43,639 bases of DNA from contig CALVPY010000020.1 in the NCBI GenBank assembly GCA_944354535.1, forward strand, positions 1-43,639, given 5' to 3'. Position numbers and translations under genes: made by a program. The stretch is from an uncultured Clostridia bacterium (GTDB taxonomy: Bacteria > Bacillota > Clostridia > Christensenellales > Borkfalkiaceae). The notes beneath the pieces are model-generated. The model worked only from the letters and a program-made list of their open reading frames with translations. It was not told the origin of the DNA and ran no database searches. Shown one piece after another: positions 1 through 43,639 of the stretch (position 1 is its first letter; every line of letters begins with the position of its first letter).

Positions 1-1
1 T

Positions 2-70
2 GCGGGCGCCGATACGGGCGGGGTGAACGTCTATCTGACCTCCTCTCAGTTCAATTCCATGAACCGCTGA
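2..70 (+). CDS. C-terminal end of an unidentified protein (partial)
   Basis: An open frame enters from the left edge and ends in TGA at 68-70, giving a 22-residue tail that ends in QFNSMNR. The reading frame is open throughout, and the next promoter starts only at 204, so this fits the 3' end of an upstream gene. The tail is too short to assign a family and shows no motif. A frame this short could be open by chance; another frame stays open past position 190 but has no start and no coding character. Confidence 0.4.
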   Translation, partial: AGADTGGVNVYLTSSQFNSMNR

Positions 71-110
71 ACTTTTCAGGCGCAAAGAGCACGGGCCTGC
101 CTTTTCTCCC

Positions 111-137
111 GCGCCGATCTGCACGGCGGCGCATTCT
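111..137 (+). terminator. Weak terminator-like hairpin after the left-edge gene
   Basis: GCGCCG at 111-116 can pair with CGGCGC at 127-132 across a 10-nt loop, followed by a short T-containing run (ATTCTT). The stem is short and the U tract poor, so this is only a candidate 3' end for the upstream gene. Confidence 0.25.
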
Positions 138-203
138 TCAACATGATACAAAGCTTTCACGTCGTTTTCATGCGGAAAGGGTGCGAAAATTCCCCTTGAA
201 CGC

Positions 204-232
204 TTGACTTACATTTTGGAAGTTGATATAAT
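204..232 (+). promoter_or_regulatory. Promoter of the purine operon
   Basis: TTGACT at 204-209 is followed by exactly 17 bp and TATAAT at 227-232, a near-consensus housekeeping-sigma promoter. Transcription should begin near 238-240. That places the terminator hairpin at 314-363 and about 165 nt of leader between the promoter and purE. No promoter of similar quality was found inside the ten-gene cluster downstream. Confidence 0.85.
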
Positions 233-238
233 GGCGCT

Positions 239-363
239 ATGAAAACCGCCTTTTATGTTTCTTTGCGGGGCATCTGCTTCCGCGGCAGCAAACGTAAGTA
301 CCAATGAATGCCCGGGGGCAATTCTATCCATGAGGATAGGATTGCCCCTTGTCAATTTTTTTC
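239..363 (+). promoter_or_regulatory. Structured 5' leader of the pur operon, candidate attenuator of unknown class
   Basis: Between the promoter and purE lie three competing RNA pairings. GGGCAT (268-273) can pair with ATGCCC (308-313), enclosing a small hairpin (274-277 with 285-288). The same GGGGCA run (267-272) can instead pair with TGCCCC (343-348), the 3' arm of the terminator at 314-363. Such mutually exclusive pairing is typical of a transcriptional switch. A 22-codon frame (239-307) beginning at the predicted transcription start ends one base before the 308-313 arm, so a terminating ribosome could also affect folding. I do not recognise the purine, ZTP, PRPP/ykkC, THF or preQ1 aptamer consensus here. 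Confidence 0.55.
314..363 (+). terminator. Intrinsic terminator inside the pur leader
   Basis: A 16-bp stem (314-329 with 334-349, two G-U pairs) closes an ATGA tetraloop at 330-333. It is followed by TTGTCAATTTTTTTC, a clear U tract ending at about 362. Because the strong promoter lies upstream at 204-232 and purE starts at 406, this terminator sits within the operon's own leader rather than closing a previous gene. It must therefore be read through for pur expression. Confidence 0.8.
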
Positions 364-405
364 GCGGCGGGCAAGCCGGGAAATTCAAAAAAGGAGTCAG
401 GTCAT

Positions 406-900
406 ATGAAGAAAGTTGCAGTCATCATGGGGAGCGACAGCGATCTCCCCGTCGTCGAAAAGGCGTTCTCCGTGTTTCGTGAATACGGCGTTCCCTTCGA
501 AGTACACGTCTACTCCGCGCACCGCACCCCCGAGGAGGCCAAAGCGTTCTCCTCGAAGGCGGCAGAAAACGGCTTCGGCGCCATCATTGCGGCGGCGGGA
601 AAGGCGGCGCACCTTGCGGGCGCGCTTGCCGCAAACACCGTGCTGCCCGTCATCGGCATCCCCGTCAAGAGCTCCACGCTCGACGGGCTCGACGCGCTCC
701 TTTCCACCGTGCAGATGCCTTCGGGCATCCCCGTGGCGACGGTCGCCATCGACGGCGCGCAGAACGCGGCGCTCCTTGCCGTGGAAATTCTGGCGGTCTC
801 CGATGAGGCGCTCCGCGAAAAGCTCGCCGCGGCAAGAAAGGCTTCTGCCGAAAAAGTGCTTGCAAAGAACGCCGAGATCGAGGCGAAATATCACTTATAA
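406..900 (+). CDS. purE: N5-carboxyaminoimidazole ribonucleotide mutase PurE
   Basis: A 164-residue cytosolic enzyme of de novo purine synthesis that converts N5-CAIR to CAIR. Visible family motifs are GSDSD near the N terminus (phosphate binding), SAHRTP (class I PurE signature), [21 protein letters not shown] and NAALLA. Length matches the usual 160-170 residues. The ATG at 406 follows AAGGAG at 391-396; an upstream extension to 349 would cover the leader terminator and is rejected. It is the first gene of the pur operon. Class I enzymes normally need PurK to make N5-CAIR, and purK is not in this window. Confidence 0.95.
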
Positions 901-985
901 TTAGGGGCTTTTGCCCTTCCCCGCGCGGCGAAAGATCGCGGCGCGCACCCACACACGATACCAATTTTTTAGGAGATATAGTACT

Positions 986-1696
986 ATGGAAAAGACCGTT
1001 CAGCTCTATGAAGGCAAGGCGAAGAAGGTTTTCGCGACCGAAGATCCCGCTCTTTGCATCGTCTCTTATAAGGACGACGCGACGGCGTTCAACGGGCTCA
1101 AGAAGGGCACCATCGCAGGCAAGGGCGTCGTCAACAACCGCATGTCCAACCTCATGATGCAGCTGCTCGAAAAGAGCGGTGTGCCCACCCACTTCGTGGA
1201 GGAGCTCTCCGACCGCGACACCCTCGTCAAGAAGGTCAAGATCGTGCCCCTCGAAGTCATCATCCGCAACGTGTCCGCAGGCTCCTTTGCAAAGCACTAC
1301 GGCGTCGAAGAGGGCATCGTCTTCGACGAGCCCACCATCGAGTTCTCGTACAAGAACGACGAGCTCGGCGATCCCTTGCTCAACTCCTATCACGCGCTCG
1401 CTCTGAAGCTTGCGACGAAGGAAGAGATCGAGACCATCAAGAAGTATGCCTTCAAGGTCAACGAAGTGCTCTCCGAGTACTTCAAGACGCTCGGCATCCG
1501 CCTTGTCGACTTCAAGCTCGAGTTCGGGCGCCTTCAGGACGGTACCATCGTGCTCGCGGACGAAATTTCCCCCGACACCTGCCGCCTTTGGGACATCAAG
1601 ACCAACGAGAAGCTGGACAAAGACCGCTTCCGCCGCGACATGGGCGGGGTGGAAGATGCCTACAAGGAAGTCTTCAAGCGCCTGATGGGGGAGTGA
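986..1696 (+). CDS. purC: Phosphoribosylaminoimidazole-succinocarboxamide synthase PurC
   Basis: SAICAR synthetase of 236 residues, joining CAIR and aspartate with ATP. Motifs include [10 protein letters not shown] at the N terminus (ATP-binding lobe), [35 protein letters not shown] and [12 protein letters not shown] (substrate and Mg binding). Length is normal for the short bacterial form. The ATG at 986 follows AGGAGATATAGTACT; the frame is open upstream to 911, but that part has no family similarity. It is second in the pur operon, 85 bp after purE and 1 bp before purF. Confidence 0.96.
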
Positions 1697-1697
1697 T

Positions 1698-3143
1698 ATG
1701 ACGGGACATATTCACGAAGAGTGCGGTGTGTTCGGCATCTTTGCCCCCGAAAAGCAGGCGGTCGCTTCGACCGCATACTATGCGCTCTTTGCTCTGCAGC
1801 ACCGCGGGCAGGAGTCGGCGGGCATCGTCGTCAACGACGACGGTGTCTTCAAGACCCACAAGGACGTGGGCCTCGTCAACGACGTCTTCTCGCACGAGAC
1901 GCTCGAAAAGCTGGGCGAAGGCAATATGGCGATCGGCCATGTGCGCTACGGCACGACGGGCACGGGCGGCAGAGAGAACGCGCAGCCCATCGTCGTCAAC
2001 CATCTGAAGGGCAACATGGCGCTCGCCCACAACGGCAACCTCATCAATTCCTATGAACTGAGGACGGAGCTCGAAAACGAAGGCAGCATCTTCCACACGA
2101 CTTCCGATACCGAGGTCATCTCCTATATCATCACCAAAGAGCGCGTGCGCACCCGCTCCATCGAGGAGGCGGTGCTCGCCGCGATGGGCCGCATCCGCGG
2201 GGCATATTCCCTCGTCGTCATGTCGCCCTCAAAGCTCATCGCCGCGCGCGATCCGCAAGGGTTTCGGCCGCTCTGCTACGGCAAGCGCGACGACGGCAGC
2301 TGGCTCGTCGCTTCCGAATCGTGCGCCATCAGCGCCGTCGGCGGGCATAAGATCCGCGAAGTGGAGCCCGGGGAGATGGTCGTCTTCACCAAGGACGGCG
2401 TCAAGAGCTGCCGCGACTACTGCGGGCAGAAGAAGGCGTTCTGCGTCTTCGAGTACTTCTACACCGCCCGCCCCGATTCCGAGATCGACGGCTGCTATGT
2501 GCACGACGCGCGTTTGCAGGCGGGCAGGTTCCTCGCGGAGGAATATCCCATCGAGGCGGACGTCGTCGTCGGCGTGCCCGATTCCGGCCTCGACGCCGCC
2601 ATGGGCTATGCGCAGGCTTCGGGCATCCCGTACGGCATCGGCTTTTTGAAGAACAAGTACATCGGCAGGACGTTCATCGCCCCCGATCAGAAGATGCGGG
2701 AAGACAGGGTGCGCATCAAGCTCAACGTCATCGCTTCCGAAGTGAAGGGCAAGCGCGTCATCCTCGTCGACGACAGCATCGTCCGCGGGACGACTTCCAT
2801 CCCCATCGTCAAGCAGCTGCGCGACGCGGGCGCGACGGAAGTGCATTTCCTCTCCTCCGCGCCCAAGTTCCTCAATCCCTGCTACTACGGCACGGACATC
2901 GCTTCGCGCGATAACCTCATCGCCTGCCACCACACGACGGAGGAGATCGCTTCCATCATCGGCGCCGATTCCGTGGGGTATCTGAGCCTCGAACACGCCA
3001 AGCGCATCGCGGGCACGGACGGTTCGGAGTTCTGTATGGCGTGCTTCGACGGCGTCTATCCCACCGAGGAGCCCCGCGAGGCGGACAAGAACCGCTTCGA
3101 GCGGCCCATCAGCGACAATCCCAAGTTCCGCAAGAACGCATAA
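1698..3143 (+). CDS. purF: Amidophosphoribosyltransferase PurF
   Basis: First committed enzyme of purine synthesis, transferring glutamine nitrogen to PRPP (481 residues). The N terminus carries a short propeptide, then EECGVFGIF with the catalytic Cys at residue 9, so this is the processed Bacillus-type enzyme. The PRPP loop VILVDDSIVRGTTS lies near residue 355. Cysteines in AFCVFEY, NPCYYG and FCMACFDG match the Fe-S ligand set of the B. subtilis type. The start overlaps a GGGGGAG Shine-Dalgarno at the purC stop, so the two are translationally close. AMP/GMP feedback is known for the family, not shown here. Confidence 0.96.
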   Translation: MTGHIHEECGVFGIFAPEKQAVASTAYYALFALQHRGQESAGIVVNDDGVFKTHKDVGLVNDVFSHETLEKLGEGNMAIGHVRYGTTGTGGRENAQPIVVNHLKGNMALAHNGNLINSYELRTELENEGSIFHTTSDTEVISYIITKERVRTRSIEEAVLAAMGRIRGAYSLVVMSPSKLIAARDPQGFRPLCYGKRDDGSWLVASESCAISAVGGHKIREVEPGEMVVFTKDGVKSCRDYCGQKKAFCVFEYFYTARPDSEIDGCYVHDARLQAGRFLAEEYPIEADVVVGVPDSGLDAAMGYAQASGIPYGIGFLKNKYIGRTFIAPDQKMREDRVRIKLNVIASEVKGKRVILVDDSIVRGTTSIPIVKQLRDAGATEVHFLSSAPKFLNPCYYGTDIASRDNLIACHHTTEEIASIIGADSVGYLSLEHAKRIAGTDGSEFCMACFDGVYPTEEPREADKNRFERPISDNPKFRKNA

Positions 3144-3152
3144 AGGAGCAAC

Positions 3153-4190
3153 ATGGAAAAGAGTTTTTCGGAGAGCTATAAAGAAGCGGGCGTCGACATC
3201 ACCGCGGGCTACCGCGCGGTGGAGCTCATGAAGAAGCACGTTGCGCGCACCATGCCCGACGGCAAGGCGGATATCGGCGGCTTCGGCGGCCTCTTCCCGC
3301 TCGATATGACGGGGATGAAGGAGCCCGTGCTCGTTTCGGGCACGGACGGCGTCGGCACCAAGCTCCGCATCGCTCAGCTTCTCGATAAGCACGATACGAT
3401 CGGCATCGACTGCGTCGCCATGTGCGTCAACGACATCATCTGCTGCGGCGCGAAGCCTCTTCTCTTTCTCGATTATATCGCCTGCGGCAGGAATGTGCCC
3501 GAGCGCATCGCCGAGATCGTCGGCGGCGTGGCGGAAGGCTGCGTGCAGGCAGGCTGCGCGCTCGTCGGCGGTGAGACTGCCGAGCATCCCGGCACGATGG
3601 CAGAGGACGATTACGACCTTGCGGGCTTTTCCGTCGGCATCGTCGATAAGAGCAAGGTCATCGACAATTCCAAAATGCAGGCGGGCGACGTGATGATCGC
3701 GCTGCCCTCTTCGGGCGTACACAGCAACGGGTTTTCCCTCGTGCGCAAGGTGTTCGACGTCGAGCACTGCGACCTCAAAGCCCCCGTCGAAGAGCTTCAA
3801 GGCGCTTCCCTCGGGGAGACGCTGCTTGCTCCCACCCGCATCTATGTGAAGCCCGTCCTTGCCGTCATGAAGGAAGTGACGATCAAAGGCATCTCGCACA
3901 TCACGGGCGGCGGCTTCTACGAGAATATGCCCCGCTCCATCCCCAAGGGGCTGGGCGTGAAGATCGAAAAGAGCGCCGTCAGGGTGCCGCCCATCTTCCC
4001 GCTCATCCAAAAGAGGGGCAACATCTCCGAACACGACATGTTCAACACCTTCAATATGGGCGTAGGCATGAGCGTCGTCGTCGCGAAGGAGGATGCAGAC
4101 CGCGCCGTGGCGCTCTTCAAGGCAAACGGCGAGGACGCGTACATCCTCGGCACCATCGTTGAAAGCGAAGACGGGGTGCTCCTCGTATGA
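3153..4190 (+). CDS. purM: Phosphoribosylformylglycinamidine cyclo-ligase PurM
   Basis: AIR synthetase of 345 residues, closing the imidazole ring from FGAM with ATP. Motifs are SYKEAGVDI near the N terminus, [21 protein letters not shown] and [11 protein letters not shown] (ATP/Mg region), and [13 protein letters not shown] in the C-terminal half. Length matches the family. It starts 9 bp after purF with AAGGAG as Shine-Dalgarno, and its stop overlaps the purN start by 4 bp (ATGA), indicating translational coupling. Confidence 0.96.
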
Positions 4191-4792
4191 AAAAGGTGCG
4201 CATCGCCGTGCTCTGCTCGGGCGGCGGCACCAACTTCCAGGCCATTTTGAGCGCCCAGCAGGCAGGCATGATCCCTCACGGGGAAGTCGTCCTTCTCATT
4301 TCCGATCATAAAGACGCCTACGTCCTGACGCGCGCTATGCGCAACGGCGTGGAGAGCGCCGTCGTCGACGTACACGAAGTGCCCGACCGCAGGGAGCGCG
4401 AGGAACGCATCCTCGGGATCCTGCGCGAGAAGGAGATCGGCTTTGTCGTCTTCGCGGGCTTCATGTCCATTTTGAGCGAGCGCTTCACCCGCGCCTATGA
4501 GGGGCGCATCATCAACGTGCATCCCTCGCTCATCCCCAGCTTCTGCGGGAAGGGGTACTACGGGCTGCACGTCCACGAGGCGGTGCTTGCCCGCGGCGTC
4601 AAGGTGACGGGCGCGACCGTGCATTTCGTTACCGAAGAGTGCGACGGCGGCCCCATCATCCTGCAGCGCGCCGTCGAGGTCAAAGAGGGCGATACCCCCG
4701 AGTCGCTGCAAAAGCGCGTCATGCGCGAAGCGGAGTGGGTGATCTTGCCCGAAGCAGTCGAGCTTGTTTGTAAACAGCTATCTCAGGCGTAA
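4187..4792 (+). CDS. purN: Phosphoribosylglycinamide formyltransferase PurN
   Basis: Folate-dependent GAR transformylase of 201 residues; it moves the formyl group of 10-formyl-THF to GAR. The N terminus [14 protein letters not shown] forms the nucleotide site. [18 protein letters not shown] contains the catalytic Asn-x-His, and [10 protein letters not shown] contains the catalytic Asp. Its ATG overlaps the purM stop. The formate-THF ligase encoded at the end of this operon can supply its cofactor. A small hairpin (AAAAAGC/GCTTTTT, 4791-4808) follows directly and may tune readthrough. Confidence 0.95.
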
Positions 4793-4858
4793 AAAGCATC
4801 TGCTTTTTAGGAGTTACCAGAAGTTATCCCATTTGAATATCACATCCGGAGGAGAGAT

Positions 4859-5584
4859 ATGAGTTACGAAGTCAAAACCATGAAAGAAGCGCTCTTTGGC
4901 AACCCCTATGTGGGGCGCGGCATCGTCATCGGCAAGTCCGAAGACGGCAAAAAGGCGGTCTTTGCCTATTTCATCATGGGCAGGAGCGAGAACAGCCGCA
5001 ACCGCGTGTTCGTCGAACAGGGCGAAGAAGTCACCATCTATCCCTATGACGAGAGCAAGGTGAAAGATCCTTCCCTCATCATCTACTCCCCCGTGAAGCG
5101 GGTGGGGGACAAGGTCATCGTCACCAACGGCGACCAGACGGATACCATCGAAGAGGCGCTCAAAAACGGCAAGTGCTTCCGCCACGCCTTGAAGAGCCGC
5201 TGCTTCGAGCCCGACGCGCCCAACTATACCCCCCGCATCAGCGGTATCTTCGACCTCAAGGACTTCAAGTACTCCCTCTCCATTCTGAAGAGCGCGGACG
5301 AAAAGGGCTCTGCCTGCAACCGCTATACCTTCGACTACGAGCCCCTGAACGGCCTCGGGCATTTCATCCACACCTACGAGACGGACGGCGACCCGCTGCC
5401 CACCTTCACGGGCGAGCCCGAGCGCGTCTTCATCCCGAACGATCTCAACGCCTTTGCCGGGGAGATCTGGGAAAACCTCGACGCGGACAACAAGATCTCG
5501 CTCTATTGCCGCGCTTACGATCTCACGACGGGTGCATATGAGAGCGTTATGATCAACAGATTTACCAAAGAGGTGAACGCATGA
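4859..5584 (+). CDS. purO: IMP cyclohydrolase, PurO type
   Basis: This 241-residue protein resembles the PurO family of IMP cyclohydrolases, first known from archaea and also found in some Clostridia. It would close FAICAR to IMP, the last step of the pathway. The N terminus (GNPYVGRGIVIGKSEDGKK, FAYFIMGRSENSRNR) fits that family and is unlike the MGS-like N-terminal domain of bifunctional PurH. A good AGGAGAG Shine-Dalgarno precedes ATG 4859, and the stop overlaps the next start by 4 bp. Its position between purN and the AICAR transformylase supports the role. The assignment rests on recalled family features rather than an alignment. Confidence 0.85.
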   Translation: MSYEVKTMKEALFGNPYVGRGIVIGKSEDGKKAVFAYFIMGRSENSRNRVFVEQGEEVTIYPYDESKVKDPSLIIYSPVKRVGDKVIVTNGDQTDTIEEALKNGKCFRHALKSRCFEPDAPNYTPRISGIFDLKDFKYSLSILKSADEKGSACNRYTFDYEPLNGLGHFIHTYETDGDPLPTFTGEPERVFIPNDLNAFAGEIWENLDADNKISLYCRAYDLTTGAYESVMINRFTKEVNA

Positions 5585-6765
5585 ACGAATTTTCCTTAAA
5601 ATACGGCTGTAACCCCAACCAGAAGCCCGCGCGCATCTTCATGGCGAACGGCGCCGATCTTCCCGTTGAAATTCTGAACGGGCGGCCCGGCTACATCAAC
5701 TTTTTGGACGCCTTCAACTCCTGGCAGCTCGTCAAGGAGATCAAGGAGAGCACGGGCATGGTCGCGGCGACGAGCTTCAAGCATGTCTCCCCGACGTCTG
5801 CGGCGGTCGGCAAGCCTCTTTCCGAGGCGCTCAAAAAGAGCTGTTTTGTCGACGATATCGAGGGCCTCGACGATTCCCCGCTCGCCTGCGCCTATGCGCG
5901 TGCGCGCGGCACCGACCGTATGTCCTCCTTCGGCGATTGGATCGCCCTTTCCGACGAGTGCGACGAAGTGACGGCAAACATTGTAAAGCGCGAAGTTTCC
6001 GACGGCATCATTGCCCCCGGCTATACCCCGAAGGCGCTGGAGATCCTGAAGGGCAAGCGCAAGGGCGGCTATAACATCGTCAAGATCGATAAGGACTATG
6101 TGCCCGAAGAGATCGAGCGCAAGCAGGTGTTCGGCGTCACCTTCGAACAGGGCCGCAACAACTTCAAGATCGACAGGGCGCTGCTTTCCAACATCGTCAC
6201 CAAGAACAAAGAACTCCCCGAAGACAAGGCGATCGATCTCATCATCTCGCTCATCACGCTCAAATACACGCAGAGCAATTCCGTGTGCTTCGCGGCGGAC
6301 GGGCAGGCGATCGGCGTGGGCGCGGGGCAGCAGTCGCGCATCCACTGCACCCGTCTTGCGGCACAGAAGGCAGACCTCTGGCATTTGCGCCAGCACGAGA
6401 AGGTGCTTTCTTTGCAATTTGCAGAGGGCGTGGGCAGGCCCGAGATGAACAACATCATCGATCTCTATCTTTCCGAGGATGCAGACGACGTGCTCGCGGA
6501 AGGCGCATGGCAGAAGTGCTTCAAGGTGCGCCCCGAGCCCTTCACGAAGGAGGAACAGCGCGCGTATCTTGCGACCATCTCGGGCGTTTCTTTGGGCAGC
6601 GACGCCTTCTTCCCCTTCTCCGACAACATCGAGCGGGCATATAAGAGCGGCGTCACCTATGTGGCGGAGCCGGGCGGCTCGGTGCGCGACGACCTCGTCA
6701 TCGAGGCGGCGGACAGCCACAACATGGTGATGGCGTTCACGGGGATGCGTCTTTTTCATCACTAA
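5581..6765 (+). CDS. Stand-alone AICAR transformylase (PurH C-terminal type)
   Basis: A 394-residue enzyme that formylates AICAR with 10-formyl-THF to give FAICAR. It lacks the IMP cyclohydrolase domain of normal PurH. Family marks are SFKHVSPTSAAV with the catalytic Lys-His pair (near residue 66), AGQQSRIHCTRLA, DAFFPFSDNIERA, AEPGGSVRDD and the terminal FTGMRLFHH. It is coupled by ATGA to purO, which provides the missing activity. This alternate form is known from several Clostridia, so it is not a truncated pseudogene: the N terminus begins cleanly at NEFSLKYGCNPNQKP. Confidence 0.93.
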   Translation: MNEFSLKYGCNPNQKPARIFMANGADLPVEILNGRPGYINFLDAFNSWQLVKEIKESTGMVAATSFKHVSPTSAAVGKPLSEALKKSCFVDDIEGLDDSPLACAYARARGTDRMSSFGDWIALSDECDEVTANIVKREVSDGIIAPGYTPKALEILKGKRKGGYNIVKIDKDYVPEEIERKQVFGVTFEQGRNNFKIDRALLSNIVTKNKELPEDKAIDLIISLITLKYTQSNSVCFAADGQAIGVGAGQQSRIHCTRLAAQKADLWHLRQHEKVLSLQFAEGVGRPEMNNIIDLYLSEDADDVLAEGAWQKCFKVRPEPFTKEEQRAYLATISGVSLGSDAFFPFSDNIERAYKSGVTYVAEPGGSVRDDLVIEAADSHNMVMAFTGMRLFHH

Positions 6766-6783
6766 ATTTAAGGACATTTCACG

Positions 6784-6814
6784 GCGCAGACCCGCTTATT
6801 TTGCGGGTTTGCGC
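6784..6814 (+). terminator. Intra-operon hairpin before purD
   Basis: A 12-bp stem (6784-6795 with 6803-6814, one G-U pair) closes a TTATTTT loop. It lacks a U tract, so it is more likely an mRNA-stabilising or partial-termination hairpin than a full terminator. It lies in the 78-bp gap between the AICAR transformylase and purD genes, one of the larger gaps of the operon. Confidence 0.45.
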
Positions 6815-6843
6815 GTTAGCATTTTATAAAAGAGGAAGTTACT

Positions 6844-8115
6844 ATGGATATTTTGGTCGTAGGAGGCGGCGGCAGAGAGCATGCCGTCATCAAGGCGCTG
6901 AAAAAGAGTGCGCGCGCGGGCAAGATCTACGCTCTGCCCGGCAACGGGGGCATCGCGGAGGACGCGGAATGCTTCCCCGTCAAGGCGACGGACATCGAAG
7001 GCATCGTCCGCTTCGCCCGCGAAAGGAAGGTGGACTTCGCCGTCGTCACGCCCGACGATCCGCTCGTTTTGGGCTGTGTCGATGCGCTGGAAGGGGCGGG
7101 CATCCCCTGCTTCGGCCCCACGAAGGACGCCGCCGTCATCGAAGGCAGCAAGGTCTTTTCCAAGGAACTCATGAAAAAATACGGCATCCCCACGGCAAAG
7201 AGCGAAACGTTCTCCGAGCCCGAGGCAGCCGTTGCATATCTGAAGAACGCGCCCTATCCCGCCGTCATCAAGGCGGACGGGCTGGCGCTCGGGAAGGGCG
7301 TCGTTATCGCCCAAAACTTTGAGGAGGCGGAGGCCGCCGTCAAAAACATGATGGTCGATCACGTCTTCGGCGCGAGCGGAAGCCGCATCCTCGTTGAGGA
7401 ATTTTTGACGGGCCCCGAAGTTTCCGTCCTCTCCTTCACGGACGGCAGCATTGTTGTTCCCATGCTCTCGTCGATGGACCACAAGCGCGCAAAAGACGGT
7501 GACGAAGGGCTCAACACGGGCGGCATGGGCACCGTCGCGCCCAATCCCTACTACACGGAAGAAGTCGCAAAAGAGTGCATGGAACAAATTTTCCTGCCCA
7601 CCATCCGCGCGATGAAGGCGGAAGGGCGCACCTTCAAGGGCTGCCTCTATTTCGGGCTCATGCTCACGAAAGAGGGGCCTAAGGTCATCGAATACAACTG
7701 CCGCTTCGGCGATCCCGAAACGCAGGTCGTGCTGCCCCTTCTCACGAGCGATCTTCTCGAGATCATGCTCGCCGTGCGCGGGGGAACGCTCCGCGAGGAC
7801 ATGGTGCGCTTTAAAGAGGGCGCCGCCTGCTGCGTCGTGCTCGCTTCGGAGGGCTATCCTCAGAAGTATGAGACGGGCTTCGAGATCGCACTGCCCGTGT
7901 GCGGGGAGAACGAGGACATCTACATCGCGGGCGCCAAGAGGGAGGACGGTAAGCTTCTGACCTCGGGCGGGAGAGTGCTCGGCGCGGTGGCGACGGCGGA
8001 AGATCTTCCGCGCGCCGTCGAGGCGGCTTACGCGCTTGCAGGGCGCATTACCTTCCAAAACGCTTATATGAGACACGACATCGGCAGGCGCGCGCTTGCC
8101 GCCCTCGGGAAATAA
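6844..8115 (+). CDS. purD: Phosphoribosylamine-glycine ligase PurD
   Basis: GAR synthetase of 423 residues, an ATP-grasp enzyme joining phosphoribosylamine and glycine. It begins with MDILVVGGGGREHAVI (N-terminal Rossmann-like lobe). The ATP-grasp region shows VIKADGLALGKGVVIA, GGMGTVAPNPYY and IEYNCRFGDPETQVVLPLL (metal-binding Glu/Asn). Length and domain order are normal. A GAGG Shine-Dalgarno precedes ATG 6844. In this operon purD follows the last two steps of the pathway, so gene order does not mirror reaction order. Confidence 0.96.
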   Translation: MDILVVGGGGREHAVIKALKKSARAGKIYALPGNGGIAEDAECFPVKATDIEGIVRFARERKVDFAVVTPDDPLVLGCVDALEGAGIPCFGPTKDAAVIEGSKVFSKELMKKYGIPTAKSETFSEPEAAVAYLKNAPYPAVIKADGLALGKGVVIAQNFEEAEAAVKNMMVDHVFGASGSRILVEEFLTGPEVSVLSFTDGSIVVPMLSSMDHKRAKDGDEGLNTGGMGTVAPNPYYTEEVAKECMEQIFLPTIRAMKAEGRTFKGCLYFGLMLTKEGPKVIEYNCRFGDPETQVVLPLLTSDLLEIMLAVRGGTLREDMVRFKEGAACCVVLASEGYPQKYETGFEIALPVCGENEDIYIAGAKREDGKLLTSGGRVLGAVATAEDLPRAVEAAYALAGRITFQNAYMRHDIGRRALAALGK

Positions 8116-8128
8116 AGGGAGAAGATAC

Positions 8129-11100
8129 ATGGTTTACAGGATCTTTGTGGAAAAGAAGGACGGGTTCGACCACGAGGCGAAGAGCCTCCTTTCGGATGCA
8201 AGAGAGCTTTTGGAGCTTTCCGGCATCGAGCGCATCCGCATCATCAACCGTTACGACGCCGAAGACATCGAAAAATCGCTCTTCGACGCCTGCGTGAAGA
8301 TGGTGTTCTCCGAGCCGCAGATGGACAGGGCGACGGAAGAGCTCGATCTTACGGGCGCCAAGGTGTTCGCGGTGGAATATCTCCCCGGGCAGTTCGATCA
8401 GCGCGCCGATTCGGCGGCGCAGTGCATCCAGCTCGTCTCTAAGGGCAAGCGCCCCCTCGTGCGCACGGCAAAGCTCTATGCGGTGTACGGGAACGTCACC
8501 GAAGAGGCGCTTTCCGCCCTCAAAAAGTACGTCATCAACCCCGTGGAGAGCCGCGAGGCGAGCCTCGCTCTCCCCGAAACGCTGCACATCGCGCACCCCG
8601 TTCCCTCCGAAGTGGAAACGCTTTACGGCTTTTTGCAGATGGAAGGGGAGGCTCTCAAAGCCTTTGTTGAAAAGTACGCCCTTGCGATGGACGAGGACGA
8701 CATCCGTTTCTGCCGCGACTATTTCAGGAAAGAAGGGCGCGATCCCACCCTCACGGAGATCCGCATGATCGACACCTATTGGTCGGATCACTGCCGCCAC
8801 ACCACCTTTTTAACGACGGTGGACGGCGTCACTTTCGACGATCCCTTGCTGCAATCTGCCTACGAGGAGTATCTTGCGGCGCGCAGGGAATTGAACCGCA
8901 CCAAGCCTGTCAATTTGATGGACATCGGCACGCTCGCCGCGAAAGTCTTGAAAAAGCGCGGGATGCTCGAAAAGCTCGACGAATCGGAGGAGATCAACGC
9001 CTGCACCGTCAAGATCAAAGTGGATATCGACGGCAAGGCGGAGGACTGGCTGCTCCTTTTCAAGAACGAGACGCACAATCACCCTACGGAGATCGAGCCC
9101 TTCGGCGGCGCGGCGACCTGCATCGGCGGCGCCATCCGCGACCCGCTCTCGGGCCGCAGCTACGTCTATGCCGCCATGCGCGTGACGGGCGCGGGCGATC
9201 CTCTCGTCCCCGTCCGCGATACGATGAAGGGCAAGCTCCCGCAGCGCAAGATCGTCACGACGGCGGCGGCGGGCTATTCTTCCTACGGCAACCAGATCGG
9301 CCTTGCGACGGGGCAGGTCGATGAACTCTATCACAGCGGGTATGTCGCAAAGCGCCTCGAGATCGGCGCGGTCATTGCGGCGACGCCCGCGGAAAACGTG
9401 CGGCGCGAAGTGCCGTCTCCCGGCGATCTTGTCATCCTCCTCGGCGGCAGGACGGGCCGCGACGGCTGCGGCGGCGCGACGGGCTCTTCAAAATCGCACA
9501 CGCTCGAATCGCTCACCCACTGCGGCGCGGAAGTGCAGAAGGGCAACGCGCCCGAAGAGCGCAAGCTCCAGCGCCTCTTCCGCAACAAGGAGGCGATGCT
9601 GCTCATCAAGCGCTGCAACGACTTCGGCGCGGGCGGCGTGTCCGTCGCCATCGGCGAGCTTGCCGACGGCCTTACGATCGACCTCAACGCCGTGCCCAAG
9701 AAGTACGACGGCCTCGACGGCACCGAACTTGCCATCTCCGAATCGCAGGAGCGCATGGCGGTCGTTGTCGAAGCGGATAAGGCGGAGCGCTTCATCGAGC
9801 TTGCGGGCGAGGAAAATCTCGAAGCGACCGTCGTTGCCAAAGTGACGGAAGAGCCCCGCCTCGTGATGACGTGGAACGGCAAGACCATCGTCGACGTTTC
9901 GCGCGAGTTCCTGAATTCCAACGGCGCGGAAAAGCACATCACGGTACAAGCACAGGGCTGCAAAGACTACGAACGCCCTGTACCTCAGGACTTTGCAGAA
10001 GGAATGAAGGCGCTTGCGGGCGATCTCAACGTCTGCTCCAAGCGCGGACTTTCCGAACGCTTCGATTCCACCATCGGCGCAGGCACCGTCCTCATGCCCT
10101 TCGGCGGCAAATATCAGATGACCCCGCCCCAGGCGATGGTGCACCTCATCTCGGCGGAGAAGGGGCATACCGACACCGTCTCCTACATGGCGTGGGGCGG
10201 CAACCCCTATGTGACCGAACGAAGCCCCTATCACGGTGCCTATCTTGCCGTCGTGGAGAGCGTTTCCAAGCTCATCGCGGCGGGCGCAAGCTTTGAAGAC
10301 GTCTATCTCTCCTTCCAGGAGTATTTCTTAAAGCCCGGGCACGATCCCAAGCGCTGGGGTCAGCCGCTTTCGGCGCTCCTCGGCGCGTTCAAGGCGCAGC
10401 TCGATCTCGGCGTCGCTGCCATCGGCGGTAAGGATTCCATGAGCGGCACCTTCGAACACATCGACGTTCCGCCCACGCTCGTCTCCTTCGCGGTGACGAC
10501 GGGGAAGGTGGGGGAGGTCGTCTCTCCCGAATTCAAGGCGGCGGGGCACAAGGTGGTGCTCCTCGTGCCCGAGTACGAGAACGGGCTGCCCGTGCCTTCC
10601 TCGCTCCTCAAAAATTTCGCGCTCGTCACAAAGCTGCTCCGCTCGGGCAAGGCGGTCTCCTGCTATACGCCCGGCTTCGGCGGCGTGGCGGAAGCGGTGC
10701 TCAAAATGGGGCTCGGCAACCGCATCGGCTTCCGCTTCGAAAAGACCGATCTCAAAACGCTCTTTCACTACCACTACGGCGCGTTCCTTCTGGAGCTTGC
10801 GGAAGATGAAGACCTCGGCATCCTCCTCGGCGAGACGGTGAAAGAGGAGTGCATCTCGATGGGAGAGGAGTCGCTCTCTCTCGAAGAATTGCAGGAAATT
10901 TACGAAAACAAGCTCGAATCGGTGTACCCCTGCAACATTAAAACGGAGGGAACGGCAAAGACGTTCACCTGCAAAGAGAAGAGCACCCTCGCGCCTGCAG
11001 TGAAGACGGCAAGCCCCAAAGTGCTCATCCCCGTCTTCCCCGGCACCAACTGCGAGTACGATACCGCCAAGGCGTTTGCGGACGCAGGGGCAAAGCCCGA

Positions 11101-11812
11101 AATTTTCGTCATCCGCAACAACACGGCAGAGGAAGTCGCGCGCTCCGTCGAAGCGTTCGCTTCCCGTATCAAGGAAGCCAATATCGTCTTTATCCCGGGC
11201 GGTTTCTCGGGCGGCGACGAGCCGGACGGTTCGGGCAAGTTCATCACCGCCTTCTTCCGCAACGAGGAAGTGAAAGAGCAGGTGACGGCGCTTCTTGGAC
11301 GCCGCGACGGCCTCATGGGCGGTATCTGCAACGGCTTCCAGGCGCTCATCAAGCTCGGGCTCGTGCCTTTCGGCAAGATCGTCGAAACGGACGAGGCATG
11401 CCCCACGCTCACCTATAACGACATCGGCCGCCACCAGTCGCGCATCGTGCGCGTCAGGGTCGCTTCCGCAAAGTCGCCCTGGCTTTCGGGCGTCAAGGCG
11501 GGGGATGTGTTCAGCGTGCCCATCTCGCACGGCGAGGGCAAATTCGTCGCGAGCGACGCGCTCATCCAAAAGCTTGCCGAAAACGGGCAGATCATGACGC
11601 AGTATGTCGACCTTGCGGGCGCGCCCACGATGGACATCCGCTTCAACCCCAACGGCAGCGCCGAGGCGATCGAGGGCATCCTCTCGCCCGACGGCAGGGT
11701 GTTCGGCAAGATGGGGCATTCCGAGCGCAAGGGCTTCGGGCTCTATCAGAACGTTGCGGGCGAGTACGACATGAAGCTCTTCGAGAGCGCCGTGAAGTAC
11801 TTCAAAGGATGA
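8129..11812 (+). CDS. purL: Phosphoribosylformylglycinamidine synthase, single-chain PurL
   Basis: A 1227-residue FGAM synthase carrying all activities in one chain, so no separate purS or purQ is needed. The central synthase part shows YWSDHCRHTTF (catalytic His region), FKNETHNHPTEIEPFGGAATCIGG and GNPYVTE. The C-terminal glutaminase domain begins near residue 965 with VLIPVFPGTNCEYDTA and contains GGFSGGDEPDGSGKF, GGICNGFQALIKLG (nucleophile Cys) and PISHGEGKF (His). The layout fits the clostridial long-PurL clade rather than the gammaproteobacterial one. ATG 8129 follows AAAGGGAGAAG; upstream codons to 8096 overlap purD and are not used. Confidence 0.95.
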   Translation: MVYRIFVEKKDGFDHEAKSLLSDARELLELSGIERIRIINRYDAEDIEKSLFDACVKMVFSEPQMDRATEELDLTGAKVFAVEYLPGQFDQRADSAAQCIQLVSKGKRPLVRTAKLYAVYGNVTEEALSALKKYVINPVESREASLALPETLHIAHPVPSEVETLYGFLQMEGEALKAFVEKYALAMDEDDIRFCRDYFRKEGRDPTLTEIRMIDTYWSDHCRHTTFLTTVDGVTFDDPLLQSAYEEYLAARRELNRTKPVNLMDIGTLAAKVLKKRGMLEKLDESEEINACTVKIKVDIDGKAEDWLLLFKNETHNHPTEIEPFGGAATCIGGAIRDPLSGRSYVYAAMRVTGAGDPLVPVRDTMKGKLPQRKIVTTAAAGYSSYGNQIGLATGQVDELYHSGYVAKRLEIGAVIAATPAENVRREVPSPGDLVILLGGRTGRDGCGGATGSSKSHTLESLTHCGAEVQKGNAPEERKLQRLFRNKEAMLLIKRCNDFGAGGVSVAIGELADGLTIDLNAVPKKYDGLDGTELAISESQERMAVVVEADKAERFIELAGEENLEATVVAKVTEEPRLVMTWNGKTIVDVSREFLNSNGAEKHITVQAQGCKDYERPVPQDFAEGMKALAGDLNVCSKRGLSERFDSTIGAGTVLMPFGGKYQMTPPQAMVHLISAEKGHTDTVSYMAWGGNPYVTERSPYHGAYLAVVESVSKLIAAGASFEDVYLSFQEYFLKPGHDPKRWGQPLSALLGAFKAQLDLGVAAIGGKDSMSGTFEHIDVPPTLVSFAVTTGKVGEVVSPEFKAAGHKVVLLVPEYENGLPVPSSLLKNFALVTKLLRSGKAVSCYTPGFGGVAEAVLKMGLGNRIGFRFEKTDLKTLFHYHYGAFLLELAEDEDLGILLGETVKEECISMGEESLSLEELQEIYENKLESVYPCNIKTEGTAKTFTCKEKSTLAPAVKTASPKVLIPVFPGTNCEYDTAKAFADAGAKPEIFVIRNNTAEEVARSVEAFASRIKEANIVFIPGGFSGGDEPDGSGKFITAFFRNEEVKEQVTALLGRRDGLMGGICNGFQALIKLGLVPFGKIVETDEACPTLTYNDIGRHQSRIVRVRVASAKSPWLSGVKAGDVFSVPISHGEGKFVASDALIQKLAENGQIMTQYVDLAGAPTMDIRFNPNGSAEAIEGILSPDGRVFGKMGHSERKGFGLYQNVAGEYDMKLFESAVKYFKG

Positions 11813-11833
11813 AAAATTCGAGTGAGGGATGAG

Positions 11834-13498
11834 ATGAAGACGGATATCGAGATCGCGCAGGAAGCGAAGTTAGAGCATATTTCCAAGATCGCGGCGCGCG
11901 CGGGGCTGCAAGAAGAGGACATCGAATATTACGGCAAGTATAAGGCGAAGATCGACCTTTCGGTGATGAAGAGGGAGAAGGAGGACGGCAAGCTCGTCCT
12001 CGTCACCGCCATCACGCCCACGCCCGCGGGCGAGGGTAAGACGACGACTACCATCGGCTTAGCGGACGGCATGAAGCGCCTTCAAAAAAACGTCGTCGTG
12101 GCGCTGCGCGAGCCTTCCCTGGGGCCCGTGTTCGGCATCAAGGGCGGCGCAGCGGGCGGCGGATATGCCCAGGTCGTCCCGATGGAGGACATCAACCTGC
12201 ACTTCACGGGCGATTTCCATGCCATCGGCGCGGCGAACAACCTGCTGTGCGCCATGTTGGATAACCACATCTTCCAGGGCAACGAGCTCCATATCGACCC
12301 CGAGAAGATCGTTCTCCGCCGCTGCGTGGATATGAACGACCGCCAGCTTCGCAACATCGAAGACGGCCTCGGCGGCGGCAAGAACGGCGTCCCCCGCAAG
12401 GACGGGTTCGATATCACCGTCGCAAGCGAAGTGATGGCGATCTTGTGCCTTGCTTCCTCGCTGAACGACTTGAAAGCGCGGCTTTCGCGCATCGTCGTCG
12501 GCTATACCTTTGAGGGCGCTCCCGTGACGGCGGGCGATCTCAAAGCGGCGGGCGCCATGACGGCGCTTTTGAAAGACGCCTTAAAGCCCAACCTCGTGCA
12601 GACGCTCGAAGGCACGCCCGCGCTCGTCCACGGCGGGCCGTTCGCCAATATCGCCCACGGCTGCAACTCGGTCATCGCCACGAAGACGGCGTTGAAGCTT
12701 GCCGATTACGTCATCACCGAGGCGGGCTTCGGCGCAGACCTCGGCGCGGAAAAGTTCCTCGACATCAAGTGCCGCGTGGCGGGGCTCAGACCTTCCGCGG
12801 TCGTCATCGTCGCTACGGTGCGCGCCCTTAAAATGCACGGCGGGCTTTTGAAAGAGGAGCTCAAAGAGGAGAATTTGCAGGCGCTCGAACAGGGGCTCCC
12901 CAACCTTTTGCGCCATGTGAGCAATATCAAGAACGTTTACGGCCTGCCCGCAGTCGTCGCCGTCAACCGTTTCCCCACCGATACGGATGCGGAGATCGCG
13001 CTCGTCATCCGAAAGTGCAGGGAGCTCGGCGTCAACACCGTCCTCTCCGACGTCTGGGCGAAGGGCGGCGAGGGGGGCGAAGAGCTCGCCCGCGAAGTCG
13101 TCCGCCTGTGCGAAGAGGAGAACGACTTCCGCTTCTGCTACGACGAGAAGGCGCCCGTCAAGGAGAAAATCGAGCGTATCGTCACGCGCATCTACGGCGG
13201 CAAGGACGTTGCCTACACGCCCGAGGCGGAAGAGGAGATCGCGCGGCTTTCGGCGCTCGGCTTCGGGGATCTTCCCGTCTGCATGGCGAAGACGCAGTAT
13301 TCCTTCTCGGACGATGCGAAGAAGCTCGGCGCGCCCGAAGGCTTCACCGTCACCGTGCGCACCGTCAAGGTCTCGGCGGGCGCGGGATTCCTCGTCGTGC
13401 TCACGGGCAATATCTTAACGATGCCCGGGCTCCCCAAAGTCCCCGCGGCGGAAAACATCGACGTCACCGAAGACGGCAGGATCGTCGGCCTCTTTTAA
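11834..13498 (+). CDS. fhs: Formate-tetrahydrofolate ligase
   Basis: 10-formyl-THF synthetase of 554 residues: formate plus THF plus ATP. The P-loop [16 protein letters not shown] lies near residue 60, followed by [33 protein letters not shown] and RALKMHGG, all hallmark stretches. Length matches the 550-560 usual for Clostridia. I chose ATG 11834 (MKTDIEIAQ) because family members start there; a GTG at 11822 in frame is possible. It is the last gene of the pur operon, 21 bp after purL, and feeds formyl groups to PurN and the AICAR transformylase. Confidence 0.96.
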
Positions 13499-13501
13499 GG
13501 A

Positions 13502-14497
13502 ATGGAACAATTATCTCTCTTACGGCGCGCGGTGCCTCTCCTTCTGGAGTGGTACCGCGTTTGCAAACGCACGCTTCCCTGGCGGGGCACACACGATCCG
13601 TACAAAGTATGGGTCTCCGAGATCATGCTCCAGCAGACGCGCGTCGAGGCGGTCAAAGACTATTACATCCGCTTTTTGCAGCGCTTTCCGACGGCGGAGG
13701 CGCTCGCCGCGGCAGACGAGGAAGAAGTGCTCAAAGCGTGGGAAGGCCTCGGCTACTATTCCCGCGCCCGCAATCTCCACAAGGCGGCAAAGCTCATCGC
13801 GGAAGGGGGCTTCCCCAAAGACTTCGCGGGCGTGAGGGCGCTCCCAGGCGTCGGCGACTATACGGCGGGGGCGATTCTCTCCATCGCCTACGATATGCCC
13901 TGCCCCGCGGTGGACGGCAACGTCCTGCGCGGCCTCACCCGTCTGCTCGCCGATGAGACCAATATCGACTCCGCGGGCGCGAAGGAGAAATTTTCGGCGC
14001 TTCTGAAGGAAGTCTACCCGAAAGAGGCTGGGGAGTTCTGTCAGGCGCTCATGGAGCTCGGGGCGCTCGTGTGCCTGCCGAACGGCGAGCCGCAGTGCCT
14101 TCTCTGCCCGTGGCGGGAGCTCTGCCTTGCCCGCCTTCATGGAGAACGGGAGCGCTATCCCGTCCGCGCGCCCAAGCGTGCGCGCAAAACAGAGGAACAC
14201 ACCGTGCTCGTGCTGCGCTACGAGGGGGAATACGCCCTCGAAAAGCGGAAAAAAGGCGGGCTCTTAGCGGGGCTCTGGCAGTTCCCCTTTGCGGGGGAGG
14301 CGCCCGAAAATTACGGAAAAGTGCTCAAAACCAAGCAGGCGGTACACATTTTTACGCACGTCGAGTGGCACATGACGGGCTGCCTTATCGAAGCGAAGGA
14401 GCGCTTTCCTCAATATACTTGGAAGAGTGCCGCCGAGATCGGCGAAAAATACGCCCTTCCTTCCGCCTTCAAGGCATTCCGCGGCTGGCTCCGATAA
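13502..14497 (+). CDS. mutY: A/G-specific adenine glycosylase MutY
   Basis: Base-excision repair glycosylase of 331 residues that removes adenine opposite 8-oxoguanine. DPYKVWVSEIMLQQTRV contains the catalytic Glu; LPGVGDYTAGAI is the helix-hairpin-helix; PAVDGNVLRGL has the conserved Asp. The [4Fe-4S] loop reads C-x7-C-x2-C-x5-C (CLPNGEPQC, then LLC and PWRELC), one residue longer in the first gap than E. coli MutY. The C-terminal MutT-like domain follows and seems short. It begins 3 bp after fhs with an AAGGA Shine-Dalgarno, so it may be co-transcribed with the pur operon. Confidence 0.93.
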   Translation: MEQLSLLRRAVPLLLEWYRVCKRTLPWRGTHDPYKVWVSEIMLQQTRVEAVKDYYIRFLQRFPTAEALAAADEEEVLKAWEGLGYYSRARNLHKAAKLIAEGGFPKDFAGVRALPGVGDYTAGAILSIAYDMPCPAVDGNVLRGLTRLLADETNIDSAGAKEKFSALLKEVYPKEAGEFCQALMELGALVCLPNGEPQCLLCPWRELCLARLHGERERYPVRAPKRARKTEEHTVLVLRYEGEYALEKRKKGGLLAGLWQFPFAGEAPENYGKVLKTKQAVHIFTHVEWHMTGCLIEAKERFPQYTWKSAAEIGEKYALPSAFKAFRGWLR

Positions 14498-14536
14498 GAA
14501 TTTGCGTGCAACAAACGGCAAAAATTGTCCAATCAC

Positions 14537-14565
14537 TTGACAGTTCTCCCCGAAGGGCGTACAAT
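14537..14565 (+). promoter_or_regulatory. Promoter of degV
   Basis: TTGACA at 14537-14542, a 17-bp spacer and TACAAT at 14560-14565 form a near-consensus promoter. The transcription start falls near 14572, leaving a leader of about 40 nt to degV with GGAAGAG as a likely Shine-Dalgarno. Confidence 0.8.
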
Positions 14566-14612
14566 GAATGCAGGAACTTGTGTTCCAATCTACATTACGG
14601 GAAGAGAATAAC

Positions 14613-15494
14613 ATGAGTGTATTGATCTTTGATTCCAACGGCGAGCTGTGGCATACGCGCGCCGAAGAGCTGGGGCTCGACTACATCTCCATGCCCTATT
14701 ATGTGGGCGGGAAGGAATATTTTTACGACTTAGGCAAAGCGACCGACTTCAAGGGCTTCTATGAAAAGGTGCGTGCGGGGGAGATCCCCAAGACGCAGGC
14801 GCTCAACCCCGAGGACTACAAGCGCATCTTAACGCCCTACTTCGAGCGCGGGGAGGACGTTCTCTATGTCTCCTTCTCGCACGCGATGAGCGGCACCTTC
14901 CAGTCGTTGGAGCTCGCCCTCCGCGAACTGAAAGAGCAGTTCCCCGACCGCAAGTGCACGGTGTTCAACACCAACAGCATTTCGCTGGGTGCGGGCATCC
15001 AGGCGGAGCAGGCGGCGCTTCTGAAGCAGAAGGGCGCTTCCGACGAGGAGATCTTAAATTTCCTCAAAGAGTACACCGATCACGTCGCCGTCTATTTCGT
15101 GGTGGACGATCTCATGCACTTAAAGCGCGGCGGCAGATGCTCAGGAGTAGCGGCGGTCGCGGGCACGCTCCTGGGGCTCAAGCCCATGCTCACTTTCAAC
15201 GAGACGGGCGGGCTCTCCGTCATCGGCAAGCTCAACGGCAGGAAGAAGGCCATCTCTACGCTTGCGAATAAGATCGTCGAGGAACTTACCGACGAGAATA
15301 TCCCCGTCTACATCGTGGATGCGGACTGCAAGGAGGACGGCGACAAACTGCGCGATCTCGTTCTCGAAAAGCGGCCGAACGCCAAGATCGTCCGTCAGAT
15401 CGTCGGACCCGTCATCGGCGCACACTGCGGCCCCGGGACGCTCGGCGTCATCTTTACGGCGGCAAAGCGCCCCATTCCCCTCAAAAAGGACTGA
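14613..15494 (+). CDS. DegV family fatty-acid-binding protein
   Basis: A 293-residue member of the DegV family, whose members bind long-chain fatty acids (some act as FakB in fatty-acid phosphorylation). The central FSHAMSGTFQSLELA resembles the conserved S/G-x-x-SGTY/F lipid-contact segment, and VDDLMHLKRGGRC with LKPML matches the C-terminal EDD-fold signature. The N-terminal motif, usually T-D-S, here reads IFDSNGE. ATG 14613 follows GGAAGAGAATAAC; the frame is open back to 14568 but across the promoter. It is monocistronic, bounded by its own promoter and the terminator at 15509. Confidence 0.88.
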   Translation: MSVLIFDSNGELWHTRAEELGLDYISMPYYVGGKEYFYDLGKATDFKGFYEKVRAGEIPKTQALNPEDYKRILTPYFERGEDVLYVSFSHAMSGTFQSLELALRELKEQFPDRKCTVFNTNSISLGAGIQAEQAALLKQKGASDEEILNFLKEYTDHVAVYFVVDDLMHLKRGGRCSGVAAVAGTLLGLKPMLTFNETGGLSVIGKLNGRKKAISTLANKIVEELTDENIPVYIVDADCKEDGDKLRDLVLEKRPNAKIVRQIVGPVIGAHCGPGTLGVIFTAAKRPIPLKKD

Positions 15495-15508
15495 ACGGCA
15501 TAAAAAAT

Positions 15509-15540
15509 ACGCCCGCGGTTGACTTTCCCGCGGGCGTTTG
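15509..15540 (+). terminator. degV terminator overlapping the tmk promoter
   Basis: A perfect 10-bp GC-rich stem (15509-15518 with 15528-15537) closes a 9-nt loop and is followed by only a short TTTG; on the other strand it is followed by six T residues. The loop (15519-15527) contains the TTGACT -35 box of the next promoter, so terminator and promoter are nested. Confidence 0.6.
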
Positions 15541-15547
15541 CTATAAT
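15519..15547 (+). promoter_or_regulatory. Promoter of tmk, probably leaderless
   Basis: TTGACT at 15519-15524, 17 bp, and TATAAT at 15542-15547. Only 6 nt separate the -10 box from ATG 15554, so the predicted transcription start coincides with the start codon. No Shine-Dalgarno is present upstream of tmk, which is consistent with a leaderless message. Confidence 0.8.
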
Positions 15548-15553
15548 GGGCAT

Positions 15554-16192
15554 ATGAACAGCGAGAGAGGAAAATTCATCGTCTTTGAAGGCGCAGACGG
15601 CAGCGGCAAGAGCACGCAGCTCAAGCAGCTCGGGAAGTTTCTGAAAGAGCGGGGCATCCCCGTTTATACGACGCGCGAGCCCACCGATTCGCCCTTCGGC
15701 GCGATGCTGCGCTCCTGCCTTACGGGCAGGATCGAGACCAACGAACACACCGTGGCGGCGCTCTTTGCGGCAGACCGCCTCGATCATATCTTCAACTCCG
15801 TCAACGGCATCTTAAAGCAGCTCAACGAGGGCGTCACCGTGCTCTGCGACAGATTTTATCTTTCGTCGCTCGCCTACAACGGCGGCATGGTCGCGCCCGA
15901 GTGGGTGTACGCGCTCAACGAGCCTGCGATGCGCGCCGTGCGGCCCGATCTTACCATCTTCCTCGATCTTTCGACGGAGGACAGCTTCCGCCGCGTTTCC
16001 CGCCGCGGGGAGACGGAGCGCTACGAAACGCTCGAGCGCCAGCGCCTCATCCGCGAACGCTATCTGAAATTGTTCGAAGAATTCGGGGAGAGCGACCATA
16101 TCGCCGTCATCGAGAGCGATGAGGATAAAGAGGTGACGCAGGCGAACATCCGCGCCGCCGCCTTAAAACTCTTCGAAGGAGGCAGCGTATGA
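15554..16192 (+). CDS. tmk: Thymidylate kinase
   Basis: dTMP kinase of 212 residues, making dTDP for DNA synthesis. FEGADGSGKSTQ near residue 12 is the P-loop, TTREPTDSPFG is the DRY/TREP nucleotide region, and CDRFYLSSLAYNGG is the DR(Y/F) motif; the LID segment is arginine-rich (SRRGETERYE). Length is normal. It has no Shine-Dalgarno and its promoter places the transcript start at the ATG. The stop overlaps the rimM start by 4 bp. Finding tmk directly before rimM, rather than rpsP, is not the usual Firmicutes arrangement. Confidence 0.95.
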   Translation: MNSERGKFIVFEGADGSGKSTQLKQLGKFLKERGIPVYTTREPTDSPFGAMLRSCLTGRIETNEHTVAALFAADRLDHIFNSVNGILKQLNEGVTVLCDRFYLSSLAYNGGMVAPEWVYALNEPAMRAVRPDLTIFLDLSTEDSFRRVSRRGETERYETLERQRLIRERYLKLFEEFGESDHIAVIESDEDKEVTQANIRAAALKLFEGGSV

Positions 16193-16689
16193 GGGAAAAT
16201 CTCATCGTCGGCACCATCTTAAAGCCGCAGGGCATCCGCGGCGAGCTCAAAGTCAAGCCCTACACCGATTCCCCCGAAGATTTCAAGGAGTTTAAGAACC
16301 TCTATCTGGACGGCGAGAAGCGGCGCGTCCTTTCGGTGCGCGTGGGCGACGGCATGGTCTTTCTGGGCCTTTCGGGCGTGCCCGACCGCAACGCGGCAGA
16401 ACTTCTGCGCGGCAAAAATCTGGAGCTCGACCGCGACGAAGCCCCCGAACCCGAAGAGGGGAGATACTACATCGTCGATCTTTTGGGGCTTGCCGTCGTC
16501 ACCGAGGAGGGGGAAGAGCTCGGAACGCTCACCGACATCCGTCAGGCGGCGAGCGACATCTACACCGTCCATAAGGATGGCAAAGACATCCTCTTCCCCG
16601 CCGTTTCGGGCGTCGTGAAGGAAGTCGACCTCGAGGGCGGGAAGATCGTCGTTGATAAAAAACGCTTCTTCGAAGTCGCCGTTCTTTGA
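16189..16689 (+). CDS. rimM: 16S rRNA processing protein RimM
   Basis: Ribosome maturation factor of 166 residues, needed for 30S head assembly and binding S19. The N-terminal RimM domain starts NLIVGTILKPQGIRGELKVKP, and a PRC-barrel domain follows from about residue 95 (RYYIVDLLGLAVVTEEGEELGTLTDI, FPAVSGVVKEVDLEGGKIVV). Length is normal. It is translationally coupled to tmk by ATGA. The usual partner trmD follows, but 166 bp holding a repeat-like element lie between them. Confidence 0.93.
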   Translation: MRENLIVGTILKPQGIRGELKVKPYTDSPEDFKEFKNLYLDGEKRRVLSVRVGDGMVFLGLSGVPDRNAAELLRGKNLELDRDEAPEPEEGRYYIVDLLGLAVVTEEGEELGTLTDIRQAASDIYTVHKDGKDILFPAVSGVVKEVDLEGGKIVVDKKRFFEVAVL

Positions 16690-16810
16690 AAAGGATCTGC
16701 GTCGCAATACTTTGTCGAGCTGCGGCAACCCTCAGTCACTTACCTTTAAGTAAGCTCCTTCGGGTTTTCCTCGCTCTCCTCGTCTTGCTTGCATCTCCTT
16801 TTCAAAGGTT
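16686..16810. repeat. About 125-bp intergenic repeat-like element with inverted ends
   Basis: The gap between rimM and trmD starts with TTTGAAAAGGATCTGC and ends with GCATCTCCTTTTCAAAGG, an inverted pair of ends. Inside are a CTTAC/GTAAG hairpin (near 16740-16755) and a pur/pyr-biased CTCGCTCTCCTCG stretch. The internal GGGTTTTCC-CGCTC-TCTCG type motif is loosely repeated in the 32.4-32.6 kb gap. I believe similar elements are common in clostridial genomes, but this is memory and not a search. A MITE-like or other mobile palindromic element is the likeliest reading. Confidence 0.5.
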
Positions 16811-16841
16811 CGTTTTTCCCAAGGAAGGCGCAATATCTCAT

Positions 16842-16847
16842 TATAAT
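16842..16847 (+). promoter_or_regulatory. Possible -10 box of trmD
   Basis: TATAAT lies 8 nt upstream of ATG 16856. No convincing -35 box is found at 16-18 bp spacing (CCAAGG at 17 bp). trmD lacks a Shine-Dalgarno, and the closest AAGGAAGG ends 28 nt upstream. A leaderless trmD mRNA is therefore possible but less secure than for tmk and holA. Confidence 0.4.
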
Positions 16848-16855
16848 CCATCACC

Positions 16856-17521
16856 ATGAAGATCACCATTTTAACGCTTTTTCCCGAAATGTTCACGGCG
16901 CTCTCCCAAAGCATCCTGGGAAGGGCGCTAAAGAGCGGCAAGTTCTCCGTTGACATCGTCGACATCCGCGACTACACCGAAGACAAGCACTTGAAGTGCG
17001 ACGACTATCCCTTCGGCGGCGGCGCGGGGATGGTGATGATGGCGCAGCCCATCGGAAGCGCCATCGAAGCCGTCGACCCCGACCATAAGGCGCGCCGCAT
17101 CTATCTCTCGCCCAAGGGCAAGACCTTCCGCCAGGAGAAGGTCTTCGAGCTCGTCGAAGAGGAACATCTCGTCCTTCTCTGCGGCCACTACGAGGGCGTC
17201 GATCAGCGCGCCATCGACCTCTTCATCGACGAGGAGATCAGCATCGGCGACTATGTTTTAACGGGCGGGGAGCTCCCTGCCATGGTCGTCGTGGACTGCG
17301 TCGCCCGCTATGTCGAGGGGGTGCTCTCGCCCGAATCGCTGGTGCAGGAGAGCTTTTCGGAAAACCTTCTCGAATATCCCCAATATACCCGCCCCGTCGA
17401 GTACCGCGGCCTCACCGTGCCCGAGGTGCTTCGAAGCGGCAACCACGCCGAGATCGACAAATGGCGGCGTGCGCAGGCGGAGGCGGTCACCCGCAAGATG
17501 CGCCCCGACCTTCTGAAATAA
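16856..17521 (+). CDS. trmD: tRNA (guanine37-N1)-methyltransferase TrmD
   Basis: A 221-residue SPOUT methyltransferase that makes m1G37 in tRNA and prevents frameshifting. It begins KITILTLFPEMF, carries FGGGAGMVMMAQP, YLSPKGKTFRQE, LLCGHYEGVDQR and SIGDYVLTGGELPAMV, the trefoil-knot SAM site, and ends in the SGNHAEIDKWRR tRNA-binding domain. The C terminus is slightly shorter than in E. coli. No Shine-Dalgarno precedes the ATG (see the possible -10 box at 16842). rbgA follows 3 bp after its stop. Confidence 0.95.
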   Translation: MKITILTLFPEMFTALSQSILGRALKSGKFSVDIVDIRDYTEDKHLKCDDYPFGGGAGMVMMAQPIGSAIEAVDPDHKARRIYLSPKGKTFRQEKVFELVEEEHLVLLCGHYEGVDQRAIDLFIDEEISIGDYVLTGGELPAMVVVDCVARYVEGVLSPESLVQESFSENLLEYPQYTRPVEYRGLTVPEVLRSGNHAEIDKWRRAQAEAVTRKMRPDLLK

Positions 17522-17524
17522 CGT

Positions 17525-18376
17525 ATGAAGCCCATTCAATGGTTCCCCGGGCACATGGCAAAGGCCATGCGCATGATGGAGGAAAACGTAAAACTGTGCG
17601 ATGCGGTGGTGTTCGTGCTCGATGCGCGCGCCCCCGCCGCGACCTACAATCAAAAACTTCAAGCGATCGCAGGTTCCCGCCCCGTCCTGTATCTCCTCAA
17701 CAAGTGGGATTTAGGCAGTGCCGACGCTCTCCTTACCGCCGTCAAGGGGGCGGGGAAGGCGGCCTGCCCGCTGGACGCGACCTCGCCGCGCGGCAAAAAC
17801 GCGCTCATGGCGGCGATGAACGCCGTCGTCTCCGAAAAGGCGCAGCGCCTCAAAGAAAAGGGCATGGCGCGGCCGCTGCGCTTCCTCGTCGCGGGCGTGC
17901 CGAACACGGGCAAGAGCACGGTCATCAACCTCTTGTCGGGCGCAAAGCGCGCCGTCACGGGCGATAAGGCGGGCGTTACGCGCAGCAAGCAGTGGGTCAA
18001 GTGCGGGGCGTTCGACCTCATGGATACCCCCGGCACCATGCCGCCCTCCTTTGCCGATCAGACGCTCGCCCGCAGGCTTGCCTACATCGGCAGCGTCAAC
18101 GACGACATTTTAGAGCTCGACGAGATCGCCCTCGCCCTTTTGGAAGATCTCGCTTCTCTCGCGCCCGCGGCGCTTTCGGAGCGCTACGGCATCGAGGGCG
18201 GCACCCCCCTTCAAATGCTCGAAAAGGTGTGCAGCCGCCGCGGCTTCCTTCTGAAAGGGGATGAATACGACTACGAGCGGGGAGAGCGGGCGCTCATCGA
18301 CGATTTCCGCAAGGGCAAGCTCGGGCGGCTCACCTTCGACAGTGCGGAGGACCTCAAAAACGCGGGGCTCATCTGA
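17525..18376 (+). CDS. rbgA: Ribosome biogenesis GTPase RbgA (YlqF)
   Basis: A 283-residue circularly permuted GTPase needed for late 50S assembly. The G motifs occur in permuted order: NKWD (G4, near residue 59) before the P-loop GVPNTGKSTVINLL (G1, near 126) and DTPGTM (G3, near 170). The start is typical (KPIQWFPGHMAKA). It lies directly after trmD without its own Shine-Dalgarno, so translational coupling is likely. The trmD-rbgA-rnhB order is common in Firmicutes and supports the call. Confidence 0.95.
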   Translation: MKPIQWFPGHMAKAMRMMEENVKLCDAVVFVLDARAPAATYNQKLQAIAGSRPVLYLLNKWDLGSADALLTAVKGAGKAACPLDATSPRGKNALMAAMNAVVSEKAQRLKEKGMARPLRFLVAGVPNTGKSTVINLLSGAKRAVTGDKAGVTRSKQWVKCGAFDLMDTPGTMPPSFADQTLARRLAYIGSVNDDILELDEIALALLEDLASLAPAALSERYGIEGGTPLQMLEKVCSRRGFLLKGDEYDYERGERALIDDFRKGKLGRLTFDSAEDLKNAGLI

Positions 18377-18390
18377 GGCGGCGGGGGAAC

Positions 18391-19005
18391 ATGGATAAAC
18401 TCGACATGGAACGCGCGCTCGGGGCGGAGGGCTATCCCTTCGTCGCGGGCGTGGACGAAGTGGGGCGCGGGCCTTTGGCGGGGCCCGTCGTGGCGGCGGC
18501 GGTCATCCTGCCGCTCGATGCCGATTTTACGGGCGTCAACGACAGCAAGAAGCTCTCCGCAAAAAAGCGCGAAGCGCTCGCAGCGTATATCAAAGAGCAC
18601 GCCCTCTCTTACAGCATCTTCGAAGTGGACGAAAAGGCCATCGATGCAATCAACATCCGCGAAGCGACCCGCCTTGCGATGAAGGGCGCCGTCGAAGGGC
18701 TCTCTTTGCGGCCATCGCTCGTCCTGACGGACGGCGATCTTACGCTCGACATTGCTCTTCCGCTGAAAAGCATCGTCAGGGGGGATGCCCTCGTCTGTTC
18801 CATCGGCGCGGCGAGCATCCTTGCAAAGGTGTACCGCGACGCGCTCATGGCGGAGTGCGCAAAAACTTACCCCGAGTACGCCTTCGAGCGCAACGCGGGC
18901 TACGGCACGGCGGCGCACATCAACGCCATCCGGGAGGTGGGCATATGCCCGATCCATCGCAGGACCTTCGTAACAAGATTTTGGGACGGAAGGGAGAGGC
19001 CCTGA
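18391..19005 (+). CDS. rnhB: Ribonuclease HII
   Basis: RNase HII of 204 residues, removing RNA from RNA-DNA hybrids and misincorporated ribonucleotides. GVDEVGRGPLAGPVVAAAV carries the catalytic Asp-Glu pair. NDSKKLSAKKRE, LTDGD and GAASILAKVYRD supply the remaining conserved acidic and basic residues. Length is normal. It follows rbgA by 14 bp and overlaps yraN by 61 bp. Confidence 0.95.
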   Translation: MDKLDMERALGAEGYPFVAGVDEVGRGPLAGPVVAAAVILPLDADFTGVNDSKKLSAKKREALAAYIKEHALSYSIFEVDEKAIDAINIREATRLAMKGAVEGLSLRPSLVLTDGDLTLDIALPLKSIVRGDALVCSIGAASILAKVYRDALMAECAKTYPEYAFERNAGYGTAAHINAIREVGICPIHRRTFVTRFWDGRERP

Positions 19006-19304
19006 CCGTCGCTTACCTCAAAAAGCGCGGCTACCGTATTTTGAAGCGCAATTTCCGCACGCCCTTCGGCGAGGCGGACATCCTCGCAAAGCAGGGCGAT
19101 ACCTATTGTCTCGTCGAAGTCAAGACGCGCATTTCCGACGCGTTCGGGCTGCCCTCCGAGGCGGTGAACGCCAAAAAGCGGGAGCGTTACCGCAAGATGG
19201 CGCTCTTTCTCTGCGAGCGGCTGGGGGAGGAAGTCCCCTGCCGCTTCGACGTTTCCTCCGTCACCGAAGAGGGCATCGAATACTTCGAAGGCGCATTTGT
19301 TTGA
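18945..19304 (+). CDS. yraN: UPF0102 family endonuclease-like protein YraN
   Basis: A 119-residue protein of the UPF0102/YraN family, a small PD-(D/E)XK fold of unknown cellular role, probably tied to DNA metabolism. GRKGEALTVAYLKKRGYRIL opens the domain; FGEADILAKQGDTYCLVEVKTR contains the Asp and E-x-K catalytic-type residues. ATG 18945 has GGAGGTGG just upstream within rnhB. The frame is open further upstream inside rnhB, but that part is the shadow of rnhB. The rnhB-yraN pair is conserved in many Firmicutes. Confidence 0.9.
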   Translation: MPDPSQDLRNKILGRKGEALTVAYLKKRGYRILKRNFRTPFGEADILAKQGDTYCLVEVKTRISDAFGLPSEAVNAKKRERYRKMALFLCERLGEEVPCRFDVSSVTEEGIEYFEGAFV

Positions 19305-19340
19305 AGGAGCTTGCTTAAATATCACACCGGGAGGGAAAGG

Positions 19341-19895
19341 ATGAAGGAAGAGATCGTATTGCTCGAGAAGGAACGTTGGGCGGGACATATCCTGCCTATG
19401 CCTTCTTATACGGCAACAGAGCACTACGCACTTTCCCTGCGGCGCACAGAGGATGGGTTTTGCGCAGAGTTCGCGTTGCGTCCACTGTCATCACCGCTCG
19501 TCTTTACGCCTGAAAGGTACGATCATCCCGATCGGCTCTATGCGCCCCATTTCGAGGGCGCGGCCGCCTATGGCATTTTGCATGGAGAAGAGCTCATTGC
19601 AGTCATCGAGCTCTGCCCCGAAGAATGGAACGGCCGTATGCGCGTGACGGAACTTTGGGTGAAAGAAGACTGCCGAAGCCGCGGGTTGGGAAAGCGGCTC
19701 CTCACGTTTGCTAAGGAAGAGGCGCGTCGTACAGGGCGGCGGGCGCTCGTTTTGGAGACGCAGTCGTGCAATACGAGAGCCATCGCTTTTTATTTTCGGG
19801 AGGGGCTTTCGTTCATCGGTTTCGACGCCTGTTCCTATACCAATGAAGACATCTCTCGCGGAGAAGTGCGCCTTGAGCTGGGGATCATTCTTTGA
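19341..19895 (+). CDS. GNAT family N-acetyltransferase
   Basis: A 184-residue acetyltransferase. CRSRGLGKRLLTFAKEEA is motif A for acetyl-CoA binding, after the beta strand RVTELWVKED; LETQSCNTRAIAFYFREGLSFIGFDAC matches the C-terminal half of the streptothricin-acetyltransferase-like branch. The substrate is unknown, and I do not call resistance. ATG 19341 follows GGGAGGGAAAGG; the frame extends back to a TTG at 19311 without similarity. Base composition is visibly less GC-rich than the neighbours, and the gene ends in its own strong terminator, so it may be a later arrival. Confidence 0.8.
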   Translation: MKEEIVLLEKERWAGHILPMPSYTATEHYALSLRRTEDGFCAEFALRPLSSPLVFTPERYDHPDRLYAPHFEGAAAYGILHGEELIAVIELCPEEWNGRMRVTELWVKEDCRSRGLGKRLLTFAKEEARRTGRRALVLETQSCNTRAIAFYFREGLSFIGFDACSYTNEDISRGEVRLELGIIL

Positions 19896-19938
19896 AAGTA
19901 CGGACTTTTGGCGAGACAATTCAAGTTGCAGGAGTATT

Positions 19939-19969
19939 CGGCAGGCATTATGCCTGCCGATTTTCTTTT
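19939..19969 (+). terminator. Terminator after the GNAT gene
   Basis: A perfect 9-bp stem CGGCAGGCA/TGCCTGCCG (19939-19947 with 19951-19959) with a TTA loop is followed by ATTTTCTTTT. This is a good intrinsic terminator closing the trmD-rbgA-rnhB-yraN-GNAT group. Confidence 0.8.
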
Positions 19970-19986
19970 GAAAACAAAACAAGGGG

Positions 19987-20015
19987 TTGTAATTTGCGGC
20001 GGGAAATGGTATAAT
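19987..20015 (+). promoter_or_regulatory. Promoter of the giant DUF4011 helicase gene
   Basis: TTGTAA at 19987-19992, 17 bp, and TATAAT at 20010-20015 with an extended TGG directly upstream of the -10 box. The leader is about 50 nt and ends in AAGGAGAAAGT before ATG 20073. Confidence 0.75.
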
Positions 20016-20072
20016 GAGATAGATTTTTCCGTCCGAGGGGCGGCCGCCGAAAGCGGCGAATAAGGAGAAAGT

Positions 20073-23000
20073 ATGGCAGAGAGCAAAAAGCGCATCGGAA
20101 AGGAGACGGCGGCGGTCGGGCTCCGCTTGCCGCAGTTCGTCGGTTACAGCGACTACTTTTACGAAACGCCGCTCTATGTGCAGATCAAAAACCTTTCGGG
20201 GGAGAGCGCGCCCTTCTCCGTCTCGGTGACGGGGGGAGAACTGCTTGTGCCCTTCGAAGAGGAGACGGAAGTTCCCTTCGAGAGCGCGGTGGAGCTCACC
20301 GCCGAGGGCGTTTTCAGCCCCGTCTTCCTCTCGCAGCGGGAAGAATTGCGGCAGGCGGAAGTCGTCGCCGTCCTCAGCTATAATAAAAAGGAGCTCGTCC
20401 GCACGAGCATGAACGTCACCGTGCTCCCCTACGACTGGTGGGAGGGGCTTTCGGGCAACGCCGAACGGCTCGCGGGGTTCGTGCGCCCCAAGCTTTCCGA
20501 CTGCGCGCGCGTTTTGCAGGAGGCGGGCGAACGCCTCAAAAAGTGGAAGGAAAGCCCTGAATTTTACGGCTATGCGGGCGCGGATAAGAACGCCGTGCGG
20601 CGCGCCGCTGCCGCCGTGTTTGCCGCCCTCCGCGGCGAGGACATCGAAAAGGACGGCGAGACGAATTTGAACGAGCCGCTTTCCGCCGTGCGCGAAGGCT
20701 CTCTTCTGCGCGGAAAGAAGGCGAATGCCCTGGAGCTTGCTGTCTTTGCGGCGTCTGCCCTGGAAGCGGCGGGGCTGCATCCCGTGCTTGCCCTCGGCGG
20801 GAGCGAGGCGGGCGTGGGCGCATGGCTGTACGACAGCTGCTTTCTCGATCTTGTCACCGACGATAGCGACATCGTCGCAAAGTACTGTTCGGACGGCATC
20901 AACAATCTCTGCTTTTTCGACGTCGAAGATCTGTTTGCGGGCGGGAACGCCGCCTATACCGCTTCCGAGGCGCACTTTAAGCGCAAGCTCGCCGCGGGCG
21001 CCTTCGAATGCTTTGTCGATATCGCGCGCTGCCGTATCGGCGGGCGGGGGAGCCTGCCTTTGCGCGGCAAGAGCGGGAAAGGGTACGAGCTCATCCGCGA
21101 AGAGGAGATGACGGACAGCGCCGCCCCCGCGCCTCTGCCCGAATTCGATAAGTTAGGCGGCGAAAATCTCAAGACCAAGAACCGCCAGTGGGAGAGAAGG
21201 CTTCTCGATCTCACCACCAAAAACGCGCTTCTGAACTTTACGGGGCGCAGCGCTCTTCATCTGCAATGCGCGGATGCAGACCTCCTCTTTGAAAAGCTCA
21301 CCGAAAAGGGGAGCCTGCGCTTGAAGGGCGGCTCGCCCGTCGAGGAGGCGTTCTTCGAAACGCAGTCCGCGCTCTCTGCCGACCTATTCTCGCTTGAACT
21401 GAAAAAGGGCATCCTGCGCGCCTTTGCCGACGCGAAGACGACGGCGGAGATGGCGCTGCGCCTCGTGCGGCGCAACCGCGAAGCGGACGAAGAGACGGGC
21501 GCCAAGATCCTCTATCTTGCATTGGGGTTCTTGAAGTTCGTCTCGCGGGAGGATAACAAGACGCGCTTTGCCCCGCTCGTGCTCGTCCCCGTTGCAATGA
21601 AGCGCGCGAAGGGGAACGAGGACTTCGCCGTCGAAGCGGACGGGGAGTACTTCGTCAATTCCACCCTTCTCGAATATCTCAAACAGGAATTCAACATCGA
21701 CATCCGCGGGCTGGGCGGCGACGTCTCCGCGCTCAAAATTTCCGAGATCCTTGCGATGGTGCTCGCCGAGATCGCCCCCATGAAGGGCTGGGACGTGAGC
21801 AAAGACGCCTATCTTGCCACCTTCTCTTTCCAGCGCTATCTCATGTGGAACGACATCCGCAACCATTTCGACGCGCTCAAAGGGAATCAGATCGTCTCCG
21901 CGCTGATGGGGGAACGGCTCGCGCGGCAGGAGGTGAGCGTGCCTTCCGAGGACGAGTGCGACCCGCAGGATACCCTCATCCCGCTCTCTGCCGACAGCTC
22001 GCAGTACTCCGCGGTGGCGCTCTCGCGCACGGGGGCGAGCTTCGTTCTGCACGGCCCGCCCGGCACGGGCAAGAGCCAGACTATCACCAACATCATCGCC
22101 AACGCCGTGGAGGACAATAAGCGCGTTTTGTTCGTCGCCGAAAAGAAGGCGGCGCTCGACGTCGTCAAAAAGCGGCTCGATGGGATCGGCATCGGCGAAT
22201 TTTGCCTCGAGATCCACTCCAACAAGACGGACAAGGCGGACGTTCTGCGCCGCCTCGAAAATACGCTCTCTCTGAAAAACGAGGGGGAGGAGCGCGGCTT
22301 CGAAGAAAAGGCGCGCAGTTTGAAGCTGCTGCGCGAAGACCTCAAAGCGCCCATGCTCGCCCTGCACAAAAAGCGGAGATTGGGCCTTTCCGTGTACGAG
22401 GCCATCCTGCTCTATCTCGAAAACAAGGACGCTCCCGACATTTTAGACATCGAGAGCAGCTTTTACGACTCTCTGACCGAGCGCACCCTCTCCGAGTGCC
22501 GCGGCATGATCTTAACGGCGGCGGCTGCCGCCAAGGAGTGCGGCGGGGTGTTCCGCTCGCCTTTCGAAAATGTGGGGCTTGCCGAATATTCGCAGGAAGT
22601 GAGAGACAGAGTCTTCTGCGCCGCCGAAGTGATGCTCACCGAGATCAAGCACTTGAAGGCGTATCTTTCGCTCTATCTCGAATTTTATCGGCAGAAGATT
22701 TCCACGATCACCCAGCGCAAGCTCAATTCTCTGCGCCTTCTGGCGCGCGAGCTGAGCGCGGGCGTCTACGATAAATACTTTGCAAACATCGGCGAAGAGG
22801 AATTCAACGCCTTCTATCACGCCAACCGTCGGCTCGACGACACGCTCTCCTACTATTCGAAGCACTTCAAAACCGTCGTCGAGCTCGGGAAGGACTATCC
22901 TGAAGTCAAGGCGCTTTTGGACCGCGAAGGGGACTGGCGCATGAACAAGGCGGCGCTGACGGCGGCTAAGCGGCTGCAGCGGGCGGCGCTCCATCCGCTC

Positions 23001-25664
23001 TCGCCCGAAGATATGCCCAAGTATCTCCGCACCCTCGTCGAGGTGCATTCGCTCATCGCGCTGCTTCGCGAGAGCCCGCTCTCCCGCCCCTTCTTCGACC
23101 GCGGAGGAGGTATCGTCTATAAAAAGCGCGCGGAATTTTTGGCGGGGCTCTACGAGCTGCACAACGAGGCGGCGCAGACCTTTCTTGACTACAACCCCGA
23201 CGCCTTCAACGGCATGTGCGTGCGCGCCATGAGCGGCTACACCCGCCCTGTCCTCGAAGGGTACTTGAAGGCGCTCGACGCTTTCGAGGCAGCGGAGGAC
23301 AGCTACCTTAAAACGACTGCCGCCGACAGGAGCAAGATTGTTCAGGAAGACGTTTTAGACTACTTTTCTTCGAAGGCGGGGGCGCTCATCGACAATATCG
23401 ATATGCTCGCCAACTGGTGCATGTATAAGAACACCTGCTTAAAACTGCGCTCTTTGGGGTTGAGTTTTATTTCCGACGCGCTCGAAAGCGGACGGCTGAT
23501 GAGCGAAAACGTGCTCGCGGGCTTTGAAAAGAACGTCGCAAAGAACTTTTTGGAGCTCACCATCCCGCAGGACGCCGACCTTTCCCGCCTGAGCGCGGGG
23601 ACGCTCGAAGACACGGTGGAAAAATTCCGCACGATGTGGGAGGACTTCTCCCTTCAAACGCGGCAGCATATCCGGAGCGATCTCATCTCCCGCCTGCCCG
23701 CGGCGGACGGAGAGGGGAGCCTTTCGTTGGAGCTTTCCGCCTTCACCCGCCTTGCAAAGAGCAACCTGCGCGGCGCGGGGCTTCGCGCGCTCTTTTCCGA
23801 GGTGCCCGAGCTTCTGCGCCGCATCTGCCCCTGTATGCTGATGAGCCCCATCACGGCGGCGCAGTATCTGGAGCCGCAGGCAGATCTTTTCGACCTCGTC
23901 ATCTTCGACGAGGCGTCGCAGATGACGACCGCGGAAGCCGTGGGATGCATCGCCCGCGCCAAGGCCGCCGTCGTCGTGGGCGACCCCAAACAGCTGCCCC
24001 CGACCGCCTTCTTCCACTCCGCCTATGTGGACGAGGAGAACCTGGAAAATGAAGACCTCGAAAGCGTCCTCGACGACTGCCTCGCCCTCGGCATGCCCGA
24101 GCGCCACCTCATCTGGCACTATCGAAGCCGCCACGAATCGCTCATCGCCTTCTCCAACAATATGTACTACGGCGGGAAGCTTTGCACCTTCCCTTCGCCC
24201 GACGCGCTCGAAAGCCGCGTGCGCCTTGTGAAGGTGGGCGGCACTTACGACAGGGGCTTTACCAAAGTCAACAAGAAGGAGGCGGAAGCGCTCGTGCAGG
24301 AAGTCATCCGCCGCCTCAAAGACCCCGTTCTCTCGCGGCAGAGCATGGGCGTCGTCACCTTTTCGAGCGCGCAGAGGACTGCCGTCGAAAAGCTCCTCAC
24401 AAAAGAGATCGCCGCAAAGAAGCTGGACGCCGCCGCTTACGAACGCGAAGAGCCGCTCTTTGTCAAGAACCTCGAAAACGTGCAGGGCGACGAGCGCGAC
24501 GTCATCTTCTTTTCCGTCTGTTACGGGCCGGATGCGATGGGCAGGGTGTCGCTCAACTTCGGCCCCCTCAACCAGGCGGGCGGCTGGAGGCGGCTCAACG
24601 TCGCCGTCTCGCGCGCGAGAGAGGAGATGCTCGTCTTTTCCACGCTCGAAGCCGCGCAGATCGACCTCAACAAGACGTCTTCAAAGGGCGTTGCGGGGCT
24701 CAAAGCCTTCCTCGAATTTGCCGAGAAGGGCAAAACGACGCTCGCCGCGCCTCCCGCATCCGTCCGTTCGGGCGGCGGGCTCGGGCGGTTCATCGCAGAG
24801 GAGCTTACCGCCTTCGGCTATGAGTGCCGCACGGACGTGGGCGCTTCCGAATTCAAGATCGACGTCGCCGTCCTCGACCCGCGTGGCAACAAGAATTTCG
24901 TCCTCGCCGTCCTGTGCGACGGGGAGACGCAGTTCTCCGTCAAGGACAGGAATATTTTACAGGTGCAGTCCTTAAAGCGCGGCAATTGGAACGTCATGCG
25001 CGTCAACAGCGTCAACTATTACAGCAACCCCAAGCGGGAGATCAAGCGCATCAAGGACTATCTCGACCGCCTCACGGGCACGGAGCAGAAGGACGGCGCG
25101 TGGATGGAGAAGTTCTCTCGCCCTTACCGCGCGGTCGAAGCGCAGGGTGCGGAGGTCGCCGCCTATATCACGGGCGGGGTCAACGACGGTGAGATCAAAG
25201 CGCGGCTTGCTCTTCTCGTGGCGACGGAAGAGCCCATTTCGAGGAGCTTTCTGAAAGTGCGCCTTCTCGAAACATACGGCATCCGCAAGACGGGCGCGCG
25301 TGTGGAGGCGCGGCTCAACGCCCTCATCGATGAGTGCAAATTTAAACGAGAGCGCGTTCTCGGCACCGACTACTACTATAAGACCGACCGCGCCGTTCAG
25401 GTCGGCAAGTTCCGCGTGGAGAGTGAGCCCGTCCTCCGCGGCGAGACGGATACGACCCCCTTCGAGATGGTGTCGCTCATCAAGGCGGCGCTCTCGGGCC
25501 GCGTGAGTTTGTATTTCGACGAGCTCACGGCGCTTGCGGCGCAGGCGCTGCACCTTCCCCGCTATTCGGAAGCGTTCGTCTCCTATTTGAGCGACTGCGT
25601 CTCCTTCGGGGAACAGAAGGGCATTTTGGTGCGCTCGGTCTCCGACCGCATCTCGCTCGCCTGA
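20073..25664 (+). CDS. Giant DUF4011 / superfamily 1 helicase / Vsr-like nuclease-fold protein
   Basis: An 1863-residue protein. From about 370 a DUF4011 segment starts (RQWERRLLDLTTKNALLNF). An SF1 helicase follows: Walker A GPPGTGKSQT near 661, Walker B VIFDEASQMTT near 1276, GDPKQLPPTAFF near 1302, RSRHESLIAFSN, and NVAVSRAREE near 1508. Around 1590-1680 comes a segment like the Vsr/MTES_1575 restriction-endonuclease fold (FKIDVAV, LAVLCDG). A DUF3320-like helical C terminus follows from about 1705. The nuclease segment reads VLCDG where relatives usually read IECDG, so a catalytic Glu may be lost. Proteins of this build occur in anti-phage islands, but this gene stands alone among housekeeping genes. 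Role unproven. Confidence 0.85.
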   Translation: MAESKKRIGKETAAVGLRLPQFVGYSDYFYETPLYVQIKNLSGESAPFSVSVTGGELLVPFEEETEVPFESAVELTAEGVFSPVFLSQREELRQAEVVAVLSYNKKELVRTSMNVTVLPYDWWEGLSGNAERLAGFVRPKLSDCARVLQEAGERLKKWKESPEFYGYAGADKNAVRRAAAAVFAALRGEDIEKDGETNLNEPLSAVREGSLLRGKKANALELAVFAASALEAAGLHPVLALGGSEAGVGAWLYDSCFLDLVTDDSDIVAKYCSDGINNLCFFDVEDLFAGGNAAYTASEAHFKRKLAAGAFECFVDIARCRIGGRGSLPLRGKSGKGYELIREEEMTDSAAPAPLPEFDKLGGENLKTKNRQWERRLLDLTTKNALLNFTGRSALHLQCADADLLFEKLTEKGSLRLKGGSPVEEAFFETQSALSADLFSLELKKGILRAFADAKTTAEMALRLVRRNREADEETGAKILYLALGFLKFVSREDNKTRFAPLVLVPVAMKRAKGNEDFAVEADGEYFVNSTLLEYLKQEFNIDIRGLGGDVSALKISEILAMVLAEIAPMKGWDVSKDAYLATFSFQRYLMWNDIRNHFDALKGNQIVSALMGERLARQEVSVPSEDECDPQDTLIPLSADSSQYSAVALSRTGASFVLHGPPGTGKSQTITNIIANAVEDNKRVLFVAEKKAALDVVKKRLDGIGIGEFCLEIHSNKTDKADVLRRLENTLSLKNEGEERGFEEKARSLKLLREDLKAPMLALHKKRRLGLSVYEAILLYLENKDAPDILDIESSFYDSLTERTLSECRGMILTAAAAAKECGGVFRSPFENVGLAEYSQEVRDRVFCAAEVMLTEIKHLKAYLSLYLEFYRQKISTITQRKLNSLRLLARELSAGVYDKYFANIGEEEFNAFYHANRRLDDTLSYYSKHFKTVVELGKDYPEVKALLDREGDWRMNKAALTAAKRLQRAALHPLSPEDMPKYLRTLVEVHSLIALLRESPLSRPFFDRGGGIVYKKRAEFLAGLYELHNEAAQTFLDYNPDAFNGMCVRAMSGYTRPVLEGYLKALDAFEAAEDSYLKTTAADRSKIVQEDVLDYFSSKAGALIDNIDMLANWCMYKNTCLKLRSLGLSFISDALESGRLMSENVLAGFEKNVAKNFLELTIPQDADLSRLSAGTLEDTVEKFRTMWEDFSLQTRQHIRSDLISRLPAADGEGSLSLELSAFTRLAKSNLRGAGLRALFSEVPELLRRICPCMLMSPITAAQYLEPQADLFDLVIFDEASQMTTAEAVGCIARAKAAVVVGDPKQLPPTAFFHSAYVDEENLENEDLESVLDDCLALGMPERHLIWHYRSRHESLIAFSNNMYYGGKLCTFPSPDALESRVRLVKVGGTYDRGFTKVNKKEAEALVQEVIRRLKDPVLSRQSMGVVTFSSAQRTAVEKLLTKEIAAKKLDAAAYEREEPLFVKNLENVQGDERDVIFFSVCYGPDAMGRVSLNFGPLNQAGGWRRLNVAVSRAREEMLVFSTLEAAQIDLNKTSSKGVAGLKAFLEFAEKGKTTLAAPPASVRSGGGLGRFIAEELTAFGYECRTDVGASEFKIDVAVLDPRGNKNFVLAVLCDGETQFSVKDRNILQVQSLKRGNWNVMRVNSVNYYSNPKREIKRIKDYLDRLTGTEQKDGAWMEKFSRPYRAVEAQGAEVAAYITGGVNDGEIKARLALLVATEEPISRSFLKVRLLETYGIRKTGARVEARLNALIDECKFKRERVLGTDYYYKTDRAVQVGKFRVESEPVLRGETDTTPFEMVSLIKAALSGRVSLYFDELTALAAQALHLPRYSEAFVSYLSDCVSFGEQKGILVRSVSDRISLA

Positions 25665-25679
25665 CTTTTGAAACAGAGG

Positions 25680-25711
25680 GCGGGCGGCGCGCTTCAAAGC
25701 GCGCCGCCCGC
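25680..25711 (+). terminator. GC-rich hairpin after the DUF4011 gene
   Basis: A perfect 14-bp all-GC-type stem (25680-25693 with 25698-25711) closes a TCAA loop, 16 bp after the stop codon. It lacks a U tract, so termination would depend on the hairpin alone, or it protects the 3' end. No promoter was recognised between it and comEC. Confidence 0.6.
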
Positions 25712-25779
25712 GAAGAAAATGGGCGCCGCCGCGGTGATCGCGCGACGACCGCCGAACATACAAAGAGAGGAGGAGAGGC

Positions 25780-27720
25780 ATGAAGAAGATACTCAATTTC
25801 AGGCCGCTCCTCTTTTGCGCGCTCTCGCTCATCTTCGGGCTGGAGCTGTGGGGCAGCATCCGCTTTGCGGAATTTTCGCCTGTCTTTGTCCTTCTCTTCG
25901 GCGTGCTGCTCCTGCTCGCCCTCCCGCCCTTTGAAAAGAAGCGGCTCTTATCCCTTCTTCTCATCGTGCCCGTGTTTGCGGGGATCGGCATCGGGCTCAT
26001 GCAGCTTGCCCTCTCAAATTATGAAGAGGGGCTCCCGTCGGGGGAATACACGGTGACGGCGACCGTCCTTTCCGTTTCGGCGCGGCAGGGGTATTCCATC
26101 GTCGTCCTCAAAGACCTCTCTCTAGACGGAGAGGAAGCGGCGGGCAAATGCCGCGCTATTTTGCCTGCCGACAGCGTTTTAACGGGCGATCTCGTCGTCT
26201 TTCGGGGCGAAGTCGAAAAGAACGACGCCTTCGAAAAGAGCGCTTATGCCAAGAACGACTTCGCTTCCGGGATCCGCTATACGGCGACCGCGCGCGAATT
26301 CATCACAACGGCAAAGAGCGGCGATCTTTTCTTGCGCCTCAACGGGAAGCTCTATGAGGTGATGAATTCCCACATGGGGCGGGATGAAGCTTCGCTTGCC
26401 TATGCGCTTCTATCGGGCAATTCGGGCGCCATCGAAGGGGAGCTCAAAGAGACGGTGCGAAGGGGCGGCATCGCGCATATCTTCGCCGTTTCGGGCCTGC
26501 ATATCGGCGTGCTGTTCGGCGCGGCGATGCTCCTTTTCCGCAGAGCGGGGCGGTTTGCCTTCCTCCCTTCGCTTGCGCTCGCCTTTTTGTACTGCGCTTT
26601 TTGCGGGTTTACGGTGTCCTCCCTCCGTGCCGTACTGATGTGCGGCGTGTTCGGCGCTTCCAAAGCGTTCGGGCGGAAGTCGGACGGCCTCGAAACGCTC
26701 GCCTTTGCCGCCGTCGTCGTGCTCCTTCTCTTCCCCGCGCAGTGGTATGCAGCGGGGTTCCGCCTCTCCTTCGGCGCCTGCCTTGGGCTTGCGCTCTTTT
26801 CGGGGAGCCTCACCCGCGCATTCCAAAAGCTGCATTTCCCGCGCGCTGTCGCGGGCTGCCTCGCGCCGACCATCGCGGCGCAGCTTACGACGGCGCCTAT
26901 CTTGCTTGCAAGCTTCGGCTATCTCTCGGTGTGGAGCACGCTTTTGAATCTCATCCTCGTGCCGCTCGTACCCGTGTTCTTTTTGTGTACGCTCATAATG
27001 GCGGCGCTCTCGCTCCTTCTCCCGTTTGCGGCGGGCGTTTTGCTTGTCTTCCCCGAAGGCCTGTTCGCCCTCCTCATCCTCATTCTGTCCTTTGCCGATT
27101 GGACATTCGTCCTCTCGGGCTTCGTGCTCGGCGCGGGCGGCGTTCTGTTTCTGTTTTTCTGCGCCTTTTTGTCGACGCGGCTTCGGATGCGCCGTCTCGT
27201 GCGCGCGGGCGTCGCTGCAGCGGGCTGCGCCCTTTTGGCGTTCGTCCTCGTCTCAAACAACGTCGTTTTTTCGGGCTGCCGCCTCACGGTGTATGAGGAA
27301 GGAGAGAGCGCTGCAGTCCTTGTGGAGACGCGCACCGAACACATCCTCGTCATCGACGGCGATATTTCACTCGATGAGTGCGAGGACTTCCTTTCGCGCA
27401 CCTTCGGCGGGGAGCTGACCGCCGTCATCGTCCTTCATGAAGATGCCCTCAACACGGCGGCCTTTTTAGGCGCGGAAGAAGTGCGCTTTCAAGAGCCCGT
27501 TCCCCTCGGGCTGCATCGGACGAAGGCCCTCTTCGGGCAAAGCTTTTCCTACGGGAAACTCTCCTTTTTCTATACTACGGAGGGCATCCTGCTCTCCTGC
27601 GAGGGCGTCGTGACGGAGATCGCGCCCGATGGGGAGGCGGGCAAAGCCGATTTCTTCCTCGGGAAGGGCAGCGGAGGCTTGAAATTTTTCATCGAAGATG
27701 GTATAATAAAACAGCTATGA
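25780..27720 (+). CDS. comEC: ComEC/Rec2 family DNA-uptake channel protein
   Basis: A 646-residue inner-membrane protein. The N-terminal part (to about residue 190) has early membrane helices and a soluble DUF4131-like domain. The Competence domain follows with GGIAHIFAVSGLHIGVLFG and many helices to about 485. Known family members form the channel for single-stranded DNA. The C-terminal 150 residues sit where a metallo-beta-lactamase-like domain is usual, but no HxHxDH metal motif is visible, and the protein is about 130 residues shorter than B. subtilis ComEC. A GAGAGGAGGAGAGGC Shine-Dalgarno precedes ATG 25780. The stop overlaps the holA start by 4 bp. comEC next to holA is a common arrangement. 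Confidence 0.88.
   Translation: MKKILNFRPLLFCALSLIFGLELWGSIRFAEFSPVFVLLFGVLLLLALPPFEKKRLLSLLLIVPVFAGIGIGLMQLALSNYEEGLPSGEYTVTATVLSVSARQGYSIVVLKDLSLDGEEAAGKCRAILPADSVLTGDLVVFRGEVEKNDAFEKSAYAKNDFASGIRYTATAREFITTAKSGDLFLRLNGKLYEVMNSHMGRDEASLAYALLSGNSGAIEGELKETVRRGGIAHIFAVSGLHIGVLFGAAMLLFRRAGRFAFLPSLALAFLYCAFCGFTVSSLRAVLMCGVFGASKAFGRKSDGLETLAFAAVVVLLLFPAQWYAAGFRLSFGACLGLALFSGSLTRAFQKLHFPRAVAGCLAPTIAAQLTTAPILLASFGYLSVWSTLLNLILVPLVPVFFLCTLIMAALSLLLPFAAGVLLVFPEGLFALLILILSFADWTFVLSGFVLGAGGVLFLFFCAFLSTRLRMRRLVRAGVAAAGCALLAFVLVSNNVVFSGCRLTVYEEGESAAVLVETRTEHILVIDGDISLDECEDFLSRTFGGELTAVIVLHEDALNTAAFLGAEEVRFQEPVPLGLHRTKALFGQSFSYGKLSFFYTTEGILLSCEGVVTEIAPDGEAGKADFFLGKGSGGLKFFIEDGIIKQL
27679..27707 (+). promoter_or_regulatory. 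Internal promoter of holA, near-leaderless
   Basis: TTGAAA at 27679-27684, 17 bp, and TATAAT at 27702-27707, all inside the end of comEC. ATG 27717 begins 9 nt after the -10 box, so the message would carry only a few bases of leader. holA has no Shine-Dalgarno. Confidence 0.7.
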
Positions 27721-28691
27721 AGTTCACGCAGCTTGCCCAAAGCTTAAAAGAAACATTGGAGCCCGTCTATCTCATCGAGGGGGAGGAAGCCTACTTCCGC
27801 GATCACGCCGTGCGCGCGATCCGCGAAGAGGCGGGCATCACGCAGCCCCTTTTAAACGACGTGCGCGTCGAAGGGGAGAGCCTGAAGGGGAATTTGCCTG
27901 CCTTCCGCGACAATCTCTATGCCCTTCCCTTTCTGGACGAGAAGCGGCTCGTGCGTGTGTACGAATACTACCCCACCGAGCGCGATTGGGAGAACTTGTT
28001 CAAGGCGTATTGCGAAAAGCCCTGCCCTTCGACGGTGCTCCTGTTCGTCAATGCGGGCAAGAAGGCGGGCGCGGCGGACCTGAAGAAGAAGGCGGGCGTC
28101 ACCTTCGTCGACTGCGGCAGAGAGAGCGAGGAGATGCTCTCGCGCTGGCTGTTCGGGCTCGTGCGCCGTCAGGGCATTTCTATCGATACGGATGCGGCGG
28201 AGCTGCTCGTTTCCTACTGTGCGCGCGATGCGGCGCGTATGCGGCTCGAAATACAAAAGCTTGCCCCCCTTGCAGAGGGGCGCATCACTTCGGCGCTTGT
28301 GAAGGAATACGTCGCAAAGGACGTCGAATATAAAATTTACGAACTCACGCAGGCGGCCTCGCGCAGAGACTTTTCCGCCTTTTCGGAGATCGCAGCCGAC
28401 CTCATGCTGAAAGGGATGGACGAAAACGGCGTGCTTTCCGCGCTCGTCTCCCATTTCCGCACCCTCACCGAAGTTTCGAACATGAAGGGGAGCGACAAGG
28501 ATATTTCCGCTGTCCTCGGCATCAAGCCCTATGCCGTGCAGAAGGACCGTGGGCTCGTCGCCCGCCTCGGGAAGGAGAAGACGGAGTATCTTTTCAAGGA
28601 GCTCTTTTCCCTGCTCGCGGCGTCCCGCAGCGGGGCATATACCAAGACGGGCGCCTACGACGCCGCCGTTGCAAAAATATTCTTTGCATGA
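27717..28691 (+). CDS. holA: DNA polymerase III subunit delta
   Basis: Clamp-loader delta subunit of 324 residues, which opens the beta clamp. It starts with the family pattern VYLIEGEEAYFRDHAVRAIREE and contains a degenerate AAA+ fold (TVLLFVNAGKKAG, VEYKIYELTQAASRRDFSAF). The C-terminal collar shows PYAVQKDRGLVARLG and AASRSGAYTKTGAYDAAVAKIFF. Length is normal. It overlaps comEC by 4 bp, and a good promoter inside comEC can also drive it. Confidence 0.9.
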   Translation: MKFTQLAQSLKETLEPVYLIEGEEAYFRDHAVRAIREEAGITQPLLNDVRVEGESLKGNLPAFRDNLYALPFLDEKRLVRVYEYYPTERDWENLFKAYCEKPCPSTVLLFVNAGKKAGAADLKKKAGVTFVDCGRESEEMLSRWLFGLVRRQGISIDTDAAELLVSYCARDAARMRLEIQKLAPLAEGRITSALVKEYVAKDVEYKIYELTQAASRRDFSAFSEIAADLMLKGMDENGVLSALVSHFRTLTEVSNMKGSDKDISAVLGIKPYAVQKDRGLVARLGKEKTEYLFKELFSLLAASRSGAYTKTGAYDAAVAKIFFA

Positions 28692-28724
28692 AACAATTTC
28701 CATGCAAAATGCGTCCGAAAAACT

Positions 28725-28753
28725 TTGCTTTTTTGCCCCGATGCGGGTATAAT
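28725..28753 (+). promoter_or_regulatory. Promoter of cdaA
   Basis: TTGCTT at 28725-28730, 17 bp, and TATAAT at 28748-28753. The leader is about 26 nt with AAGGAG at 28775-28780 before ATG 28786. Confidence 0.75.
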
Positions 28754-28785
28754 AATGAAAAAGGCTGCATACGCAAGGAGAAACC

Positions 28786-29601
28786 ATGAACGCTTGGGAA
28801 TCGCTCAAGGAAATGTTCGCAGATACCGGGTCCATTCCGCTGTATCTTTTGGAATGGGTGCTGCTGTTTGTCCTCATTTATTACGTTTTCCGCATCCTGA
28901 AGGAAAATAACGCCAAGTACCTCATCATCGTGTACGCCGTGCTCATCGTCGCGGTGGGCATCGTCATGGTGCTTGCGCCCGGGCTCGATTCCAACGCTTA
29001 CGTCATCTACGTCATGCTCCTGTCGCTCTTCTTTCTGCTCCTTTTCAGCACGGAGATCAAGCGGCAGATCTGGGCGGGCAAGCGCGGCACCGCGGCGACC
29101 ACGATGGAATCCACATCTGCCGTCGGTTCGCGGGCGGAGGAGTATATCGGCGCCATCGTCAAAGCGGTGCAGAGCCTTTCCAAAGCCAACATCGGCGCGC
29201 TCATCGTGCTCTCCAACGGAAACCTTCCCAAAGAGATCATCGAAAGCGGCGTCTCTCTTGGCGCGAAGATCTCCAACCAGCTCATCGAGGGCATCTTTAT
29301 TCCCAAAGCGCCCCTGCACGACGGCGCCATGATCATCTACGGCGATAAGATCCAGGCGGCGGGCTGTTTCCTGCCGCTCACTCAGCGCGATTTCCCCAAA
29401 GATTACGGCACCCGTCACCGCGCCGCCATCGGCGTGACGGAAGCGGCGGATGTTTCCGCCATCGTCGTCTCGGAAGAGACGGGCATCGTCTCCGTCGTCA
29501 AGCGCGGCGAGATCACCCGCTATGTCGATTCGGAATCGCTCAAAAAGTTCCTGCGCGACTACTATTGGAAGGAATTCAACACGGAGGGCAAGCGCTCATG
29601 A
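28786..29601 (+). CDS. cdaA: Diadenylate cyclase CdaA
   Basis: Membrane-bound c-di-AMP synthase of 271 residues. Three hydrophobic helices occupy about residues 14-90 (LEWVLLFVLIYYVF, IVYAVLIVAVGIVMVLA, YVIYVMLLSLFFLLLF). The DisA_N catalytic domain follows with DGAMIIYGDKI (Asp-Gly-Ala, residues 179-181) and GTRHRAAIG (Arg-His-Arg, 210-212), both intact. c-di-AMP controls potassium and cell-wall homeostasis in Firmicutes. The stop overlaps a 35-codon gene that looks like the membrane helix of its usual partner CdaR. Confidence 0.95.
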   Translation: MNAWESLKEMFADTGSIPLYLLEWVLLFVLIYYVFRILKENNAKYLIIVYAVLIVAVGIVMVLAPGLDSNAYVIYVMLLSLFFLLLFSTEIKRQIWAGKRGTAATTMESTSAVGSRAEEYIGAIVKAVQSLSKANIGALIVLSNGNLPKEIIESGVSLGAKISNQLIEGIFIPKAPLHDGAMIIYGDKIQAAGCFLPLTQRDFPKDYGTRHRAAIGVTEAADVSAIVVSEETGIVSVVKRGEITRYVDSESLKKFLRDYYWKEFNTEGKRS

Positions 29602-29705
29602 CGTTCGGCAAATTTTTCAAAGATCTCTTCACCAAAAATATCGTGCTCAAGCTCATCGCGCTCGCTTTGAGCCTCGTCACGGTCATCATCGTCAACATCA
29701 TCTGA
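29598..29705 (+). CDS. 35-residue CdaR-like membrane micropeptide
   Basis: An ATG overlapping the cdaA stop (ATGA) opens a 35-residue frame: a short basic amphipathic start (MTFGKFFKDLFTKN) and one hydrophobic helix (IVLKLIALALSLVTVIIVNII), then TGA. This resembles the first 30-odd residues of CdaR/YbbR proteins, which begin with N-x-x-x-K-I-x-A-L and a single membrane anchor before several extracellular YbbR domains. CdaR binds and regulates CdaA and lies just downstream of it in most Firmicutes. Here all YbbR domains are absent, and the next gene starts 6 bp later. It may be a working minimal partner or a remnant. Confidence 0.6.
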   Translation: MTFGKFFKDLFTKNIVLKLIALALSLVTVIIVNII

Positions 29706-29711
29706 AAAAGT

Positions 29712-30872
29712 ATGAAGAATTGTTTCAGGATCCCGCGGGTGCTCCTGCCCCAAAAGGGATTCCGCAAATGGGCGGTCATCGCCTGCGATCAATTTACCTC
29801 CGACAGGGGGTATTGGGAGCGCGTCGCAAGGGAAGTGGGCGACGCGCCCTCTGCGTTTCATATGATCCTCCCCGAAGTGTATTTGGGTGAAAACGACGAG
29901 GAACGCATCGAAAATATCCACGAGAGCATGCGCTTCGCCCTCGAAGAGGGGTGGATGCATAAGGCGGCGCGCGGGCTGGTGCTCGTCGAGCGCACGACGA
30001 AGGCGGGCGTTCGTAAGGGGCTCCTCGTCTGCATCGACCTCGAAGAATATTTTTACGAAGAGGGCGCTTCCTCGCTCATCCGCGCGACGGAAGAGGTCGT
30101 TCCCTCCCGCCTTCCTCCCCGCGTGGCGATAAGAAGGGGAGCGCTCGTCGAATTTCCGCACGCGATGGTCTTCTACCGCGATAAGAAGGATAAGCTCATG
30201 CGTTCGCTGGAAGGGGAGGACCTCGAAAAGCTCTACGACTTCGATCTTATGGAGCACGGCGGGCATCTCACGGGCTATTTTATTCCCGAATATACGGCGA
30301 TCGACGTGCTGCACACGCTGTCGGGGCTCGCGAGCCCCTGCTTTGCGGTGGCGGACGGCAATCATTCGGTGGCTGCCGCCAAGGCGTATTGGGAGGAGAT
30401 CAAGGAAAAGCTCCCCGAGCGCGAGCGCCGCAACCATCCCGCCCGCTTTACGCTCGTCGAGATGGTCAACGTTTTCGACGAAGCCATCGCCTTCCATCCC
30501 ATCCACCGCCTCGTGAAGGAGACGGATGCCGAGGCGTTCTGTTCGTATTTTGCGGGCAAAGTGCCCTGCGCAAGGCGGGGAAGCACGCTTTTTCCCAAGA
30601 TCGCATCCGCGCCCGAGTGCGTCGCACGTACGGACGAGGCGATCGCGGAATATCTGAAACACAACGAAGGCAAAGTGGACTACATTCACGGCGACGAGTT
30701 TTTGAAGGATCCGGGCGAGGACTGCGCGGCGATCGCCATGCCCGAGCTCGACAGAGAAGAAATTTTTACGACCCTCAAGAAAGGGAAGCGGTTCCCGCGC
30801 AAGACGTTCTCCATCGGCGAGGCGGAAGATAAGCGCTACTACTTAGAGGGCAGGGAGATCAGCTATGATTAA
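29712..30872 (+). CDS. DUF1015 family protein
   Basis: A 386-residue DUF1015 protein, a family of unclear function often found near amino-acid or serine metabolism genes. Visible family segments are LLPQKGFRKWAVIACDQFTSD near the N terminus, HDxxLM-like DLMEHGGHLTGYFIPE, VADGNHSVAAAKAYWE and RFTLVEMVNVFDEAIAFHPIHRL. Length fits. No Shine-Dalgarno is seen before ATG 29712, so it is probably coupled to the preceding micropeptide. It overlaps the aspartate kinase start by 8 bp. No enzymatic role is claimed. Confidence 0.85.
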   Translation: MKNCFRIPRVLLPQKGFRKWAVIACDQFTSDRGYWERVAREVGDAPSAFHMILPEVYLGENDEERIENIHESMRFALEEGWMHKAARGLVLVERTTKAGVRKGLLVCIDLEEYFYEEGASSLIRATEEVVPSRLPPRVAIRRGALVEFPHAMVFYRDKKDKLMRSLEGEDLEKLYDFDLMEHGGHLTGYFIPEYTAIDVLHTLSGLASPCFAVADGNHSVAAAKAYWEEIKEKLPERERRNHPARFTLVEMVNVFDEAIAFHPIHRLVKETDAEAFCSYFAGKVPCARRGSTLFPKIASAPECVARTDEAIAEYLKHNEGKVDYIHGDEFLKDPGEDCAAIAMPELDREEIFTTLKKGKRFPRKTFSIGEAEDKRYYLEGREISYD

Positions 30873-32199
30873 GGTTTGCAAATTCGGCGGCACGTCCATG
30901 GCGGACGGCATGACCATGCGGCGCGTGAAGGACATCTTCGAGAGCGATCCCGAACGCAGATACATCGTCGTTTCGGCGCCCGGCAAGCGGTTCAGCGGCG
31001 ACATCAAGGTCACCGACCTTCTCTACGAGACGCAAAAAGAGGTGGAGGAGACGGGCAGCTGCGGCGAGGCGTTCGAAAAGATCTGCGCCCGTTTTTCGGG
31101 CATCGTGCAGGAGCTCAAGATCGATCTTGACATCGAGGGTATCCTGCAGGAGACGAAAAAGGCGATCGAAGAGGAAAAGTCTGCCGACTTTGCGGCGTCC
31201 CGCGGGGAGTACCTTTCGGGCCGCATCATGGCGGCGCTCCTCAATATCCCCTTCATCGACGCGCGCGACGTCATCAAGTTCGACGCTTCGGGCAAGCTGG
31301 AAAGCGCCCGCTCCTTCGAACTCCTTGCACGCGCTCTTTCGGGCAAGCCGAAGGCGCTCGTCACGGGCTTTTACGGCGAGGGCGCGGACGGAAAGGTCAA
31401 GACGTTCTCCCGCGGCGGGTCGGATATCTCGGGCGCCATCGTCGCACGTGCGGCGGGGGCAGCTCTTTACGAGAACTGGACGGACGTGAGCGGCTTCCTT
31501 GCATGCGATCCCCGCATCGTCGAAAACCCCGTGCCCATCCGCTCGCTCTCCTATAAGGAGCTGCGCGAGCTTTCCTACATGGGCGCGAACGTGCTCCACA
31601 GTGAGTCTATCTTCCCCGTGCGCGAGGCGGATATCCCCATCCGCATCAAGAACACCTTCCGTCCCGAAGACGAGGGCACGCTCATCATGCCCACGTCCAA
31701 GTACCGCTTTTCGGGCAGGACGGTCACGGGCGTGGCGGGCAAGAAGAATTTTACCGTCATCTTCGTGGAAAAGTCGCTCATGAACCTCGAGATCGGCTTT
31801 GCCAGAAAAGTTCTGACCGTGCTTGAAAACCACGGCGTCTCCTTCGAACATATCCCGACGGGCATCGACACCATGTCCTTCATCATCGACGGGGCGCACC
31901 TTGAAAGCGGCGTTTTGGAGCAGATCATCGCCGAGATCAAGGAGGCGGTGCATCCCGATCAGATGCGCGTCTTCGACCGAATCTCCCTCATCGCGGTCGT
32001 CGGCCACGGCATGAGCCGCAACGTCGGTACTTCGGCGCGTGTCTTTTCCGCCATCGCGGGGGCAGGCGTCAACGTGCGCATGATCGACCAGGGCTCTTCC
32101 GAGCTCAACATCATCGTCGGTGTCGACGACGAGAACTACGAGCGCACCCTTCGCGCCGTCTACGAAGAATTCTTCACGGGCGCGGAGGAGATCAACTAA
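30865..32199 (+). CDS. lysC: Aspartate kinase
   Basis: A 444-residue aspartokinase, first step of lysine, threonine and methionine synthesis. KFGGTSMADG at the N terminus binds ATP; FSRGGSDISGA and VSGFLACDPRIV are catalytic-lobe signatures. Two C-terminal ACT domains follow from about residue 305 (FTVIFVEKSLMN, ISLIAVVGHGMSRNVG, NVRMIDQGSSELNI), suggesting feedback control by an end-product amino acid. It is a single-function enzyme with no homoserine dehydrogenase part. It is the last gene of the cdaA transcription unit, closed by hairpins at 32206 and 32303. Confidence 0.93.
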   Translation: MIKVCKFGGTSMADGMTMRRVKDIFESDPERRYIVVSAPGKRFSGDIKVTDLLYETQKEVEETGSCGEAFEKICARFSGIVQELKIDLDIEGILQETKKAIEEEKSADFAASRGEYLSGRIMAALLNIPFIDARDVIKFDASGKLESARSFELLARALSGKPKALVTGFYGEGADGKVKTFSRGGSDISGAIVARAAGAALYENWTDVSGFLACDPRIVENPVPIRSLSYKELRELSYMGANVLHSESIFPVREADIPIRIKNTFRPEDEGTLIMPTSKYRFSGRTVTGVAGKKNFTVIFVEKSLMNLEIGFARKVLTVLENHGVSFEHIPTGIDTMSFIIDGAHLESGVLEQIIAEIKEAVHPDQMRVFDRISLIAVVGHGMSRNVGTSARVFSAIAGAGVNVRMIDQGSSELNIIVGVDDENYERTLRAVYEEFFTGAEEIN

Positions 32200-32202
32200 A
32201 TT

Positions 32203-32262
32203 CACGCTGTTTTGCGTGAGACGCAAAACAGCCGTGAGGGGAGTGGAGCGTTGATTTTAATC
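32203..32262. repeat. Left copy of a 3'-end inverted element (hairpin plus CGTGAGGGG)
   Basis: Starting 4 bp after the lysC stop is a perfect 12-bp hairpin (32206-32217 with 32221-32232, loop GAG). It is followed by CGTGAGGGG and, about 13 bp later, GATTTTAA. The same order (hairpin ending CGCAAAA-AG, CGTGAGGGG, GATTTTAA) is found in reverse orientation at 32662-32720, directly after rpsR. Confidence 0.6.
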
Positions 32263-32302
32263 TGCATCAACTCTTCGCGGCAAGGATAATATGAAGGATG
32301 AG

Positions 32303-32334
32303 CGGGCGGCAATTTGCCGCCCGTTTTCGTTTTA
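32303..32334 (+). terminator. Terminator of the cdaA-lysC unit
   Basis: A perfect 9-bp stem (32303-32311 with 32315-32323, loop ATT) of pure GC character is followed by TTTTCGTTTTA. This is a clear intrinsic terminator about 100 bp after lysC. Confidence 0.8.
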
Positions 32335-32345
32335 CCTTATTGGTC

Positions 32346-32387
32346 TTCACGGCATTTGTTTTTGCGAAGCAAAAGAAATGCGTGAAC
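32346..32387. repeat. Long imperfect hairpin in the repeat interval
   Basis: TTCAC-GCATTT-TTTTGC (32346-32365) pairs with GCAAAA-AAATGC-GTGAA (32369-32387) across a GAA loop, with bulged bases. No gene overlaps it. Its arms (TTCAC...TTTTTGC) resemble the hairpin parts of the two 3'-end elements at either side of the interval. Confidence 0.5.
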
Positions 32388-32486
32388 ATAAAAATGAAAT
32401 GAGCCGAGCAGGGTTTCCTTCCGCTGCGTCTCGCGTGATGGAGAGAAACGCTTTTGCCGCATATCGAACTTTTTATAATAAGGCGA

Positions 32487-32533
32487 CTCCCTCAGTCTCG
32501 CTGCGCTCGACAGCTCCCTCAGGGAAGGAGCCA
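32487..32533. repeat. CTCCCTCAG palindromic intergenic repeat
   Basis: CTCCCTCAG occurs twice in 32 bp (32487-32495 and 32514-32522) around a TCTCGCTGCGCTCGACAG core that can fold (TCGCTGCGC.. is partly self-complementary), and GGGAAGGAGCC closes the unit. From memory, closely similar units are very common in intergenic DNA of gut Clostridia; I could not search. It has no reading frame of its own. Confidence 0.5.
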
Positions 32534-32661
32534 AGTGGGTTGGTGCTCTCCTCGCTTTCAAAATAAAATCCCGCGAGGAGGGTTGCCCTCCGCTGCGGGA
32601 CTCAATTTGCCTCTTACCAGAGGCTTATTGTTCAATAAGAACATCCAAGTTCGCGGGCGAT

Positions 32662-32720
32662 AATGCTGCTTAAAATCGCGGCGGCTCACCCCTCACGACT
32701 TTTTTGCGCAAGCAAAAAGG
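32662..32720. repeat. Right copy of the 3'-end inverted element
   Basis: Reading on the minus strand from the rpsR stop: a 9-bp hairpin with TTGC loop (32720-32712 with 32707-32699), then CGTGAGGGG, then GATTTTAA near 32670. It is an inverted, diverged copy of the element after lysC at 32203-32262. The hairpin may serve as the rpsF-ssb-rpsR 3' end, though no U tract follows it on the minus strand. Confidence 0.6.
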
Positions 32721-32730
32721 TGTGAACGTT

Positions 32731-33099
32731 TTAGTCTGCCTTAAAAGGCAGAAGGGAGGCAACGCGGGCGCGCTTGATGGCGACGGCGAGCTCTCTCTGG
32801 TGCTTTGCGCAGGTGCCGGTCATGCGGCGGGGCAGAATTTTGCCGCCCTCTGCAATGAACTTGCGCAGCTTTGCGACGTCCTTATAGTCGATCTTAGCTG
32901 TTTTTTCCTGGCAGAAGATGCAGACCTTGCGGCTCTGCTTCTTGAAGTTTCTCTTAGCGGGGCGCTCTCTCGTCTCTCTGGGCTCGCGCGCCTCACGGGC
33001 GGGCTGCTGTTCCTGAGCGGGAGCTGCTGCTTCCACAGGGGCGGGCGCTGCGGTCTCTTCCACAACGGTCTCTGCGGTTTCGATCACGTTCTCTTCCAT
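32731..33099 (-). CDS. rpsR: 30S ribosomal protein S18 with N-terminal extension
   Basis: A 122-residue S18 of the small ribosomal subunit, which pairs with S6 on the platform. The S18 core starts near residue 50 ([13 protein letters not shown]) and ends PFKAD. CIFC together with the Cys and His of GTCAKHQRE suggests a zinc-binding (C+) form. The first 48 residues form an Ala/Pro/Glu/Arg-rich low-complexity tail not present in the usual 75-90-residue protein. AAGGAG precedes its ATG on the minus strand. It is third gene of rpsF-ssb-rpsR. Confidence 0.95.
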
Positions 33100-33126
33100 G
33101 ATGTCTCCTTAAATAATATGTCCTTC

Positions 33127-33561
33127 TCAGAAGGGGATGTCTCCGTCGTCGTCGAACGACTGGAGGGTGGGCTTTTTGCGGGCGGGCGCGCTCTCTCTTG
33201 CGGGCGCGGGGGAGTCGTAGAAGTCATCTCCCTGGTTGGAGGCGTTTCTCGGCGTCAGGAACTCCACATCCTGCGCGATGACGTCTACCGCCGTGCGCTT
33301 GATGCCCTGGTTGTCTTCGTAGGTGCGCATCTGGATGCTGCCCGACACGGCGACTTTGTTTCCCTTTTTGGCGTAGCGGCCGACGGTGTCGGCAAGGCCG
33401 CGCCATGCGGTCACATTGAAAAAGTCGGTCTGTCTCTCACCGTCGGAGGAGGTATACGACCTGTTCACCGCGATGCTGAAATGGCAGACGCTCACACCGC
33501 CCGAAGTTTCGCTCACTTCGGGGTCGCGCGTCAGGTTTCCGATCAAAAACACCTTGTTCAT
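33127..33561 (-). CDS. ssb: Single-stranded DNA-binding protein
   Basis: SSB of 144 residues with an N-terminal OB fold (MNKVFLIGNLTRDPEV, VCHFSIAVNR, DFFNVTAWRGLADTVGRYAKKGNKVAVSGSIQ). It has a disordered Pro/Ala-rich linker and the canonical acidic tip DDDGDIPF that recruits replication and repair partners. It lies between rpsF and rpsR, the standard Firmicutes order, 15 bp after rpsF with AGGAAAG as Shine-Dalgarno. Confidence 0.96.
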   Translation of the reverse strand: MNKVFLIGNLTRDPEVSETSGGVSVCHFSIAVNRSYTSSDGERQTDFFNVTAWRGLADTVGRYAKKGNKVAVSGSIQMRTYEDNQGIKRTAVDVIAQDVEFLTPRNASNQGDDFYDSPAPARESAPARKKPTLQSFDDDGDIPF

Positions 33562-33576
33562 GGGCTTTCCTCTTGC

Positions 33577-33861
33577 TTAGTCGATCTTCGTGATCATGCG
33601 GCGGAGAACGTCGCCCGAAATGCCCGCAACGCGGTCAAGCTCGGCAACGACTCTTCCTTCCGCAGTGAACGTCATGAGGGCATGGAACGCATCCGTCTTG
33701 AAGCGGATGGGATAAGCGGTCTTCTTCACGCCCCACTTATCGACGGATTCGACGGCGCCGCCGTCATTCGTAACGATGTCGGCATACTTTTTGAGTTCTG
33801 CCTCTCTCGCCTCATCCGTCATCTCACTGTTGAGAAGAATGAGCATCTCGTACTTGTGCAT
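33577..33861 (-). CDS. rpsF: 30S ribosomal protein S6
   Basis: A 94-residue S6 that binds S18 on the 30S platform. It starts MHKYEMLILLNSEMTDE and contains VDKWGVKKTAYPIRFKTDAF and the C-terminal RVAGISGDVLRRMI. Length is normal. GGGAGGTG gives a strong Shine-Dalgarno on the minus strand. It heads the rpsF-ssb-rpsR operon from the promoter at 33950-33922. Its roughly 55-nt leader folds a small GCGCAC/GTGCGC hairpin followed by CCG and could hold an S6:S18 autoregulatory site, which I cannot confirm. Confidence 0.95.
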   Translation of the reverse strand: MHKYEMLILLNSEMTDEAREAELKKYADIVTNDGGAVESVDKWGVKKTAYPIRFKTDAFHALMTFTAEGRVVAELDRVAGISGDVLRRMITKID

Positions 33862-33915
33862 TTTTTCACCTCCCGGTCTTTACGGCGCACTTTTGCTGTG
33901 CGCAAGGTTTTCAAT
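33862..33915 (-). promoter_or_regulatory. Leader of rpsF, possible S6:S18 control site
   Basis: On the minus strand the leader contains a GCGCAC/GTGCGC stem with an AGCAAAA loop, then CCG and the Shine-Dalgarno GGGAGG. S6:S18-responsive leaders in other bacteria use CCG-containing hairpins. The match here is only partial, and the call is tentative. Confidence 0.25.
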
Positions 33916-33921
33916 GGGTTT

Positions 33922-33950
33922 ATTTTACACGATTGTTTGTATGAAGTCAA
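33922..33950 (-). promoter_or_regulatory. Promoter of rpsF-ssb-rpsR
   Basis: On the minus strand TTGACT (33950-33945), 17 bp, and TAAAAT (33927-33922). The transcription start falls near 33915. It lies downstream of the cupin gene, so the ribosomal operon can be expressed independently of cca-rmuC-cupin. Confidence 0.75.
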
Positions 33951-33993
33951 ATGTTTTACGGCGCATTTTCGCCGAAATTTACGCGGTGCGCCC

Positions 33994-34311
33994 TCATTTG
34001 CGTACGATGACGTATCTCCCTTTGCCGTTGAGTTCGTATTCCTTCACGCCGTCCAGCCGCAGGATGTCTCCTTCCGCAAAGGGGTATTCCCCGCGCGCCC
34101 ATTTGACGTGCCCCTTCCCTTCGAGCACGCGCACATAATCGCAGCCTTCGGTAAAGAGCTTGTATCTGCCGCCGCTCGTGACAAGCAGCATATTCCCGAG
34201 CGCCCGCTTTTCGCCGCCCTGTACTTTTACGGGCGGGGGGAAGATGCTCTCGTCAAAGCAGAGTGAAATGTCTTCGGGCAGCGTTTCCTGCGTGAGTTTT
34301 TCGATCTTCAT
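33994..34311 (-). CDS. Small cupin-like protein
   Basis: A 105-residue protein whose C-terminal 65 residues look like one cupin barrel: YKLFTEGCDYVRVLEGKGHVKWARGEYPFAEGDILRLDGVKEYEL, resembling the mannose-6-phosphate isomerase type II or regulatory cupins. The full set of metal-binding His residues is not visible, so enzyme activity is doubtful. The ATG overlaps the rmuC stop by 4 bp, so it is translated as part of cca-rmuC-cupin. No function is assigned. Confidence 0.6.
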   Translation of the reverse strand: MKIEKLTQETLPEDISLCFDESIFPPPVKVQGGEKRALGNMLLVTSGGRYKLFTEGCDYVRVLEGKGHVKWARGEYPFAEGDILRLDGVKEYELNGKGRYVIVRK

Positions 34312-35465
34312 GCCTGTCCTCCTTGGTCGTTGTCACGGGTTTGGTTCCCGTCCGAAATTTGGAAGCGGTCGAGTTGCCGCCCGATGACGTCGGTGCGCTT
34401 GGCGGCGCTTTCCACGCTGTCCTGCGCTTCTTGCAGTTTGCGTTTTGCCTTGTCGAGCCCCTCTGCAAAGCGGGCAAATTCCATGCGGAACTGTTCGAGG
34501 GTGCGCACGAGCTCGCCCGAACGCTTTTCGATGGCGGCGGTGCGGAAGCCCGTCTGAAGGAGCGACAAGAGCGCCGCGAAGTTGGAAGGGCCGCTCAAAA
34601 TGATGCGCCGCTTGTGCAGAAAGTCTGCAAGCCCCGCCATTTTCAGAACTTCCGCATACAGCGCTTCGGAGGGGAGATAGAGGACGGCAAAGTCCGTCGT
34701 CGCGGGTGGCAGGATGTACTTTTTTGCGATGCTCTCCGCCTGGACGCGCACGGCGCGCTCGAGGTTCTTTCTGGCGAGCTCGGTGCCCGCCCAGTCTCCC
34801 TTTTCCGAACTCTCGCACAGTCTTTCGTACTCTTCGACGGGGAACTTGCTGTCGACGGGGAGCAGGGTATCGCCGCTCACGGAAGGCAGGCGGATGGCAA
34901 AGTCGACGAGGGTGTTGCCCGCAGGGTCGAGCTTGCAGCTGCGCACATATTGGTCGGGGGCGAGCATCTGTTCGAGGAGGGCGTTGAGCTGCGTCTCCCC
35001 CCAGGTGCCGCGCAGTTTGACGTTGGTGAAGACGCGGCGGATATCCGAAACGCTCTCGGAGAGCGCCTGCATCTCGCCCACGCTTTTATGCATCTTTTCG
35101 AGGCGGTCGGAAATGCGCGCGTAGCTTTCCGAAAGCTTGCCGTCCGAAGAGGTGAGTTTATCGTCCACCGTGCGGCGGATGACTTCGAGATTGTGCGCGT
35201 TGACGTCGGCGATGTATTTGATGTCTTCCGCGAGCCGCGTTTCGATGTTGTTGAGGCGCATTTCGGTGGTGCGGCTCAGATTATCGGTGGTGCGGGCGCT
35301 GTAATCGGCGTATTGCAGCGCCTTGTCCGTCTTTTCTTCCAGCCGTTTAAGGGCAGAAGCGTCGCCTCCCTTTGCGGGTCGGGCAAGGAGGAGGATGAGA
35401 AGCAGAAGGCAAAGCGCTCCCACGCCGATGGCGATGTAGAGCAAAATATCGGTCAGTCCTGGCAT
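34308..35465 (-). CDS. rmuC: DNA recombination protein RmuC family
   Basis: A 385-residue RmuC family protein. One N-terminal membrane helix (ILLYIAIGVGALCLLLLILLLA) is followed by a long coiled-coil region (to about residue 150) and the RmuC domain: VKLRGTWGETQLNALLEQML, DTLLPVDSKFPVEEYERL, YLPSEALYAEVL and ILSGPSNFAALLSLLQTGFR. The domain has a predicted restriction-nuclease-like fold and limits inversions in E. coli. It overlaps cca at its start by 13 bp and the cupin at its end by 4 bp. Confidence 0.9.
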   Translation of the reverse strand: MPGLTDILLYIAIGVGALCLLLLILLLARPAKGGDASALKRLEEKTDKALQYADYSARTTDNLSRTTEMRLNNIETRLAEDIKYIADVNAHNLEVIRRTVDDKLTSSDGKLSESYARISDRLEKMHKSVGEMQALSESVSDIRRVFTNVKLRGTWGETQLNALLEQMLAPDQYVRSCKLDPAGNTLVDFAIRLPSVSGDTLLPVDSKFPVEEYERLCESSEKGDWAGTELARKNLERAVRVQAESIAKKYILPPATTDFAVLYLPSEALYAEVLKMAGLADFLHKRRIILSGPSNFAALLSLLQTGFRTAAIEKRSGELVRTLEQFRMEFARFAEGLDKAKRKLQEAQDSVESAAKRTDVIGRQLDRFQISDGNQTRDNDQGGQA

Positions 35466-36832
35466 AGATTCTCCTTTTCAAGGTATTTTCGGGCAAGTTT
35501 TGCAAGCCGCTTCAAAAGGGCGGCTCGTTCGTTTTTCGCCATGCCTAAGGCGCAGTCGAAGAGCAGCAGATGAAGGACGTTCCCCACTTCATGCGGGGGG
35601 ATTCCTGCCTCGATCGCGTCCTTCCCCGTGACGGCAAGCTCCGCAAGGGCGAGGGGCGCGCCCTCTTGTTTCATCCTTTGCAAGACGCCCTCCCACTTGA
35701 CGACGGTGGGGGCGGGGGAGAGATCGTCGCGGCAGGCGGAAAAGTCCGCCTGTTTGAGCGCAAGCAGCATTTTAAGAAGGGCATGATGCTCGATCAGCTC
35801 CCGCCGCACTTTGCTCTCGCGCATTTTTAGGTCAAAGTCGCGCATATGCAGCAGGATGAGCGCTTTCGTCTCCTCGGTGAGCTTTTTGGGCGCCTTCCAG
35901 CGGGAGAGCATCTCCCCCGCGATGCGCGCGCCCTCTTCGGGGTGGGCGTGGAAGTTTCCGTCGCGGTAAAAACAGTAGGGTTTGCCCACGTCGTGCAGAA
36001 GGGCGGCAAAGCGGATGTCGGGCGGGGCGTAGCGCACGCAGCGGAGGGAATGTTCCAGAACGTCGTACTTGTGGAAGTCCTTCCGCTGGTCGAGCCCGTC
36101 GCCCAACGTAAGCTCGGGGGCGATCTCTTGGAGAACGCCCGTGTCGCGGAGAAGGCAGAGCCCGCGGTAGGGCCCGTCCTCTCCGCCCGCCTTTTCGTCG
36201 GATAAAAGAATGCGGGAAAGCTCCTGGAAGATGCGCTCTGGCACGATGTCGCGGATGAGCATATGATTGGCTCTCGCCCCTTCGAGGCATTCTTCGTCGG
36301 GGGAAAAGCCCGTCTCGGCGGCGATGCGCGCAAGACGCATGAGCCGCAGCCCGTCCTCGCCGAACACCTTCTTCGCGGGCGCGACGGTGCGCAGGATGCG
36401 CTTGTTGATATCGGGGATGCCGCCCAAGGGGTCGGAAAATTCCCCCTTTTTTATGTCGTAATAGACGGCGTCGGCGCAGAAATCGCGGCGCACGGCATCT
36501 TTTTTGATGTCGCGCGTGAATTCCGTTCCCGCGGGGGCGTGCATGCCGCGCACATAGGTGTCGCTCCGAAAGCGCGTGAACTCATATTCCGCGCCCTCGC
36601 CGTCCTTCAGTTTGACGGTCCCCGTCGCGGGATAGACGGCGCGCACTTCAAACCCGCTTCGTTTCGCGGCGGAGAGGAACTCCTCCTCCGTCATGGGGGA
36701 GGCGAGGTCCCAGTCGGGGGCAGGGGAGAGGGTGCCCGAAAGGTAGTCGCGCACGCTCCCGCCCACGAGATAGAGGGGCTCGGGGCAGTGTTCGGCGAGC
36801 GAAATGAGGCTTTTTGTCAGTTTTTCGCGCAA
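35453..36832 (-). CDS. cca: CCA-adding tRNA nucleotidyltransferase with HD domain
   Basis: A class II tRNA nucleotidyltransferase of about 459 residues that adds or repairs the 3' CCA. The head shows YLVGGSVRDYLSG and the PDWDLA metal-binding pair, FTRDIKKDAVRRDFCADAVYYD and DPLGGIPDINKRILRTV. An HD domain follows (FAALLHDVGKPYCFYRDGNF, H-x-EEGA). I choose a TTG start at 36832-36830: an AGGGAGG Shine-Dalgarno lies 7 nt before it, and the promoter at 36894-36866 begins transcription near 36859, excluding the ATG at 36907. It heads cca-rmuC-cupin. Confidence 0.88.
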   Translation of the reverse strand: MREKLTKSLISLAEHCPEPLYLVGGSVRDYLSGTLSPAPDWDLASPMTEEEFLSAAKRSGFEVRAVYPATGTVKLKDGEGAEYEFTRFRSDTYVRGMHAPAGTEFTRDIKKDAVRRDFCADAVYYDIKKGEFSDPLGGIPDINKRILRTVAPAKKVFGEDGLRLMRLARIAAETGFSPDEECLEGARANHMLIRDIVPERIFQELSRILLSDEKAGGEDGPYRGLCLLRDTGVLQEIAPELTLGDGLDQRKDFHKYDVLEHSLRCVRYAPPDIRFAALLHDVGKPYCFYRDGNFHAHPEEGARIAGEMLSRWKAPKKLTEETKALILLHMRDFDLKMRESKVRRELIEHHALLKMLLALKQADFSACRDDLSPAPTVVKWEGVLQRMKQEGAPLALAELAVTGKDAIEAGIPPHEVGNVLHLLLFDCALGMAKNERAALLKRLAKLARKYLEKENLCQD

Positions 36833-36865
36833 GCGGCGTCCTCCCTGGAAAATTTCTCGGAAATG

Positions 36866-36894
36866 ATTATACCATTTTCCGAAAAAAATTGCAA
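36866..36894 (-). promoter_or_regulatory. Promoter of cca, sharing its -35 box with the divergent promoter
   Basis: On the minus strand TTGCAA (36894-36889), 17 bp, and TATAAT (36871-36866), with GG before the -10 box. The palindromic TTGCAA is the same hexamer that serves the plus-strand promoter at 36889-36917. Confidence 0.8.
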
Positions 36895-36917
36895 TTCTTG
36901 CCGCCATCGTGTATAAT
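36889..36917 (+). promoter_or_regulatory. Promoter of the lipid kinase operon, sharing its -35 box
   Basis: TTGCAA at 36889-36894, 17 bp, and TATAAT at 36912-36917. The leader of about 50 nt runs to ATG 36973 with AAAAGGGGAAAA as Shine-Dalgarno. The -35 hexamer is shared with the cca promoter on the other strand, so only one polymerase can bind at a time. Confidence 0.8.
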
Positions 36918-36972
36918 AAACGCGTGAAAGAATTTCCCGCAGGCGGCGGGAAGGGTACAAAAGGGGAAAATC

Positions 36973-37836
36973 ATGCTCGATCTCATCATCAAACCGCAGA
37001 ACAAGAAGGGGCGGCAGACTTTGAAGCGGGTGGAAAAGCGGCTCGTCTCGGAGGGCATCCCTTACGAGGTGTACTTCACCGAGGGCAAGGGGGATGCGCA
37101 GCGCATTGCCCGCGAGCTCACGGGAAGGGGTAGATGCGAGCTTGTCGTCATCGGCGGCGACGGCTCTCTGAACGACGTCTTAACGGGCATGTGCGATCCC
37201 TCCCTCTGCCGTCTGGGGCTCATCCCCGCGGGCACGGGCAACGATTTTTCCGTCAGCGCGGGCATCCCCTCGGGCGAGGCGGCGCTTGAACTCATCTTAA
37301 AGGGCGAGCCCAAGCCCACCGATTACATCGACTTTTCGGACGGGCGGCGCAGCCTCAACATCGCGGGCATGGGCATCGACGTCGATATCCTCCTCCGCTG
37401 CGAGCGGATGAAGGGCTTCCACGATAAGAGCAAGTACTTTTTCAGCCTGCTCGCCTCCCTCATGAAGTACGACGGCATGCAGCTGACCGTCCGTTCGGGG
37501 GAAGAAGTCATCGAAAAGAAGGTGCTCATCGCGGCGCTGTGCAACGGGAAGCAGTTCGGCGGGGGCATCCCCATGTGCCCCGCGGCGGACATCGGGGATG
37601 GGCTTTTGAATGTGGTCGTCGTCGACTGCCCCAAGCGTTCCAAGATCCCGGGTGCGCTTTTGAAGCTCATGCAGGGCAAGGTGCTCTCGCTGCCCTTCGC
37701 GCGCCACTTCACCTGCGAGGAAGTGTCCGTTATCCCCGCATCTCCCGCCGTTGCCCAGTACGACGGCGAACTCTATCAGACCGCGGCCATGGAAGCAACG
37801 CTCAAAAAGGGCGGCATCCTCATGTACCGCGCTTGA
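36973..37836 (+). CDS. Diacylglycerol/lipid kinase family protein
   Basis: A 287-residue DgkB/YegS-type lipid kinase that phosphorylates diacylglycerol or a related lipid at the inner membrane face. The catalytic domain carries LVVIGGDGSLNDVLTGM (GGDG nucleotide loop, near residue 60) and GLIPAGTGNDFS. The C-terminal beta domain has LNIAGMGIDVDIL, ALCNGKQFGGGIPMCPAADIGDGLLNVVVV and a final QYDGELYQT. Length is normal. Its substrate cannot be told from sequence. The next gene starts 7 bp after its stop. Confidence 0.9.
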   Translation: MLDLIIKPQNKKGRQTLKRVEKRLVSEGIPYEVYFTEGKGDAQRIARELTGRGRCELVVIGGDGSLNDVLTGMCDPSLCRLGLIPAGTGNDFSVSAGIPSGEAALELILKGEPKPTDYIDFSDGRRSLNIAGMGIDVDILLRCERMKGFHDKSKYFFSLLASLMKYDGMQLTVRSGEEVIEKKVLIAALCNGKQFGGGIPMCPAADIGDGLLNVVVVDCPKRSKIPGALLKLMQGKVLSLPFARHFTCEEVSVIPASPAVAQYDGELYQTAAMEATLKKGGILMYRA

Positions 37837-37843
37837 GAAGGAC

Positions 37844-38893
37844 ATGAATTTATACAAGGAAATTTTGAACAACATCCCCGCGGCGGTCATCGTCGTGGAC
37901 GAAAATCTGCGGGTGCGCTATTCCAACCGCGCCTTCCGCACCTTCTTTCCCGCTTCTTCGGGGAAGGGGAGTTTGAAAGACGTCATCCGCTGCGGCGAAG
38001 CGGCGCCCTGCGGCAGGGGGGAGGCGTGCGCTTTCTGCCCTCTTCGCAATCTCTTTCTGGACGCCGAAAAGAACGGCGGGCTCGCCTTCCGCAAGCTCAT
38101 GCTGCGCACGGGGGAGGGGACGACGCACCTTTCCTTCAAAGTGCAGCCGCTCGGGGGGCTGTATCTCGGCGTCGTCGACAACGCCTATGAAGCGGAGATC
38201 GCCCGCGAGATGCACTCCGCGCAGGACATCCAGCAGCGCCTTTTGCCGCCCGGCAAGGGGGGCAGCGTCCCTTATTCCTTCCTCTATCTTCCCTGCCGCG
38301 AGATCGGCGGCGACCTTCCCGACGTGTACGAGGCGGAAGGGGAGACGATGGGGCTTTTGGCCGACGTTTCGGGCAAGGGCATTTCGGCGGGCATGCTATC
38401 CGCTTTCGTCAAGGCGGGGTGGGATCGGTCGGAGCCCTCTCCCGCGCGCGCCATCACGGGGCTCAATGTAAAATTTCAGGAGCTCAACCTCGACGAGCGC
38501 TCCTATGTGACGGTCGCCGCCGTTCGCATCGGGCGCAAAGAGGGGGTCATCACCTACTGCGCGGCGGGGCATAACGCGCCCATTTTGATGAAGCGGAAGG
38601 ACGGCATCGACGAAGTGGAGATGAACGCGCCCCCCATATCCACCTGGATCCCCGAATTTTCTTACCATGACAGTACGATCGGCTACGAAAAGGGGGATAT
38701 TTTGGTGCTCCTCACGGACGGCGTCACCGAGAGCCGCAACGAGGCGGGCGAACAGTTCTCTTTGGAGCGCGTCGAGGCGGTGCTCTCCCGCTCGCACGAT
38801 GCGGCGCACTTCATCGAACAGCTCAAAGGCGCCCTCACCGAGTTCTGCGGCACCTTCGACGACGACATCACCGCCATGGCGTTCGACCTTTGA
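37844..38893 (+). CDS. PAS domain plus SpoIIE-type protein phosphatase
   Basis: A 349-residue signalling protein. Residues 1-110 form a PAS-like sensor (NNIPAAVIVVDENLRVRYSNRAF) with a cysteine cluster RCGEAAPCGRGEACAFCPLR, which could bind a metal or an Fe-S cluster as in some hydrogenase-associated sensors. A linker helix HSAQDIQQRLLPP leads to a PP2C/SpoIIE phosphatase domain: REIGGDLPDVY, LLADVSGKGISAGM, YVTVAAVRI, AGHNAPIL, LLTDGVTESRN and DDDITAMAFDL. These acidic residues are the usual metal ligands. Its likely target is an anti-sigma-factor antagonist, none of which is nearby. ATG 37844 follows GAGAAGG. Confidence 0.85.
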   Translation: MNLYKEILNNIPAAVIVVDENLRVRYSNRAFRTFFPASSGKGSLKDVIRCGEAAPCGRGEACAFCPLRNLFLDAEKNGGLAFRKLMLRTGEGTTHLSFKVQPLGGLYLGVVDNAYEAEIAREMHSAQDIQQRLLPPGKGGSVPYSFLYLPCREIGGDLPDVYEAEGETMGLLADVSGKGISAGMLSAFVKAGWDRSEPSPARAITGLNVKFQELNLDERSYVTVAAVRIGRKEGVITYCAAGHNAPILMKRKDGIDEVEMNAPPISTWIPEFSYHDSTIGYEKGDILVLLTDGVTESRNEAGEQFSLERVEAVLSRSHDAAHFIEQLKGALTEFCGTFDDDITAMAFDL

Positions 38894-38900
38894 AAAAGCA

Positions 38901-38931
38901 AAAGAGCATCCCGCGAGGATGCTCTTTTTTT
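38901..38931. terminator. Bidirectional terminator between convergent genes
   Basis: An 11-bp stem (38901-38911 with 38917-38927, loop CGCGA) is followed by a T run to 38931 on the plus strand and by TTTTGCTTTTTC on the minus strand. It closes both the SpoIIE phosphatase gene and the oppositely oriented membrane protein gene. Confidence 0.85.
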
Positions 38932-38946
38932 CGTAAAAATGGTTTG

Positions 38947-39177
38947 TTATGCCTTCGCGAAGATCATGTGCTTGAAGAGCAGGCACCATACAACGTCCAC
39001 CCAGCCGAACACAAGACCGAAGAAGGTGACGAGGATCGCAAAGATTAAGGTCAGAATGCTCTTGGTCTTGAGGAAAGCCGACCATCTGACGAGGATCTCG
39101 ACGACCCAGTTGACGAAGGGAATGAGAAGCAGGATGATCTGCACGAGTCTGCTCTGTTTGTTGAACCATGTTGCCAT
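38947..39177 (-). CDS. Small two-helix membrane protein of unknown function
   Basis: A 76-residue protein that begins MATWFNKQSRLVQ and has two or three hydrophobic segments (IILLLIPFVNWVVEILV and LTLIFAILVTFFGLVFGWVDVVWCLLF). It ends in a basic short tail. I do not recognise the family. The ATG at 39177 has AAGGAG upstream on the minus strand, its own consensus promoter (39268-39240) and a terminator, so it is a genuine single-gene unit. A longer frame to 39228 lacks a Shine-Dalgarno. Confidence 0.75.
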   Translation of the reverse strand: MATWFNKQSRLVQIILLLIPFVNWVVEILVRWSAFLKTKSILTLIFAILVTFFGLVFGWVDVVWCLLFKHMIFAKA

Positions 39178-39239
39178 AATATCCGTCTCCTTGATTTGAG
39201 ATTTGCCGCATTCTATCCTATGCGGCATCCGCTACGCTT

Positions 39240-39268
39240 ATTGTACCCGCTTTCCGCCCGTTTGTCAA
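39240..39268 (-). promoter_or_regulatory. Promoter of the small membrane protein gene
   Basis: On the minus strand TTGACA (39268-39263), 17 bp, and TACAAT (39245-39240), close to the ideal sequence. This suggests strong expression of the 76-residue protein. Confidence 0.8.
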
Positions 39269-39332
39269 GGGGGAAGGGGAAAAAAGAGGGGGAATTGTCA
39301 AGAATTTCACAATAATGGGCGACTTTGCTGCC

Positions 39333-39866
39333 TCACAGCGCGGCGCGTTTGAACTCTTTTCCCGTCTCCGCGTCCTTCCAAACGAGCAAGCCCTCTTCGA
39401 GAACGAGATAGGAGTGCGGGGAATTTTCTTTGGGGATGGACACCGAACCGCAGTTGACATAGGTGCAGTCTTCGCGCTCCTCGAAGGCGGGCACATGGAA
39501 GTGACCGTTGAAGAGGACGTCTCCCTTTTTGAGGTGCTTGGGCGTCTTGTGGCCGTGCGTTAAAAAGAGGCGGCGGCCCGCATAGGGGAGGATGCAGTAC
39601 TCCGCGCCGATGGGGAACTCGAGCACCAGCTCGTCCACCTCGCTGTCGCAGTTGCCGCGCACGCAGACAAGGTCGTCTTTCATCGAATTGAGTATTTCAG
39701 CCGTCTGAAGGGTGGAATACTCTCGGGGCAGGGCGTTGCGCGCGCCGTGATAGAGCAGATCGCCGAGGAGGATGAGAAGATCCGCCTGCTCCTCTTCGAA
39801 GCGCTCTTTTAAGAGGCGGCAGTAGTATGCCGAGCCGTGGATATCCGATGCGATCAGGTATTTCAT
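39333..39866 (-). CDS. YfcE-type metallophosphoesterase
   Basis: A 177-residue calcineurin-like phosphodiesterase. Metal-binding motifs are SDIHGS at the N terminus, LLGDLLYHG, VRGNCDSEVD, THGH and NGHFHVP, all intact. The closest described relatives (YfcE, MJ0936) cleave phosphodiesters in vitro; the natural substrate is unclear. ATG 39866 overlaps the stop of the Cof-type phosphatase gene by 4 bp, so the two are translationally coupled. Confidence 0.92.
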   Translation of the reverse strand: MKYLIASDIHGSAYYCRLLKERFEEEQADLLILLGDLLYHGARNALPREYSTLQTAEILNSMKDDLVCVRGNCDSEVDELVLEFPIGAEYCILPYAGRRLFLTHGHKTPKHLKKGDVLFNGHFHVPAFEEREDCTYVNCGSVSIPKENSPHSYLVLEEGLLVWKDAETGKEFKRAAL

Positions 39867-40669
39867 GAGATGGCCTCCGTTTTTTTGATGATCTCTTTGA
39901 GCTTTGTGAGCACCCCGCCCTCTTCGTTGGAGGGGATATGATTGCGGAACATCCGCTTCAAGGGGGGATAGGCGTTTTCGGGGACATAGGGATGCCCGCA
40001 TTCGAGCAGCATCTCGTAGTCGTTCATGTGGTCGCCGAAGGCGAGGCATTCGTCCTTTTGGAAGCCGAATTTTTCTTGGATGAAGCGGACGGCGCGGCCC
40101 TTATTGGCGGTCGTCGAAGAAATGTCGCACCAGTCGAAGCCCGAGATGATGGTGCGGAGCTTGGGGAGCTTTTGCGGCAGCACTTTGATGCAGTGCTCGG
40201 CGGCGGCGATCGCGTCGTAGACGGCGATCTTGCACACGGGCTCTTTGCCGATCACGGCGTCCAAGTTTTCCACCTTCTTGCAGTTGGTGTACGAGAGCAT
40301 CGCATAGCGGAAAAAGGGCATCTCGTTGTTTTCGATGTAGGCATAGTCCGTGCCGCAGAGCATGGGGTAAAGGTCGGGGAGCGCCCTTATTTCATCGAGT
40401 GCGTCTTTCAGGCAGTCGTCGTCGATGGGGTCGAGGAAGAGCGTTTCGCCGCGGTACTTGACGAGCGCGCCGTTCTCACACAAAAAGAGCACTTTGTCCT
40501 TGACGGGGGCAAAGAGCTTTTCAAGGTTGGCGTACTGCCGCCCGCTCGCGGGGGCAAAGAGGATGCCGCGCGCATGGAGCTGTTCGATGAGTCCGAAAAT
40601 TTCTTCGGGCAGCCGTTTTTCGTTGTCGAGCAGAGTGCCGTCAAGATCTGTGGCGATGAATTTTAACAT
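39863..40669 (-). CDS. Cof-type HAD-superfamily hydrolase
   Basis: A 268-residue HAD phosphatase of the Cof/IIB type, probably acting on sugar phosphates or nucleotides. ATDLDGTLLDNE has the nucleophile and acid/base Asp, PASGRQ is motif II, NKGRAVRFIQEKFG carries the motif III Lys, and LAFGDHMNDYEML has the motif IV acids (GDHMND). Residues 80-200 form the cap. ATG 40669 is chosen because the HAD domain begins there; the frame is open far upstream only as a shadow of the neighbouring gene. Confidence 0.92.
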   Translation of the reverse strand: MLKFIATDLDGTLLDNEKRLPEEIFGLIEQLHARGILFAPASGRQYANLEKLFAPVKDKVLFLCENGALVKYRGETLFLDPIDDDCLKDALDEIRALPDLYPMLCGTDYAYIENNEMPFFRYAMLSYTNCKKVENLDAVIGKEPVCKIAVYDAIAAAEHCIKVLPQKLPKLRTIISGFDWCDISSTTANKGRAVRFIQEKFGFQKDECLAFGDHMNDYEMLLECGHPYVPENAYPPLKRMFRNHIPSNEEGGVLTKLKEIIKKTEAIS

Positions 40670-40704
40670 AGAGCGTTCCGTTCGGGTAAAATCGCAAAGC
40701 AAGA

Positions 40705-40723
40705 CCGCCCGCGAAAAGGGCGG
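40705..40723 (-). terminator. Hairpin between the MDR-like and Cof-type genes
   Basis: CCGCCC and GGGCGG (40705-40710 with 40718-40723) form a 6-bp stem. On the minus strand it is followed by TCTTGCTTTGCGATTTT. It may cause partial termination before the Cof-type gene. Confidence 0.35.
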
Positions 40724-40731
40724 CCAAAGAC

Positions 40732-41742
40732 TCAGATGAGGGAGAGGATGTTGATCTCGTTCACGGGGATGTCTGCCATCGAGAGGAAGTGTTTGAAGAC
40801 CGCCTCCGCGTCGTTTGCGCTGTGTACCTGTTTGCGGTAGACGCTGAGGTCGATGGCGCCGTTGGCGACGAGGTTGATGGCGGCGGGGATGTATTCGGTG
40901 CCGACCGAAACGCCCGTAAGGGTGAGGCGCTTTCTTAAGATCTCGTTGAGGTCGAGGGGAAGGGAGTGGTCGATCTGCCCGCAGAAAGCGACGCTGCGCC
41001 CCGGCTTGGTGACGGAGACCGCCGTCTTGCAGTGCTTTTCCATATTGCCCGTCATGATGCAGACGGCATTGTCTGTAAGCCTTCCGCCCGTGATCGTTCC
41101 CACCGTTTCGAGGAGGGTATCGTCTTCGGCGGCGGTATAGTAGATGCCGCAGCTCCTTGCAAATTCCACCCTCTTTGCGTCGCTGTCGATGAGGATGGGG
41201 GAGATCTGGCGGTAGATGAGGAGGCGGCAGATAAAGACGCCCAGCATGCTCCCGCCGATGACGGCGACGTGCTCGCCGCGCTGGAGGCCGAGCTTTTCGA
41301 CGGCGGCGTTCGCGAGGGCGATGTGCTGGATGAGCAGCGCCTTTTCGTCGCTCACCGACTCGGGAAGAAGGCTGAGTTCGTCCTCCGTCACATAGATGAA
41401 GTCGCGCAGGAACCCGTCTGCCGTGTAGCCGCGCAGGAGGATGTCGTCCTCGGTATAATCGCGCTTTTCCACGCCGTCCGTCGGGGCGGGGAAGGCGGTA
41501 TGCACGAGCACGCGCGCCCCCTTGGGAAAGTGTACGCTGCCTTCGTCGGCGATGAGGCCTACGGCAAACCTGCCGGGGATACGGGGGTATCTGACCTTCT
41601 TTGCACCGCTGTAAAGGAGAGCGTCGCTGCGGTTGACAAATACCTTTGTGATGCGGATCCTGCGCCTGTTCTCTTCGGGAACGGGCTCCGTCGTCTCCTT
41701 GCTCATGGTATTTGCAGCCGTCAGTTTCCAAACGTTCATCAT
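40732..41742 (-). CDS. Zinc-less MDR (alcohol dehydrogenase-like) protein
   Basis: A 336-residue medium-chain dehydrogenase/reductase relative. The Rossmann part is clear (GEHVAVIGGSMLGVFICRLL, then the acidic strand end ILIDSDAKR, near residue 185). The N-terminal catalytic domain is unusual. Where zinc enzymes read CGTD and GHE, this protein reads VNRSDALLYSG and IPGRFAVGLI, and there is no structural four-Cys cluster. It may be a zinc-independent reductase or a non-enzymatic relative. A Shine-Dalgarno TAGGAGCC precedes ATG 41742 (41739 is also possible). It heads the minus-strand unit with the Cof-type and YfcE genes. Confidence 0.8.
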   Translation of the reverse strand: MMNVWKLTAANTMSKETTEPVPEENRRRIRITKVFVNRSDALLYSGAKKVRYPRIPGRFAVGLIADEGSVHFPKGARVLVHTAFPAPTDGVEKRDYTEDDILLRGYTADGFLRDFIYVTEDELSLLPESVSDEKALLIQHIALANAAVEKLGLQRGEHVAVIGGSMLGVFICRLLIYRQISPILIDSDAKRVEFARSCGIYYTAAEDDTLLETVGTITGGRLTDNAVCIMTGNMEKHCKTAVSVTKPGRSVAFCGQIDHSLPLDLNEILRKRLTLTGVSVGTEYIPAAINLVANGAIDLSVYRKQVHSANDAEAVFKHFLSMADIPVNEINILSLI

Positions 41743-41779
41743 AGGCTCCTAAACAACAATTTTTGCCTTATTCTTTCAC

Positions 41780-41808
41780 ATTATACCGCAACGGAACATA
41801 ATTTGCAA
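41780..41808 (-). promoter_or_regulatory. Promoter of the MDR-like operon
   Basis: On the minus strand TTGCAA (41808-41803), 17 bp, and TATAAT (41785-41780). It points away from the rpmE promoter at 41885-41913, about 77 bp off. Confidence 0.75.
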
Positions 41809-41884
41809 CTGTTTTGCAAGCAAAAAGCGAAAGGTGAAAATTGTGCGGAAGGGCGAGGTTTTTGCGTTTGCCCGATAAAAACAG

Positions 41885-41913
41885 TTGACGCCGCGCTCCA
41901 AAGCGGCTATAAT
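41885..41913 (+). promoter_or_regulatory. Promoter of rpmE
   Basis: TTGACG at 41885-41890, 17 bp, and TATAAT at 41908-41913. The spacer holds a small GCCGC/GCGGC inverted repeat. The leader to ATG 41989 is about 70 nt. Confidence 0.8.
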
Positions 41914-41988
41914 AGGAAACGTAAATAACCGAAAGTGCGGCGCAAAACAGTCGTCCGCATAGCGGCGAAAAAGGAGAGTGATCAGATC

Positions 41989-42192
41989 ATGAAGAGCGGC
42001 ATTCATCCCAAATATCATGAAGTGACCGTGGTCTGCGCCTGCGGCGAAACCTTCAAGACGGGTTCCACCAAAGACGGCGACGTCATGAAGGTGGATATCT
42101 GCAGCAAGTGCCACCCCTTCTTCACGGGCAGACAGAAGCTCGTGGATACCGGCGGTCGGGTCGATAAGTTCAAGAAAAGATACGGCATTTGA
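41989..42192 (+). CDS. rpmE: 50S ribosomal protein L31
   Basis: A 67-residue L31 of the large subunit. It begins [22 protein letters not shown] and ends in [10 protein letters not shown]. Cysteines in CAC and CSKC form the zinc-ribbon of the C+ form, which also acts as a zinc store in some bacteria. ATG 41989 is preceded by AAGGAG at 41971-41976 (12-nt spacing); codons back to 41935 lie in the leader. Confidence 0.96.
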
Positions 42193-42207
42193 TCGACCGA
42201 TCACCCG

Positions 42208-42232
42208 CAGCCTCTTAAAAAGAGGCTGTTTT
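42208..42232 (+). terminator. Terminator or attenuator after rpmE
   Basis: A perfect 9-bp stem CAGCCTCTT/AAGAGGCTG (42208-42216 with 42220-42228, loop AAA) is followed by TTTT. No promoter is recognised between it and the next gene, so it probably lets some polymerase through to the DUF1385-PrmC gene. Confidence 0.7.
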
Positions 42233-42279
42233 GCTAAGCGGGGTCTTCCCGCCTTCAGAGGCAGGGCCGCGGGGGTGCT

Positions 42280-43639
42280 ATGAAGAAAAAGACGAATTAT
42301 ACCTACATCGGCGGGCAGGCAGTCATCCAGGGCGTCATGATGCGCGGCAAACGCGGCATGGCGACGGTCGTCCGCAACGATAAGGGCGAGCTGTGCATGG
42401 AAGCGAAGCGCATCACTCCTCCCGAAGAGAGGAAGAAGTGGACGCGCGTCGTCTTTCTGCGCGGCGTCGTCAATTTTTTCGTGTCCTTCGTAGACGGGAT
42501 GCAGGCGCTTTTGCGCAGTTCCGAAGTCGCCATCACCGACGATGAGGAAGCTCCGCCCAAGATCAACAAGTGGGTGGCGGAAAAGTGGAAGATAAGCGCT
42601 TCGAGCATCGTCACCTTCTTTTCCATGCTCATCGGCGTTGCGATCGCCCTCGGGCTCTTTCTGTTCCTTCCCATGTACTTTACGGGGCTCATCGCGGGCG
42701 TTTCGAACGGCGCCATCGCCGAAGTGAGGGGGCTCCCCGGGCTTTACTATAACCTCATCGAGGGCGGCTTCCGCTTTGTCATCTTCATCGCTTACATCAT
42801 CTTTACGCTGCTCTTTCAGTCGCTGCGTGAAACTTACCGCTATCACGGGGCGGAGCACAAGACCATCAACTGCTACGAGATGGGGATGCCCCTTACGGTG
42901 GAGAACGTGAAGAAGTGCTCGCGGATGCACGACCGCTGCGGCACGACGTTCATCTTCTTTGTGCTCATCGTCTCCATCATCCTCTTCGCTTTCGTGAGCT
43001 GGGCGATCGGCGGGCTCGATACGGGCTCTCCCGCGCTCGACTTCTTTTTGAATTTTCTCATCAAGCTGGCGCTTCTGCCCGTCATCGCGGGCGTCTCGTA
43101 TGAGATCCTGAAGCTGCTCGCCAAGACGCAGTCGCCCCTCGTGCTCCCCCTGAAGGCGCCCGGTTATCTCCTTCAGAAACTGACGACCAAGGAACCCGAC
43201 GACGGCATGATCGAATGCGCCGTCCTGGCGTTTGAAAAGGTGCTCGATATGGACGCTGATCCCGATTCCCCAGAAAAGGTCTTCATCACGGAAACCAAGC
43301 TCTCGCGGCTCAAAGAGATGATGACGGCCTCCTTTGAAAAGCACGGCATCGACTCTTCGGATGCCGAGTGGATCTTGAGCCTTACTCTGAATATCCCGAG
43401 GAGCGGTCTTTCCGAGGAGCGCATCGTCACGCGCGCCGAGTGCGAAAAGATCGTCTCCCTTTTCGAAGAGCGCCTCACCGGCAGGCCGCTCTGGTATATC
43501 ATTGGCAACACCGAATTTTACGGCTATCCCATTGAAGTCGACGAGCGCGTGCTCATCCCCCGTCCCGAGACGGAGATCCTGGTGCAGCAGGCCATCGCCG
43601 CCGTGCAGGAGGGCAATATGGTGCTCGATCTTTGCACGG
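42280..43639 (+). CDS. DUF1385 membrane domain fused to release-factor methyltransferase PrmC (partial)
   Basis: One uninterrupted frame of at least 453 codons runs off the window. Residues 1 to about 320 are a complete DUF1385/YqhQ protein: GGQAVIQGVMMRGKRGMATV, RGVVNFFVSFVDGMQALLRSS, four or so membrane helices, RYHGAEHKTINCYE and the typical C-terminal TTKEPDDGMIE. From about 330 the N-terminal domain of PrmC/HemK follows (LTGRPLWYIIGNTEFYGYP, VLIPRPETEILV, VLDLCTG), which methylates the GGQ glutamine of release factors. In most Firmicutes these are separate neighbours. An internal ATG at 43249 with AAAAGG before it might also start PrmC alone. The SAM-binding NPPY motif lies beyond the edge. 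Confidence 0.9.
   Translation, partial: MKKKTNYTYIGGQAVIQGVMMRGKRGMATVVRNDKGELCMEAKRITPPEERKKWTRVVFLRGVVNFFVSFVDGMQALLRSSEVAITDDEEAPPKINKWVAEKWKISASSIVTFFSMLIGVAIALGLFLFLPMYFTGLIAGVSNGAIAEVRGLPGLYYNLIEGGFRFVIFIAYIIFTLLFQSLRETYRYHGAEHKTINCYEMGMPLTVENVKKCSRMHDRCGTTFIFFVLIVSIILFAFVSWAIGGLDTGSPALDFFLNFLIKLALLPVIAGVSYEILKLLAKTQSPLVLPLKAPGYLLQKLTTKEPDDGMIECAVLAFEKVLDMDADPDSPEKVFITETKLSRLKEMMTASFEKHGIDSSDAEWILSLTLNIPRSGLSEERIVTRAECEKIVSLFEERLTGRPLWYIIGNTEFYGYPIEVDERVLIPRPETEILVQQAIAAVQEGNMVLDLCT

Follow-up and report, generated by a model that had tools for sequence, protein, structure and literature searches.

Genes and Features of the cdaA Locus

The window, i.e., the whole stretch of 43,639 nucleotides analysed from an uncultured Clostridia bacterium, contained a gene of a membrane diadenylate cyclase, CdaA, followed by a frame of 35 codons. 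The features of this region were as follows.

28725..28753, plus strand: candidate promoter of the cdaA operon, TTGCTT-17 bases-TATAAT, recognized by eye, with TATAAT at 28748-28753
28786..29601, plus strand: cdaA, membrane diadenylate cyclase (Pfam DAC, 4.3e-39)
29583..29587, plus strand: GGAGG, the likely Shine-Dalgarno sequence of the helix-only gene, within the last cdaA codons and 10 bases 5' of the ATG
29598..29705, plus strand: helix-only CdaR ("mini-CdaR") of 35 amino acids, assigned by conservation, profile searches, dN/dS and residue pattern
29712..30872, plus strand: gene of the DUF1015 family (PF06245, 1.6e-55), 6 bases (29706-29711) after the helix-only gene
30865..32199, plus strand: aspartate kinase gene, the last of the run (NF006540, 7.1e-154)
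32300..32326, plus strand: terminator-like hairpin of 12 pairs, found by a scan, which may close the operon

The CdaA protein retained the LHDGAM and RHR motifs and consisted of three membrane helices, predicted from hydropathy, and the DAC domain. Its score against TIGR00159 was 176.4 bits (6.2e-52), below the cut-off of 188.8. Since cdaA ended at 29601 and the helix-only frame started at 29598, the bases ATGA were common to both. The translation of 29598-29705 gave MTFGKFFKDLFTKNIVLKLIALALSLVTVIIVNII and then a stop after 35 codons. The peptide had a basic amphipathic N-terminal part, the residues F11, N14 and K18, and a single membrane helix with A21-x3-S25. The original prediction of a 35-codon frame that overlaps the cdaA stop by ATGA, with the next gene 6 bp on, was thereby confirmed by translation and coordinates.

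The cdaA, helix-only, DUF1015 and aspartate kinase genes probably form one operon. The candidate promoter was absent from the output of a promoter scan, and its first hexamer matched in three of six positions. The canonical order cdaA-cdaR-glmM was not observed, as DUF1015 and aspartate kinase genes, not glmM, lay downstream. A loss of GlmM by the whole lineage was considered and dropped: the window genome (G000, 92.8% complete) gave no match over the curated cut-off, nor did G021 and G024, yet 22 of the 25 genomes of the genus were positive. In many genomes the DUF1015 gene stood behind cdaA in the place of glmM, and this applied to many carriers of the helix gene as well as to many genomes lacking it.

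Conservation of the 35-Codon Gene

The 35-codon frame of the window is a genuine gene. The genus sample comprised all 25 genomes with cdaA, the window genome included, and every locus was read. A frame of the same kind, 35 to 40 codons long, was found behind cdaA in 24 of the 25 genomes, far above chance, and the overlap of 4 bases with the cdaA stop (ATGA or GTGA) was found in 23. In L006 the frame was located 78 bases downstream of cdaA. In L008 (genome G016) near-identical repeats directly followed the cdaA stop at the expected place of the helix-only gene; since this contig stopped ~530 bases behind cdaA, a displaced copy may exist. Beyond the genus, 112 unique helix-only genes were obtained out of 209 cdaA loci (duplicates included) by a filter of length and hydrophobicity, which was corrected by hand for L096 (falsely helix-only) and for L092 and L120 (falsely full-length). 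The frame was thus conserved in relatives, as the original prediction had considered possible.

The dN/dS ratio was estimated for 25 unique 35-codon genes with F11 and K18, some of them from other genera; because the set was chosen for these two residues, both columns were fixed by the selection of sequences. The median ratio was 0.39 over 115 of 300 non-independent pairs, the other 185 being outside the usable dS range, and values above 1 were recorded for two of the 115. Two control frames across the same DNA gave 0.86 and 1.60. The Ka/Ks check suggested along with the prediction was therefore favorable, and the gene is, by this measure, under purifying selection.

Of the 112 unique helix-only genes, 102 were preceded by a Shine-Dalgarno-like 5-mer, which occurred at 6.8% of 5600 random sites within cdaA; GGAGG or AGGAG preceded 83 of these genes, compared with 1.9% of the random sites. 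The CdaA tail hosting this site read A-E-G, S-G-G, R-G-G or W-R-K. The retention of the site while the reading of the tail differed suggests that it is the DNA site, and not the CdaA tail, that is selected. Scans of the 35-residue peptide against Pfam and NCBIfam returned no family, and 45 relatives gave only scattered weak matches, one or two members each, with a best E-value of 0.0011. The helix-only CdaR thus adds a family of small proteins that is matched in neither collection.

Homology to the N-Terminus of CdaR

The helix-only gene takes the place of cdaR directly downstream of cdaA. The 35-residue protein gave no YbbR match in Pfam and lacked the CdaR/YbbR domain. A six-frame search found the YbbR domain (PF07949) in none of the 25 genomes of the genus, the window genome (92.8% complete) included. 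Such a search crosses stops and frames, so a YbbR part behind a frameshift would have appeared, and the DUF1015 gene followed at once. Hence, neither of the two circumstances that would have undone the prediction, a complete cdaR elsewhere in the genome or a frameshift hiding YbbR, was encountered.

The homology of the N-terminal membrane helix was investigated by profile searches, carried out blind in samples of 296 and 393 genomes, and by residue pattern. The profile A2 was made of 45 hand-picked helix-only proteins, the most divergent being left out and no full-length CdaR being inside. The targets were the whole genomes of 296 members of the order, in which all other frames served as the control. 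A2 matched 39 of the 92 YbbR-positive genomes, at one place in each genome and in frames of 294-501 amino acids, with best E-values against full-length CdaRs of 2.2e-9 to 1.4e-8; the remaining 53 gave no match at E ≤ 0.01. A YbbR domain followed the A2 match within ~0.9 kb on the same contig in at least 35 of the 39 genomes, the other four being G061, G113, G214 and G221. Six genomes showed off-target matches only (G064, G101, G106, G144, G201 and G253; E 4.9e-4 to 0.01), and three further genomes showed one extra off-target match each in the same range of E-values.

A2 was also searched in a sample of 393 genomes from the class, where, at E ≤ 0.001, it matched 22 that did not belong to the order. 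Twenty of these loci were read, and cdaA was present in 16 of them. The best local A2 match was the start of the long gene directly behind cdaA in 13 of the 16, and was located elsewhere in L224, L230 and L233. L236 held an apparent CdaR start at the contig edge and no cdaA, and the matches of L226, L231 and L238 did not adjoin cdaA.

The residue pattern was counted in 107 of the 112 helix-only proteins, five without an anchor being left out, and in 39 full-length CdaRs, all aligned on the basic residue (K) before the helix. Positions K+3 and K+7 were both occupied by small residues in 85 of the 107 helix-only proteins and in 29 of the 39 full-length CdaRs; for no other pair of positions four apart did the counts exceed 17 and 6, respectively. 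N, H or D at K-4 was shared as well (helix-only, 79 of 107; full-length, 25 of 39). W was present at K+11 in 25 of the 39 full-length and 16 of the 107 helix-only proteins.

Based on these comparisons of sequences, the helix-only protein is a descendant of the CdaR N-terminus. The central claim of the original prediction, a CdaR reduced to a single membrane helix, was supported by both the blind whole-genome searches and the shared residues, and the comparison with CdaR N-termini upheld homology, the K-x2-small-x3-small pattern being common to both. Due to the missing YbbR domain, the protein, although derived from CdaR, is not a CdaR in the Pfam sense.

Distribution in the Order

Among the 296 genomes of the order, CdaA was found in 266, YbbR in 92, and the helix-only or fused form, as detected by A2, in 63. 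A2 overlooked some helix-only genes that were visible by eye (G032, G205 and G275). YbbR and the helix-only or fused form occurred together in none of the 296 genomes. YbbR was distributed over thirteen families and the helix-only form over six (seven with f9), and no family had both.

A tree was constructed from 113 of 176 usable CdaA proteins, after removal of similar ones and of the loci from L249 on (except one). The states were set partly by hand, and L095 with its 136-residue frame was counted as full-length. Except for the Bacteroidota, every row with a helix-only or fused form or without a helix was placed in one clade of 75 (SH-aLRT 100), against 33 rows with full-length CdaR. At a minimum, a single change on this tree explained YbbR and two explained the helix, whatever its form, five being needed when the four states were distinguished; the yes/no counts excluded the Bacteroidota rows. 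The quick tree, which was made without bootstrap, did not give the direction of change; full-length CdaR in other Bacillota points to a loss of YbbR.

Neither YbbR nor the helix was found behind cdaA in 22 loci of eight families (f3, f6, f8, f10, f14, f16, f23 and f28) and in L137 of one f1 genus. The same held for L097 (Christensenella sp. UBA3217), where the DUF1015 gene directly followed cdaA and neither a full-length nor a helix-only CdaR was present. It follows from these relatives that CdaA can do without the helix, which is not needed everywhere. The helix-less rows of f3, f6, f8 and others, including the Christensenella sp., formed one group on the tree and L137 stood alone, which would indicate a secondary loss of the helix in these rows.

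No CdaA was detected by the CdaA profile in family f26 (e.g., G050, G073, G092 and G107), the genomes of which were 0.8-1.3 Mb and 98-100% complete among the genomes listed. These genomes may be without c-di-AMP synthesis of the CdaA type.

Fusion of the Helix to CdaA

In one nested clade the helix was located in frame at the N-terminus of CdaA. Seven distinct proteins of this kind scored 35-51 bits with A2, and their carriers were genus g75 of family f30 (G134, G146, G244 and G297) together with L079, L080 and L085. The fused N-terminus read NAF, then MKAIFV-D, K-L-A, IW and VGLG. It was followed by a linker of ~20-33 residues (as judged by hydropathy), the three CdaA helices and the DAC domain with LHDGA and RHR. 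A free helix gene was not found behind cdaA in the six fusion loci that were read downstream (L079-L082, L085 and L162), where the DUF1015 gene stood instead, and the four g75 genomes gave no second A2 match.

The AlphaFold model of the L081 fusion (64 aligned rows) contained a helix at 13-22, a helix at 26-45 and the CdaA helices, with a mean pLDDT of 85.3 and a pTM of 0.67. An N-in/C-out CdaR helix ahead of a three-helix CdaA with an inside catalytic end is topologically consistent. The proposal that the helix is an assembly partner of CdaA gained support from this in-frame fusion in a sister clade. It also suggests that what counts in CdaR is this helix.

Predicted Topology and Search for an Interface

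The mean number of K and R residues was 5.2 before and 0.09 after the start of the helix, and all 107 proteins pointed in the same direction, which was partly forced by the anchor rule. An N-in, C-out topology of the helix-only protein is predicted, and it fits the joint with the CdaA N-terminus in the fusion.

The face of the helix was examined by a conservation moment, which was not significant for the helix-only proteins (368 and 1784 of 5000 permutations reached its value); for the full-length CdaRs the value was reached by 2979 and 2652 of 5000. Covariation of the helix with CdaA in 91 pairs showed no enrichment in the membrane part (9 of the top 25 versus 9.2 expected), with a maximum of 0.205 versus 0.134 over 30 shuffles that were blind to relatedness. 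Solved structures were searched with CdaA and GlmM as well as with the helix profile and one full-length CdaR. No CdaR-CdaA structure emerged, and the last two queries also gave no full-length CdaR chain.

Comparison with Known Systems

The literature considered here comprised passages of PMC6368335, PMC13289029, PMC8573169, PMC8316131, PMC12422730, PMC11520302 and PMC6108528. CdaR/YbbR was described in a complex with CdaA and GlmM, and its contact was mapped by two-hybrid experiments to the membrane region of CdaA (PMC6368335, PMC8573169, PMC8316131). The mode of action of CdaR on CdaA was called unclear (PMC8573169), and its effects on c-di-AMP were reported both ways (PMC8573169, PMC12422730, PMC11520302). 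YbbR was said to be required for the output of DacA in Chlamydia (PMC12422730), a ybbR insertion raised c-di-AMP in S. aureus (PMC11520302), and an earlier S. aureus study recorded no conclusive evidence for a regulation of DacA by YbbR (PMC6368335). Neither a helix-only CdaR nor a CdaR-CdaA fusion was described in the titles, beginnings of abstracts and text passages that the literature search covered.

The helix-only protein resembles CdaR/YbbR of Bacillus, Listeria and Staphylococcus in its gene place directly behind cdaA, its basic start, predicted to be cytoplasmic, and one N-terminal membrane helix, in the K-x2-[AS]-x3-[AG] pattern of that helix and in the homology found by profile search. 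It differs by the lack of YbbR: in 104 of 107 proteins the chain ended 16-24 residues past the basic residue used as the anchor. GlmM is likewise a protein partner of CdaA (complex in PDB 9g69, 7ojs and 7olh), but it binds the cytoplasmic domain of CdaA, as stated in PMC6368335 and PMC8573169.

The helix-only CdaR, one short helix tied to a larger membrane protein, may also be compared with other small proteins. CydX, KdpF and AcrZ are small single-helix subunits that come from the operon of, or are made for, a larger membrane protein. In contrast to them, the helix-only CdaR can be traced to a larger regulator. We know of no small helix subunit, or single-helix control, of a cyclic-dinucleotide synthase.

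Proposed Role of the Helix

The data as a whole are best explained by a CdaR that was cut to a membrane subunit packing against CdaA, and we consider this explanation likely. The gene would encode CdaR trimmed to its cytoplasmic basic N-terminus and single membrane helix, oriented N-in, C-out. The helix would be translated in step with CdaA, probably by translational coupling, and would pack, as a separate protein, on the three-helix membrane domain of the cyclase. Packing would most likely involve the face on which the N and the K lie together with the small residues three and seven positions after the K. As a subunit that stays permanently with the cyclase in the membrane, the helix would determine how CdaA is assembled, how stable it is or how it is arranged when active, and in this way it could regulate CdaA and affect the output of c-di-AMP. 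As there is no extracellular YbbR domain, it could not sense the outside as a full CdaR might. In the simplest reading, the helix would be the contact part of CdaR; the clade would have shed the extracellular portion and retained the helix as a small subunit, which one branch would have fixed by fusion. The helix-only protein probably works like the membrane part of CdaR.

The most serious alternative, which we regard as possible though rather unlikely, was that the helix assists only in the insertion, folding or persistence of CdaA and plays no role in setting its activity. The overlap of its start with the cdaA stop, the lack of a sensory domain, the basic N-terminus with one helix, and the place of the helix ahead of CdaA in the fusion would all suit such an assembly factor. 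Against it may be set the effects of the full CdaR/YbbR on c-di-AMP, which were reported in both directions in PMC8573169, PMC12422730 and PMC11520302.

The helix could also be a decaying relic of CdaR that was no longer needed after the loss of YbbR. A precedent is cdaR of a Lactococcus lactis strain, which was called a non-functional pseudogene in PMC6108528 and in which, similarly, CdaR function was lost or reduced; the absence of the helix behind cdaA in the eight sampled families, L137 and L008 would agree with decay. The helix-only gene, unlike that pseudogene, is short, intact, retained across several families after one change on the tree, and under purifying selection. So long a retention can hardly be that of a mere relic, and the dN/dS well below 1, the kept Shine-Dalgarno site and the gene fusion also make this explanation very unlikely.

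It is scarcely probable that the frame is a leader through which ribosomes pass on from cdaA to DUF1015, the peptide itself being idle. Such coupling would account for the frame's stop overlapping or touching the DUF1015 start in many relatives of the genus; in its favor, too, cdaA is often directly followed by DUF1015 in loci that lack the helix. Coupling would leave unexplained the conservation and purifying selection at the protein level, the similarity to CdaR N-termini, the fusion to CdaA, and the loci in which an aspartate kinase gene was the next frame seen in place of DUF1015 (L053, L055, L056 and L133). Finally, the replacement of CdaR by an unrelated small membrane protein in the same place is extremely unlikely, since, despite the weak statistics of short hydrophobic sequences, the lack of a Pfam or NCBIfam family for the peptide and the scattered matches of its relatives, the whole-genome A2 searches with other frames as the control recovered CdaR N-termini with E-values down to 2.2e-9, and both the K-x2-small-x3-small pattern and the gene place are common to the two.

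The explanation of the helix as a membrane subunit packing against CdaA can be extended to CdaR in general, and we give this extension about an even chance of being correct. In every CdaR, the membrane helix would then be the functional core, and gut Clostridia that form a large clade would run CdaA with the helix alone, either separate or as a fourth CdaA helix. If so, the clade's managing with the helix alone would make the extracellular YbbR domains a discardable accessory sensor. The clade offers a natural experiment in which every YbbR domain is gone and the helix is kept across families and fused in one clade, showing the part of CdaR worth keeping. The helix-only gene also provides a partner of 35 residues suited to direct tests.

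Extended Variants of the Helix-Only Protein

A longer form was observed in L167 (genome G270, family f30), where positions 1590-1973 of the minus strand encoded a helix-only CdaR of 128 amino acids with a cytoplasmic start made of YPKTGGYPKT-like repeats. A shorter extension of the same type was present in the 75-residue protein of L173. It was considered that such repeats might serve in binding or might be modified.
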